Origin: Candidatus Poribacteria bacterium
Lineage (GTDB): Bacteria > Poribacteria > WGA-4E > PCPOR2b
Direction: 5' to 3'
NCBI GenBank assembly: GCA_022822785.1
Contig: JAJEAL010000007.1
Span: 1-46,001 of the forward strand
DNA: 46,001 nt
The notes under the pieces are model-generated. The model was not told where the DNA came from and searched no databases. It saw only the letters and a program-made list of their open reading frames with translations. The stretch's first letter is position 1. Each line of letters starts with the position of its first letter. The position numbers and the translations under genes were made by a program. Of the stretch, positions 1-46,001 are shown piece after piece.

Positions 1-79
1 GTTGAGCGGCTTCTGTTTTGCTGCCGCCGGCTTGTATGAAATCAAGGACACGTTTGCGTAAATCGGGTGAATATCTCAT
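1..79 (-). mobile_element. IS630-family transposase, N-terminal part (cut by window edge)
   Basis: The minus strand from 79 reads an ATG followed by 25 complete codons that run off the left edge. The translation begins MRYSPDLRKRVLDFIQAGG and continues SKTEAAQ. This is the typical opening of IS630/Tc1-mariner-type transposases, where an N-terminal helix-turn-helix binds the element ends. Only about 26 residues are visible, so whether the transposase is intact cannot be judged. The AT-rich stretch 80-169 would hold the element end and the junction with the formate dehydrogenase gene. I did not identify the terminal repeat or the TA target duplication with confidence. Confidence 0.75.
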
Positions 80-169
80 AATACTTATATCGTAACACAT
101 GTCTAAATAATGTTCACTTATTTATATTATCTACCATAAATTTGTGAAATCGAGTCACAGTAATCCTTC

Positions 170-2923
170 TTAGGTTATAGTATATGTATTATAACCTAGC
201 GATGGTTCGTCGGTTGGTTCAACGCGAACCGGACATACCTTGAGTTCCGCTGTCTCTGTTATTGGGTCGTAGCCGGAGCCGGTGAGGATATTCACGGGCA
301 CGTCGCTGAAACTGAAACTGGCAAAGACCGTCCCACGCGGGGAACGATTCGTGGATTTCACCTTAACCTTCACGCTGCCGCGGACACTCGACAACTCGCA
401 CCAGCCGCCATCCCTGAGTCCCCAGCCCTCAACATCAGCGGGATTCACCTCAAGTGCCTCTTCGGACAGTAGGTAGTCGATTCCTTGCGCCCGACCGGTT
501 TGGGTACGGGTATGGTAAGATTGGAGCCGGCGTCCGGTTGTCAGCCAGACAGGGAAGTCGTCGCTGATGGTCTCCGCAGGATCGCGGTAACGCACGATTG
601 AGAAGATACCGCGCCCGTTCACAAACTCCTCCTCGTGCAACCGAGGTGTGCCGGGGTGATCTTTGTCCGGCACGGGCCACTGATACTCGCTATTCTCGAT
701 CCGTTCCCAATCGAGTCCGGCGTAGATCGGTGAGACGCTGCACAGTTCGTTGAAGACCTGTTGCGGTTCGCTGAAGTCGAATCCCGTCAAGCCAAGCCGT
801 TTGGCAAGTTCGCAGATGATCCACCAATCGGGTTTGGCTTCACCCGGCGGCGGCACCGCTGCTCGCACCCGCTGTACACGACGCTCTGTGTTCGCGCAGA
901 CCCCGTCCGTCTCACCGAAGGCGGTTGCAGGGAGAACGACATCAGCAAGCTCCGCCGTGTCAGTCAGGAAGATATCGATGACGACGAGGTGATCCAGACT
1001 CTTCAAGGCGTGTTCGCAATGGGCGCGATCCGGATCGGAGAGTAGCGTGTTCTCACCGTCGATCAGCATGGCGCGGATCTCCTCGCCGCAGAGATCGAGT
1101 GCTGTTACCTTCGTAATCCCCTTGTCAAGATCAATCTCTCTCCCGTAAAGTTCCCTGAATTTTGCTCGGTTCGCGGGATCCATAACCGACTGAAACCCCG
1201 GATAATTGTTCGGGAGCGCGCCGCTATCCCCTGCGCCCTGAATGTTGTTCTGACCCCGCATTGGGTTGATGCCGGTCCCTTCACGACCGATGTTGCCGGT
1301 CATGAGTGCGAGGTTGCAGAGACTCTGTACGTTATCGACACCACAGATATGTTCAGTGATGCCGAGTGTGTAGTAGATTGCGGCTTTCCCCGATTCTCCG
1401 TACCATTTGGCGGCGGTCTCAATATCCTTCGCAGGCACCCCTGAGATCTCTTCCGCCCATGTCGGTGTAAATTCGACAAGGTGTTCCAGGAACCCATCGC
1501 TGTCCGTCGTCCGATTTTCGATGAAGTCCTGATCGATAAGCCCCTCACGGGCGATGACGTGCGCCATGCCGAGCAGGAGCGCGACGTCCGAGCCCACCCG
1601 GAGCGGTAGATACAGATCCGACATCTCTGCGAGCCCAATGCGCCGCGGATCGGCGACAATCAACTTTGCACCTCCTGCAATAGCCTTTTTGAGGCGTGTC
1701 GCTGCGACAGGGTGACATTCTGTCATATTTGTTCCGATGCAGAAGATAACGTCCGGCTTCTCCATATCGACCAGTGGGTTCGACATCGCGCCGCGTCCGA
1801 TTGTGGCTGCCAGACCGGCAACCGTTGGAGCGTGTCAGGCACGACTACAGTTATCGATGTAGTTTGTGCCAAAGCCGACGCGGATAAACTTCTGCATGAG
1901 ATAGGCTGCTTCGCTCGGTGCACGACCAGAGGCAACGCCGTAGACACTGTGCCTGCCGTGTTTCTCGTTTACTTGTCGGAATCCTCCGGCTGCGCGATCA
2001 AGTGCCTCATCCCAACTCGCTTCGTGGAGTTCGCTGTCCTCGCCGCGGACGAGTGGGGTCGTCAGCCTATCGGGGTGGTGCACGAAGTCGAACGCGAACT
2101 GACCCTTGACGCAAAGCGCGCCCTCGTTCGCGGGACCGTCCATCGCCGGGTGGATGCCGACTATCCTATCCGCTTTGGTCAGGAGATCGATTGAGCAGCC
2201 AACGCCGCAGTAGGGACAGATGGTGCGGGTTTTCTCAATTTCGCCCGGTCGATCTACCGCACGCATCGCCTTCTTGTCAGCGAGGGCACCGGTCGGACAG
2301 GTCTGTACGCACTGACCGCAGAAGGTGCAGGCCGAGTCTCTCAACTCGCCATTGAACTCGGTGGTAATCTGTGTGTGGAAGCCGCGGTTCATCACGCTGA
2401 TTGCGTAATCCCCCTCCTGCTCCGCGCAAACGCGGACGCACCGGTAGCAGGAGATGCAGAGGTCGTAATCACGCAGGATAAATGGATTTTTGTCGTCGGT
2501 ATTGCTCGTGCCTGACTGTGCCCCGATGAATCGTCCGGTGCGCGCTTCGTAACGGTCCACGAGGGCTGTCAGTTCTTGGGACGCATAACCGCGCAGCGAA
2601 TTGACATCGAGTTCACGGTTCTCGGATGCCACCATCTCCAGCAGGGTCTTCCGGTATTTCTCAATCTCGTCGGTTCCCGTCCGGACGACCATGCCGGGCG
2701 TTGCCTGCGTCGTGCAGGACGCGACCGGGTTTCGGGAGCCTTCCACTTCTACGACGCAAAGCCGGCATCCACCAAACGCTTCGAGGCGAGGGTCGTAGCA
2801 GAGCGTCGGGATCTCCTTCCGATGTCGCTCCGCGATCTCGTAGATGGTTTCCCCCTCGGTGAAGGTGATTTCCTTTCCGTCGAGCGTGATTGTTTCGGTC
2901 TGTTTAGGAACGGGTGGGTTCAT
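170..2923 (-). CDS. fdhA: Selenocysteine-containing formate dehydrogenase, alpha subunit (NAD-linked type)
   Basis: This gene oxidises formate to CO2 at a molybdenum or tungsten bis-pterin centre. It appears as two open frames (2971-1835 and 1786-170) in the same phase, separated by one TGA at 1835-1837. Reading TGA as Sec gives NCSRAU-HAPTVAGL...GRGAMSN, which matches the Sec site of FdhF/FdnG. The product is 917 residues with Sec at 363. The N-terminus has a 2Fe-2S domain (C42, C53, C56, C70), two 4Fe-4S ferredoxin clusters (CISCYRCVRVC; CTFCGQCVQTCP), then the CPYCGVGC cluster of the molybdopterin domain. The C-terminus is the dinucleotide-binding MopB domain. I chose ATG 2923 because an AAAGGG motif lies just upstream; an ATG at 2971 is in frame but overlaps a palindrome. 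No fdhB or nuoEF-like partner is adjacent. The organism must carry selA, selB, selC and selD elsewhere (inference). Confidence 0.93.
171..197. repeat. Inverted repeat at the 3' end of fdhA
   Basis: TAGGTTATA (171-179) is the exact reverse complement of TATAACCTA (189-197), with a 9-nt loop. It overlaps the stop codon and last residues of the formate dehydrogenase. It could form a 3' hairpin but has no T-tract, so a terminator role is uncertain. Confidence 0.5.
1805..1837 (-). promoter_or_regulatory. Bacterial SECIS element at the fdhA UGA codon
   Basis: In the mRNA the UGA (1837-1835) is followed by 11 nt, then a 7-bp stem GGUUGCC/GGCAGCC (1823-1817 with 1811-1805, one G-U pair) closed by the loop GGUCU (1816-1812). 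From memory, stem position, 11-nt distance and the GGUCU loop match the SECIS of E. coli fdhF. SelB with Sec-tRNA would bind this loop to decode UGA. The hairpin lies in coding sequence. Confidence 0.9.
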
Positions 2924-2951
2924 TCTGTTTTCCCTTTCTTTCCGTACTCGG

Positions 2952-2984
2952 AGAAACCGAGTTTTTGCCAAAAACTCGGTTTCT
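2952..2984. repeat. Perfect 33-bp palindrome, dispersed AGAAACCGAG family
   Basis: A 16-bp arm beginning AGAAACCGAGTTTTT is followed by one base and its exact reverse complement. It lies between the stop of the coiled-coil gene (2997) and the fdhA start. Related copies occur at 24603-24634, 28997-29028 and, broken, at 33698-33770. It could act as a terminator for the upstream minus-strand gene, because the arms are T- and A-rich next to the loop. Confidence 0.85.
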
Positions 2985-2996
2985 GTGTCCCTATTT

Positions 2997-3731
2997 TTAC
3001 GAAGGATTAATCCATGCTGATACAGCTACATCCCAAAACTCCGCCTGTCCATCTGTCATGAGGACTACATTCTGGTCGCAGGCAGCGGTCTCTGCTCCCG
3101 CTGTCGCCCGTTCTCCAGCAGCAACGGGTAAAACAAGCGGGCCGGCCCGTCGAATCAGACTCGCTCGTCGCCACGCCCGATCCACATCGTTTCTATCCAC
3201 CACCGATGAAATTTCTATTGCCAACCAGACCTCAGGCCCCCCTGGAGACTCCCGCAACTGTCCGGTAGCCAGCAGATCTAGACGAAAAACGTCACGAAAT
3301 TCCCCAGATGTGAGGGTTGTCTCTAATGCTTCATCGATTGTGGACAGATCAACAACCTTCAGCCGGCGCATGAGGTATCCGAAGTATCCATAGATTTTGT
3401 TGCGATAGGACCACTCTAGGGATTCACCCTTTAACCTGCTGACTGTATTATCTATCCGCTGTTGGTTCTCGGTCAGTTCTCTTACCTCCCGAGTCAGTTC
3501 GGCTACCTGTTCAGTCAGGTGTTGCATTGCGGTTTTTATTTCAGATAGTTGTTCTTCGACATTAGCGAGTCGTTCTTCGGCGCGCTGCTGTGCTTCTGCC
3601 AATCCTCTAACAATTTCGGGTAAGGCTAGCAATTCATCAGAAAGCAGCAGCTGCCGTAACTCCGATCGCCACTCTGGACGCTCGGATAGCAGTTGGACCA
3701 AATCACGATAATCCTCTACAGTGAAAGCCAT
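2997..3731 (-). CDS. Coiled-coil protein with a PD-(D/E)XK-like C-terminal half, function unknown
   Basis: The gene encodes 244 residues. The N-terminus (about 1-45) is a short helical region. About 45-110 is a heptad-rich coiled coil with many E, Q, L and R residues (AEERLANVEEQLSEIK and following). The C-terminal half carries FRLDLLATGQ, then VWLAIEISS, a D...ExE arrangement typical of restriction-endonuclease-like folds. This architecture is common as an uncharacterised, DUF3782-like family in cyanobacteria and other bacteria with many mobile elements. No partner gene suggests a role; it is on the same strand as fdhA, separated by a palindrome. It may be a cryptic nuclease, but the active site is only partly recognisable. 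Confidence 0.75.
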   Translation of the reverse strand: MAFTVEDYRDLVQLLSERPEWRSELRQLLLSDELLALPEIVRGLAEAQQRAEERLANVEEQLSEIKTAMQHLTEQVAELTREVRELTENQQRIDNTVSRLKGESLEWSYRNKIYGYFGYLMRRLKVVDLSTIDEALETTLTSGEFRDVFRLDLLATGQLRESPGGPEVWLAIEISSVVDRNDVDRAWRRASLIRRAGPLVLPVAAGERATAGAETAACDQNVVLMTDGQAEFWDVAVSAWINPS

Positions 3732-3893
3732 TTTTCAGGTTTCCCCTTGATGCTTATTTTAACCTAACCTGCCAGAAGGCACACTATTTAACAGAAACAT
3801 CCAACCTATTTTTCCAAAATCAGATGATACGAACACGAAAAAATCGCTTTTTCTGTGCGACTAGCAGCTTAGACTATTATAACATGCGGCGGA

Positions 3894-5594
3894 CTATTTG
3901 AGGATCGCCATTTTGCGTGTGGCGGAATAATTGCCTGCGGACAGGTGATAGAAGTAGACACCGCTTGCGACTGTTTCACCAACCTCGTTTCTGCCGTCCC
4001 AGTAGATCGCCTTCGACCGATCTTCGTAGGCTGCGGCAATCTGGTGTCCTACGTCGAGCGAGTGGACGACCTGACCGTTTAGATCATAGATGGTCAAGGT
4101 AACAAAAGTGTCTTCCGCCAACCGATACGGTATCCATGTCTCTGGATTGAACGGATTGGGGTAATTTGCTAACAATTCAGTTTCTGCTGGAGTCAGGGAT
4201 GCTAGTAACTGCTGAAGGATCACAACGCCCCGTTTCATGATTGGATCTCGAATCTCAAGTGCCCTTGCGTCGGTCAGCCAACCTCGAACTACTGCCGCCG
4301 TAAGTGTCTCAGGTGCGGGTGGGTGGGCTGCAAGCGCCACTGCCTCCCCAAACATACCTGCAACCAAGACCAAATCCATAATATCGACAATCCCATCGCT
4401 ATTAACATCTGTCGTCAGATTTTTCCCTTGTCTTCCAAGGTGTGATGCGACCGAGACCAAATCGAAGATGTTCACAACACCATCACCGTTGACATCCGCC
4501 GGTTGCGCTACGATGTCGTCAAATTGTACCTTCACGCCTCTGCTTTGGAGTGCGGGAATATGGATGTTGATGGAGGCGGAGTTGAGGGGATTTGCAGTTA
4601 AAATCAGCGAGTCGTTCCTCCCTAATCCCGTATTTGCGACTAGGGGCAAAATGTCAGATATTGAGTTGCCGCGAAGATCGAGCCATGTCAGTTGATTTAA
4701 TCGTGCCAGTGGCGAAATATCGGTTATAGAGTTGTCGTGAAGATTGAGCCATGTCAGTTTGTTTAGTCCTGCCAGAGGTGAGATGTCAGATATTGAGTTG
4801 CTGCTAAGCCACAGCATTGTCAGTTGATATAATCCTGCCAACGGCGAAATATCGGTTATAGAGTTGTTCTCAAGAGACAGGTATGTCAGTTTATTTAATC
4901 GTGCCAGCGGCGAAATATCGATTATGGAGTTGTCGTTAAGTAAGAGCCCTGTCAGGTTGGTTAATTCTGCCAGCGGCGAAATATCGGTTATAGAGTTGTT
5001 GCCAAGAGACAGCTCTGTCAGGTTGGTTAATTCTGCCAGAAGTGATATATTCGATATAGAGTTGGTGTTAAGCCATAGCTGTGTCAGTTGATATAATCCT
5101 GCCAACGGCGAAATATCGGTTATAGAGTTGCTGCTAAGTGAGAGCCCTGTCAGGTTGGTTAATCGTGCCAGCGGCGAAATATCGGTTATGGAGTTGTCGC
5201 TAAGTGAGAGGTCTATTGTCAGATTGGTTAATCCTGCCAGCGGTGAAATATCGGTTATGGAGTTGCTGGCAAGTAACAGGTTTGTTAGTTGATTTAATCC
5301 TGCCAGCGGTGAAATGTCAGATATTGAGTTGCTGTCAATCCACAGCGTTGTCAGGTTGGTTGCATGTTCTAAACCAGTTAAATCGCTAATGTTGGACTTT
5401 TTGGCAGAAAGGTGGGTCAAATTCGCTATTTCCGTTGTGGTAATAGTCTCGCCCGACGCTTTGCCGAGTTTGTCCTTGATGGCAGCGCGGAGGTTGGGGT
5501 CGGGGATATCGACAGTTTGTGCGGTTGCCGTCATGGAGATCGAAAAGCAGGTTAACAGAAATAATGAAGTCCAACGGAAAGGTTGTTTCGTCAT
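3894..5594 (-). CDS. Secreted leucine-rich-repeat protein with type I dockerin and C-terminal sorting-like domain
   Basis: The gene encodes 566 residues. A signal peptide (about 1-26, ending TATAQ) leads to a cap region (VDIPDPNLRAAIKDKLG), as in internalin-like proteins. Then come about 11 leucine-rich repeats of 22 residues, each close to LTNLT.L.L..NSITDISPLA. After a spacer there is a dockerin with two calcium loops (DVNGDGVVNIFDLVSVASHL and DVNSDGIVDIMDLVLVAGMF). The last ~93 residues are a FlgD/T9SS-like Ig fold with NPFNPETWIPY, YWDGRN, GVYFY and ATRKMAILK. The protein is probably exported and surface-attached, binding proteins through the LRR and a cohesin through the dockerin; a cohesin-like domain is encoded at 11337-14234. 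The start is supported by GGAGGT upstream. The repeats are nearly identical at DNA level, so repeat number may vary between strains. Confidence 0.9.
   Translation of the reverse strand: MTKQPFRWTSLFLLTCFSISMTATAQTVDIPDPNLRAAIKDKLGKASGETITTTEIANLTHLSAKKSNISDLTGLEHATNLTTLWIDSNSISDISPLAGLNQLTNLLLASNSITDISPLAGLTNLTIDLSLSDNSITDISPLARLTNLTGLSLSSNSITDISPLAGLYQLTQLWLNTNSISNISLLAELTNLTELSLGNNSITDISPLAELTNLTGLLLNDNSIIDISPLARLNKLTYLSLENNSITDISPLAGLYQLTMLWLSSNSISDISPLAGLNKLTWLNLHDNSITDISPLARLNQLTWLDLRGNSISDILPLVANTGLGRNDSLILTANPLNSASINIHIPALQSRGVKVQFDDIVAQPADVNGDGVVNIFDLVSVASHLGRQGKNLTTDVNSDGIVDIMDLVLVAGMFGEAVALAAHPPAPETLTAAVVRGWLTDARALEIRDPIMKRGVVILQQLLASLTPAETELLANYPNPFNPETWIPYRLAEDTFVTLTIYDLNGQVVHSLDVGHQIAAAYEDRSKAIYWDGRNEVGETVASGVYFYHLSAGNYSATRKMAILK
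4640..5360. repeat. Tandem 66-bp repeats encoding the LRR solenoid
   Basis: The segment consists of about eleven diverged 66-bp units (22 codons each), with near-identical blocks such as GGCGAAATATCGGTTATAGA recurring. One unit carries an extra codon. Such arrays expand and contract by slippage or recombination. Confidence 0.85.
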
Positions 5595-5650
5595 GGATCT
5601 ATTTTTACCTCCGGTGACACTTTAGGTGGACACATTGAGCGTAAGCGAAA

Positions 5651-5666
5651 TCCCGATTTATCGGGA
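5651..5666. repeat. Short palindrome TCCCGAT-tt-ATCGGGA
   Basis: A perfect 7-bp inverted repeat with a 2-nt loop lies between the DUF790 gene and the LRR gene. The same core recurs at 16639-16654 and 33730-33746, so it belongs to a dispersed family. It may also serve as a transcript-end hairpin for the DUF790 gene. Confidence 0.7.
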
Positions 5667-5675
5667 ATGCCCCAT

Positions 5676-6911
5676 CTACGGGTGTCCTCGATCCTTCTCC
5701 ACAATCGCACACGCCTCAACCTTCTCTAACACCTCTTTGGGCTTGATCCGTGTTTTGAAAAATAACACTTCGCCGGGGATGTCTCGGAAATCTTCGGTCG
5801 AACAGTTTAATCGATCCGACACGGCGATAATCATGTTCGGCATAGCGGCGCGTTTCAGTTTCCACAGTTTTTTCTTGAGGTAATCCGGTGTCCAGAAACC
5901 GACAATTTCCATTATGGCTCGCCGTCCGTCGGGATGTACAAAGGCGAAGTCTGGAATCATCACGGTGTCTTTCAGGTCGATGATGTCCGTCTCACGCTCA
6001 AGCGTCCATTCGGTATCGATTTTCTCAAACTGTGTTGCGAAATGCCGCTCCAGTTCGCTGTCGAACTCGCCGGGGTCACGATAGTGGGATTGCAGCCCAA
6101 ATTCGTCGTTGAGCTCAAATCGGAGATGGTCGTTTCTGTTCATGACGATTGTTGCGTCTAGCCACCATCGATCGCAGTGCAACAGCGCAGGCAGAAACAG
6201 CGCCATCTGAATCCCATATTTCTGCGACAGGCGGAACATCGATGCGGGACCGTCGAGGACGATTTGATAGCCGTCCGCGTTGTTCCCGGAGACGACGTGC
6301 ATCAGCTTAAAAAACTTGATGAACTGGAACACCAACCTGTATTTCGTTGGGATGTTGCGGTAAATTCGGATTGTCATTTCGCTGGCGCGGTAGAGCATCG
6401 CTTGTGTGAGTGCGACGTTATAGCGATCCAGCAACCGCTCGACAGTCGGAGGCTCAAACCCCGTCAAGATCCGGTTCTCCTCTAAATCCGCATACATCCC
6501 CGCCATTACCTCGTCCGCCGCAACGCTGAACTCGTCGGCGATTTTCCCTAACACCTTCGGACGTGTCGTCCGGTGCAGCCGGTCTCTTTTTGTGACGACC
6601 GGATGACGTTTGCTCCCGTAAGCGAAGATTTTTTCCCGCAGCACCTCTGGCTCGACCGGGGATTGGATCGTAAATTCTGATCGGTCTTCGAGCAGTTTGG
6701 CGAGCCCCCGCGTGACGTGGTAACTGGTGTCAGCCGCCTCATAATCCGCCAATGCTGAAGTAAGTGATCCTTTGGTTCTGTTGAGGTGTACGCCGTAAAT
6801 ATCGATGAGATCTCTTGCTATTGCGCGGTACTTGCTGTTCTTCGGGTTCACATAGCGGGCGCAAATCTCGTCTTCTTTAATTCGATAGCGAAGAAGGTCA
6901 AGTGTGAGCAT
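5676..6911 (-). CDS. Bax1-type nuclease (DUF790 family)
   Basis: The gene encodes 411 residues matching DUF790/Bax1 in length and layout: an N-terminal region starting MLTLDLLRYRIK, a middle RecB-like helical part, and a C-terminal PD-(D/E)XK nuclease core. The core is visible as MIPDFAFVHPDGRRAIMEIVGFWT followed by YLKKKLWKL, giving the catalytic D, E and K. In archaea Bax1 binds the XPB helicase and cuts DNA bubbles in a repair-like reaction. Bax1 is usually encoded beside XPB, but here the neighbours are an LRR protein and, on the other strand, a sulfatase. The XPB partner must be elsewhere or absent. Family assignment is fairly sure; the function in this organism is inferred. Confidence 0.82.
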   Translation of the reverse strand: MLTLDLLRYRIKEDEICARYVNPKNSKYRAIARDLIDIYGVHLNRTKGSLTSALADYEAADTSYHVTRGLAKLLEDRSEFTIQSPVEPEVLREKIFAYGSKRHPVVTKRDRLHRTTRPKVLGKIADEFSVAADEVMAGMYADLEENRILTGFEPPTVERLLDRYNVALTQAMLYRASEMTIRIYRNIPTKYRLVFQFIKFFKLMHVVSGNNADGYQIVLDGPASMFRLSQKYGIQMALFLPALLHCDRWWLDATIVMNRNDHLRFELNDEFGLQSHYRDPGEFDSELERHFATQFEKIDTEWTLERETDIIDLKDTVMIPDFAFVHPDGRRAIMEIVGFWTPDYLKKKLWKLKRAAMPNMIIAVSDRLNCSTEDFRDIPGEVLFFKTRIKPKEVLEKVEACAIVEKDRGHP

Positions 6912-7047
6912 CGGATTTCGTACGGATCATGTTTTATTATCGTCAGTCGAGTTGGTAATCCTGTTGCTTCTCAGGCATCGAGTTTATCACAATATTAAAT
7001 TAACGTCAACCCCTTTGCCTTCCAATTCGGGGTTCCCAAAAATTCGC

Positions 7048-7076
7048 TTGATCCTTACCCAAATGTTTGATAGACT
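7048..7076 (+). promoter_or_regulatory. Candidate promoter of the sulfatase-dioxygenase pair
   Basis: TTGATC (7048-7053) and TAGACT (7071-7076) are separated by 17 nt, with four of six consensus matches in each box. Transcription would start near 7083, about 60 nt before the sulfatase start. Confidence 0.4.
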
Positions 7077-7145
7077 AAGCGTGAAACATAAAAAATCTAA
7101 TTCGTGGCTCGCTTCGAGACGTTTAAGCAGCTTGTGAGGAAAAAT

Positions 7146-8741
7146 ATGAGTGAAAACAGAAAACCGAATATACTGCTAATTTTGAACGATGACATGGGCT
7201 ATTCGGATCTCGGTTGTTACGGCGGAGAAATCCACAGTCCAAATTTGGACCGGCTGGCTAGCGGTGGACTGCGGTTCACACAGTTCTACAACACCGCCCG
7301 CTGCTGCCCTTCGCGTGCGTCAATGTTGACCGGGCTCCACCCGCATCAGACGGGGGTTGGACACATGATGTCGGACGACGGCTTAGAGGGGTATCGCGGG
7401 GATCTGAACGACCGATGCGTCACTATCGCTGAAGCGCTTAGACCTGCCGGCTATCGGACCTACATGAGCGGCAAGTGGCACATATCCCGACACACCGATA
7501 CGGACGGACCGAAACACAGCTGGCCCCTTCAACGCGGTTTTGACCGCTATTTCGGCATTATCACTGGGGCGGCGAACTACTGGAAGCCGAACACACTGAC
7601 CCGCGACAACGAGCATATCCCACACGACAAACTCCCCGAAGGCTTTTTCCTGACTGACGCAATCAGCGATGAAGCGTCTGCATTTATCCGAGATCACGCT
7701 GAGAACGGTTCAGATCAACCGTTTTTCACCTATGTTGCCTACACCTCGCCTCATTGGCCCCTCCACGCGCACGACGAGGACATCGAGCGATATGCAGGGC
7801 GTTTCGCGGCGGGGTGGGATCAACTCCGTGAGGAACGGCTGCAGCGGATGCGGGAGATGGGCATCTTGGATGAAGGGTGGGCGTTGACGGATCGGGATCC
7901 GACGCAACCGCCGTGGGAGGAAGCGGAGCATAAGGAGTGGAATCAGCGACGGATGGAGGTCTACGCCGCTCAAATTGATCGGATGGACCAGGGGATTGGT
8001 CGAATCGTGACGGCGTTGGAGGAGACCGGTCAATTGGAGGACACGCTGATCCTTTTCTTAGCCGATAACGGTGGGTGTGCTGAAGAACTTCGGGGCCCCG
8101 CGAACCGTGTCGGGAGGGATGGCTTAATTGAGACTGAAACGACGCACGACGGTCAACCGGTGTATCGAGGCAACGATCCGAACATGATGCCGGGCCCGGA
8201 GACCACCTATCAAAGCTACGGCGTGCCTTGGGCGAACCTCTCCAACACCCCGTTCCGCGAATATAAACATTGGGTACACGAGGGCGGTATCGCTACCCCG
8301 CTCATCGCGCACTGGCCCCAGCGGATTCGGACAGCGGGTGCGCTCCGCCATCAGCCGGGTCAACTCCCTGACATCATGGCGACCTGTCTCGAAATCACCG
8401 GCGCAACCTATCCCGACGAGCATAACGAGATCCCAATCTATCCGTTAGAGGGAACGAGTCTCACGCCTATCTTTGACGACGAGGGTAACCGCAAAGAGGC
8501 GCTCATCTGGGAACATGAGGGCAATGCAGCTGTCCGGAAGGGAAAGTGGAAGCTGGTCTGTAAGTATCCGGGGGATTGGGAGCTGTATGACATAGAAGCC
8601 GACCGCACGGAATGCAACGACCTCGCTGAGGGTTTTCCGGAGCAGGTTGCGGAACTGAGTGCTATATATCAGGCGTGGGCGGATCGCTGTTTTGTTGAGC
8701 CGTGGAGCGATATTCTGGACGGGAGAAAAACGGAGGCTTGA
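7146..8741 (+). CDS. Arylsulfatase-type sulfatase
   Basis: The gene encodes 531 residues of the type I sulfatase family, hydrolysing a sulfate ester of an unknown organic or glycan substrate. The N-terminus PNILLILNDDMG holds the metal-binding aspartates D15 and D16. The catalytic signature is C53-C54-P-S-R, with C53 the residue to be converted to formylglycine. Later motifs GKWH, ADNGG and the C-terminal WKLV...WELYDIEADRTE are typical. I chose ATG 7146, not the upstream in-frame ATG at 7104, because GAGG lies seven bases before it and sulfatases begin close to this point. No signal peptide is evident, so a cytoplasmic location is likely. It is followed after one base by a PhyH dioxygenase, suggesting joint breakdown of a sulfated compound. 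A formylglycine-generating enzyme is needed elsewhere. Confidence 0.93.
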   Translation: MSENRKPNILLILNDDMGYSDLGCYGGEIHSPNLDRLASGGLRFTQFYNTARCCPSRASMLTGLHPHQTGVGHMMSDDGLEGYRGDLNDRCVTIAEALRPAGYRTYMSGKWHISRHTDTDGPKHSWPLQRGFDRYFGIITGAANYWKPNTLTRDNEHIPHDKLPEGFFLTDAISDEASAFIRDHAENGSDQPFFTYVAYTSPHWPLHAHDEDIERYAGRFAAGWDQLREERLQRMREMGILDEGWALTDRDPTQPPWEEAEHKEWNQRRMEVYAAQIDRMDQGIGRIVTALEETGQLEDTLILFLADNGGCAEELRGPANRVGRDGLIETETTHDGQPVYRGNDPNMMPGPETTYQSYGVPWANLSNTPFREYKHWVHEGGIATPLIAHWPQRIRTAGALRHQPGQLPDIMATCLEITGATYPDEHNEIPIYPLEGTSLTPIFDDEGNRKEALIWEHEGNAAVRKGKWKLVCKYPGDWELYDIEADRTECNDLAEGFPEQVAELSAIYQAWADRCFVEPWSDILDGRKTEA

Positions 8742-8742
8742 G

Positions 8743-9630
8743 ATGATTCTCACAATGAACCAAAAAGAGATGGAGTTAGGCGGAAAGTACCTCGGCCTGT
8801 TGCGTGAAGCAAACGACCTGCTCGGCGACCGTGAGGCACTTCGCGCGCGGTTAGAAGAGGATGGGTATCTGCTGATTCGCGGCTTACACGACCCGGAGAA
8901 GGTCAAAGCCACCCGTCAGTTCCTGCTCGAAAAGTTGGACGAAAATGAGCAACTCGATCGGGCGTATGCGCTTTTGGATGGGGTGCCAGCGGACGGGAAG
9001 CGTGGCATGTTTATGGGCGGTAACAAAGCCGTTACCCATGAACCCGCTTTTCTGCATCTGGTGGAATCGCCGGAGATTATGAACTTTTGCGAAGGCTTCT
9101 ACGATGCACCGGTCATCACCTACGACTATAAGTGGCTCCGTGTGGTCGGTCCGGGCGGTTTCACCGGCGCACACTACGACATTGTTTACATGGGACGTGG
9201 CACGCAGCAGCTCGTCACCTGCTGGACACCGATCGGTGATGTGCCGCTTGAGATGGGACCGTTGGTGATTCTTGTCGGTTCCCACCGTTTTGATGTCCTG
9301 AAGGATACCTACGGAAAGATGGATGTCGATCGTGACCATGTGACCGGTTCGTTCTCGTATGACCCGATCGAATTGGCGGATCGCTACGGGGGCAAGTGGG
9401 GGACGAGTTCGTTTGAGATGGGGGATGTGCTCATCTTTGGTATGTTCACGATGCACGGGTCGTTAGACAATACGACCGATCGCTTCCGGCTTAGCACGGA
9501 TACACGGTATCAACGCGCCGATGAGCCGGTAGATGAACGGTGGATTGGGGATGACCCAATCGCGCATTACGCGTGGACGCAGGGCGAAACGGTGCCGATG
9601 GAGGAGATGCGGAAACGGTGGGGTGTCTAA
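8743..9630 (+). CDS. Phytanoyl-CoA dioxygenase (PhyH) family protein
   Basis: The gene encodes 295 residues of a non-haem Fe(II)/2-oxoglutarate oxygenase. The iron-binding H-x-D is in GAHYDIVYMG, the distal histidine in MFTMHGSLDN, and the 2-oxoglutarate arginine in DRFRLSTDTRY. GGAGG six bases before ATG 8743 fixes the start, and the gene begins one base after the sulfatase stop, so the two are translationally coupled. The family hydroxylates many substrates besides phytanoyl-CoA, including phosphonates, halogenated and amino-acid-like compounds, and the substrate here is unknown. It is transcribed into a strong terminator at 9661. Confidence 0.9.
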   Translation: MILTMNQKEMELGGKYLGLLREANDLLGDREALRARLEEDGYLLIRGLHDPEKVKATRQFLLEKLDENEQLDRAYALLDGVPADGKRGMFMGGNKAVTHEPAFLHLVESPEIMNFCEGFYDAPVITYDYKWLRVVGPGGFTGAHYDIVYMGRGTQQLVTCWTPIGDVPLEMGPLVILVGSHRFDVLKDTYGKMDVDRDHVTGSFSYDPIELADRYGGKWGTSSFEMGDVLIFGMFTMHGSLDNTTDRFRLSTDTRYQRADEPVDERWIGDDPIAHYAWTQGETVPMEEMRKRWGV

Positions 9631-9654
9631 TACCGGCTGAGGCCCGCTATACAA

Positions 9655-9685
9655 CCAAAAAGCCCCGTTTCCACGGGGCTTTTTC
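9655..9685 (+). terminator. Rho-independent terminator after the PhyH gene
   Basis: A perfect stem AGCCCCG (9661-9667) / CGGGGCT (9674-9680) with a 6-nt loop is followed by TTTTT. It is preceded by an A run, so it could also work on the other strand. Confidence 0.88.
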
Positions 9686-9742
9686 AGTTCTATGGAAATA
9701 TGAGGTTGATCGCCTTCCTGAACGCTTTTATGTTTCGCCCCA

Positions 9743-9869
9743 GATGAGGTTTCAGAAAATAATCGGGTAATTCTATATTTTTCCCTAGACCCGGTAGGTG
9801 CGGTTTGATGAAGTTTCAGAAAATAATCGGGTAACTCTATATTTCCCCGAGACCCGGTAGGCGCGGTTT
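9743..9869. repeat. Direct tandem duplication of a ~64-bp unit
   Basis: Unit 1 (9743-9806) and unit 2 (9807-9869) abut exactly and differ at only a few positions; both start GATGA.GTTTCAGAAAATAA and end with CCGGTAGG.GCGGTTT. The second runs on into TGCAACCGCGC, which makes an inverted repeat with its own GCGCGGTT. The rest of 9631-10012 holds no gene that I can see. Confidence 0.85.
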
Positions 9870-10012
9870 GCAACCGCGCTGGTGTCAATAGCAAATTACC
9901 CAATTAATAAATTAATCTTCATGCGGGGCGACATGTGTACTTGCGCTAATGTATAGAGCTGGGGTGAATGCACCAATGAATCAATGAATTAATACACTTA
10001 GAAAGGAATGGT

Positions 10013-10966
10013 ATGACAATTGACGATATTCAACAGATTGCTGTAATTGGGGCGGGGCTGATGGGGCACGGAATCGCCCAGGAATTTGCCTTTGCCGGCT
10101 ATCAGGTGCGCCTCCACGATGTCAGCCAAGCGCAGGTCGATACCGGTATAGAACGGATCCGGGATAACCTTCAGCTGTTTGTGGAGAATAATCTCGCCGA
10201 GCCGCATCAAATTGATGAGACGCTCAGCCGCGTTCATGGGTCAGACCAGCTTGGGACTGTTGCCGGAGAAGCGGACTTTGTCATTGAAGCGGTAATTGAG
10301 AATCTACCCCTCAAGCAGGAGGTGTTCCGCCAACTGGATCAAGTCTGTCCGCCGCACACAATTCTCGCAAGCAACACCACAGCACAGATGCCGTCGCAGA
10401 TTGGCGCGTTTACGCAGCGTCAGGATAAAATCCTCAACACCCACTATTTCAATCCGCCCTATCTCATCCCGCTTGTCGAACTGATTCGCAGCCCAAAAAC
10501 GTCGGACGAAACGTTGCAGGTAGCGTATGACCTGATGGTAAAAATCGGGAAAACACCTGCAATTATCCAGAAAGAGGTGCCCGGCTTTGTAGGGCCGCGC
10601 TTGCAGGCGGCTGTTATCCGGGAAGCGTTCTCAATCGTTGAGCGCGGCATCGCTAGCGCAGAGGATGTCGATCTGGTGGTCCGCAACAGCTTTGGACGCC
10701 GTTTGAGCGTCGCCGGACCGTTTCAGGTGTTTGAGTTAGCAGGTTGGGATCTTGTTCTCGCCGCGTTTGAGGAGCTCTACAAGGACCTCAACAGCTCGTC
10801 AGAGATTAACCCACTCCTCCGTGAAATGGTGGAGGCCGAGAAACTCGGCATCAAATCGGGGCAGGGGTTCTACGAATGGACGCCCGAACGGATTGACGAA
10901 ATCCGCGATAGGATGAACCGGGTGTTGATCGATCGGATGCAGGATGACGCGAAGCGTGATAGGTAA
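10013..10966 (+). CDS. 3-hydroxyacyl-CoA dehydrogenase (3-hydroxybutyryl-CoA type)
   Basis: The gene encodes 317 residues. It should reversibly oxidise L-3-hydroxyacyl-CoA with NAD in the cytoplasm, as in beta-oxidation or butyrate-type metabolism. The N-terminal Rossmann fold shows IAVIGAGLMGHGIAQ. The catalytic segment is SNTTAQ...NTHYFNPPYLIPLVE, where the histidine of the H-x-N-P motif pairs with the glutamate. The C-terminal dimerisation domain includes PGFVGPRLQAAVIREA and LGIKSGQGFYEW. The length fits stand-alone enzymes rather than FadB fusions. AAAGGA precedes the ATG. Substitutions around the active site (Y instead of F in HYFNPP) and lack of fatty-acid genes beside it leave the true substrate open; a hydroxy-acid CoA ester other than a fatty acid is possible. 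Confidence 0.9.
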   Translation: MTIDDIQQIAVIGAGLMGHGIAQEFAFAGYQVRLHDVSQAQVDTGIERIRDNLQLFVENNLAEPHQIDETLSRVHGSDQLGTVAGEADFVIEAVIENLPLKQEVFRQLDQVCPPHTILASNTTAQMPSQIGAFTQRQDKILNTHYFNPPYLIPLVELIRSPKTSDETLQVAYDLMVKIGKTPAIIQKEVPGFVGPRLQAAVIREAFSIVERGIASAEDVDLVVRNSFGRRLSVAGPFQVFELAGWDLVLAAFEELYKDLNSSSEINPLLREMVEAEKLGIKSGQGFYEWTPERIDEIRDRMNRVLIDRMQDDAKRDR

Positions 10967-11191
10967 TATGTGAGATGAAACGGGCACGGCAGCCTCACCT
11001 CAACCGGTAAGTTGTCCACAATCGCTAACACAATCTAATGCTTTTGCGAAATTGGTGCCAATTGGATAACCGCCTCTGTTTTTGGCGAGGTTGGTTGACG
11101 ATTGCAGCGCTTGCCGAATTGGTGACGGTAGCATGAGTCTCGTTTTTTTTGCGAGATTATTGGGTGATAGCGCCACCTCTCAAAAAAAACC

Positions 11192-11220
11192 TTGCTTAAA
11201 TACAGAAAATTGCTTATAAT
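11192..11220 (+). promoter_or_regulatory. Promoter of the cohesin/spondin protein gene
   Basis: TTGCTT (11192-11197) and a perfect TATAAT (11215-11220) are 17 nt apart, so the transcript should start near 11227 and have a leader of about 110 nt. Confidence 0.65.
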
Positions 11221-11252
11221 TAACCTCGTTCTCTGACAATATTCAATTTAAA

Positions 11253-11286
11253 CGCTGATAGAGGGTAACTTCCTCTATTAGCAGCG
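11253..11286 (+). promoter_or_regulatory. Stable hairpin in the 5' leader
   Basis: CGCTGATAGAGG (11253-11264) pairs with CCTCTAT...CAGCG (11272-11286) over 12 base pairs, with a 3-nt bulge (TAG) and a 7-nt loop. It lies 50 bases before the start codon. It may stabilise the mRNA or regulate its translation. It has no T-tract, so it is not a simple terminator. Confidence 0.55.
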
Positions 11287-11336
11287 TATAACACGACTAA
11301 GAAATAAACCTCGATTAGGATGAAAGGAGTTATCTG

Positions 11337-14234
11337 ATGAAACGTCAGATTGCTAATCCAAGTATTGTTATTTTAGCTGCATTTATGTTACTTGCAGTCC
11401 AAGCTGTTTATGGTCAAACGGTTTCGATAGACCCGGCTACGGTAGAGTCGCCAGCTGCCGGGGAACAGTTGACCCTTAACATCAACATTACCGGCGTAAT
11501 GAATGTCGCTGGCTATGAGTTGACCGTGACATATGATTCGACTGCCCTTTCGTATACTAGTAGCGCAAATGGAGACTACCTACCTGCGGGTGCGTTTGTT
11601 GTGCCAACAACTACTACCGATACGAGTGTAAAACTTGCTGCAACTGCTATTGGTGCTACGTCAGATGGGGACGGCACACTTGCCACAGTCACCTTCACCG
11701 TCGTTGAAGCCAAGGATTCCATGATTGGACTGAAAGCCCTTATCTCTGATGCGACAGCGAACCCAATAGAGGCAACGGTCCAAGGCGGAATGGTTACCGG
11801 TCCCGCGCCGGAGGAACCGGAGACCCCGGAAGTGATGGAACCCGCACGGGCAGTCATTGACCGATTCAGTCCGGAAGCGGGTCACCTTATGGTCCGTGAC
11901 GGCTCAGGTGCACTACCCGGACCGAATGAACCGATTGACTTCGACCAGCCGCCATTCATCACGCAAGGCTTAGGTCCCGGCGGTCAGGTTGTCCAGTACT
12001 ACAATTTCGATGTGCAGCCGATTGCACCGGCACCCATCTACGTCCTTTTCCGTGAAGGCGAAGATGACCCGGCACAGTCCCCTATCATCGACGTTATCCC
12101 CGGCGACGAGGGATACAACGACTTTTGGGGAATGGTTAGAGTTACCGTGCCCGCCGATTACGAAGCCAATTCTGTCACAAGTCTTGCAAGCATCACCGAG
12201 GCAGGTTATGCGATGGAGAATACCGGCGTAATCATCAACTGCCCAGTTGTGCCGCGGGGGTCAACGGCAATGTTGCGCGGCGGTAGCGAGAGCAATGAAT
12301 TGCACCTAGGCTGGTATAAGGACATGGTGGTCTACTACTTCACCTTTGAGGAAAGAGGACTTTCCGGCGACACTGTACCGCTGTCTCCGATTTTCGTTAG
12401 CTTCAACATCAACCCCGGCATGGAGGGCGGCGGTCCAGCTTCTGGTTTTATGACAGAGGAAGATGGTGTACAGACGCACAATGTTGTCGCAACTGTCCCG
12501 TCTGACGATGACTATTCTCCACTCTGGTTGGTGTCAATCTACGATAACGCGGACTTCGCCTCGGTCGGCGATTTGGCGAGTGCACAAGCAGCTAACATAT
12601 TGGCATCTGGCGCAGCGACTGTGAATTGTCCGGTCGTTTCCGTGGCAGAAATAGAGATGCCTGCTCCTGTTATGCAGGACTTTGAAGTGACACTGACAAA
12701 CCTCACTATGGGTGCACCGGGCGCAGCCGGTCAGATTTTTTCACCGCCGATTTTTGTAACACACGGTCATGGATTTTCAATCGGTGCTTCTGGTGAGGCA
12801 GCGAGTCCCCAACTCACTGCATTGGCAGAAACTGGCAACCATGGTCCGCTCGCTGAATTGGCTATGGGTTCGGACGCAGTAGGCAGTGTCGTTGCATTTC
12901 CTGCTCCTCCTGATGGGGTAGTAATCCCCGGCGGATCCATCACAACGACGGTCAGCGCTAGCGCTGATATGGGGTATCTCTCATTGGCGACAATGCTCGT
13001 ACAAACTAACGACGGCATTGTTCTCGCGAACAGCTTACCGCTCTTCGACGCAGATGGTAACGCTCGTTCGTTCACAATGGATTTAATCTCCTATGACGCA
13101 GGTACAGAGGAGAACAACGAATTGGCAACACATGTTCCGGGGCCCCCATTTGAGGGTGGTGAACGTGCACCAACTGAAGACGTTATTACCGCTCACCCCG
13201 GTATCGCCGGGACTGCTGATGTAGGTGCTGCGTTTGGTTGGACAGAACCTACCGCAAGCGTGACGGTTACACCGGTTATGGCGCCTGAAGTGCCGGTAGA
13301 GCCTGAACCGGTAGACCCTAAAAATATGTTTGAAATGGCGTTGGCGCCCGGGTTGAATATGATCTCCTTGCCACTGATGCCGGCGGAACCGCACACCGCG
13401 AGCTCGTTTGCTCACATGATCGGTGCAACCGTTGTGATTCGGCTAGACACAGCGATGCAAGAATTTGTCGGGCACACCGCAGACCAAGAGGGTGATGGTT
13501 TCCCGATTGAAGGCGGTCAAGGTTATATCGTCAACGTTCCCGGCGGTGGCACCGTCACCTTTACAGGAACAGCGTGGGATAACACGACGGAAGACGCGGC
13601 GGCTGCGCCGGGTGTTCAACTTCCGGGTACGACGTGGGCATTTGTCGTCAGTGGTGATCTGCTAGAGACTGAGGCTGGCGTTTCCTACACGGTCGTCGCG
13701 AGAAATCACCGCACCGGTGAAGTCGCAACACGGCTAGTTTCCAGCGACCACAAGGAGTTCAACACAGTCTGGGCGGACCTGTCGAGAAAGAGTGTCATCG
13801 AAGCGGGTGATACCCTCGAACTGACCATGTTCGATCACCGGGGCAATATCGTCTCAGGTCCCTTCACCCATAAGGTTGGGATTGAAGACCTTCGGAAAGC
13901 CTACTTGAGCGTACCGCTGACTGTCGGCGATGTCCATCCGGCGGAAACGCTTTTGGGACAAAACTTCCCGAATCCGTTCAACCCCGAAACATGGATTCCA
14001 TATCAACTTGAGAAATCAGCAGATGTCGTATTCCAGATTTACGACACGTCCGGTCGTATCGTTCGGACGTTAGATCTCGGTTTTCAGTCGCAAGGGTTCT
14101 ATATGACCCGGTCCACAGCGGCATACTGGGATGGTCGTAATAACATGGGTGAACAGGTTTCCTCTGGAGTGTACTTCTACAGCCTGCAAACACCTGAATT
14201 CTCGGCGACACGAAAGATGCTGATTTTGAAGTAG
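11337..14234 (+). CDS. Large secreted protein with cohesin-like and spondin-like domains and C-terminal sorting-like domain
   Basis: The gene encodes 965 residues. The signal peptide (about 1-27) ends VYGQ. Residues about 28-150 resemble a cohesin (AGEQLTLNINITGVMNVAG, YELTVTYDSTALSYTS, LATVTFTV). A long beta-rich middle part contains a spondin-N-like domain from about 447 (FEVTLTNLTMGAPGAAGQIF, SPPIFVTHGHGFSIG, LSLATMLVQTNDG). A further part (MFEMALAPGLNMISLPLMPA) is typical of poribacterial surface proteins. The last ~93 residues are a FlgD-like/T9SS-like domain with NPFNPETWIPYQLE, YWDGRN, GVYFYS and ATRKMLILK. AAGGAG lies before the ATG. It is likely a structural or scaffold surface protein that could bind the dockerin of the LRR protein at 3894-5594; that pairing is inference. 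Confidence 0.88.
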   Translation: MKRQIANPSIVILAAFMLLAVQAVYGQTVSIDPATVESPAAGEQLTLNINITGVMNVAGYELTVTYDSTALSYTSSANGDYLPAGAFVVPTTTTDTSVKLAATAIGATSDGDGTLATVTFTVVEAKDSMIGLKALISDATANPIEATVQGGMVTGPAPEEPETPEVMEPARAVIDRFSPEAGHLMVRDGSGALPGPNEPIDFDQPPFITQGLGPGGQVVQYYNFDVQPIAPAPIYVLFREGEDDPAQSPIIDVIPGDEGYNDFWGMVRVTVPADYEANSVTSLASITEAGYAMENTGVIINCPVVPRGSTAMLRGGSESNELHLGWYKDMVVYYFTFEERGLSGDTVPLSPIFVSFNINPGMEGGGPASGFMTEEDGVQTHNVVATVPSDDDYSPLWLVSIYDNADFASVGDLASAQAANILASGAATVNCPVVSVAEIEMPAPVMQDFEVTLTNLTMGAPGAAGQIFSPPIFVTHGHGFSIGASGEAASPQLTALAETGNHGPLAELAMGSDAVGSVVAFPAPPDGVVIPGGSITTTVSASADMGYLSLATMLVQTNDGIVLANSLPLFDADGNARSFTMDLISYDAGTEENNELATHVPGPPFEGGERAPTEDVITAHPGIAGTADVGAAFGWTEPTASVTVTPVMAPEVPVEPEPVDPKNMFEMALAPGLNMISLPLMPAEPHTASSFAHMIGATVVIRLDTAMQEFVGHTADQEGDGFPIEGGQGYIVNVPGGGTVTFTGTAWDNTTEDAAAAPGVQLPGTTWAFVVSGDLLETEAGVSYTVVARNHRTGEVATRLVSSDHKEFNTVWADLSRKSVIEAGDTLELTMFDHRGNIVSGPFTHKVGIEDLRKAYLSVPLTVGDVHPAETLLGQNFPNPFNPETWIPYQLEKSADVVFQIYDTSGRIVRTLDLGFQSQGFYMTRSTAAYWDGRNNMGEQVSSGVYFYSLQTPEFSATRKMLILK

Positions 14235-14307
14235 GTCATCTGACCGATTTTTAATTGATCTGGCGTGTGTGAGGTTTGCACGCCATAAAACTATACTTTT
14301 CACAACG

Positions 14308-14358
14308 ATGGGAGCATCGGGCTATTGGAGACAATCTTATGCCCATGCTCCCATTTTT
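14308..14358 (+). terminator. Rho-independent terminator after the cohesin/spondin gene
   Basis: ATGGGAGCAT-c-GGGC pairs with GCCC-ATGCTCCCAT across an 18-nt loop and runs into TTTTT (14354-14358). A smaller hairpin, TGGCGTG/CACGCCA (14261-14285), lies upstream. The remaining stretch to 14532 holds no gene I can support. Confidence 0.85.
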
Positions 14359-14532
14359 GTGTAATATGTTGGTTCATTAGTACATTGGTTGATTGGGTCA
14401 ATTGATGAATTTCTGCGCTGATGAAGTCGTGAACTCGATTTGTCAGGGCGTGTTGGGTTTCACTATCGTCCAACCTCACCTACAGTTCGCTACAGCAGGG
14501 CAACCACGAGCATTGCCCCTACTGATTTCGAG

Positions 14533-16461
14533 ATGCTTAGACAAGAACCCTATGCCAAAATTAGCAAACGTGCAGTCCTAATTGGTGTAATCCTGATTAT
14601 CGCCAACAGCTACTGGATCGCCCATGTCGAGATGCTGTGGCATACCGCGCATCTAACGATCGTCACCTTGTCGGTCAACGTCATGTTTGCGCTCCTCGTG
14701 ATTACGGGACTGAACATCATTGTCCGTCAGGTTGCCCCAGGCGCCGCACTCAGCCGGCAAGATCTGCTGGTGGTTTATGGGATGCTCGCCGTGGGGAGCG
14801 CATTTTCCGGGCACGACTGTATGCCGCGCTTGATGGGACTGATTCCGTACGCCTTCCGTTTCGCGACCCCTGAAAACGATTGGGAAGCGCTGCTCTTTCG
14901 TCATCTGCCCCCGTGGTTGGTTATCTCAGACACGCAGGCGGTCACCGATTTCTTCGAGGGCGAGGTCGATTTCTTCAGAGACGGTTACTACCGGTACTGG
15001 ATTACCCCAATCCTCGCGTGGTCGGTCGTCATCTTCTCGTTGATGCTAGTTTTTCTCTGTTTGACATCACTGATTCGGCGGCAGTGGGTGGCGCACGAAA
15101 AGCTGGCGTATCCCGTCATCCAAATCCCGTTGGAGATTACCGCGGACGATGGCGTAATCTTCAGGAACCGGCTGCTCTGGATGGGCTTTGGACTTGCGGC
15201 GGGGATTAATCTGCTCAACGGGCTTCAGTACTTCTTCCCTGCCATGCCATCAATCCCTGTCAAGCAGTACGACCTCAACATCTACTTCACGCAGAAGCCG
15301 TGGACCGCGTTGGGGAGTATGCCGCTGCGGCTTCACCCCTACATGATCGGGCTCGGCTTTATCCTCCCTTTAGATCTCTCCTTCTCTTGTGCGTTCTTCT
15401 ACCTATTCGGAAAGATGCAGCTGTTATATGGAAGCATGATGGGGGTCATGCACCTGCCGGGGTACCCCTTCTTCGGTGAGCAAGGCACCGGCGCGCTCTT
15501 TGCTCTGCTGCTTGTCACATGCTGGAGTGGTAGAAGGCACTTCTCGCAGGTTATCTCGCGGGTGTTTCGCCCTGACCGCGAGGACGAAGCGGAGGAGGCA
15601 CTCTCCTATCGCGCGACAGTTATCACCCTCGGTCTTAGCCTTATGGTATTAATGGGTTTCTGTGTGAAAGCCGGTATGTCAATCTGGGGATTCCTGATTT
15701 TCATCTCAATCTACCTGCTCATTATCCTCGGGTTGACCCGGATGAGAGCGGAGTTGGGACCGCCAATTCAGGCGGTCGGCTATGTTACCCCTCAATACCT
15801 GACTATCTCTATATTCGGCACACGCCGACTCCGGCCGGGGAATCTGACGATGCTTTCTCTGCTGAATTGGTTGAGCGGCGCGAGTTACGCCTCGTTTCGG
15901 ACGCACCCGATGCCCGATCAGATGGAGGCGTTCAAGCTCGCTGAACGCACCGGTATCAGAAACCGCACAATGCTCATCGTGTTGATCATCGCTAGTATTG
16001 TAGGTATCGAGTCGAGCCTCATCCTGTATCCCTACGCAATTTACAAAGAGGGTGTTGCAGCGGGGTCGGAGCAGATTCACTCCGGTGGGGCGGAGGCATA
16101 CAATTTTCTATCCTCTTGGCTAATCAATCCGAAGCCAACGGATTGGTTCGCAATGCTAGTTCTCGGTATCGGCTTCCTCGTGAACCTCGGCATTATGTTT
16201 CTACGCGCCCGATTTGTCTGGTGTCCGCTTCACCCCGCCGGCTACATCGTCGGCGTCGCGCCCGGCACCATGAATGTTGTCTGGTTCCCGCTGCTGTTCG
16301 GCATGATTGCGAAATGGGTGCTACTCAAGCACGGCGGCATCAAGGCTTATCGACGTGGGATGCCTTTCTTCGTCGGGCTGGTGCTCGGCGAGGCGTTGAT
16401 TGGGTGTTTCTGGCCCATCATGAGCCTCGTGCTCCGTTCAGCGGTATACAGCTGGATTTAA
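14533..16461 (+). CDS. Polytopic membrane protein, DUF6785/DUF6784 type (OPT-transporter-like)
   Basis: The gene encodes 642 residues with about 12-14 hydrophobic segments, for example VLIGVILIIANSYWIAHVEM, IVTLSVNVMFALLVITGLNI and VVIFSLMLVFLCLTSLI. It has the conserved GHDCMPRLMG and WVAHEKLAYPVIQIPLE stretches. I recognise these from DUF6785/DUF6784 proteins of Poribacteria, Planctomycetes and related groups, thought to be distant relatives of oligopeptide (OPT) transporters. The substrate is unknown. ATG 14533 is preferred over an upstream in-frame TTG at 14440, whose extra residues are neither hydrophobic nor conserved-looking; neither has a strong ribosome-binding site. The strong terminator upstream means it probably has its own promoter. 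Confidence 0.82.
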   Translation: MLRQEPYAKISKRAVLIGVILIIANSYWIAHVEMLWHTAHLTIVTLSVNVMFALLVITGLNIIVRQVAPGAALSRQDLLVVYGMLAVGSAFSGHDCMPRLMGLIPYAFRFATPENDWEALLFRHLPPWLVISDTQAVTDFFEGEVDFFRDGYYRYWITPILAWSVVIFSLMLVFLCLTSLIRRQWVAHEKLAYPVIQIPLEITADDGVIFRNRLLWMGFGLAAGINLLNGLQYFFPAMPSIPVKQYDLNIYFTQKPWTALGSMPLRLHPYMIGLGFILPLDLSFSCAFFYLFGKMQLLYGSMMGVMHLPGYPFFGEQGTGALFALLLVTCWSGRRHFSQVISRVFRPDREDEAEEALSYRATVITLGLSLMVLMGFCVKAGMSIWGFLIFISIYLLIILGLTRMRAELGPPIQAVGYVTPQYLTISIFGTRRLRPGNLTMLSLLNWLSGASYASFRTHPMPDQMEAFKLAERTGIRNRTMLIVLIIASIVGIESSLILYPYAIYKEGVAAGSEQIHSGGAEAYNFLSSWLINPKPTDWFAMLVLGIGFLVNLGIMFLRARFVWCPLHPAGYIVGVAPGTMNVVWFPLLFGMIAKWVLLKHGGIKAYRRGMPFFVGLVLGEALIGCFWPIMSLVLRSAVYSWI

Positions 16462-16886
16462 TCCGGGCTTCGATCTTCCTTCCCGATCCCCTCCAATTAT
16501 CTCCCTGCTTCTGTGTCCATTACATGCTCGCGACGATAATCGTAGTAGCCATGCGCCGCATACCGTCACGTTTAGACCTGCCTGTAGTCCGGGGCTCCCC
16601 GGTCACGGGCCTGTTCTCGCCTGCCTGGTCTCGGCTTGTCCCGATTCATCGGGGATTCATTGAAGATCTTCCAGACTTACCCAACCCAATTTCGCAGGAA
16701 ACGGCAATCCGCATTCTAACCGAAAATACGTCACAGTATTGTATATTTTATCCTGTGTTTTTTATTTGTGGATATAGCATGACAATTTATGCGATAAATA
16801 ACACAAACATGTTGACATATTGATGGAAGTGTGTTACATTGTTGTCGTTGGCGTGCAAAATCAAAATGTGAAGGAGTGAAATAACC
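16462..16886. other. Intergenic region: dispersed palindrome, then AT-rich promoter region
   Basis: No gene seen. It contains a GC-rich palindrome CCGGGGctCCCCGG near 16595 and the dispersed CCCGAT..ATCGGG palindrome at 16639-16654. From 16730 the composition turns strongly AT-rich, ahead of the promoter at 16812. Confidence 0.6.
16812..16840 (+). promoter_or_regulatory. Promoter of the DUF2089-DUF4097 operon
   Basis: A perfect TTGACA (16812-16817) is followed after 17 nt by TACATT (16835-16840, four of six). Transcription would begin near 16848, with a 40-nt leader carrying AAGGAG ten bases before the TTG start codon. Confidence 0.65.
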
Positions 16887-17276
16887 TTGCGAAAAATTCT
16901 AGAGGAGTGTCCAACCTGTGGCGGTGAATTGACAGTAACAAGCTTACATTGCCGTGCTTGCCACACCCGAATTGAGAGTGAATATTCGACCTGCCGTTTC
17001 TGTCGCTTGTCACAAGAGAGCCTCGATTTTATTGAAATCTTTGTCAAGAATCGGGGCAATATCAGAGAGATGGAGCGGGAGCTGGAAATCTCCTACCCGA
17101 CCGTCCGTAGCCGATTGAACGCGGTCATCAATGAGCTTGGGTATGAAGTTGAGACGGAATCGGTTGCCGCGGGTGAGGTGGCAGAGGAACGCCGCACCAT
17201 CCTCAAGCGACTCAACGACGGGGAAATCTCCGCCGCGGAGGCGACAAATTTGATCAATCAATTAAGGGAGAGATAA
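16887..17276 (+). CDS. DUF2089 zinc-ribbon/HTH protein with C-terminal SHOCT-like module
   Basis: The gene encodes 129 residues and starts with TTG, supported by AAGGAG (16871-16876). The N-terminal zinc ribbon has CPTCGGELTVTSLHCRAC and CRFCRL. The middle is a helix-turn-helix (FVKNRGNIREMERELEISYPTVRSRL), as in DUF2089 proteins. The C-terminus, EERRTILKRLNDGEISAAEATNLINQL, is the same helical module that opens the next two proteins. It is probably the operon's DNA-binding regulator, perhaps autoregulatory, sensing through the SHOCT-like module. It ends two bases before the next start, so it is co-transcribed. The family is certain; the sensing role is inference. Confidence 0.88.
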   Translation: MRKILEECPTCGGELTVTSLHCRACHTRIESEYSTCRFCRLSQESLDFIEIFVKNRGNIREMERELEISYPTVRSRLNAVINELGYEVETESVAAGEVAEERRTILKRLNDGEISAAEATNLINQLRER

Positions 17277-17278
17277 GG

Positions 17279-18571
17279 ATGAGTGAAGAAAGACGTGAAG
17301 TGCTTAAAATGGTGGCTGAGGGCAAGATTACCGCAGAGGAAGGGGAATCGCTCTTACAAATTCTTGACGCGCGTGATGAATTGAGGCACGATTCCGCAGA
17401 ACCGCCATCGTCCAAAGACAGGCGTGAGGGTGCTGTTGAGATATCTAACGTTGGTCCCGACATCCTAAAAGATCAGGACAAACCTTCGCGTGAATTTAGA
17501 GATGCGGCTAGAGATATAAAACGCGAAGCACGTCGTGACCGTCACGGGAGTCACAGAGTCTGTCACGAAGAACCGAGAACCCAGATGGGCTTTGAAACGG
17601 GTGAAACGTTTGATTTGGAAATCAATAACCGACACGGCGATATTGAAGTGAAATCATGGGTGGGAAATAGTCTCCAGATCGACTATCAGATCACTGTATG
17701 GGCGAAGGATGAGGAGACCGCAAAGAAGATTGCTTCAAACATTGAAATCCGAATTGAACCTGAAAAGGATGCCTCAGATCGAGCGACGAAGACTTCAATT
17801 ACGACGAACTATCCGAAAAAATGGAAGTTATGGAGAAACAGCGGTCCGCGTGCACGGGTCGATTATTGGCTGGTCGTCCCACATCAGACGAACTTAGAAC
17901 TCCACAATCGGCACGGTAATGTGTCCGTAGACGATTCGTGTGGGACGACTACGGTCAGCAGCCGACATGGTGATGTTGCTCTCGGTACAATTGAGGGTCA
18001 TCTAAACTTAGACACACGCCATGGAAACGTCAAAGCGGATTCGATTCAAGGGAATGTATGTTTTGGGGGTGGGCACGGGAATGCCAAGCTGAGTAAAGTC
18101 GGAGGTAACTTTGAAGGTGATCATGCACATGGCCACCTTGAACTTGATGAGGTCGGTGGAGATCTCGCACTAGCGCATCGTCATGGAAATGCTGTCATCC
18201 ACTCGGTGGGTGGCACGGTTGAGGTTTATAAAGGTCACGGGCAAATTGAACTCCGGGAGATACGGGGTACGTTTAACATTGATGCACATCATGCGGGCAC
18301 CCATCTCGATGTGACGTCCCCTTTAAGCGGGGATTGCGTCATCAAGGGGCATCATGCAAGGGTGGACCTTGTTGCGCCGGAAAATGCGTTTGCGTCGATT
18401 CGGGCTTCAACCTATCGTGGCAATATTACCTCAGAATTTGAAGGGAATTTAACCGAGGAGAAGCGGAATCAACAGTTTATAGCGACCCTTGGTGAAAGCG
18501 GAGCAAATCTTCAAATCAGCAACCATCACGGACGGATTAACCTCCGTCGGCGTGATGGGTTGGTTGATTAG
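17279..18571 (+). CDS. SHOCT-like plus DUF4097 beta-solenoid protein with His-Gly ladder
   Basis: The gene encodes 430 residues. Residues 1-32 form the SHOCT-like helical pair (EERREVLKMVAEGKITAEEG). A charged linker follows (about 40-105, many R, D, K and H). The rest is a DUF4097-type right-handed beta-solenoid with an 18-residue period. Nearly every turn starts with a His-Gly or His-His motif: RHGD, RHGN, RHGD, RHGN, GHGN, AHGH, RHGN, GHGQ, HHAG, HHAR, HHGR. There is no signal peptide, so it is likely cytoplasmic or peripheral. YvlB and LiaX of Firmicutes share the SHOCT-DUF4097 layout and act in envelope stress; a similar role is possible. The stacked histidines could bind metal, which is speculation. 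Confidence 0.85.
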   Translation: MSEERREVLKMVAEGKITAEEGESLLQILDARDELRHDSAEPPSSKDRREGAVEISNVGPDILKDQDKPSREFRDAARDIKREARRDRHGSHRVCHEEPRTQMGFETGETFDLEINNRHGDIEVKSWVGNSLQIDYQITVWAKDEETAKKIASNIEIRIEPEKDASDRATKTSITTNYPKKWKLWRNSGPRARVDYWLVVPHQTNLELHNRHGNVSVDDSCGTTTVSSRHGDVALGTIEGHLNLDTRHGNVKADSIQGNVCFGGGHGNAKLSKVGGNFEGDHAHGHLELDEVGGDLALAHRHGNAVIHSVGGTVEVYKGHGQIELREIRGTFNIDAHHAGTHLDVTSPLSGDCVIKGHHARVDLVAPENAFASIRASTYRGNITSEFEGNLTEEKRNQQFIATLGESGANLQISNHHGRINLRRRDGLVD

Positions 18572-18655
18572 TTCAATCGAACACATCTGATGACATTATT
18601 TCGGTAGGGGGGGTATGAGCATCCCTCAAGAAGCTAGCGAAAGGGAGATATAACA

Positions 18656-19759
18656 ATGAGACGAGACAGGCTTGAAGTGCTTAAAATGCTTGCCGAGGGG
18701 AAAATCAGTGCGGAGGAGGCAGAGATGCTGCTACGCGCCCTCGATGAACCTGATGCACCGGGGGAACAACCTGATACTGAAGACGAAAAGCCGAAGCAGG
18801 GGAAGGACTTTTTGCAAGAGGTGACGGAAATCTTTCAGGAGGTTGGACGAGAGATTGAGGTGGAGATAAATCGGGCGGTTGAATCGGTGCAAGGGGCGGA
18901 TGTGAAGACAATTGTCAATGATGTGGTCGATCAGGTGAAGTCATCTGTCGCTGGCGCTGTGGATTCCGTCTCTGATATCGTTGACATTGACGAAGAAGCC
19001 GGCGAAAGACAGCGCGTTAAGCAGCGGCTGGACGTTTTCAGGGGGACCGGCATCACGAAAATTGATGCACAAACCGCTAACGGGCGGATTACGCTCGAAG
19101 GTTCAGACCGAGATGAAGTCGTTGTCCGCGCGCGGAAGGATGTTCGTGGGAGAAGGATTGCCGCTGCGGAATTTGCTGAAAAAGTCGAAATCTCCGCGGA
19201 GCAGGTTGAGGATGAACTTCGTATCTTCAGCAAACACCCACCTGTTCCCAAAGGGGTGAGTCTCGCTGTACGTTATGCGATCGAGACACCGCGGGAGGTT
19301 GATGTGAATCTCCGCACCGTCAACAGTAAAATTAAAGTGAGCGGGACCCGCGGGGCGATTGAGGCGACAACTGTTAATGGGGGTATACGGTTGGAGGGCG
19401 ATACGGGACCGATTCGTGCCCGCAGCACTAACGGGTCAATTAAAGCTGAAATTGATGCGCTCAGGGAGGACGTGGAGTTCTCAACCACCAACGGCTTGAT
19501 AAAAGCCGAGGTGCACAGCGGAACTGCCCCGGTGACCGCGCTCATATCTAATGGATCCATCAATTTAACGCTTCCCGCAGATTTCGCCGGGCAGCTCGAT
19601 GCAAAAGCAAAGAGGGGGCGCATCCATTCTGATTTTCCCATCCCTGTTGAGGGGGCCCTCCGAAATCAGCTCAAGGGAGACATCGGTGGGGGCGGCGAGG
19701 CGGTTGTGAAGTTACGGAGCAGAAATGGGTCGATCCGTCTAAAACGGCAGGAACCTTGA
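18656..19759 (+). CDS. SHOCT-like plus DUF4097 beta-solenoid protein with Asn-Gly ladder
   Basis: The gene encodes 367 residues. Residues 1-31 are the SHOCT-like module (RLEVLKMLAEGKISAEEAEM), nearly identical to that of the preceding gene. About 50-110 form an amphipathic helical stretch (DFLQEVTEIFQEVGREIEVE and on) that could bind a membrane or a partner. The C-terminal DUF4097 solenoid has an 18-residue period marked by TANGRI, TVNSKI, TVNGGI, STNGSI, TTNGLI, ISNGSI and SRNGSI. A GGGAGATATAACA site precedes the ATG. It is the middle solenoid of three consecutive ones, separated from the upstream gene by 84 bases with no terminator, so probably in the same operon. Confidence 0.85.
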   Translation: MRRDRLEVLKMLAEGKISAEEAEMLLRALDEPDAPGEQPDTEDEKPKQGKDFLQEVTEIFQEVGREIEVEINRAVESVQGADVKTIVNDVVDQVKSSVAGAVDSVSDIVDIDEEAGERQRVKQRLDVFRGTGITKIDAQTANGRITLEGSDRDEVVVRARKDVRGRRIAAAEFAEKVEISAEQVEDELRIFSKHPPVPKGVSLAVRYAIETPREVDVNLRTVNSKIKVSGTRGAIEATTVNGGIRLEGDTGPIRARSTNGSIKAEIDALREDVEFSTTNGLIKAEVHSGTAPVTALISNGSINLTLPADFAGQLDAKAKRGRIHSDFPIPVEGALRNQLKGDIGGGGEAVVKLRSRNGSIRLKRQEP

Positions 19760-19845
19760 AGCATGAAACTTTGCGGGTACGGATACCAATGATATGTATA
19801 GGTTAGGAAACCTGCACCCACTACTGTCAATTTTAGGAGGTTATC

Positions 19846-20895
19846 ATGAGGATAGGATTTGGTAGATTTCAAATTATGCCGATTTTGCAGGGCGTGCTGT
19901 TTGCGGGGATGGCTGTTGCTGACGCTGTCGTTGAAGATAACATTGAGAGATTGTTTCAAGTGGCTCCCGGCGGAGGTTTGATGGTTGATGCAGACAGAGG
20001 TGCCATTGAGGTTCGTACCGCAGATAGCGATCGTGTTGATGTAAAGATTGAAAGAAAAGTCAAGAAAGATGGCAAATGGAGCGTTGAAGAGGTCCTTGAG
20101 GATTTCGTAATCACCTTTGACCAGAGCGACGATGGGGTTGTTATCCGAGCGAAGTACGATCGGGAGAATCACCGGCGCTGGAGTCGGGAAAGAAATCGAT
20201 TAAAGGTTAAATTCTTGATTACCGTACCGCAACAGTACAACGTTGATCTGAAAACTTCAGGGGGCAGCATTTCCGTTGAAGATTTGGAAGGTGAGGTTCG
20301 AGGGCAGACATCGGGGGGCGGTCTCCGGTTCGGAAGCATTAAAGGGCCCGTTTGGGGGCGAACTTCGGGCGGCAGCATTAAATTAGAAGGAACGCAAGGC
20401 GATGCGGATGTCAAGACCTCCGGCGGTGGAATTACAATTGGAAGCGTGGCGGGAGTGGTAGAAGCCAAGACCTCTGGTGGATCGATTCGCATTGACAAGG
20501 CAACCGGTCGTGTCAACGCCAAAACCTCTGGAGGTAGCATTACGGTTGAAGAGGTGATGGGAGGCATCAACGCGAAGACCTCCGGCGGGTCTATCAAAGC
20601 GTATATTTCTCGTCAACCTGAAGAGGATTGCTCGCTGGAGACATCAGGGGGAAGCGTGACTGCCTACCTTGTCGAGGATATTGGCATTGATGTGGAGGCT
20701 CGGACAAGCGGTGGTAGTGTCTCTACCGATGTTCCGATCACAACTGTTGTGCAGGGCAAGGTAAGAAAAAACAGGCTACAGGGCGCGATTAACGGCGGGG
20801 GACCGCTGCTAAAACTGCGTACCTCCGGCGGTAGCATTCGTCTGCACAAGAAGCCGAGGGTTGAGGCTCAGCGTGAAAACGAGATAACGAGATAA
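19846..20895 (+). CDS. DUF4097 beta-solenoid protein with Thr-Ser-Gly-Gly ladder, possibly exported
   Basis: The gene encodes 349 residues. It lacks the SHOCT-like module. It begins with a basic segment and a moderately hydrophobic stretch (about 9-27, IMPILQGVLFAGMAVADA), which could be a signal peptide or membrane anchor. From about 125 there are ten TSGG turns (TSGGSI, TSGGGL, TSGGSI, TSGGGI and so on), the first six exactly 18 residues apart, as expected for a tight DUF4097 solenoid. GGAGG stands before the ATG. It closes the operon and may be the extracytoplasmic member of the set. An 8-bp repeat GAGATAAC occurs three times across the stop codon. Confidence 0.84.
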   Translation: MRIGFGRFQIMPILQGVLFAGMAVADAVVEDNIERLFQVAPGGGLMVDADRGAIEVRTADSDRVDVKIERKVKKDGKWSVEEVLEDFVITFDQSDDGVVIRAKYDRENHRRWSRERNRLKVKFLITVPQQYNVDLKTSGGSISVEDLEGEVRGQTSGGGLRFGSIKGPVWGRTSGGSIKLEGTQGDADVKTSGGGITIGSVAGVVEAKTSGGSIRIDKATGRVNAKTSGGSITVEEVMGGINAKTSGGSIKAYISRQPEEDCSLETSGGSVTAYLVEDIGIDVEARTSGGSVSTDVPITTVVQGKVRKNRLQGAINGGGPLLKLRTSGGSIRLHKKPRVEAQRENEITR

Positions 20896-20904
20896 CGAGA
20901 TAAC
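20881..20904. repeat. Three tandem copies of GAGATAAC across a stop codon
   Basis: The 8-bp unit is repeated exactly three times and contains the TAA stop (20893-20895) of the last DUF4097 gene. Slippage would change the C-terminus. Confidence 0.85.
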
Positions 20905-21005
20905 CAGATTTAACTGACCGCAGAGACACACAGAGCACAGAGAAAAGCAATGGGAGTTAGTTCATAAATTCATTGGTTGACTGAATTGCTAAACTCCATA
21001 CATTT

Positions 21006-21713
21006 TTAGATCGTTCCGTCTTGTGGTTCATAACCCAAGATCTCGCAGGTGTGGGAGATGTCGAGTCGGGGGGTTTTGTGGCGGCTTTGCCCGTGCACGA
21101 TTGCGAAGTCAACCCCTTCCACATCAATACAGCAGCCAATCAGTTGTGCTAGATCGCGTTGGCTGATCCAGCCCTCGTTTAGGTCGCCTTGGTCCCGAGC
21201 CGGTTCCCCGTCGCGCCGAATCCCACCGATTCGGATGGCGATCGACGATAGCCCGTCGTGCGCGAAACAACGTCCCAACGCCTCGCCAAAACATTTGGTC
21301 ACACCGTAGACGTTCGGCGGATTCACGGGCATATCCCAAGTGACGGAAAGGTCCGTCGGATAGGCTAACATGGCGTTGATACTGCTTGCAAACACAACAC
21401 GCTCGCATCCTTGGTCTTTCGCCGCTTGGAAGACGTTGTATGTGCCGATGATGTTCAGCGACAACAGGGTTTCGTAGAAGTCCGCGCTTGGACTCCGATC
21501 GGCGGCGAGGTGGACAACCGTGTCCATCCCCTCACAGGCGCACTGCATCTGATCGAGGTCGGCGATGTCTGCGTTGAGCACTTCATGCCCGCCCGGGTTC
21601 TCAATTTCGACGATGTCTGCGAGTCTCATGGTGTATCGATCATCGAAGGTTTCTCGAATGTAGCTACCGATAAATCCTGCTGCACCGGTAATTAAAACGC
21701 GTTTACCTGTCAT
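21006..21713 (-). CDS. NAD-dependent epimerase/dehydratase (extended SDR; uronate-dehydrogenase-like)
   Basis: The gene encodes 235 residues. The Rossmann motif GAAGFIG is at 10-16 and the catalytic segment is SSINAM followed later by YGVTKCFGEAL (Y-x3-K). The short length, LADI at the second strand, DTVVHLAADRSP, NIIGTYNVFQAA and the C-terminal ILGYEPQD resemble uronate dehydrogenase (oxidising galacturonate or glucuronate to the lactone), though other sugar-nucleotide epimerases are possible. It starts one base after the mazG stop on the same strand, so the two are co-transcribed; I see no metabolic link between them. The gene has no visible damage. Confidence 0.85.
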   Translation of the reverse strand: MTGKRVLITGAAGFIGSYIRETFDDRYTMRLADIVEIENPGGHEVLNADIADLDQMQCACEGMDTVVHLAADRSPSADFYETLLSLNIIGTYNVFQAAKDQGCERVVFASSINAMLAYPTDLSVTWDMPVNPPNVYGVTKCFGEALGRCFAHDGLSSIAIRIGGIRRDGEPARDQGDLNEGWISQRDLAQLIGCCIDVEGVDFAIVHGQSRHKTPRLDISHTCEILGYEPQDGTI

Positions 21714-21714
21714 A

Positions 21715-22500
21715 TTACTGTTTTTCCTTTCGTTTGGCTTCTTCCCAAATTAGGTCTAAGCCTGCCAGATCGTAGTCTTTGAACGTTTTACCGCGTTCCT
21801 CAAGGGTCTTCTCCATCTTTTGGAAACGATCGGTGAACTTGCGAACCGATTGGCGCAACGCTTCCTCTGCCTGTAGGTCCAAGAAACGGCATAGGTTTAC
21901 CACTGAGAACAGCAGATCTCCAATCTCCATCTCAATTTCCGCCATATCCCCCTTTGTCACGCTTGCCTTAACCTCCTCAATTTCCTCCTCCAATTTCGGA
22001 AGGGCGTCGGCGACGGTATCCCAATCGAACCCGACGCGGGCGGCTCTGTTCTGAATCTTCTGTGCCCGTAACAGACTCGGTAGAGCTGGCGGCACCCCAT
22101 CGAGTACCGATTTCCGGTCTTCGTAGCCCGGCTCGTTCCGTTTAATCGCTTCCCAGTTTTGAAGCACTGTCTCTGTGTCCCCGGCGTCAACATCTCCAAA
22201 GACGTGCGGGTGTCGGCGGATGAGTTTTTCCGTGATTGAACGCACCACTTCGTTGATGCTGAAATCGCCCTGATCTTTTGCAATCTGTGCATGGAGCATG
22301 ATGTTCACAAGGAGGTCGCCGAGTTCTTCCTGTAGCTTATCAGCCGATTTCGCGTCGATTGCCTCGATCACCTCGTAGGTTTCTTCGATGAGGTCTGCTT
22401 TCAGGGTTTCGTGGGTTTGCGCTTTGTCCCACGGGCAGCCGTTTTCGCCGCGTAGTGCCGCGACTACCTGAACCAGCTCATCAAATAGTTCTTTGTGCAT
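21715..22500 (-). CDS. mazG: Nucleoside triphosphate pyrophosphohydrolase MazG
   Basis: The gene encodes 261 residues with the usual two tandem MazG domains. It hydrolyses NTPs and dNTPs to monophosphates and pyrophosphate in the cytoplasm and helps clear damaged nucleotides and lower ppGpp. The first domain carries GCPWDKAQTH, then EETYEVIEAI and LQEELGDLLVNIMLHA; this supplies the metal-binding ExxE...ExxD set. RRHPHVFGDV follows. The second domain has KLEEEIEEVK and EMEIGDLLFSVVNL. ATG 22500 is chosen because GGAGG lies nine bases upstream and the product then has family length; an in-frame ATG 27 codons earlier lacks such support. Confidence 0.95.
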   Translation of the reverse strand: MHKELFDELVQVVAALRGENGCPWDKAQTHETLKADLIEETYEVIEAIDAKSADKLQEELGDLLVNIMLHAQIAKDQGDFSINEVVRSITEKLIRRHPHVFGDVDAGDTETVLQNWEAIKRNEPGYEDRKSVLDGVPPALPSLLRAQKIQNRAARVGFDWDTVADALPKLEEEIEEVKASVTKGDMAEIEMEIGDLLFSVVNLCRFLDLQAEEALRQSVRKFTDRFQKMEKTLEERGKTFKDYDLAGLDLIWEEAKRKEKQ

Positions 22501-22867
22501 AGCTAATAGCCTCCGAAGAGTTGAGTATAGCGCACCCCCGTTGCTCCTGTCAAGTTGGAAAAGATATTGACGTGTCAGCACGGTTACGGCATACGGCGTA
22601 TGCCTACTACCTTAAAAGCGGTTGACGCGTCAATATGTGCGTGTTATGATGATTGGAACGCGAAACGTGATGCGTGAAACGTGCGATAGGACATGAGCAC
22701 TTTCAGCTCGGCTGTAGGAGGGGCATCTTGCCTCGACTTCTACGCAGACAAACGAGAAAACAAATCTTTTAGCCCCAGCGGGGCGACATGTTTATAGCCA
22801 GCGGAACACCACAAATCCTAAAGCCCCAGCGGGGCGACATGTGATCTAAAGGGCAGGGAGCAAACAC
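22501..22867. other. Intergenic region with divergent control signals and dispersed repeats
   Basis: No gene seen. It holds the 17-bp palindrome GGCATACGgCGTATGCC near 22585-22601, the perfect 12-bp palindrome TTGACGCGTCAA at 22622-22633, a promoter-like pair, GAAACGTGA-type short repeats near 22665, and two copies of the AGCCCCAGCGGGGCGACATGT family (22767-22791 and 22819-22842). Confidence 0.65.
22622..22650 (+). promoter_or_regulatory. Candidate promoter of the MazG-like gene, with a palindrome over the -35 box
   Basis: TTGACG (22622-22627) and TATGAT (22645-22650) are 17 nt apart, each with five of six consensus bases. The -35 box is half of the perfect palindrome TTGACGCGTCAA, a possible operator. 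The leader would be about 210 nt and include two dispersed repeats. Confidence 0.5.
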
Positions 22868-23209
22868 ATGGAGCAAATTACGGAATATACACTTGAAAAC
22901 TGCCAGAAATTGGTTGATGAATGGATTAAAACCGTCGGCGTCCGTTACTTTTCCGAACTGACGAACACCGCCATCCTGATGGAAGAGGTCGGAGAGATGG
23001 CACGTATCATGGCGCGTCAGTACGGAGATCAGAGCTTTAAGGCATCGGATGAAGAGGTAGATCTCGCAGAAGAGATGGCGGACGTGCTATTTGTACTAAT
23101 CTGTTTGGCGAACCAGACGGGAATTGACCTAGAGGACGCCTTCCGGAAGTCGATCGAGAAAAAGACGAAGCGTGACCGGCAACGGCATCAGGAGAATCCC
23201 AAGCTTTAG
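22868..23209 (+). CDS. MazG-like nucleotide pyrophosphohydrolase, single domain
   Basis: The gene encodes 113 residues of the all-alpha NTP-PPase superfamily. ILMEEVGEMARIMA and DLAEEMADVLFVLICLAN give the metal-binding ExxE and ExxD residues; the C-terminus KSIEKKTKRDRQRH is basic. It probably acts as a dimer on (d)NTPs or related nucleotides in the cytoplasm. A GGGAG site is nine bases before the ATG. It is divergent from full-length mazG 370 bases away, so the window has two pyrophosphohydrolases side by side on opposite strands. Confidence 0.9.
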   Translation: MEQITEYTLENCQKLVDEWIKTVGVRYFSELTNTAILMEEVGEMARIMARQYGDQSFKASDEEVDLAEEMADVLFVLICLANQTGIDLEDAFRKSIEKKTKRDRQRHQENPKL

Positions 23210-23241
23210 CGTTCACGCGTTCATCACGTATCACATTTCAC

Positions 23242-24435
23242 TCATAGGTCGATTTCTGTCTCCACTCCCTCGTCGTAATTGATGCCGTCGACATCGAAGC
23301 CGAACAGGTTGCGGAAGCTATGTTGCAGCCCATCGTAGTCCGATATCTCGCGGAAGTTATCCGTGTTAATCTGTTCCCACCGTTCTATAATGTTGGCGGT
23401 AACGTCGGCGCGCAGCTCTCGATCATCGAGCCGGATGCGACGTTCAGCGTCGAGTGTCGGCGATAGGTCGGGACCGAGGTGCTCGGTGAAAAGCCGTCCC
23501 ATCTGTGCGATTGGATCTTCGTTAATCCCTTTTGCGTCCATAATCTGGTTGAGGATGCTCATGTAGAGCGGGACGACCGGAATTGCCATCGATGCCTGCG
23601 AAACGATAGCTTTGTTGACGGAGAGGTAGACGTTCCCGCCGAGCTGATCGGCGAGCCTTTTGTCTAAGGTGTTGACACGGGTTTCCAGATCTTCCTTCGC
23701 TTTGCCGATTGTGCCGTCACGATAGATTGCCCACGTCAGTTCAGGACCGATATAGGAGTATGTCACCACCGTTGCGCCCGGTGCGAGTAAATCTTCCGCT
23801 AATAGCGCGTCCACCCAAAATTCCAGGTCCTCACCCCCCATCACAGCGACGGTATCGGCAATCTCCTGTCCACTTGCCGCGTCGAGGGTCACATCCGTAA
23901 CCACTTCTCGGTTCAGGTCAATCGTTTGGCTGGTGTAGGACTGACCGATCGGCTTCAACACGGAATTATGCTCTGCGCCGGTACGTGGATGGATTCGGCG
24001 CGGCGCCGCGATGCTGTAGACCACCATATCAATCTTGCCCATGCTCCCTTTAATCCGATCAATTGCCTCACTCTTAATCTCATCGGAGAAGGCGTCGCCG
24101 TTAATACTGTCGGCGGAGAACCCGGCCTGCCCTGCGAGTTGATGGAAGGCGGTAGAATTGTAATAACCCGCTGTAGCGGTCCGTCTTCCGGACGCCGGCC
24201 GTTCATAGAAAATCCCCAGCGATTTTGCGGCATAGATCCAGGTGAGTGCAATACGGGAAGCGAGTCCGTACCCGGTCGATGCACCAACTACGAGGACGTT
24301 AAGCCCACTTCCTGTGGCTGTGGCGTTTTCTTTGATGTAATTCACTTGGTTCTGGACGTTCTGACGACACCCGGCTGGATGCGCGTTTGTGCAGATAAAG
24401 CCTCGGATCCGAGGTTTAATAATTTCAACTGACAT
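23242..24435 (-). CDS. fabV: Enoyl-[acyl-carrier-protein] reductase FabV / trans-2-enoyl-CoA reductase
   Basis: The gene encodes 397 residues, the usual FabV length. It reduces trans-2-enoyl-ACP (or enoyl-CoA) with NADH, the last step of fatty-acid elongation. The N-terminus IIKPRIRGFICTNAHPAGC is diagnostic. The cofactor site VLVVGASTGYGLASRIA and the active site Y-x8-K (YRDGTIGKAK), preceded by YSYIGPELTWAI, are intact. GAGAGGAAA precedes the start. FabV enzymes are naturally tolerant to triclosan. The neighbouring genes are not fatty-acid genes, so it seems to stand alone. It ends 33 bases after the convergent MazG-like gene. Confidence 0.96.
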   Translation of the reverse strand: MSVEIIKPRIRGFICTNAHPAGCRQNVQNQVNYIKENATATGSGLNVLVVGASTGYGLASRIALTWIYAAKSLGIFYERPASGRRTATAGYYNSTAFHQLAGQAGFSADSINGDAFSDEIKSEAIDRIKGSMGKIDMVVYSIAAPRRIHPRTGAEHNSVLKPIGQSYTSQTIDLNREVVTDVTLDAASGQEIADTVAVMGGEDLEFWVDALLAEDLLAPGATVVTYSYIGPELTWAIYRDGTIGKAKEDLETRVNTLDKRLADQLGGNVYLSVNKAIVSQASMAIPVVPLYMSILNQIMDAKGINEDPIAQMGRLFTEHLGPDLSPTLDAERRIRLDDRELRADVTANIIERWEQINTDNFREISDYDGLQHSFRNLFGFDVDGINYDEGVETEIDL

Positions 24436-24602
24436 CGGTTTCCTCTCTTTATTCGTTCATTTATCTATTAGTGCATCGGTTCATGCGTTGGGTTTCGCTA
24501 CGGTTTTGAAATTGGAATTAGGTGCTGGAATCAAGTTTTGATGTTTGTTATTGCCGCTATTGTTTCTGTTCAACCCAACCTGCCTGTTCGGTTTGTTTGG
24601 GT

Positions 24603-24634
24603 AGAAACCGAGTTTTTAGAAAAACCCGGTTTCT
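24603..24634. repeat. Palindrome of the AGAAACCGAG family
   Basis: 15-bp arms AGAAACCGAGTTTTT / AAAAACCCGGTTTCT with one mismatch and a 2-nt loop. It lies just after the ridA stop (24651, minus strand) and could terminate that transcript. Confidence 0.8.
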
Positions 24635-24650
24635 ATCACACTTACCGACA

Positions 24651-25112
24651 TTACCCGTCGATTTCGATAACCAATTCGACTTCAACTGGGATGCTACCGG
24701 GCAGCTGCACCATCCCCACCGCCGATCGGGCGTGTCTGCCGTCATCGCCGAATACCTCCACCAACAGATCTGATACCCCGTTGACCACGGCGGGTTGCTC
24801 TGTGAAACTCGGTGCCGAATTGACGAACCCGACCAGTTTCACGATGCGCTTGACCCGATCTAGGCTGCCGAGCGCATTTTGGAGCGTGGCGAGGAGGCAT
24901 AAGCCGACCTGCCGTGCCGAGGCATACCCTTCCTCGATTGTCAAGTCCGTGCCCACCTGACCTTTGTAAAGGGGACCGTCTCCCTGCCCGGGTCCATGGC
25001 CCGACGTAAATATCAGGTTTCCGGTCTGCACGGTTGTTACATAATTCCCTACCGGCGTTGCTGCTGCTGGTAGCTCAATTCCGAGTTCTTCCAGTCGTTT
25101 ATCTGCTGACAT
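24651..25112 (-). CDS. RidA/YjgF/UK114 family protein
   Basis: The gene encodes 153 residues, slightly longer than the ~130 of typical RidA. The family hydrolyses reactive enamine/imine intermediates of PLP enzymes in the cytoplasm as a trimer. Visible features are GNLIFTSGHGP, ARQVGLCLLATLQNALGSLD, VNGVSDLLVEVFGDDGRHAR and the C-terminal SAVGMVQLPGSIPVEVELVIEI, whose preceding arginine (HARSAVG) corresponds to the substrate-binding Arg. The extended N-terminus (KRLEELGIELPAAATPVGNYV) marks the RidA subfamily that often sits with catabolic genes. AGGAGG precedes the ATG. The same strand continues to fabV, but with 215 bases and a palindrome between. Confidence 0.9.
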   Translation of the reverse strand: MSADKRLEELGIELPAAATPVGNYVTTVQTGNLIFTSGHGPGQGDGPLYKGQVGTDLTIEEGYASARQVGLCLLATLQNALGSLDRVKRIVKLVGFVNSAPSFTEQPAVVNGVSDLLVEVFGDDGRHARSAVGMVQLPGSIPVEVELVIEIDG

Positions 25113-25381
25113 AATGGTTGTTTCCTCCTAAAGAAATGGGTTAGATGTAATGCTAGTCATGGAGTATAGCATAGTATAGTTAGGCAGTCAATGCAACAAT
25201 TTGTTTTCTCTTGTCCATTGTGGGGTTGTGTGCTAAAATGCGGGAGGAATGAAACGTGAAGCGTGAGAAGAAACTTGTCTGAATCAGGATTTTCAGGATT
25301 GAAGGATTTACAGGATAGAAAATTGGTTCATTTAGCCCCAGCGGGGCGACATGTGCTAGCGTGATTCGTGAAAGGTGTTTT
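25113..25381. other. Intergenic region of dispersed repeats
   Basis: No gene seen. It contains GAAACGTGAAGCGTGAGAAG (25252-25271), a CTTGTCTGAATCAGGATTTT module (25274 on) and the AGCCCCAGCGGGGCGACATGT element at 25331-25354. The first two types recur at 28474-28570. Confidence 0.65.
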
Positions 25382-28300
25382 GTGGCAAGCCTCAATCTTA
25401 GACCAACACACAAAATTATTAAAGACTACTACAATGAGTTAGATCAATTCAATCGCCTCGGCGCTAGACACGAGGGAGCCGTCCGATCCGCGTTCCAATC
25501 CCTGCTCCAAAGCTGTGCCCGACAATTTGATTGGACGCTCGTCCCTGAACATTCAATGTCCCCCCTGACAAGGGGGGCTAGGGGGGTTAAGAGCAGCCGA
25601 ATTGTCGTTGACGGCGTATTGATGGACAACTTCCGACTGACGCACGGCTATTGGGAGGCGAAAGATGAGGACGACGACCTACCAGCTGAAGTAGTACGCA
25701 AGTTCGAGAGAGGCTATCCCCGCGACAACATCCTGTTCCAAGAACCCCACCGCGCCATCCTTTGGCAGAACGAGCGGCAAACCCTTGATGCCGACCTGAC
25801 TGACCCGACGGAACTGATAGGGACCCTCGAAACCTTCTTTTCCCACCGTCCGCCGGAATACACAGAGTGGGAGGAGGCGGTTGCACAATTCAGGGAAAGG
25901 GTGCCCGCGCTTGGGCAAGGTTTAGCAGAACGCATCCACCGGGAACGGGAGACAAACCGTGACTTTATCATCGCCTTTGCCGACTTCCATGAGAAGTGTC
26001 GTCAGTCAATTAACCCGAACCTCTCAGAAGCCGCCGTTGAGGAGATGCTGATCCAACATCTGTTGACCGAACAGATCTTTCACACCGTTTTCTATAACCA
26101 AGACTTCACCCGCCGCAATGTGATTGCCAATGAGATTGAAAAGGTGATAGACGCGCTCACCAGCCAGTCGTTCAGCCGTCACGATTTTCTGGGGCACCTT
26201 AACCCCTTCTATACAGCTATCGAGCGCACCGCTGCGACCATCGACGACTTCTCTCAAAAGCAGGGGTTTCTCAACACGGTTTACGAGCAATTTTTTCAAG
26301 GTTTTTCGGTGAAGGTTGCGGACACCCACGGCATCGTCTACACCCCGCAGCCGATTGTCGATTTTATGGTGAGGAGCGTTGAGGAAATTTTACAGACCGA
26401 ATTCAACCGATCGCTCTCCGATTCCGGCGTTCACATCATCGACCCGTTTGTGGGGACGGGCAATTTTATTGTGCGAACGATGCGCGAGATTCGCAAGACC
26501 GCGTTGGGGCAAAAATATACGAAGGAATTGCACTGCAATGAGGTGATGTTGTTACCGTACTACATCGCGTCAATGAATATTGAACATGAGTTTTACGAGG
26601 CAACGGGTAGGTATCAGCCTTTTGAGGGAATCTGCCTTGTGGATACCTTTGAGCTGGCAGAGGACCGGCAGTTATCGTTACTCACGCCTGAAAATACCCG
26701 CCGCGTAGATGACCAGAAAAAGGCACCGATGTTTGTGATTATCGGCAACCCGCCCTATAACGCGGGTCAGGTCAACGAAAACGACAACAACAAAAACCGG
26801 GAATATGAAACAATAGATGGTAAGGTTAAGGATACCTATGCGAAAGACTCTACAGCGACGCTAAAAAATAAACTCTACGACCCGTATGTGAAAGCGGTTC
26901 GGTGGGCATCGGATCGGATTGGGGAGGAAGGGGTTGTTGCCTTCGTAACGAATAACAGCTTTCTTGATGGAGTGGCGTTTGATGGGATGCGGAAACATCT
27001 CGCAGATGATTTTGATGCGATTTACATTTTGGATTTGGGTGGGAATGCACGGAAGGGATTGAAGGTTTCGGATGCCAATGTGTTCGGGATTCGAGTCGGG
27101 GTGAGTATCAATTTTTTTATCAAAAAACTCGACAACACAAATGATCAAGTTGAAATCTTCTACGCTCGCGTTGATGAATCTTGGCACAAGGCAGACACAT
27201 TTTGCCATCTGAATTCAAAGCGACATTACCGAAATATTGAATGGAAGTCGATCACGCCAGACAACCGACACACATGGCTCACAGAAGGGCTCCACGCCGA
27301 GTTTGAAACCTTTATCCCGGTGGGTACTCAATTAGCGAAAGGAACAAAGGGTGGGGCAGTCAATGTTATTTTTCAGATTTACAGCAACGGCGTTAAAACT
27401 AATCGCGATGCGTGGGCATACAACTTCAATCGAAATACTTTGGCTGAAAATATGAGTGGGATGATTGAGGCCTACAATGCGGAAGTCGATCGATGGCAAC
27501 GTCGGATAAACCGGGAGGAAAACGTTGATAACTTTATTATTTCTAATGAGACGAGAATTAAGTGGAGTGGTGACTTAAAACTAAAATTGAAAAGTGGAAC
27601 AACTACCGATTTCTCGCAGGAAAAAGTGAGAGCTTCCCTCTATCGCCCGTTTGCGAAATCGAGTCTTTACTTTGACCGAGTAATGAACAACCGTGTGTAT
27701 GTCTTTCCGTCCATTTTTCCTGTCCTTGAGACAGAAACGGAAAATCGGGCGATTTGTGTTGCTGGTGTTGGCGATAGAAAAGGCTTTGGTTGTCTTGCAA
27801 CAAATAGGATTCCTAGTATAGATTTGGCCTTTGAGAAAGCCCAATGTTTTCCCTTCTACATCTACGACGAGGATGGGAGTAATCGCCGAGAGAACATCAC
27901 CGATTGGGCGTTGGCACAATTCCGAGCGCATTACGGAGACGACACCATCGGCAAGTGGGATATCTTTCATTATGTCTACGGGCTGCTCCATCACCCGGAC
28001 TATCGGGAACGGTATCAGATGAATCTCAAGCGGGATCTACCGCATCTGCCATACACGCCGGATTTCTGGGCGTTTGCCAAAGCGGGGCAGCGGTTGGGGG
28101 AGATCCACGTCGGCTACGAGGAGGTGGACGAATATTCGCTGCGTTTCGTCGAAACACCCGATACACCCCTCGATTGGCGTGTGGAGAAGATGAAACTGTC
28201 CAAAGACAAAACGAGTATAAAATACAACGATTTCCTGACCCTTGACGGGATACCGGCGAGGGGGTTTGATTATCGGCTGGGGAATCGGTCGGCGTTGGAG

Positions 28301-28474
28301 TGGGTGATAGATCAGTATCGCGTCAAGACCGACAAACGGAGCGGCATCGTCAACGACCCAAACCGTGAAGACGATCCAGAGTATATTGTACGGTTGATTG
28401 GGAAAGTAATCACCGTTAGCTTGGAGACGGTGGAAATTGTGGAAGGTTTGGCAGCGGTTAGTATCACAGATTAA
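25382..28474 (+). CDS. Single-polypeptide restriction-modification enzyme: N-terminal nuclease, N6-adenine methyltransferase and specificity region
   Basis: The gene encodes 1030 residues. The N-terminal part has a PD-(D/E)XK-type core (VVDGVLMD...YWEAKDEDDD). The methyltransferase has motif I DPFVGTGNF, the upstream GIVYTPQPIVDFMV segment and motif IV NPPYNAGQ, typical of gamma-class N6-adenine enzymes. The last ~350 residues are probably the target-recognition region. The overall match is to type ISP/LlaGI-like and type IIG enzymes. The helicase domain of type ISP proteins is not seen and the length is too small for it. GTG 25382 is preferred, with GAAAGG seven bases upstream; an in-frame GTG at 25361 would start right beside a dispersed repeat. 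Residues about 60-69 come from an inserted palindromic repeat (25557-25588), which interrupts the nuclease part in frame. Confidence 0.85.
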   Translation: MASLNLRPTHKIIKDYYNELDQFNRLGARHEGAVRSAFQSLLQSCARQFDWTLVPEHSMSPLTRGARGVKSSRIVVDGVLMDNFRLTHGYWEAKDEDDDLPAEVVRKFERGYPRDNILFQEPHRAILWQNERQTLDADLTDPTELIGTLETFFSHRPPEYTEWEEAVAQFRERVPALGQGLAERIHRERETNRDFIIAFADFHEKCRQSINPNLSEAAVEEMLIQHLLTEQIFHTVFYNQDFTRRNVIANEIEKVIDALTSQSFSRHDFLGHLNPFYTAIERTAATIDDFSQKQGFLNTVYEQFFQGFSVKVADTHGIVYTPQPIVDFMVRSVEEILQTEFNRSLSDSGVHIIDPFVGTGNFIVRTMREIRKTALGQKYTKELHCNEVMLLPYYIASMNIEHEFYEATGRYQPFEGICLVDTFELAEDRQLSLLTPENTRRVDDQKKAPMFVIIGNPPYNAGQVNENDNNKNREYETIDGKVKDTYAKDSTATLKNKLYDPYVKAVRWASDRIGEEGVVAFVTNNSFLDGVAFDGMRKHLADDFDAIYILDLGGNARKGLKVSDANVFGIRVGVSINFFIKKLDNTNDQVEIFYARVDESWHKADTFCHLNSKRHYRNIEWKSITPDNRHTWLTEGLHAEFETFIPVGTQLAKGTKGGAVNVIFQIYSNGVKTNRDAWAYNFNRNTLAENMSGMIEAYNAEVDRWQRRINREENVDNFIISNETRIKWSGDLKLKLKSGTTTDFSQEKVRASLYRPFAKSSLYFDRVMNNRVYVFPSIFPVLETETENRAICVAGVGDRKGFGCLATNRIPSIDLAFEKAQCFPFYIYDEDGSNRRENITDWALAQFRAHYGDDTIGKWDIFHYVYGLLHHPDYRERYQMNLKRDLPHLPYTPDFWAFAKAGQRLGEIHVGYEEVDEYSLRFVETPDTPLDWRVEKMKLSKDKTSIKYNDFLTLDGIPARGFDYRLGNRSALEWVIDQYRVKTDKRSGIVNDPNREDDPEYIVRLIGKVITVSLETVEIVEGLAAVSITD
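25557..25588. repeat. C/G-rich palindromic repeat inserted in frame in the restriction-modification gene
   Basis: CCCCCCT (25560-25566) pairs with AGGGGGG (25571-25577) over a GACA loop, followed by CTAGGGGGGTT. This form (CCCCCT..AAGGGGGGC.AGGGGGGTT) is a well-known dispersed intergenic repeat type in several phyla. Here it is read as SPLTRGARGV. Confidence 0.75.
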
Positions 28475-28713
28475 ACGTGAAACGTGAGAAAAATTCAACG
28501 CAAGGACGCGAAGACGCAGACGCGAGAAAACGTGAGAAGAAGCTTGTCTGAATCGCGGATTAAGCGGATGGCGCGGATTAGTAAACAAAGCCTCAACAGC
28601 GTAACAGAGATCTTCGCTCCAGCGGAGCGATATGTCTATAGAAGGCAATCCGTCTAATCCCCGCGCTCCAGCGGAGCGCAATGTATGGTTTCTTAACATA
28701 AGACGCAGATTTA
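28475..28713. other. Intergenic region of dispersed repeats
   Basis: No gene seen. It contains AAACGTGA-type repeats, a TTGTCTGAATCGCGGATTAA module, and two GCTCCAGCGGAGCG elements at 28616-28635 and 28665-28684. Confidence 0.65.
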
Positions 28714-28944
28714 TTGAATCATTGTACTCAATTTTTGCACACCACAGTTTACAAAAAAGTCCCAGAGGGGTACATCGGATTTGTTGAAGAATTGCCCGGG
28801 GCCAATACGCAAGGCAAAACGCTTGAAGAAACCAGAGCCAATCTCCAAGAAGCTATTGAGATGACGCTTGAGGCAAATCGCATCCTTGCTGAAGAATCAA
28901 TTTTGAAAAACCCATCATCCAGATGTCGCCCCTCTGGGGCTTAG
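28714..28944 (+). CDS. Solitary HicB-like antitoxin, C-terminus derived from a repeat
   Basis: The gene encodes up to 76 residues. The core VPEGYIGFVEELPGANTQG, TLEETRANLQEAIEMTLEAN is the HicB partial RNase-H-like fold, which neutralises HicA RNA-cleaving toxins. The last ~15 residues (NPSSRCRPSGA at the end) are translated from a repeat element of the AGCCCC family in reverse orientation (28922-28943), so the native C-terminus appears lost. No HicA (a ~60-residue double-stranded-RNA-binding-like protein) is seen on either side. The start is uncertain: the frame opens with a TTG at 28714 and has no clear ribosome-binding site. It may be a decaying remnant. Confidence 0.7.
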   Translation: MNHCTQFLHTTVYKKVPEGYIGFVEELPGANTQGKTLEETRANLQEAIEMTLEANRILAEESILKNPSSRCRPSGA

Positions 28945-28996
28945 ATGTGTGGGGATTCGGCGTTTCTATAAACATGTCGCCCCGCTGGGGATAAAA

Positions 28997-29028
28997 GAAA
29001 CCGAGTTTTGAGGAAAAAACTCGGTTTC
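28997..29028. repeat. Palindrome of the AGAAACCGAG family
   Basis: GAAACCGAGTTTT (28997-29009) pairs with AAAACTCGGTTTC (29016-29028) over a short purine loop. It ends 16 bases before the HAD hydrolase start, close to its ribosome-binding site, so it could influence that gene's translation. Confidence 0.8.
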
Positions 29029-29044
29029 AAGTGGAAGGGGATTT

Positions 29045-29743
29045 ATGGAAAAATCAGATATTAAAGCGTTGACATTCGATCTATTCGGTACAATCCTGGA
29101 CCTCGGAGGCAGCCTGACCCCCTACATCGCTGAGTTCTTGGAGGCGAAGGGTGCGGAGGTTTCGGCAGATCGGTTTTGGGATCAGTGGCGGGCGCGGCAG
29201 CGGATTGAGCAGTATCAGGACACGCTTGTGATGTTGGGACATAGCGGCTATCTGGAGACGGTGCGTCGGGCGTTTGTTTATACCCTCAACCTCAACGGGA
29301 TTCAAACGTCGAGCGACGAGGTGAAGGAGTTCATGCCCGCGTGGGATATGCTCTCTCCGTTCCCGGAGGTGCTTCCGGCGTTAGAACGGCTCAAATCCCG
29401 TTACCAGTTGGTGATCCTGTCGAACGGCGATCCGCATTTTCTCGACCATCTCGCGAAGAACCGTGTGCGGTGGGATTTTGATGATATTATCTCGGTGACG
29501 GATGTCGGCGCGTTTAAGCCGCACCCCGCGGTCTACCGTTACGCGGCTATCAGCAGGCTTCGGCTTAAAGTGGAAGAGTGCTTGATGGTTTCGGCAAATT
29601 CGTTTGATGTGATGGGGGCGAAGGTCTGCGGCTACAAATCCGCATTTATCAATCGGTACAAATTGCCGTATGAGGATTCGCCGTATCTGCCGGATGTGAC
29701 CGTCCCAAATTTCACGGAACTGGCGGAGGTGTTGGTTGATTAG
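29045..29743 (+). CDS. HAD-superfamily hydrolase, L-2-haloacid-dehalogenase-like
   Basis: The gene encodes 232 residues. Motif I is TFDLFGT with nucleophile D12; the L-F-G-T form instead of D-x-D points to the dehalogenase-like (type II) branch. Motif II is ILSNGDP; the motif III lysine is in FKPHPAVY, and motif IV is the weak VSANSFDVMGAK. A helical cap lies at about 15-100. It may dehalogenate short 2-haloacids or act as a phosphatase; sequence alone cannot decide. GGAAGGGG precedes the ATG. It follows a palindrome, and the next gene is 250 bases away. Confidence 0.88.
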   Translation: MEKSDIKALTFDLFGTILDLGGSLTPYIAEFLEAKGAEVSADRFWDQWRARQRIEQYQDTLVMLGHSGYLETVRRAFVYTLNLNGIQTSSDEVKEFMPAWDMLSPFPEVLPALERLKSRYQLVILSNGDPHFLDHLAKNRVRWDFDDIISVTDVGAFKPHPAVYRYAAISRLRLKVEECLMVSANSFDVMGAKVCGYKSAFINRYKLPYEDSPYLPDVTVPNFTELAEVLVD

Positions 29744-29755
29744 TTCATCAGTTCA

Positions 29756-29779
29756 TTTAGCTCCAGAGGGGCGACATGT
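29756..29779. repeat. Dispersed GCTCCAGAGGGGCGACATGT element
   Basis: A member of the AGCCCC..GGGGCGACATGT family, here after the HAD gene. Another diverged, palindromic copy (CGCCCCATTGGGGC) lies at 29943-29956. The stretch 29744-29992 contains no gene. Confidence 0.65.
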
Positions 29780-29992
29780 GTTATCGGACATAGGAAACAT
29801 AAGGTGTAATTAGTTCATTGGGTCATTTGTGTTGGATTTCACGGTTTGTGTTCAACCCAACCCACGTACTGCTTAATCCGCAATTCAGACGAGTTTCTTC
29901 TTACGCGTCACGCATTACGTTTCATGCATACTATACATTTATCGCCCCATTGGGGCTTTGTTAAAAAATCGGTTTTAAGGAGGCAATTGACT

Positions 29993-31621
29993 ATGGCATT
30001 TCCATCACACGGTGTTACGCACCGTCCGACGGTGACAGGGACGCGCGGCATGGTTTCGAGTGCACACCCACTCGCGAGTCTGGCAGGTGCACAGATATTA
30101 CTTCAGGGTGGCAACGCTTTCGACGCGGTTGTTGCGGTTGCGTCCACGCTCAACGTCACCGAACCGTATATGTCCGGTATCGCTGGGTGCGGTTATATGT
30201 TGGTTTATCACGCGAAAGAGGACAAAATCCAGGTTCTCGACTATATGGGAACGAGTCCGTATGAGGCAACGCTTGACGCATTTTCGGAGCCGGGGTCGAA
30301 TGAGGTCGGGATTCGGGCAGGCATGATCCCCGCTGCGTGCGGCGGGTGGTTGGCACTCCTCGACCGGTACGGCAGCATGGACCGTGCGGATATCTTCGCG
30401 CCGGCGATTGGACATGCCGAGAACGGTTACGCGGTCACGGTGAAGAACGCCGAGTTCATGGCAGGCGCAGGGCCCCGGTTCTCGCCGACGGGTGCAAAGA
30501 TTATCATGTCTCGCGGAAGGACACCCCGTCCGGGCGAGGTGTTAGTGCAGAAAGAGCTTGCCCAGACCTTCCGCAAGGTGGTCGAAGGTGGCACGGAGGT
30601 GTTTTATCGCGGCGAGATCGCACAGCATATCGCGCAGTTCTTCCGCGAGAACAACGGGCTAATCACAGAAAAAGACCTTGCGGACTTTCAGGTGGACTGG
30701 CACGACCCCATCTCAACCACCTTCAAGGATTTTGAAATCTTCTGTCCGCCGCCGCCCTGTTCAGGATTCCAATATCTGGAGACGTTTAATATCTTAGAGA
30801 ACGATCCGCTCAGCGACTTGGGACATAACTCTGCGGAATATCTCCATCTGCTGATCGAAGCGATAAAGCTCGCCAGCGCAGACCGGGCCGAATACACCTG
30901 TGCCGAGAACCCACCCATCACCGGGCTACTTTCTAAAGGCTACGCCGCAGAGCAACGGAAACGGATTGGATACCGTGCTGGCGTCGGTGGCGGCGAGCGT
31001 TACACGACAGAGAAGCTGCCGGGCGAGATTCTGCCGGGGAACGCCGCCGAGTGGATTAACGAATGCACCACCCACTTCGATGTGGTTGACGGCGAGGGCA
31101 ACGCGGTTGCAGTAACACAGAGTCTCGGCTCCGGTTTCGGCTCCGGCGTCGCACTCGGTGAGACCGGGATGTTCCTGAACAACTTCATGAATTGGTTTGA
31201 CCTGCTACCGGAAAGCCCAAACGCGGTCGGGCCGCACAAGCAGATCGAGATGTGTATGTCGCCGTGCCAGGTCTGGAAAGGTGGCAAACTGTTCGCGGTG
31301 ATTGGTACACCGGGTAGCCACGGCATCCTCCAGACGACAGCGCAGATGGTGTTGAATCTCATCGAGCACGGGATGAATGTCCAAGCCGCAATCGAGGCGC
31401 CGCGTGTGCGGGTCGACAGTCCGGGCCCCACTGTCAGTATGGAAGGACGTATCCCTGCGAATGTTGTCGCTCAACTTGAGGCACGTGGACATGAGCCGAA
31501 TGTGATGCCTGAATGGACAGCTGGCGTTGGGGGTGGTCAGGGCATCGCGGTCGACCAAGCGGAAGGTTCGCTCATGGGTGGGGCGGATCCACGGCGTGAC
31601 GGCTATTCGATTGGAATCTAA
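29993..31621 (+). CDS. ggt: Gamma-glutamyltranspeptidase family protein
   Basis: The gene encodes 542 residues of the Ntn-hydrolase family. It cleaves gamma-glutamyl bonds (glutathione and similar) after self-processing. The autocatalytic site is ECTTHFDVVDGEGNAV, where T359 would become the N-terminal nucleophile of the small subunit. Upstream are QGGNAFDAVVAVASTLNV and SGIAGCGYMLVY, typical of the large subunit. Later, GSGFGSGVALGETGMFLNN and GTPGSHGI line the substrate pocket. AAGGAGG before ATG 29993 fixes the start; the frame is open upstream but that part is repeat-derived. I see no signal peptide, unusual since many GGTs are periplasmic. Related acylases share this fold, so the substrate is uncertain. 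Confidence 0.92.
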   Translation: MAFPSHGVTHRPTVTGTRGMVSSAHPLASLAGAQILLQGGNAFDAVVAVASTLNVTEPYMSGIAGCGYMLVYHAKEDKIQVLDYMGTSPYEATLDAFSEPGSNEVGIRAGMIPAACGGWLALLDRYGSMDRADIFAPAIGHAENGYAVTVKNAEFMAGAGPRFSPTGAKIIMSRGRTPRPGEVLVQKELAQTFRKVVEGGTEVFYRGEIAQHIAQFFRENNGLITEKDLADFQVDWHDPISTTFKDFEIFCPPPPCSGFQYLETFNILENDPLSDLGHNSAEYLHLLIEAIKLASADRAEYTCAENPPITGLLSKGYAAEQRKRIGYRAGVGGGERYTTEKLPGEILPGNAAEWINECTTHFDVVDGEGNAVAVTQSLGSGFGSGVALGETGMFLNNFMNWFDLLPESPNAVGPHKQIEMCMSPCQVWKGGKLFAVIGTPGSHGILQTTAQMVLNLIEHGMNVQAAIEAPRVRVDSPGPTVSMEGRIPANVVAQLEARGHEPNVMPEWTAGVGGGQGIAVDQAEGSLMGGADPRRDGYSIGI

Positions 31622-31630
31622 AAAAGAACA

Positions 31631-31745
31631 GGGCTTACGCAAAATTCCTTCCTTTGCCGGTGCAATTGGAAGACAGAAAGAATGGAAGGGTGCCCTTCAT
31701 CCTTCTGTCCAAAACGCGCTGATTGAGCGGCGGGGGCGTAAGTCC
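31631..31745. mobile_element. Possible 115-bp MITE with terminal inverted repeats
   Basis: GGGCTTACGC (31631-31640) and GCGTAAGTCC (31736-31745) are inverted repeats with one mismatch. The consensus GGACTTACGC resembles the ends of known IS-derived elements. Inside there is no frame of note. No clear target-site duplication was seen. Confidence 0.5.
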
Positions 31746-31777
31746 TAACGTATTACATAGTTTCTATGGAGGTAAGT

Positions 31778-33682
31778 ATGAGCACGCTGATTATTGCGGT
31801 CTTGAGTTTTTTTGGCTTTATCATCGCTTATCACACCTATTGGCGATGGTTAGCGAGGAAGATTTTCCGACTCGATCCAGAGACGCAGGTGCCGAGCCAG
31901 GAACTCAGGGACGATGTGGACTACGTCCCCACGAAGAAGGAGATTATCTTCGGGCATCACTTCACGAGCATCGCCGGCACGGGACCGATTGTCGGTCCGG
32001 CAATCGCCGTCTTTTGGGGGTGGCTGCCCGCCCTACTCTGGGTTGTCCTCGGTTCGATTTTTATCGGTGCGGTGCATGACTTCGGTGCATTGGTGGTTTC
32101 ACTTCGTAATCGCGGACAGACGGTCGGCGATATCGCGGGACGGATGATCACGCCACGCGCCAAATTGCTGTTTCTGGTGATTCTGTTCATGGCACTGACC
32201 GTTGTGCTGGCTATCTTCGGCCTGGTCATTGCTATCATCTTTGCGCTCTACCCGGAATCGGTGCTCTCCGTTTGGATAGAAATTCCGTTGGCGGTCGGCA
32301 TCGGGCTTTGGATCTATCGGCGCGGCGGGAACATCCTCATCCCATCTATCATCGCGCTAGGAATCATGTACCTTGGGATGTGGGTCGGTGCTTATCTGCT
32401 TCCGATTAACATCTCGGCGTGGTTTGGCATTCCGTTGCTAGGGCATACCTTTGCGAATGCGGTAGTCATCTGGACACTGGTGCTGTTTGTCTACTGCTTC
32501 ATTGCGTCTGTATTGCCCGTTTGGACACTCCTGCAGCCTCGCGATTTTATCAATAGCCATGAGTTGATTGTGGCACTCGTCCTGTTGATTGGGGGGCTTG
32601 CCGTTGCGGGGTTGACCGGGCGAGCCGATCTCTTTGCCGCTGCGCCGGCGGTTGCGCCTGACATTCCGCCCGACGCGCCGCCGATTTGGCCCTTCCTCTT
32701 TATCACCATCGCCTGTGGTGCGATCAGTGGATTTCACTGCATGGTGAGTTCCGGTACCTCCAGCAAGCAGGTCGCTTCGGAGAAGGATGCACAGTATGTC
32801 GGCTACGGCGCGATGCTACTTGAGGGCGGACTCGCGGTCATCGTCATCCTTGCGTGTTGCGCCGGGATTGGCATGGGGCTCTTTGAACGGAGTGGGACGG
32901 GGGCAAGCTACACTTTTCAGCCCGTGATTAGTGCTGAGACCGGTCAACAAGTGCGGTATCAAGAGGCGTGGCGGACACGCTATGCCACAACGGAAACGGT
33001 AACGAACCCCGACGGCACAACCCGGACGGTCGGCGGTTGGGCGAGCCACAGTCTCGCGAAAAAGGTGGGGGCTTTTGTCGAGGGCGGCGGGAACTTCCTC
33101 GCAAGCGTCGGTATCCCCTTGAAGATGGCTATTGCGATCATGGCGGTGTTGGTGGCAAGCTTCGCCGCTACGACGTTGGACACCGCGACACGATTGCAAC
33201 GCTACGTCATACAAGAATTGGCGCAGACGATGGAGGTTAGACCATTGACCAATCGGTATGTGGCAACCGCCCTCGCGCTGTTTTTGGGCGGTGCCGTCGC
33301 ACTGATGCCGGGACCGAATGGGCCGGGCAGCGGTGGGTTGATTCTATGGCCCCTTTTCGGCGCGGTGAACCAGCTGTTGGCGGGTCTTGCCTTCATGGTG
33401 ACTGTGTTCTATCTGCTACGCCGGAATCTGCCGATCTGGTTCGCCGTGATTCCGATGATAGTGATGTTGATTATGCCCGCGTGGGCGATGCTCTGGCAAA
33501 TGTTTAACCCCGATACAGGGTGGTTGTTCACCGGGAAATACCTGCTCTTTGCGTTCGGTCTTGCCGTCGAAGCGGTGCAGGTGTGGATGGTTGTTGAGGG
33601 GTTGATTACCTTGAAAACCGCGCGTGGAAACTATCCGGAACTGCCGCCGCTACCACAACAGCAGACCCAACCCGCTAGCTAA
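31778..33682 (+). CDS. cstA: Carbon starvation protein A family transporter
   Basis: The gene encodes 634 residues with about 15 membrane segments. The family imports pyruvate or peptides across the inner membrane under carbon limitation. Conserved stretches are FGHHFTSIAGTGPIVGPAIA, WGWLPALLWVVLGSIFIGAV, HDFGALVVSLRNRG and CGAISGFHCMVSSGTSSKQV. A periplasmic or loop insertion carries YQEAWRTRYATTETVTNPDG. The C-terminal part, LDTATRLQRYVIQELA and the following helices, matches CstA. GGAGG five bases before ATG 31778 decides the start over an in-frame ATG at 31766. A repeat-derived leader precedes it. No regulator was seen. Confidence 0.95.
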   Translation: MSTLIIAVLSFFGFIIAYHTYWRWLARKIFRLDPETQVPSQELRDDVDYVPTKKEIIFGHHFTSIAGTGPIVGPAIAVFWGWLPALLWVVLGSIFIGAVHDFGALVVSLRNRGQTVGDIAGRMITPRAKLLFLVILFMALTVVLAIFGLVIAIIFALYPESVLSVWIEIPLAVGIGLWIYRRGGNILIPSIIALGIMYLGMWVGAYLLPINISAWFGIPLLGHTFANAVVIWTLVLFVYCFIASVLPVWTLLQPRDFINSHELIVALVLLIGGLAVAGLTGRADLFAAAPAVAPDIPPDAPPIWPFLFITIACGAISGFHCMVSSGTSSKQVASEKDAQYVGYGAMLLEGGLAVIVILACCAGIGMGLFERSGTGASYTFQPVISAETGQQVRYQEAWRTRYATTETVTNPDGTTRTVGGWASHSLAKKVGAFVEGGGNFLASVGIPLKMAIAIMAVLVASFAATTLDTATRLQRYVIQELAQTMEVRPLTNRYVATALALFLGGAVALMPGPNGPGSGGLILWPLFGAVNQLLAGLAFMVTVFYLLRRNLPIWFAVIPMIVMLIMPAWAMLWQMFNPDTGWLFTGKYLLFAFGLAVEAVQVWMVVEGLITLKTARGNYPELPPLPQQQTQPAS

Positions 33683-33697
33683 GGAGATTAGTTCAGG

Positions 33698-33770
33698 GAA
33701 ACCGAGTTTTTTTAGGTCTCGTTTCTTAATCCCGATGTAATCGGGGGAATGGACTTCAAAGCTCGGTTTC
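33698..33770. repeat. AGAAACCGAG-family palindrome split by a nested palindrome
   Basis: GAAACCGAG (33698-33706) and CTCGGTTTC (33762-33770) are matching arms, but 55 bases separate them. Within that spacer lies a second palindrome, TCCCGAT-gta-ATCGGGG (33730-33746), of another dispersed family. Confidence 0.65.
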
Positions 33771-33851
33771 TTTGGATGACCTGTTAAATGAGAGTCCGCA
33801 TACATCTGACTTGACTACCCTTCTCGATAAAAGGGACACAGGAGGTTCACG

Positions 33852-34694
33852 ATGCAAGACCAACCGCTGCGGTTTCTTGTGGTGAAAGCGCACCCACACG
33901 ATTTTACCCACTGTGCTGGCACCTGCGGCATCCATGCTGCCCAAGGCGACGCTATCACCGTTGTCAGCATGACCAATGGGGCCGGCACCCACAACGAGCG
34001 ACTCCACGACGAGCTGCTCAAGCCAGCAGAGGAACAAGATCCGGCGATTATCAACCAGAGTGCCGATGATTACGCTCGAATCAAGGAGGAGGAGTTTCGG
34101 AAGGTCTGTACGCTTTTTGGGGTGACGGATGTCCGTATCCTCGATTTCCCGGATAAGCCGTTCCATAAAACGCAGGAAGCGGTAGAGGCGCTGCGTCAGA
34201 TTATCTATGATGTGCGTCCCCATGTGTTAATCACGCAGCGACCGTACCTGAGTGGACGGCACGGTATGGCTTCCGCTGCCCACAACGACCACGACGAGAC
34301 CGCGTTCGCCATCCTGGAGGCGCAAGGATTAGCGGGGACGCCGGATTATGGGAGCCGTCAGCGACCTCACACGATTGCAGCGACCTATTATCCCGGCGTC
34401 TATTTCATGCCGGACGAAATCGATTTCTATGTGGACATCTCCGACTGGAAAGAACAGCGGATTCAAGCGGAAATCCTTTTCAGCAGCCAAGGGCACACTG
34501 AATCCTTTGCCCGCAAGCGGATTGAGATTCACACAGGTCACGCGGGTTGGTACGCGGGAACGGGATGTGCCGAGGGATTTGTCCGCGCCGCACCCGAAGT
34601 GTTGTCACGGATCCATGTGCCCGAATTTGCCTTACGACGGGCGTCGGAACCTCGCCAGAACCACCTAAAGCGTATGGTAGGTGAACTCGAATAA
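33852..34694 (+). CDS. PIG-L family deacetylase with atypical active-site motif
   Basis: The gene encodes 280 residues of the LmbE/PIG-L fold, zinc-dependent de-N-acetylases of amino sugars. The first motif reads AHPHDFTHCAGT (H14, D17). In MshB-type enzymes it is AHPDDE, so the catalytic-base aspartate is replaced by His and the following acid by Phe. AAHNDHDETAF supplies the distal histidine. A C-terminal HTGHAGWYAGTG and AEGF stretch is also seen in such proteins. The unusual motif may define a subfamily with another chemistry. AGGAGG precedes the ATG. The next gene is a truncated sugar-type dehydrogenase, which suggests a carbohydrate context. Confidence 0.88.
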   Translation: MQDQPLRFLVVKAHPHDFTHCAGTCGIHAAQGDAITVVSMTNGAGTHNERLHDELLKPAEEQDPAIINQSADDYARIKEEEFRKVCTLFGVTDVRILDFPDKPFHKTQEAVEALRQIIYDVRPHVLITQRPYLSGRHGMASAAHNDHDETAFAILEAQGLAGTPDYGSRQRPHTIAATYYPGVYFMPDEIDFYVDISDWKEQRIQAEILFSSQGHTESFARKRIEIHTGHAGWYAGTGCAEGFVRAAPEVLSRIHVPEFALRRASEPRQNHLKRMVGELE

Positions 34695-34768
34695 AGTGGC
34701 AGGCGTACCCCGCATACCGTAACCGCATATCATCGACTCAACTTTACCTTTTATAGGAGCGCATATCC

Positions 34769-35074
34769 ATGACCAACGCGACCTACCGGGCGGGCATCAT
34801 CGGGCTCGGCTTTATCGGCGGGGCAGACCAAGTTTCCGGAGATGCTCTCGGTCAGCGTGTTAGCGGCCTTGACGGGACGCACTTTGATGCCCTATCCAAT
34901 CATCCCCGCGTGAATCTAGTCGCCGGTAGCAGCCGTGACTGTGGACGACGAGAACGTTTCGCAGAACGCGCCGGGGCAGCGACCTATGCCGACTGGAAAG
35001 AGATGCTATCTCAAGAATGGACGGAGCTCCCGCTGTCGGGTTCGGATCGTGAACACGAGATTCTCAGTGGGTGA
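34769..35074 (+). pseudogene. Truncated Gfo/Idh/MocA-type oxidoreductase
   Basis: The gene encodes 101 residues, while the family needs about 350. The N-terminal Rossmann part is clear: AGIIGLGFIGGADQVSG, FDALSNHPRVNLVAGSS, ERFAERAGAATYADWKEMLS. After about residue 85 the frame becomes unrelated and stops. The start is well formed (TAGGAGCG upstream), so the first part may still be transcribed. The missing rest is not found in other frames; the sequence after it (35075-35242) is repeat-like. It is likely the product of a deletion rather than a simple frameshift. Confidence 0.82.
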
Positions 35075-35110
35075 CGACGCAGGAGAGGTCCGCATGGTAA
35101 TAGAGGAAGA

Positions 35111-35205
35111 GATAGAGCACCGCAATAACAGAGCTAAACCCCGCGTCCGTGATGCACAGATCGAGGGACGGCTCAAGATAGAGCACCGCAATAACAGAGC
35201 TAAAC
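35111..35205. repeat. Two direct 29-bp repeats, 66-bp period
   Basis: The segment starting GATAGAGCACCGCAATAACA and ending GAGCTAAAC occurs at 35111-35139 and 35177-35205 without mismatch. It lies between the truncated oxidoreductase and the phosphotransferase. Confidence 0.9.
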
Positions 35206-35242
35206 GGCAACAAGGATTTAGGTATATTTTGATTATCTGTAC

Positions 35243-36220
35243 ATGAAGATCTTCAGCGAAAACCGACAGTTTGAACAGCTCGTTCACAAGATCGCTCCCC
35301 GAAGCAGGTTGCTCCGTATATGGAGGTTAACAGGCGGAAGTTCAGCGACGATGACCGCGTTTGAGATTGAGGAACCCGATGGTCAAACGAGACGGATGAT
35401 TATGCGTTCCCCCAATGATGTGGTGCTCAAACGGAATCCGCTTGCAGCAGCGGACGAGTTCAGACTTCTGCAAATAACGCAATCCTTGGGGTTAGCGACA
35501 CCTACCCCCTATCATCTGGACGAATCAGGTGGGCTGTTTGGGACGCCGTGCTTAGTCATTGACTATATTGACGGTCAGCCGGAATTTGCCCCGGCGAACT
35601 TAGCCGATTATCTCTTTCAACTCGCGCTGCACTTGGCTAAAATCCACAGTGTTGGCTGTACGGACGTGGACCTATCTTTCATTCCAAGGAAGGCGAACAG
35701 GTGTCCCGAACTGTGTCGAAGCGGGTCCGCAGCCCTCGATGAGTCGCTAGACGATATTCGGGACGCCTTGGCTGCTATCGGTCCATTGCCCCAACGGAAT
35801 CCATCCGTACTGCTACATGGCGATTTTTGGCCCGGGAACCTGTTATGGCGGGCCGACAAACTCGTTGCCGTGATCGATTGGGAGGATGCAACGGTAGGGG
35901 ACGCGCTCACCGATTTTGCTATCAGTCGATTGGACATCGCGCTGATATTCGGGATCGATGCGATGACTTGTTTCACGTACTACTACAGATCGATGGTATC
36001 ACTTGATTATACCAATCTTCCTTACTGGGATTCATGCGCTGCGCTCCGCATCGCTCGCCTCGTTGGGGTTGACCTCGCCGAATGGGCGGCGTTCTTCCGA
36101 CCTTTCGGCAGACATGACATCACCGAACAGACGGTGCGGGACAATTACAGCTGTTTCGTAGTGCAAGCATTTGAACAATTGCGTGATTATCCTCGAAGGA
36201 ACGCCGCCCGACCCGAGTGA
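35243..36220 (+). CDS. Aminoglycoside-phosphotransferase-like kinase (APH family)
   Basis: The gene encodes 325 residues. The kinase catalytic loop is LLHGDFWPGNLLW (catalytic Asp, and Asn for metal) and the DFG-like motif is VIDWEDATVGDALTDFA. The N-terminal lobe shows LTGGSSATMTAFEIE and RMIMRSP. The family phosphorylates small alcohols such as aminoglycosides, choline, homoserine or macrolides; a natural metabolite is more likely than an antibiotic here. No strong ribosome-binding site precedes ATG 35243, and the upstream stretch is a repeat, so the start may be wrong. Weak RBS and repeat-filled surroundings suggest low expression. Confidence 0.85.
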   Translation: MKIFSENRQFEQLVHKIAPRSRLLRIWRLTGGSSATMTAFEIEEPDGQTRRMIMRSPNDVVLKRNPLAAADEFRLLQITQSLGLATPTPYHLDESGGLFGTPCLVIDYIDGQPEFAPANLADYLFQLALHLAKIHSVGCTDVDLSFIPRKANRCPELCRSGSAALDESLDDIRDALAAIGPLPQRNPSVLLHGDFWPGNLLWRADKLVAVIDWEDATVGDALTDFAISRLDIALIFGIDAMTCFTYYYRSMVSLDYTNLPYWDSCAALRIARLVGVDLAEWAAFFRPFGRHDITEQTVRDNYSCFVVQAFEQLRDYPRRNAARPE

Positions 36221-36431
36221 TCTGCCGCCCGGCTGCGTTTTCCAAACCCGATGTCGATATGCGGAGGCAAGGTGCAGAGCGTAAGAACCGGAACTCAGAG
36301 AGATTTCGGACGGGCATTTTGTGGCGTGTCAGCTGACAGAAGAACCGAATCTGGTGGGAATCTGAAGCGGGTTGGTGTAAATCGGTTGGTGCAGTAAATC
36401 GAGTGGAATCGTCGTGGGGGAAGCACAGGTT

Positions 36432-37094
36432 TCAGAAGATATAGACGCCATCAAACTCAGATTCATCCGGCGGCTCCACCTTCGCATTACGACCAAATCG
36501 GAAGGTGACGACGACCGAGAGACCGTTCAGATCCGCGTTCTCGAGTCCGTCTATCCCCACCCCACGGATATAGCGGTAACTCCCGCCAAAATGGACCTGG
36601 AGATAGGTCTTCATATTCCATACGATATTGAGCCCCGGCTCGGCAATCAGAAAACTGTCGTCGGCACCGCCCACCCTACCGTATTCATCGTAGTAGACAT
36701 ACACCCGCTGATAGCGATCGGTCAACCCGCCAAAACCGATGAGCGTTTGCAGCGAAAGGTGGACATCCCGACTGGGTGCGAGGATATAACCCAACTCCAG
36801 TCCGCCGTAGGCGAACTCAAACTCACGTTCAGGCGCATCCGGTACTTCGACCGCAATGTCTCTGAGCAAGCCGTAAAAACCGCCGCCAATCGTATATGTA
36901 TGCTTGTAGACCCAACCCCCTTGACCGCCGATTGTCAGGCCGAATACATCGTTAATCCGCGTTAGCTTTAGTACCGGTCCTCCAAAACTACGGCTGTTCT
37001 TGGGCTTCTCGGTTGGGGCTTCCTCCGCCACTTCCTCTGCCCCTAGAGGGGCCGTTACTAAAAATAAAAATAAAAAAAGCGTGAGTCGTTTCAA
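36432..37094 (-). CDS. Putative outer-membrane beta-barrel protein
   Basis: The gene encodes 220 residues and starts with TTG, supported by GAGGAG seven bases upstream. A signal peptide (about 1-19, KRLTLFLFLFLVTAPLGAEE) is followed by alternating hydrophobic/polar strands rich in G, Y and F (GGLELGYILAPSRDVHLSLQ, LQVHFGGSYRYIRG). The sequence ends with a strand SVVVTFRFG and an extra tail ending VYIF. This fits a small eight-stranded barrel. The exact family is not recognised. The terminal aromatic residue agrees with BAM insertion. Two short remnants lie directly upstream on the same strand. Confidence 0.8.
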   Translation of the reverse strand: MKRLTLFLFLFLVTAPLGAEEVAEEAPTEKPKNSRSFGGPVLKLTRINDVFGLTIGGQGGWVYKHTYTIGGGFYGLLRDIAVEVPDAPEREFEFAYGGLELGYILAPSRDVHLSLQTLIGFGGLTDRYQRVYVYYDEYGRVGGADDSFLIAEPGLNIVWNMKTYLQVHFGGSYRYIRGVGIDGLENADLNGLSVVVTFRFGRNAKVEPPDESEFDGVYIF

Positions 37095-37112
37095 CGAATT
37101 CTCCTCTAAATT

Positions 37113-37268
37113 TTAAGTAAGAATGCCCAATCGGAGGAGCCGAACTCCATCTCGGAGCAATCTTCCAATGGCATACAAAACCAGCAAGGGTTTATGGGGT
37201 GCTCTTTCCCCCGGGCGTCTCCATTGTCTCAAGGTTTCAAATTGCCGAGTAATTTCTTCTCCGTTCAT
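37113..37268 (-). pseudogene. Remnant resembling the N-terminus of a sulfur-binding-domain HNH endonuclease
   Basis: A 51-codon frame starts MNGEEITRQFETLRQWRR and continues PGERAPHKPLLVLYAIGRLL, then RDGVRLL. The R-x-x-APHKPLLVLYAIG stretch is what I recall from the N-terminal sulfur-binding domain of phosphorothioate-dependent restriction endonucleases (ScoMcrA-like). Such proteins are several hundred residues; here the frame stops soon after (RLGILT). It begins 28 bases after the stop of the PP-loop remnant and has no strong ribosome-binding site. Identification is from memory of motifs. Confidence 0.6.
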
Positions 37269-37295
37269 TTTTCATGCTTTGTTGTTTGGGTGGAC

Positions 37296-37406
37296 CTACA
37301 ATAATTGATGTATTCGTCGCAGTATCTTTCGTCGAATATAAATTGCGAGTGCCGAACTATCTTTTCCGCCGGAAAGACCGAGGATATGGCGCATTTCTTG
37401 TCCCAT
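37296..37406 (-). pseudogene. Remnant of a PAPS-reductase/PP-loop ATPase (N-terminus)
   Basis: A 36-codon frame reads MGQEMRHILGLSGGKDSSAL, then AIYIRRK and a short unrelated end. SGGKDSSALAIY is the PP-loop of the phosphoadenosine-phosphosulfate-reductase family, which includes DndC-like proteins. Full proteins are 250 residues or more. A good GAGGAG stands before the ATG. In another phase just after the break, codons FDERYCDEYINYC can be read, which may be a C-terminal piece joined by an internal deletion (inference). Confidence 0.65.
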
Positions 37407-37583
37407 GACATCTCCTCTATTTTCTTTTTGAGATGTGCTCTCCCGTTGCTAGCGGAGCCTATTTATTAAGGTATAACACATCTAGCAAATCTTGTCAAGC
37501 TTAGGTTTTACGTTCCAAATTACTTGCCTCAATCGACACTGCCGTGTTACCATCAGACAACTACGCTTGACAGGAGGAGAACA

Positions 37584-38381
37584 GTGCCAAGATACGAACT
37601 CAATGGACAGGTAGCAATTGTGACGGGTGCTGGACGCGGGATTGGCAGGGCGACCGCTTTACGGTTGGCGCGTGAAGGCGCGAGCGTTGTTGTCGCGGAC
37701 ATCAACGAAGCGAATGCGAAAGCGGCTGCCGAAGAGATTGAGTCAGCCGCTGGGACCGCCTATCCCGTCACCGTGGATGTAACAAACAGAGCCGATACGG
37801 AGCGGATGGTCTCCGAAACGGTCGCGCGGTTTGGGAAGTTGGATATTTTGGTCAATAACGCGGGTATCGCGGTTATCGCATCCCTTATGGACACCGACGA
37901 GGCGGCGTGGGACGCGCTGATGGACGTGAACGCGAAAGGGGTACTGCTCTGTTCACAAGCGGCTGCGCGGCAGATGATCGATCGGGGGAACGGTGGTCGT
38001 ATCATCAACAACGCCTCCGGCGCCGGCAAGACCGTACCCGGCAGAGGCACACCGCTCGGCGCCTACGCTGCCACCAAACACGCGGTCGTCGCGCTCACCA
38101 AACAGTTCGGGTTGGAACTGTCGCCGCACGGGATACTGGTTAACTGTGTCTGCCCCGGCATTGTGGACACACCGATGTGGGAGCTGATTGATCGCGAAGT
38201 CGCGCAGCTGGAAGGGGTGCCGGTCGGCTCGGTGAAGGCGCGAGCGGTCGCTAGAATCCCGGTTGGACGGATTCAAGAGCCGGAAGATGTCGCGAACCTC
38301 ATCGTCTTTCTCGCCTCTGAAGACGCCAGCTACATCACCGCACAAGCGGTGAATGTGTCCGGCGGTCTATTGCCGTATTGA
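37584..38381 (+). CDS. Short-chain dehydrogenase/reductase (FabG-like)
   Basis: The gene encodes 265 residues. It starts with GTG 37584, eight bases after GGAGGA; an earlier frame opening at 37524 has only random-looking residues. The cofactor motif is TGAGRGIG, the structural motif NNAG, and the catalytic residues are a serine in NASGAG and YAATK (Y-x3-K). VADINEAN suggests NAD preference through the aspartate after the second strand. The C-terminus (FLASEDASYITAQAVNVSGG) is classical. It may act on a sugar or hydroxy acid rather than acyl-ACP, as no fatty-acid genes are near. The next gene is 110 bases downstream and on the same strand. Confidence 0.93.
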   Translation: MPRYELNGQVAIVTGAGRGIGRATALRLAREGASVVVADINEANAKAAAEEIESAAGTAYPVTVDVTNRADTERMVSETVARFGKLDILVNNAGIAVIASLMDTDEAAWDALMDVNAKGVLLCSQAAARQMIDRGNGGRIINNASGAGKTVPGRGTPLGAYAATKHAVVALTKQFGLELSPHGILVNCVCPGIVDTPMWELIDREVAQLEGVPVGSVKARAVARIPVGRIQEPEDVANLIVFLASEDASYITAQAVNVSGGLLPY

Positions 38382-38492
38382 CGGTTTCCTCAAACCGTGT
38401 CTCAGGTCAATAGAAAATTCCTTGCCCTCACGCCCAAAATCGGTTATCCTTTTGGCCTATTTTACTGTTTCCCGATTTTCAAAGGAGAGGAC

Positions 38493-39524
38493 ATGACGGA
38501 ACATACATTTCCCTTAGTCGAGGTGTCCGGTGGCGCGTATCAGCTGGGATACGAACACGGCGCCCAAGCCGCCGATCTCGTCGAAAAGTATCTGTTATGG
38601 ATTGAGCGGTTGACCCGTAAACCGAGGAATCTGCTCTGCCGGAACGCGATGGCGTTTCTGCCGATGATGGAGCAACTCAGCCCCGCCTTTGTGGAGGAGG
38701 TCCGCGGACTCGCCGACGGAGCGGACATCAGCTTTGAGGAAGCGGTGCTGTGTCAGGCGCGCGCCGAAGCGGGCAATATCCACGATGGGGGCTGCACGGC
38801 GTTTGCCCTCACAGGTTCGGCGACCGCCGACGGGTTCCCCTTAGCCGGTCAAAATCAAGATCTACAAGCGGAATTCGCGGATGTAGCGATTCTGCTCCAC
38901 GTCAAGCCGACCGACGGTCGGCCCAGAGCATTGATATTTACCTTCGCCGGACAGCTCGGTTACGCAGGGATGAATCAGTACGGAGTCGCCCATTTTGCGA
39001 ATGCGTTGTACGATTGTCAGTGGCGTTTTGGGCTCCCGCACTATCCGCTCAAGCGCGTCATGCTAGAGCAGCCGAGCGTTGAGGGGTGTATCCAACTCCT
39101 GAAGAAACATCGGACCTGCTCGGCGGCGAATGTGGTCATCTGTGATGGCGAAGGCAAAATCGGCGATATAGAGGTCCGACCTGAAGGGATTGCCCCCTTC
39201 GAGGATGAGCATTCAGACTGCCGCCTCCATACCAACCACTACCTAACTGCGCCGTTTGTGGACTACGAGACCCACTCCCTGCCGGACTCCTGTCCCCGAC
39301 TGGATCGCATCCGCGACCTGGTTCAGGAGGGGTGGGGCGAGATTACCGTCGAAACGATGAAGCACATTCTTGGGGACCACCACGGCGATCCGAGCGGTAT
39401 CTGTCGGCACGGCGATCGGAACATGCACTCCATCTCCGGCTACATCGCCGAACCGGCGAAGGGGGTGCTGCATGTTCGCCGGGGACACGGCTGTCTCGGC
39501 ACGTGGCAGGCGTACTCGGTATAG
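38493..39524 (+). CDS. C45-family peptidase / acyl-CoA:6-aminopenicillanate acyltransferase-like
   Basis: The gene encodes 343 residues of the Ntn-hydrolase superfamily. The autocatalytic cysteine is C101 in HDGGCTAFAL; cleavage before it would free the nucleophile. Supporting motifs are GYEHGAQAADLV near the N-terminus, LAGQNQDLQ and AGQLGYAGMNQYGVA. The family cleaves or transfers acyl groups on amides such as penicillins, acyl-homoserine lactones or peptides. AAAGGAGAGG right before ATG 38493 fixes the start; the reading frame open upstream from 38397 lacks this. No signal peptide is present. The function here is unknown; it may process amide-linked natural products. Confidence 0.88.
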   Translation: MTEHTFPLVEVSGGAYQLGYEHGAQAADLVEKYLLWIERLTRKPRNLLCRNAMAFLPMMEQLSPAFVEEVRGLADGADISFEEAVLCQARAEAGNIHDGGCTAFALTGSATADGFPLAGQNQDLQAEFADVAILLHVKPTDGRPRALIFTFAGQLGYAGMNQYGVAHFANALYDCQWRFGLPHYPLKRVMLEQPSVEGCIQLLKKHRTCSAANVVICDGEGKIGDIEVRPEGIAPFEDEHSDCRLHTNHYLTAPFVDYETHSLPDSCPRLDRIRDLVQEGWGEITVETMKHILGDHHGDPSGICRHGDRNMHSISGYIAEPAKGVLHVRRGHGCLGTWQAYSV

Positions 39525-39855
39525 ACCGATGACGCTTCTCTCGGAGGAGATTTTTTCGGTGAAACTCGGTTTCTTCGCACAATTTCTTAACAAGACCCAG
39601 ACTGAATACATTCGCAGACTATACCTCCTCTCCGATACAATCGCGATTCAAAGCCGGAGTGGAAGGCTGAGCCCTTCGGTTTGTAGGTCGAGATCCATAT
39701 CTTGACACCCGATTTCAGGTGTAATAGAAATCCGACACATTTTCAGTGAATCAATAAACTAATGCACTAATAAACCGATGAACCAAAACAATTCCACTGT
39801 CAGGGAGATTTTCTGAATCTTCCCGGCACAATTATCCGGAGAATATCAAACCATC
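39525..39855. other. Intergenic region with half palindrome and candidate promoter
   Basis: No gene seen. It has a half-copy GAAACTCGGTTTCTT of the AGAAACCGAG palindrome near 39559, a low-complexity stretch of ATGAATCAATAAACTAATGC-type sequence near 39750, and a promoter-like pair at 39702. Confidence 0.55.
39702..39730 (+). promoter_or_regulatory. Candidate promoter of the aminotransferase gene
   Basis: A perfect TTGACA (39702-39707) is 17 nt from TAGAAA (39725-39730, four of six). Transcription would start near 39737, about 120 bases before the gene. Confidence 0.4.
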
Positions 39856-41229
39856 ATGACAAATGTACCCAACGAACTATCCACACAAGATTATCGCAAA
39901 ATCGATCAGGCGCACGCGTGGCATCCGCTCTTTCAACATCAGCTCTTGGACCAATCGGATCTCCTCGTCTTTGAAAGCGCGAGCGGCACCACAATCGTTG
40001 ATGCGGACGGCAACGAATATCTGGACGCCTACTCGGCACTCTGGAATGTCAACGTAGGTTACGGTCGGGCTGAGATTGCCGATGCCGTCTATGAGCAGAT
40101 TCAGAAGTTGCCGTACTACCCACACGCACAGATTAACATCCCCGCCACGCTTCTCGCTGAAAAATTGACAGGGTTATTGCCGGGCAATCTGAACCATGTC
40201 TACTTCTGCAACAGTGGTTCGGAAGCGAATGAGACCGCGATAAAAATGGCGCGGCAATACGGGACGCAAAAGTATCCCGGCGAGAACCGTTACAAGATTA
40301 TCAGTCGCTATCGTGGGTATCACGGCTTCACGTACGGGGCGATGTCCGCAACGGGTCAGACCCGTCGCCGGAAAGCGTTTGAACCGCTCGTGCCGGGCTT
40401 TCACCATGTCCAGCCGCCTTACACCTATCGGTACGCGGACGGACGCAGCGAAGCGGAGTTCGGGATTGCGTGTGCTAACGAAATCGAGAGGGTGGTTCAG
40501 TGGGAAGGCGTGGAGACGGTTATAGCGGTAATCGCCGAGCCAATCATCGGCGGCGGCGGCGTGCTTGTGCCGCCGGACACCTATCTCCCGCGTGTCAGAG
40601 AAATCTGTGATAAGTATGGGCTTCTGCTCATCGCTGATGAAGTAATCACCGGTTTCGGCAGAACGGGGAAACTGTTCGGCTGCGAACATTGGGATGTCGA
40701 GCCCGATATCATCACCCTCGCCAAAGGGTTGACTAGCGGCTACATTCCGTTAGGGGCATGTGTCGCAAACGACGCTGTCTTTGAAGCGTTTCTCGGTGAA
40801 CCGGAGGATAACCGCGAGTTCGCACAGGTCTGCACCTACGGCGGGCACCCTGTGGCGTGTGCAGCCGGGCTGGCGAACTTGGAGATCCTCACCCAAGAAC
40901 GATTGGCAGAAAACGCAGACCGTGTCGGCGGTTACCTCCTCAAAAATTTGAAGACGCTAGAGAGTCTACCCATCGTCGGAGATGTCAGAGGGAAAGGACT
41001 GATGATTGGGGTGGAACTGGTCGCGGATAACGATAGGACACAGCTGGATACCGCGACGACGAAGGCGGTTTGTGCGGAAATGCTGAAGCGCGGCATTATC
41101 GTCGGACGGATTGGTCAGACGGTCGACGAGCCCGAAAATATCATCTTCTTTGCACCGCCGTTAATCCTCACTGCTGCCGAAGCCGATCGAATCTTCGAGA
41201 CGCTCCGCGATGTGCTAATGAGCCTTTAG
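39856..41229 (+). CDS. Class III PLP-dependent aminotransferase (omega-amino acid:pyruvate type)
   Basis: The gene encodes 457 residues. Class III marks are FCNSGSEANETAIKMA, the phosphate-binding region, IADEVITGFGRTG and LAKGLTSGYIPLG, where K is the PLP lysine. The N-terminal HAWHPLFQH and LWNVNVGYGR are seen in taurine- and beta-alanine-pyruvate aminotransferases. It should transfer an amino group from a diamine or omega-amino acid to pyruvate in the cytoplasm. Which amine is used cannot be settled. A GGAG is about 14 bases before the ATG, somewhat far. It is followed closely by the nucleotidyltransferase gene. Confidence 0.93.
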   Translation: MTNVPNELSTQDYRKIDQAHAWHPLFQHQLLDQSDLLVFESASGTTIVDADGNEYLDAYSALWNVNVGYGRAEIADAVYEQIQKLPYYPHAQINIPATLLAEKLTGLLPGNLNHVYFCNSGSEANETAIKMARQYGTQKYPGENRYKIISRYRGYHGFTYGAMSATGQTRRRKAFEPLVPGFHHVQPPYTYRYADGRSEAEFGIACANEIERVVQWEGVETVIAVIAEPIIGGGGVLVPPDTYLPRVREICDKYGLLLIADEVITGFGRTGKLFGCEHWDVEPDIITLAKGLTSGYIPLGACVANDAVFEAFLGEPEDNREFAQVCTYGGHPVACAAGLANLEILTQERLAENADRVGGYLLKNLKTLESLPIVGDVRGKGLMIGVELVADNDRTQLDTATTKAVCAEMLKRGIIVGRIGQTVDEPENIIFFAPPLILTAAEADRIFETLRDVLMSL

Positions 41230-41260
41230 CGTGTGCAATCCATAGTGACGAAAGGGTGCG

Positions 41261-41974
41261 ATGGTCGGGTGCGAAATGGCACATATTACCAAGCGGGAAC
41301 TTGATCGCCTCTGCGAAACCCTGTGCGCCGCAGATTCTGATATCCGGGATATTATTCTGTTCGGATCCTTCGCCTATGCCCCCTCTCTGGCGCGGGATAT
41401 TGATATAGTTGTTACGACAACCGAGCGGAAGGATTACGGCGTTTATCTTGATGCGGTGGCAGACTTCCCTATAAATGTGGATGTAATCGCACGACAGCCG
41501 GGGGAGGCAATCGGCGACCGTATTGCTTGGGGCATCAAAGCGGTAGGACAAGTTCTTGCAGGTGATGGAAAAACGATAGAGGAGGTGATGGAAGTGCCCG
41601 CTCCCACTTTTGAGAATGTTCGACAGTTGTTTATTAGGGCAGATGAAAACTGGGAAAGTGCCAAACAGGAACAGAACCCTTTTCTAAAGGATGATAAATA
41701 TCGAGATACCTTCAATAAACTGTTTGACATTGCCCGCAACGCTGCTATGGCGTATCTAAACAGCGAACAGACGAGATGGGGACAGTTACGCCGGGCGTTA
41801 CCGCAACCCTTCTCACGGCAATTTAGGGAAATTATTGATACGCTCCACATCAATTATGGCTATAATGGCGAGTATCCTGCAGATGATGTTGACGAAGAAT
41901 TTCGGCGTTACCGAGATATAGTAGCGCAGTTTGTGGACGACCTAGAACAAGCCGCTTCAGAAGACCTCCCTTGA
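41261..41974 (+). CDS. Fused MNT-type nucleotidyltransferase and HEPN-like protein
   Basis: The gene encodes 237 residues. The N-terminal half is a minimal nucleotidyltransferase: ILFGSFAYAPSLARDIDIVV gives the GS motif and two metal-binding aspartates. The C-terminal half is helical and HEPN-like, with FDIARNAAMAYL and R-x6-H (REIIDTLHINYGY) that could be the HEPN ribonuclease motif. MNT and HEPN usually come as two genes forming a toxin-antitoxin pair in which MNT AMPylates HEPN; here both are in one chain. AAAGGG lies just before ATG 41261; an ATG at 41276 is also possible. It is 16 bases before ispG. Confidence 0.75.
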   Translation: MVGCEMAHITKRELDRLCETLCAADSDIRDIILFGSFAYAPSLARDIDIVVTTTERKDYGVYLDAVADFPINVDVIARQPGEAIGDRIAWGIKAVGQVLAGDGKTIEEVMEVPAPTFENVRQLFIRADENWESAKQEQNPFLKDDKYRDTFNKLFDIARNAAMAYLNSEQTRWGQLRRALPQPFSRQFREIIDTLHINYGYNGEYPADDVDEEFRRYRDIVAQFVDDLEQAASEDLP

Positions 41975-41990
41975 CAGCAGAAAGAATACC

Positions 41991-43109
41991 ATGAAAGACT
42001 TACTACAGATCAGCAATCGAAAACCCACGAAAGCGGTGGATGTCGGAAATGTGTTAATCGGCAACGGCAACCCAATCTCGATTCAAACGATGACCACCAC
42101 GTTGACCCACGATATTGATGCCACGCTGCGCCAGACCGAAAGGTGCGTGGAAGCCGGCGCACAGATTGTCCGCGTTGCGGTCCCCGAAGAGAGTGATGCG
42201 AAGGCGTTGCCGGAGCTGGTCAAACGCTTCCCTGTGCCGCTGGTCGCGGACATCCATTTCAACTATCGGTATGCCTTAGCAGCGGTTGATGCCGGCGTTG
42301 CCAAGGTGCGCATCAACCCCGGCAACATCGGCGTCGAAGAACGGATTGCACAGGTCCTGTCTGCCGCCAAAGCTGCACATATTCCAATCCGTATCGGGGT
42401 CAACGAGGGATCGCTCGAAAAGGACCTATTGGATAAATACCCGTCCCCTACAGCGGAAGCACTCGTCGAAAGTGCGATGCGCCACGTCAAAATCTGCGAA
42501 GACCACGACTTTACCGACATCATCATCTCCGTCAAATCTAGCGAACCGTTGCGGATGATTAAGGCGAATCGGCTGCTCTCCGCAGCAGTCCGCTATCCAC
42601 TCCATCTCGGTGTAACGGAAGCGGGGACACCGCGCCGGGCGCACGTCAAATCCACAATTGGTATCGGTACACTGTTGATGGAGGGCATCGGTGACACCAT
42701 CCGCATTTCAATCACCGGTGATCCCGCGGAGGAGGTGCTCACGGCGAAGGAGCTGCTCCGCACGCTCGGCTTGGCGGATAACCTGCTCGATGTTGTCTCC
42801 TGCCCCTTCTGCGGACGTGGCGATGCAGAAGCGGACTACGAGGGCATCGTCGCTGTCGCTGAGGAATTGTTGGAAAAGCACGATATCAAAATCCCTGTCG
42901 CTGTCATGGGGTGTGAGGTCAACGGGCCGGGCGAAACCCGAAACGCAGAGGTCGGCATCCACTTGGGCGGCAAGGAGCTCGCTGTGCTGAAAGTTCGTGG
43001 CGAGAAGGTCAAGACGTTCCGCGGGAAAGCGGAGGTCAATCCGCAGTTCTTAGCGAGTGCACTTTTGGAAGCGGCACAACAGGTGCAAAACGAAGCGGGG
43101 GGTGAATAG
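41991..43109 (+). CDS. ispG: 4-hydroxy-3-methylbut-2-en-1-yl diphosphate synthase (IspG/GcpE)
   Basis: The gene encodes 372 residues, the short bacterial form. It converts methylerythritol cyclodiphosphate to HMBPP in the MEP isoprenoid pathway, using a 4Fe-4S cluster and reduced flavodoxin or ferredoxin. The N-terminal TIM barrel begins ISNRKPTKAVDVGNVLIG, then IQTMTTTLTHDIDAT, and ADIHFNYRYAL. Cluster ligands are CPFCGRG and, later, MGCEVNGPGE. It ends directly at the ATG of the enoyl-CoA hydratase, so the two are co-transcribed. The only ribosome-binding site is a weak GAAAGA, suggesting coupling to the preceding gene. Confidence 0.97.
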   Translation: MKDLLQISNRKPTKAVDVGNVLIGNGNPISIQTMTTTLTHDIDATLRQTERCVEAGAQIVRVAVPEESDAKALPELVKRFPVPLVADIHFNYRYALAAVDAGVAKVRINPGNIGVEERIAQVLSAAKAAHIPIRIGVNEGSLEKDLLDKYPSPTAEALVESAMRHVKICEDHDFTDIIISVKSSEPLRMIKANRLLSAAVRYPLHLGVTEAGTPRRAHVKSTIGIGTLLMEGIGDTIRISITGDPAEEVLTAKELLRTLGLADNLLDVVSCPFCGRGDAEADYEGIVAVAEELLEKHDIKIPVAVMGCEVNGPGETRNAEVGIHLGGKELAVLKVRGEKVKTFRGKAEVNPQFLASALLEAAQQVQNEAGGE

Positions 43110-43886
43110 ATGGCTGAAGCAGGTGGGAAGCTAGTTGTCCGTCAAACAGGAGCGATAACCACAATCCAACTGAACCGTCCGGACAAGCTGAACGCCGTTG
43201 ACCGTGAGATGTTGGACGCCCTCGACGCGGAGGTGGACCGCTTGCATCGGGACGAATTAGTACGCGTCGTTGTGTTGGAGGGAAATGGGGAACGTGCCTT
43301 CTGCGTCGGTGCCGACCTCAACCAGATTGCAACCTTTGGCCCCGCCGATATCCGCAAATGGGTCAACGACGGGAACCGTGTCCTGAGTCGGCTTGCCAAC
43401 CTGCCGGTGCCCGTGATTGGGGCGATTCATGGCTACACGGTCGGAGGCGGACTCGAATTCGCGCTAGCGTGCGACCTCCGAATCGTATCGGCGGATGCCA
43501 GCTTCGGACTGCCGGAGATTACGCACGGCTGGTTTCCGGGGTGGGGCGGCACCCATCGACTGCTGAACGTCATCGGCGAGGCAAAAGCGAAAGAGATGGT
43601 GTTCCTCGGTGAACGAATTGATGCCCAAACCGCACAACAGCTGGGATTGGTGAATCGTGTTGTTCCTAGGGAAAACCTTGCGGCCGAAGTGCAGAATATC
43701 GCCGAGTCGCTCGCACAGAAAAGCGCGGTGGCGGTGAGTGCTGCCAAAGCCGCGTTGACACGGAATCCGATGCCGGAGAACGGGTACGAAATCTCCTATG
43801 AAGCGTTGGCGTTATCAACCTGTTTCACTACCCCGGAGGTCCAAGAGGGGTTGGAAGCCTTTTTGAACCGGAAACGTGAGACGTAA
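43110..43886 (+). CDS. Enoyl-CoA hydratase/isomerase family protein
   Basis: The gene encodes 258 residues of the crotonase fold. GAERAFCVGADLNQIA-like sequence (GERAFCVGADLNQI) forms the oxyanion hole, and IGAIHGYTVGGGLEFALACD the second. The catalytic region LPEITHGWFPGWGGTHRL has the glutamate positions of hydratases (E in LPEI and the next segment). It would add water to trans-2-enoyl-CoA or do a related reaction in the cytoplasm. The ATG follows the ispG stop without a gap. Family assignment is certain, substrate not. Confidence 0.92.
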   Translation: MAEAGGKLVVRQTGAITTIQLNRPDKLNAVDREMLDALDAEVDRLHRDELVRVVVLEGNGERAFCVGADLNQIATFGPADIRKWVNDGNRVLSRLANLPVPVIGAIHGYTVGGGLEFALACDLRIVSADASFGLPEITHGWFPGWGGTHRLLNVIGEAKAKEMVFLGERIDAQTAQQLGLVNRVVPRENLAAEVQNIAESLAQKSAVAVSAAKAALTRNPMPENGYEISYEALALSTCFTTPEVQEGLEAFLNRKRET

Positions 43887-44521
43887 AACCGGCGTACAAC
43901 AGCAGCCAAAGCGGAATTGACTTTATGGCGAGTGAATTTCTTGTGGACGGCGATCTATTTGTCGAAGTTGTGGACAACAACGACGGCGACGGCATCCCCT
44001 CCAAACACTTAGCCGCGCACATCGGGACGGCACCTTTGACACGGCCTCTTTCCCATTTGAGCGTTCTAACGGCTATAACGGTGTACGCCGACTCTACAGC
44101 CGAAAAGGACCGCTGCTCCGTCGAAATTAAAAGACTCGCTTTTCGATCCAGAGGAGCGCAATGTGCATAGCAACATTGAATCTTCATAAATGACAGTTGT
44201 TACAAATAACCTTCTGGTTTAGAAGATAAAGAAGGAGGACCACTGATGAAACGGCATCCACGCATCTTTGATTACGCCGCGTGACAAGACCTTTTTACAT
44301 GGTTGGCGAGTCGTCAACCTCAATTTTTGGCACCATTTTTTAATCCGTAAAACGGTCTTTTGCCCGACCATTTTCCCAATTGAAGTGACAACCACGCGGT
44401 CTCGTCAACCTCCCACTAAATTTACACAACCGGACGTTGACGACTTTTTCAACTCAACAGCAATTTTTTCCTTGTATATGTAGCGCGGGTTCTGTATAAT
44501 ATTCTTAGTTGATTTTTCGGG
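43887..44521. other. Gap before the CRISPR array: possible gene fragments and leader
   Basis: No gene I can support. An open frame of 81 codons at 43925-44170 has no similarity I recognise; a second phase in it reads TFDTASFPFERSNGYNGVRR and may be a decayed C-terminus. A repeat-family element (ATCCAGAGGAGCGCAATGT) lies at 44145-44163. At 44245 a strong AAGGAGG precedes ATG AAA CGG CAT, but the frame stops after 12 codons. From about 44290 the sequence is T-rich, as in CRISPR leaders. Confidence 0.5.
44472..44500 (+). promoter_or_regulatory. Candidate leader promoter of the CRISPR array
   Basis: TTGTAT (44472-44477) and a perfect TATAAT (44495-44500) are 17 nt apart, so the precursor crRNA would start near 44507, about 15 nt before the first repeat. 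The -35 box is poor. Confidence 0.5.
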
Positions 44522-46001
44522 CTTTTAATCGAACCAGTATGGAATTGAAACATCTCTTTATACTCAAGTGCAACGAGTCTGTAAAGACTTTTAATCGAAC
44601 CAGTATGGAATTGAAACATTATCAGGATTTCTGAGTAATTCCCTTGCGTCGTGCTTTTAATCGAACCAGTATGGAATTGAAACTAATCCGTGCAACGTCA
44701 GCTGGGCTTCCGATTTGCGGCTTTTAATCGAACCAGTATGGAATTGAAACAAATCTGTAAAACTGAATGAGCGGGAATCAGACGACTTTTAATCGAACCA
44801 GTATGGAATTGAAACGCGTAAATTGCGACTTGACTTGATTCTTCAATTCCTTCTTTTAATCGAACCAGTATGGAATTGAAACTTCCAAATCTATATTGTG
44901 GATTACCAACGAGCGCGGCTTTTAATCGAACCAGTATGGAATTGAAACGTCAACTGTGGCTTCAGCGGTGCGAGCATTGGGGACTTTTAATCGAACCAGT
45001 ATGGAATTGAAACTGAGTATAGGAGTGATGCTCCTGTTCTTGAAGGAATGCTTTTAATCGAACCAGTATGGAATTGAAACTAGGGCGTCGTGAAAACATG
45101 ATGTGCCGTCGTGCAACTTTTAATCGAACCAGTATGGAATTGAAACTTAGCCGCCCAGGGGAACATCACCAAAGGCTCGCCGACTTTTAATCGAACCAGT
45201 ATGGAATTGAAACCCCGTCGGGTCGGATGCCCATGACTCATCTTTGTCCTTTTAATCGAACCAGTATGGAATTGAAACTCAATCGTCACGCCATCTAAGA
45301 TGGCTTCAGCGTCAACTTTTAATCGAACCAGTATGGAATTGAAACAGTACTACGTACTCATTATAGCAATCGCAAGGCGTTCTTTTAATCGAACCAGTAT
45401 GGAATTGAAACTTGATGGTCTTAACACTTCCGTTCAGGTTATCTATCTCTTTTAATCGAACCAGTATGGAATTGAAACGCGGTCGTGCTGTTCGATGATG
45501 GCTGGGGTATTGATCCTTTTAATCGAACCAGTATGGAATTGAAACCTGCATTTGGCTGTGTGCCGTTACGGGCTTGGGCTTTCTTTTAATCGAACCAGTA
45601 TGGAATTGAAACTGCATGGGGTTGTTTGAACTTGTGACCACACACCACCTTTTAATCGAACCAGTATGGAATTGAAACTGCAGTGAATCGCGATCTTGGA
45701 GATTAACATTCCCTCTTTTAATCGAACCAGTATGGAATTGAAACAAATCGACGAAGGACAGGAGGTAACAGATGCGGTCACTTTTAATCGAACCAGTATG
45801 GAATTGAAACTGATACAATCGTTGAGACAGGGAAGATTCGCAGAAACTTTTAATCGAACCAGTATGGAATTGAAACGGCGGTGGGGGGTGTGAGCTACTC
45901 GGTGAGACTAAGCTTTTAATCGAACCAGTATGGAATTGAAACATCGCTTCGGGCTTCTGATGGTTTCCATCGTGAATTGCTTTTAATCGAACCAGTATGG
46001 A
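44522..46001 (+). CRISPR. CRISPR array: 22 full repeats, 1 partial, 22 spacers
   Basis: The 30-bp repeat begins CTTTTAATCGAACC and ends GTATGGAATTGAAAC. Repeats start at 44522, 44588, 44654, 44721, 44786, 44853, 44919, 44984, 45051, 45117, 45184, 45249, 45316, 45382, 45449, 45516, 45583, 45649, 45715, 45781, 45847, 45913 and 45980 (the last cut by the window end). The copies are practically identical. Spacers are 35-37 nt and all different. The ATTGAAAC end is typical of type I-A/I-B and III repeats, and suggests transcription left to right with the leader at 44290-44521. No cas gene lies in the window; they may be to the right or elsewhere. Open frames on either strand inside the array are artefacts of the repeat. 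Confidence 0.98.

Follow-up and report, generated by a model that had tools for sequence, protein, structure and literature searches.

A DUF2089–Toastrack locus of Candidatus Poribacteria and a possible docking role for its SHOCT-like modules

Four co-directional genes at positions 16887-20895 of the + strand are best explained as one operon, the Poribacteria version of the DUF2089–Toastrack stress operon (Toastrack is the current name for DUF4097). They lie in the window, the 46,001-nucleotide stretch analysed here, from a Candidatus Poribacteria genome (host assembly of 5.6 Mb in 147 contigs). The narrower new point, which is well supported by gene order, is that regulator and payload appear to be matched by a shared SHOCT-like module. 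We lean slightly towards a reading in which SHOCT docking of the regulator onto its partner would create a split transcription factor sensing the state of the envelope.

The first-pass annotation of the locus was confirmed as real and mostly exact. Its proposal of an undescribed system was not upheld: a four-gene DUF2089–Toastrack context across diverse bacterial lineages is already described by Ravi et al. (2024; mSystems, PMC11237479), so that the locus belongs to a known system, and a Pfam family named SHOCT-like_DUF2089-C exists. The main-text passages of that paper divide DUF2089 into ZnR-HTH-SHOCT, predict lia-like membrane-stress signalling for DUF2089–Toastrack and name LiaI-LiaF-TM, B-box, PspC and a sigma factor as associates. 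The window locus shares with it a ZnR-HTH-SHOCT DUF2089 gene beside Toastrack genes (all three over the DUF4097 cut-off) in conserved order. It differs in that no PspC domain occurs in the nine genomes of its family, and in having three Toastracks with different ladders, which those main-text passages do not mention. New here are the confinement of the SHOCT-like module to DUF2089 loci together with its varied payloads, two linking fusions, and the conservation of ladder His and Asn with recurring mixed sets. A literature search, with most subscription papers and the Ravi supplements outside its scope, returned nothing published on the rule of SHOCT pairing, on an enhancer-binding protein split between chains or on the typing of ladders.

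Gene content, folds and conservation of the locus

The genes encode 129, 430, 367 and 349 residues and are separated by 2, 84 and 86 nt. The promoter ahead of them (16812..16840, +; TTGACA-17 nt-TACATT with an extended -10, TG) is sigma-70-like, matches at 10/12 positions and scored highest of the eight found in the scan. Its -35 and -10 elements, the ribosome-binding site and the TTG start codon are kept in five other genomes of the genus, whereas other upstream sequence drifts. Coordinates, score and genus-wide conservation thus bear out the earlier description of four consecutive genes behind one good promoter. Comparison of the promoter region across the genus revealed no clear operator palindrome by eye.

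Gene 1 (16887..17276, +; TTG start, with start and ribosome-binding site conserved) was assigned by Pfam as a DUF2089 regulator. It comprises a zinc ribbon at residues 8-39 (PF22747, Zn_ribbon_DUF2089; 16908..17003, +; E 3.1e-12) and a helix-turn-helix (PF09862, DUF2089; 17007..17147, +; E 1e-23), both over the Pfam cut-off, and a C-terminal SHOCT-like module (PF22746, SHOCT-like_DUF2089-C; 17184..17273, +; E 4.7e-6). The last scored 26.5 bits against a Pfam cut-off of 27, and 29.1 bits, over the cut-off, in the genome-wide search. The best explanation of this architecture is a putative zinc-ribbon/HTH DNA-binding protein with a C-terminal SHOCT-like module and without a sensor of its own.

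Gene 2 (17279..18571, +) and gene 3 (18656..19759, +), identified by Pfam and by their orthologues, are SHOCT-Toastrack proteins with DUF4097 matches over the cut-off (E 1.7e-8 and 5.2e-7, respectively). Their N-terminal SHOCT-like modules lie at 17285..17377 (+; E 1.5e-7) and 18668..18751 (+; E 3.3e-8). PF22746 thus matches in genes 1, 2 and 3, as expected from the earlier observation that the same module ends the regulator and begins the first two solenoids. Genes 1-3 contain no transmembrane segments. Residues 50-112 of gene 3 (18803..18991, +) form an amphipathic, probably helical linker with a hydrophobic moment of up to 0.73, for which membrane contact is possible. Gene 4 (19846..20895, +) is a Toastrack protein (DUF4097 E 1.1e-9, over the cut-off) in which Pfam found no SHOCT module. 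Its N-terminus (19846..19923, +) is signal-peptide-like, being hydrophobic and ending ...AVADA, and the hydrophobic segment is kept in 6/6 orthologues; the protein seems to be exported. Given this apparent export and the missing module, the tie of gene 4 to the regulator would be operonic only.

Genes 2 and 4 were modelled with AlphaFold2, using as input the window and L005 sequences (two per model); the models are accordingly shallow, and their N-terminal halves are unreliable. For gene 2 regular two-strand turns of 18 residues were predicted, with pLDDT of about 80-93 over residues 210-380; for gene 4 the turns were likewise two-stranded and of 18 residues, with a core pLDDT of 91-96. In both models the ladder motifs described below sit at the turn between strands. 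The earlier assignment of solenoids with stacked motifs is thereby supported for these two proteins, which the predictions cover. The top PDB match of both models was 4QRK (E 3.7e-3 and 1e-2, prob 0.95 and 1.00, respectively), the Toastrack structure cited in PMC11237479; global TM-scores against it were low because the N-terminal halves were poorly modelled. A sequence-based search of solved structures gave chance matches only.

The nearest named relative is Candidatus Poribacteria MAG L005 (JAJDUM010000106.1), in which genes 2-4 are 74-79% identical and the flanking genes are the same; a related-locus search from gene 3 found a single relative. All four genes, in unchanged order and with matching ladder types, are present in four further members of the genus (G018, G019, G020 and G021) and in a sister genus (G017). 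Two genomes (G022 and G016) retain the regulator and the Asn-ladder protein alone, and genes 2 and 4 are therefore dispensable. DUF2089 loci elsewhere in the class carry His Toastracks (G012 and G005), Asp, His and Asn Toastracks (G008) or Asp and Asn Toastracks (G011). The neighbourhood is conserved in relatives. In genome G010 an Asp/His/Asn array lies at the end of a contig, which would have removed any DUF2089 gene. Full-length DUF2089 is absent from families f2-f4 of the same order; some of these have a form of 93-100 residues, for which no SHOCT partner was found.

Likeness to known stress systems is partial. Genes 2 and 3 resemble LiaX/YvlB of Firmicutes in placing a SHOCT-like module before a Toastrack; the window locus differs by its DUF2089 regulator, and no two-component genes lie directly beside it. 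Membership of LiaX was rejected on NCBIfam NF038025 (34.5 bits for gene 3, and 21.5 bits, against a cut-off of 350), and membership of LiaG, with which the Toastrack repeats are shared, on NF049997 (36-45 bits against 285). A classical Psp/Lia operon was also rejected: the genome has four PspA genes but on other contigs, and PspC was found in 0/9 family genomes.

Ladder periodicity and conservation

The first-pass annotation had described His-Gly, Asn-Gly and Ser-Gly-Gly ladders, all with an 18-residue period. The first two motifs were upheld. In gene 2 the ladder consists of His 119, 212, 230, 248, 266, 284, 302, 320, 338, 359 and 417 (17633..18532, +); HG occurs ten times, with seven consecutive copies exactly 18 residues apart (212-320), against a mean of 2.5 and a maximum of 7 in shuffled sequences. 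In gene 3 it consists of Asn 142, 223, 241, 259, 279, 299 and 357 (19079..19729, +), with six NG at steps of 18, 20 and 20 (shuffle mean 1.0, maximum 5). Gene 4 has ten turns of a T-S-G-G ladder (20257..20835, +), with ten SGG (shuffle mean 0.6, maximum 6). A strict period of 18 thus holds for the run in gene 2; gene 3 mixes 18 and 20, and the steps in gene 4 are mostly 18 and then 21. With shuffle maxima of 7, 5 and 6 against 10, 6 and 10 observed, a chance origin of the ladders was ruled out.

Ladder His residues of gene 2 are kept in 65/66 cells across six orthologues, against a solenoid background of 0.77, and ladder Asn residues of gene 3 in 56/56 cells across eight orthologues, against 0.70; this conservation persists at overall identities down to 47-50%. 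The third ladder required correction. Across six orthologues of gene 4 the Thr is kept in 59/60 cells and the Gly-Gly pair is nearly invariant; Ser is kept in only 70%, under the solenoid background of 84%, and was rejected as a conserved ladder residue. The ladder is therefore better named Thr-x-Gly-Gly.

Single-letter Toastrack ladders (D, S, N, G and H) are common across the phylum, and those of D, S, N and G also occur without DUF2089; every His ladder found belongs to a DUF2089 locus, except for one at a truncated contig end. In that array (G010) the ladder His alternates with Ala (SGAGN) at every second turn.

The earlier suggestion that one scaffold had been deliberately diversified survives in part: mixed-ladder sets (H/N/S and D/H/N) recur in two families, but single-letter ladders are a common property of Toastracks in the phylum. 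The identity of the ladder may instead be structural bookkeeping, in which a small or turn-forming residue before Gly is spread by repeat duplication and the differences are functionally meaningless. We give this a little less than an even chance. It is favoured by the D, S, N and G ladders of Toastracks outside DUF2089 loci, by the poorly conserved Ser of gene 4 and by the His/Ala alternation in G010; it sits badly with His and Asn conservation above background at such low identity, with the near-confinement of His ladders to DUF2089 loci and with the recurrence of mixed sets.

SHOCT-like modules, their payloads and the fusions

Among 85 Poribacteria genomes, 40 of the 42 PF22746 matches over the cut-off fall in DUF2089 loci, the other two being G005:C281 and G001:C213. 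Within the nine genomes of the window's family every SHOCT-like match falls in a DUF2089 locus, even at a loose threshold. Conversely, of 24 separate loci across the phylum with a full-length DUF2089, about 23 carry a SHOCT module either within the same reading frame or in the gene immediately after, a count that includes two loci (G020:C19 and G011:C20) seen in profile searches though missed by reading of the open frames; the DUF2089 of G005, for which no SHOCT partner was found, is the sole exception. The partner usually follows within 131 nt and often overlaps; one lies 745 nt away. The order of DUF2089 and then a SHOCT-first gene also occurs on plasmids of Niallia, Paraclostridium and Legionella, and these three matches together with the main text of Ravi et al. 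(2024) are the basis for extending the system beyond this phylum.

What follows the SHOCT module varies. Besides Toastracks, the payloads are a sigma-54 AAA+ ATPase lacking an HTH (contig C54 of the window's own genome, E 1e-54; also G015 and G017), a leucine-rich-repeat (LRR) protein in G015 with a partial SHOCT, a Yip1-like membrane protein in Legionella (E 3.9e-5, below the cut-off) and small proteins of 94-142 residues. Two fusions link the parts: DUF2089-SHOCT-SHOCT-AAA+ in a single frame of 424 residues (G019), and SHOCT-Fis HTH-Toastrack (G008; Fis HTH 7.5e-10).

The C54 locus is paralogous to that of the window. Its DUF2089 protein matches a Fis HTH (2.7e-4) and its partner is the SHOCT-sigma-54 AAA+ protein, a likeness to enhancer-binding proteins of the PspF/NtrC type; it differs from these in that HTH and AAA+ occupy separate chains, which share only SHOCT modules. 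Together the C54 pair has the parts of an enhancer-binding protein divided between two chains. Sigma-54 is present in 9/9 family genomes.

These distributions also bear on another role for the module. The main text of Ravi et al. (2024; PMC11237479) proposes that SHOCT-like modules act as membrane anchors: the proteins would be tethered separately to the inner leaflet and meet through a common surface. The amphipathic linker of gene 3 agrees with this, as does the absence of transmembrane segments from genes 1-3, by which some tether would be needed. A general anchor would, however, be expected to be scattered over many unrelated genes, whereas the module is nearly confined to DUF2089 loci and occurs there as regulator–partner pairs. 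The sigma-54 AAA+ payload needs DNA, not membrane, and the multi-transmembrane Yip1-like partner is already embedded. Anchoring therefore fits the DUF2089 confinement and the AAA+ payload less well than docking does, and we consider it unlikely.

A possible mechanism and its implications

In the docking reading, SHOCT–SHOCT pairing in trans would attach the gene 1 regulator to its partner, and the two would act as one split transcription factor. Genes 2 and 3 would be cytoplasmic Toastrack solenoids, with gene 4 exported and acting outside the membrane. The amphipathic linker of gene 3, or else partners in the membrane, might bring the cytoplasmic Toastracks to the inner membrane face, where they could serve as a sensing or gathering platform; on a change in the state of the envelope the regulator would be gathered or released. 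It would control its own operon and probably other genes.

A broader proposal, which we hold tentatively, is that the SHOCT-like module provides a general in-trans docking code in which a DUF2089 adaptor accepts interchangeable SHOCT-tagged payloads (ladder-typed Toastracks, HTH-less sigma-54 AAA+, LRR and Yip1-like proteins). The product of the paralogous locus would then be an enhancer-binding protein in two chains, and each ladder type (His, Asn or Thr-Gly-Gly) would read a different cue. We know of no mechanism assigned to DUF2089 or to SHOCT-like domains, widespread as both are. Were SHOCT pairing to prove a docking code, it would offer a simple test of how signals reach DUF2089 regulators, both in envelope stress and in sigma-54 activation, and domains of unknown function would become sensor–adaptor pairs legible from the order of genes alone. 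Ladders of conserved His and Asn define mutants with which to ask whether ladder chemistry functions at all.

For gene 2 a more specific cue can be imagined, the His ladder being a sensor surface for pH or metal ions with up to ten His stacked one per turn. Ten or more stacked His are conserved and are predicted by AlphaFold2 to lie at the inter-strand turn; the G010 protein still forms a ladder with His on alternate turns, and we regard the idea as improbable. A reading of the Toastracks as surface or structural adhesins that adjoin the regulator by chance is very improbable: the PDB deposition of 4QRK labels it a putative cell adhesion protein and gene 4 starts like an exported protein, but genes 2 and 3 begin with SHOCT and no signal, and the neighbourhood is kept across families and phyla and is joined by fusions.

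Gene pairing and possible fusion of DUF2089 with a sigma-54 AAA+ protein

A paralogue of the window locus was located on a second contig of the same genome (G000:C54:13337-13753; L007 436-1758, L086), where a DUF2089 gene is followed by a gene encoding a SHOCT-sigma-54 AAA+ protein that lacks an HTH. The pair looks like a two-chain enhancer-binding protein. The GAFTGA loop of the AAA+ protein has the sequence RAFTGA here and GAFTGA in G019, a further member of the genus. In G019, DUF2089 and AAA+ occur in a single open frame of 424 aa (L095, G019:C120, frame 0), which is either an assembly frameshift or a natural fusion.

SHOCT-like modules in other settings

Small SHOCT-only proteins (94-142 aa) are encoded between DUF2089 and Toastrack genes in three loci (L080 5807-6139, L081 5245-5673 and L075 7080-7466) and between two Toastrack genes in a fourth (L074 2469-2753). 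In two other Poribacteria genomes the module is joined to different payloads: a 741-aa single chain combines SHOCT, a Fis-type HTH and a Toastrack part forming a long Asp-Gly ladder (L077 5711-7936, G008:C20), and a partial SHOCT is fused to leucine-rich repeats (L072 7051-8816, G015:C171), with DUF2089 encoded on one side and a SHOCT-AAA+ protein on the other. The DUF2089 proteins of the f4 families (L023-L030) are short (93-100 aa) and have no SHOCT partner.

Further Toastrack occurrences in the window's genome

A second Toastrack-regulator association in G000 is a run encoding an ECF sigma factor, a zinc-finger anti-sigma factor and a DUF4252-Toastrack protein (L085 6492-9519, G000:C134). 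A frame of ~1,200 aa, found again in most Poribacteria genomes, contains a weak DUF4097 match (G000:C57:31471-31746).
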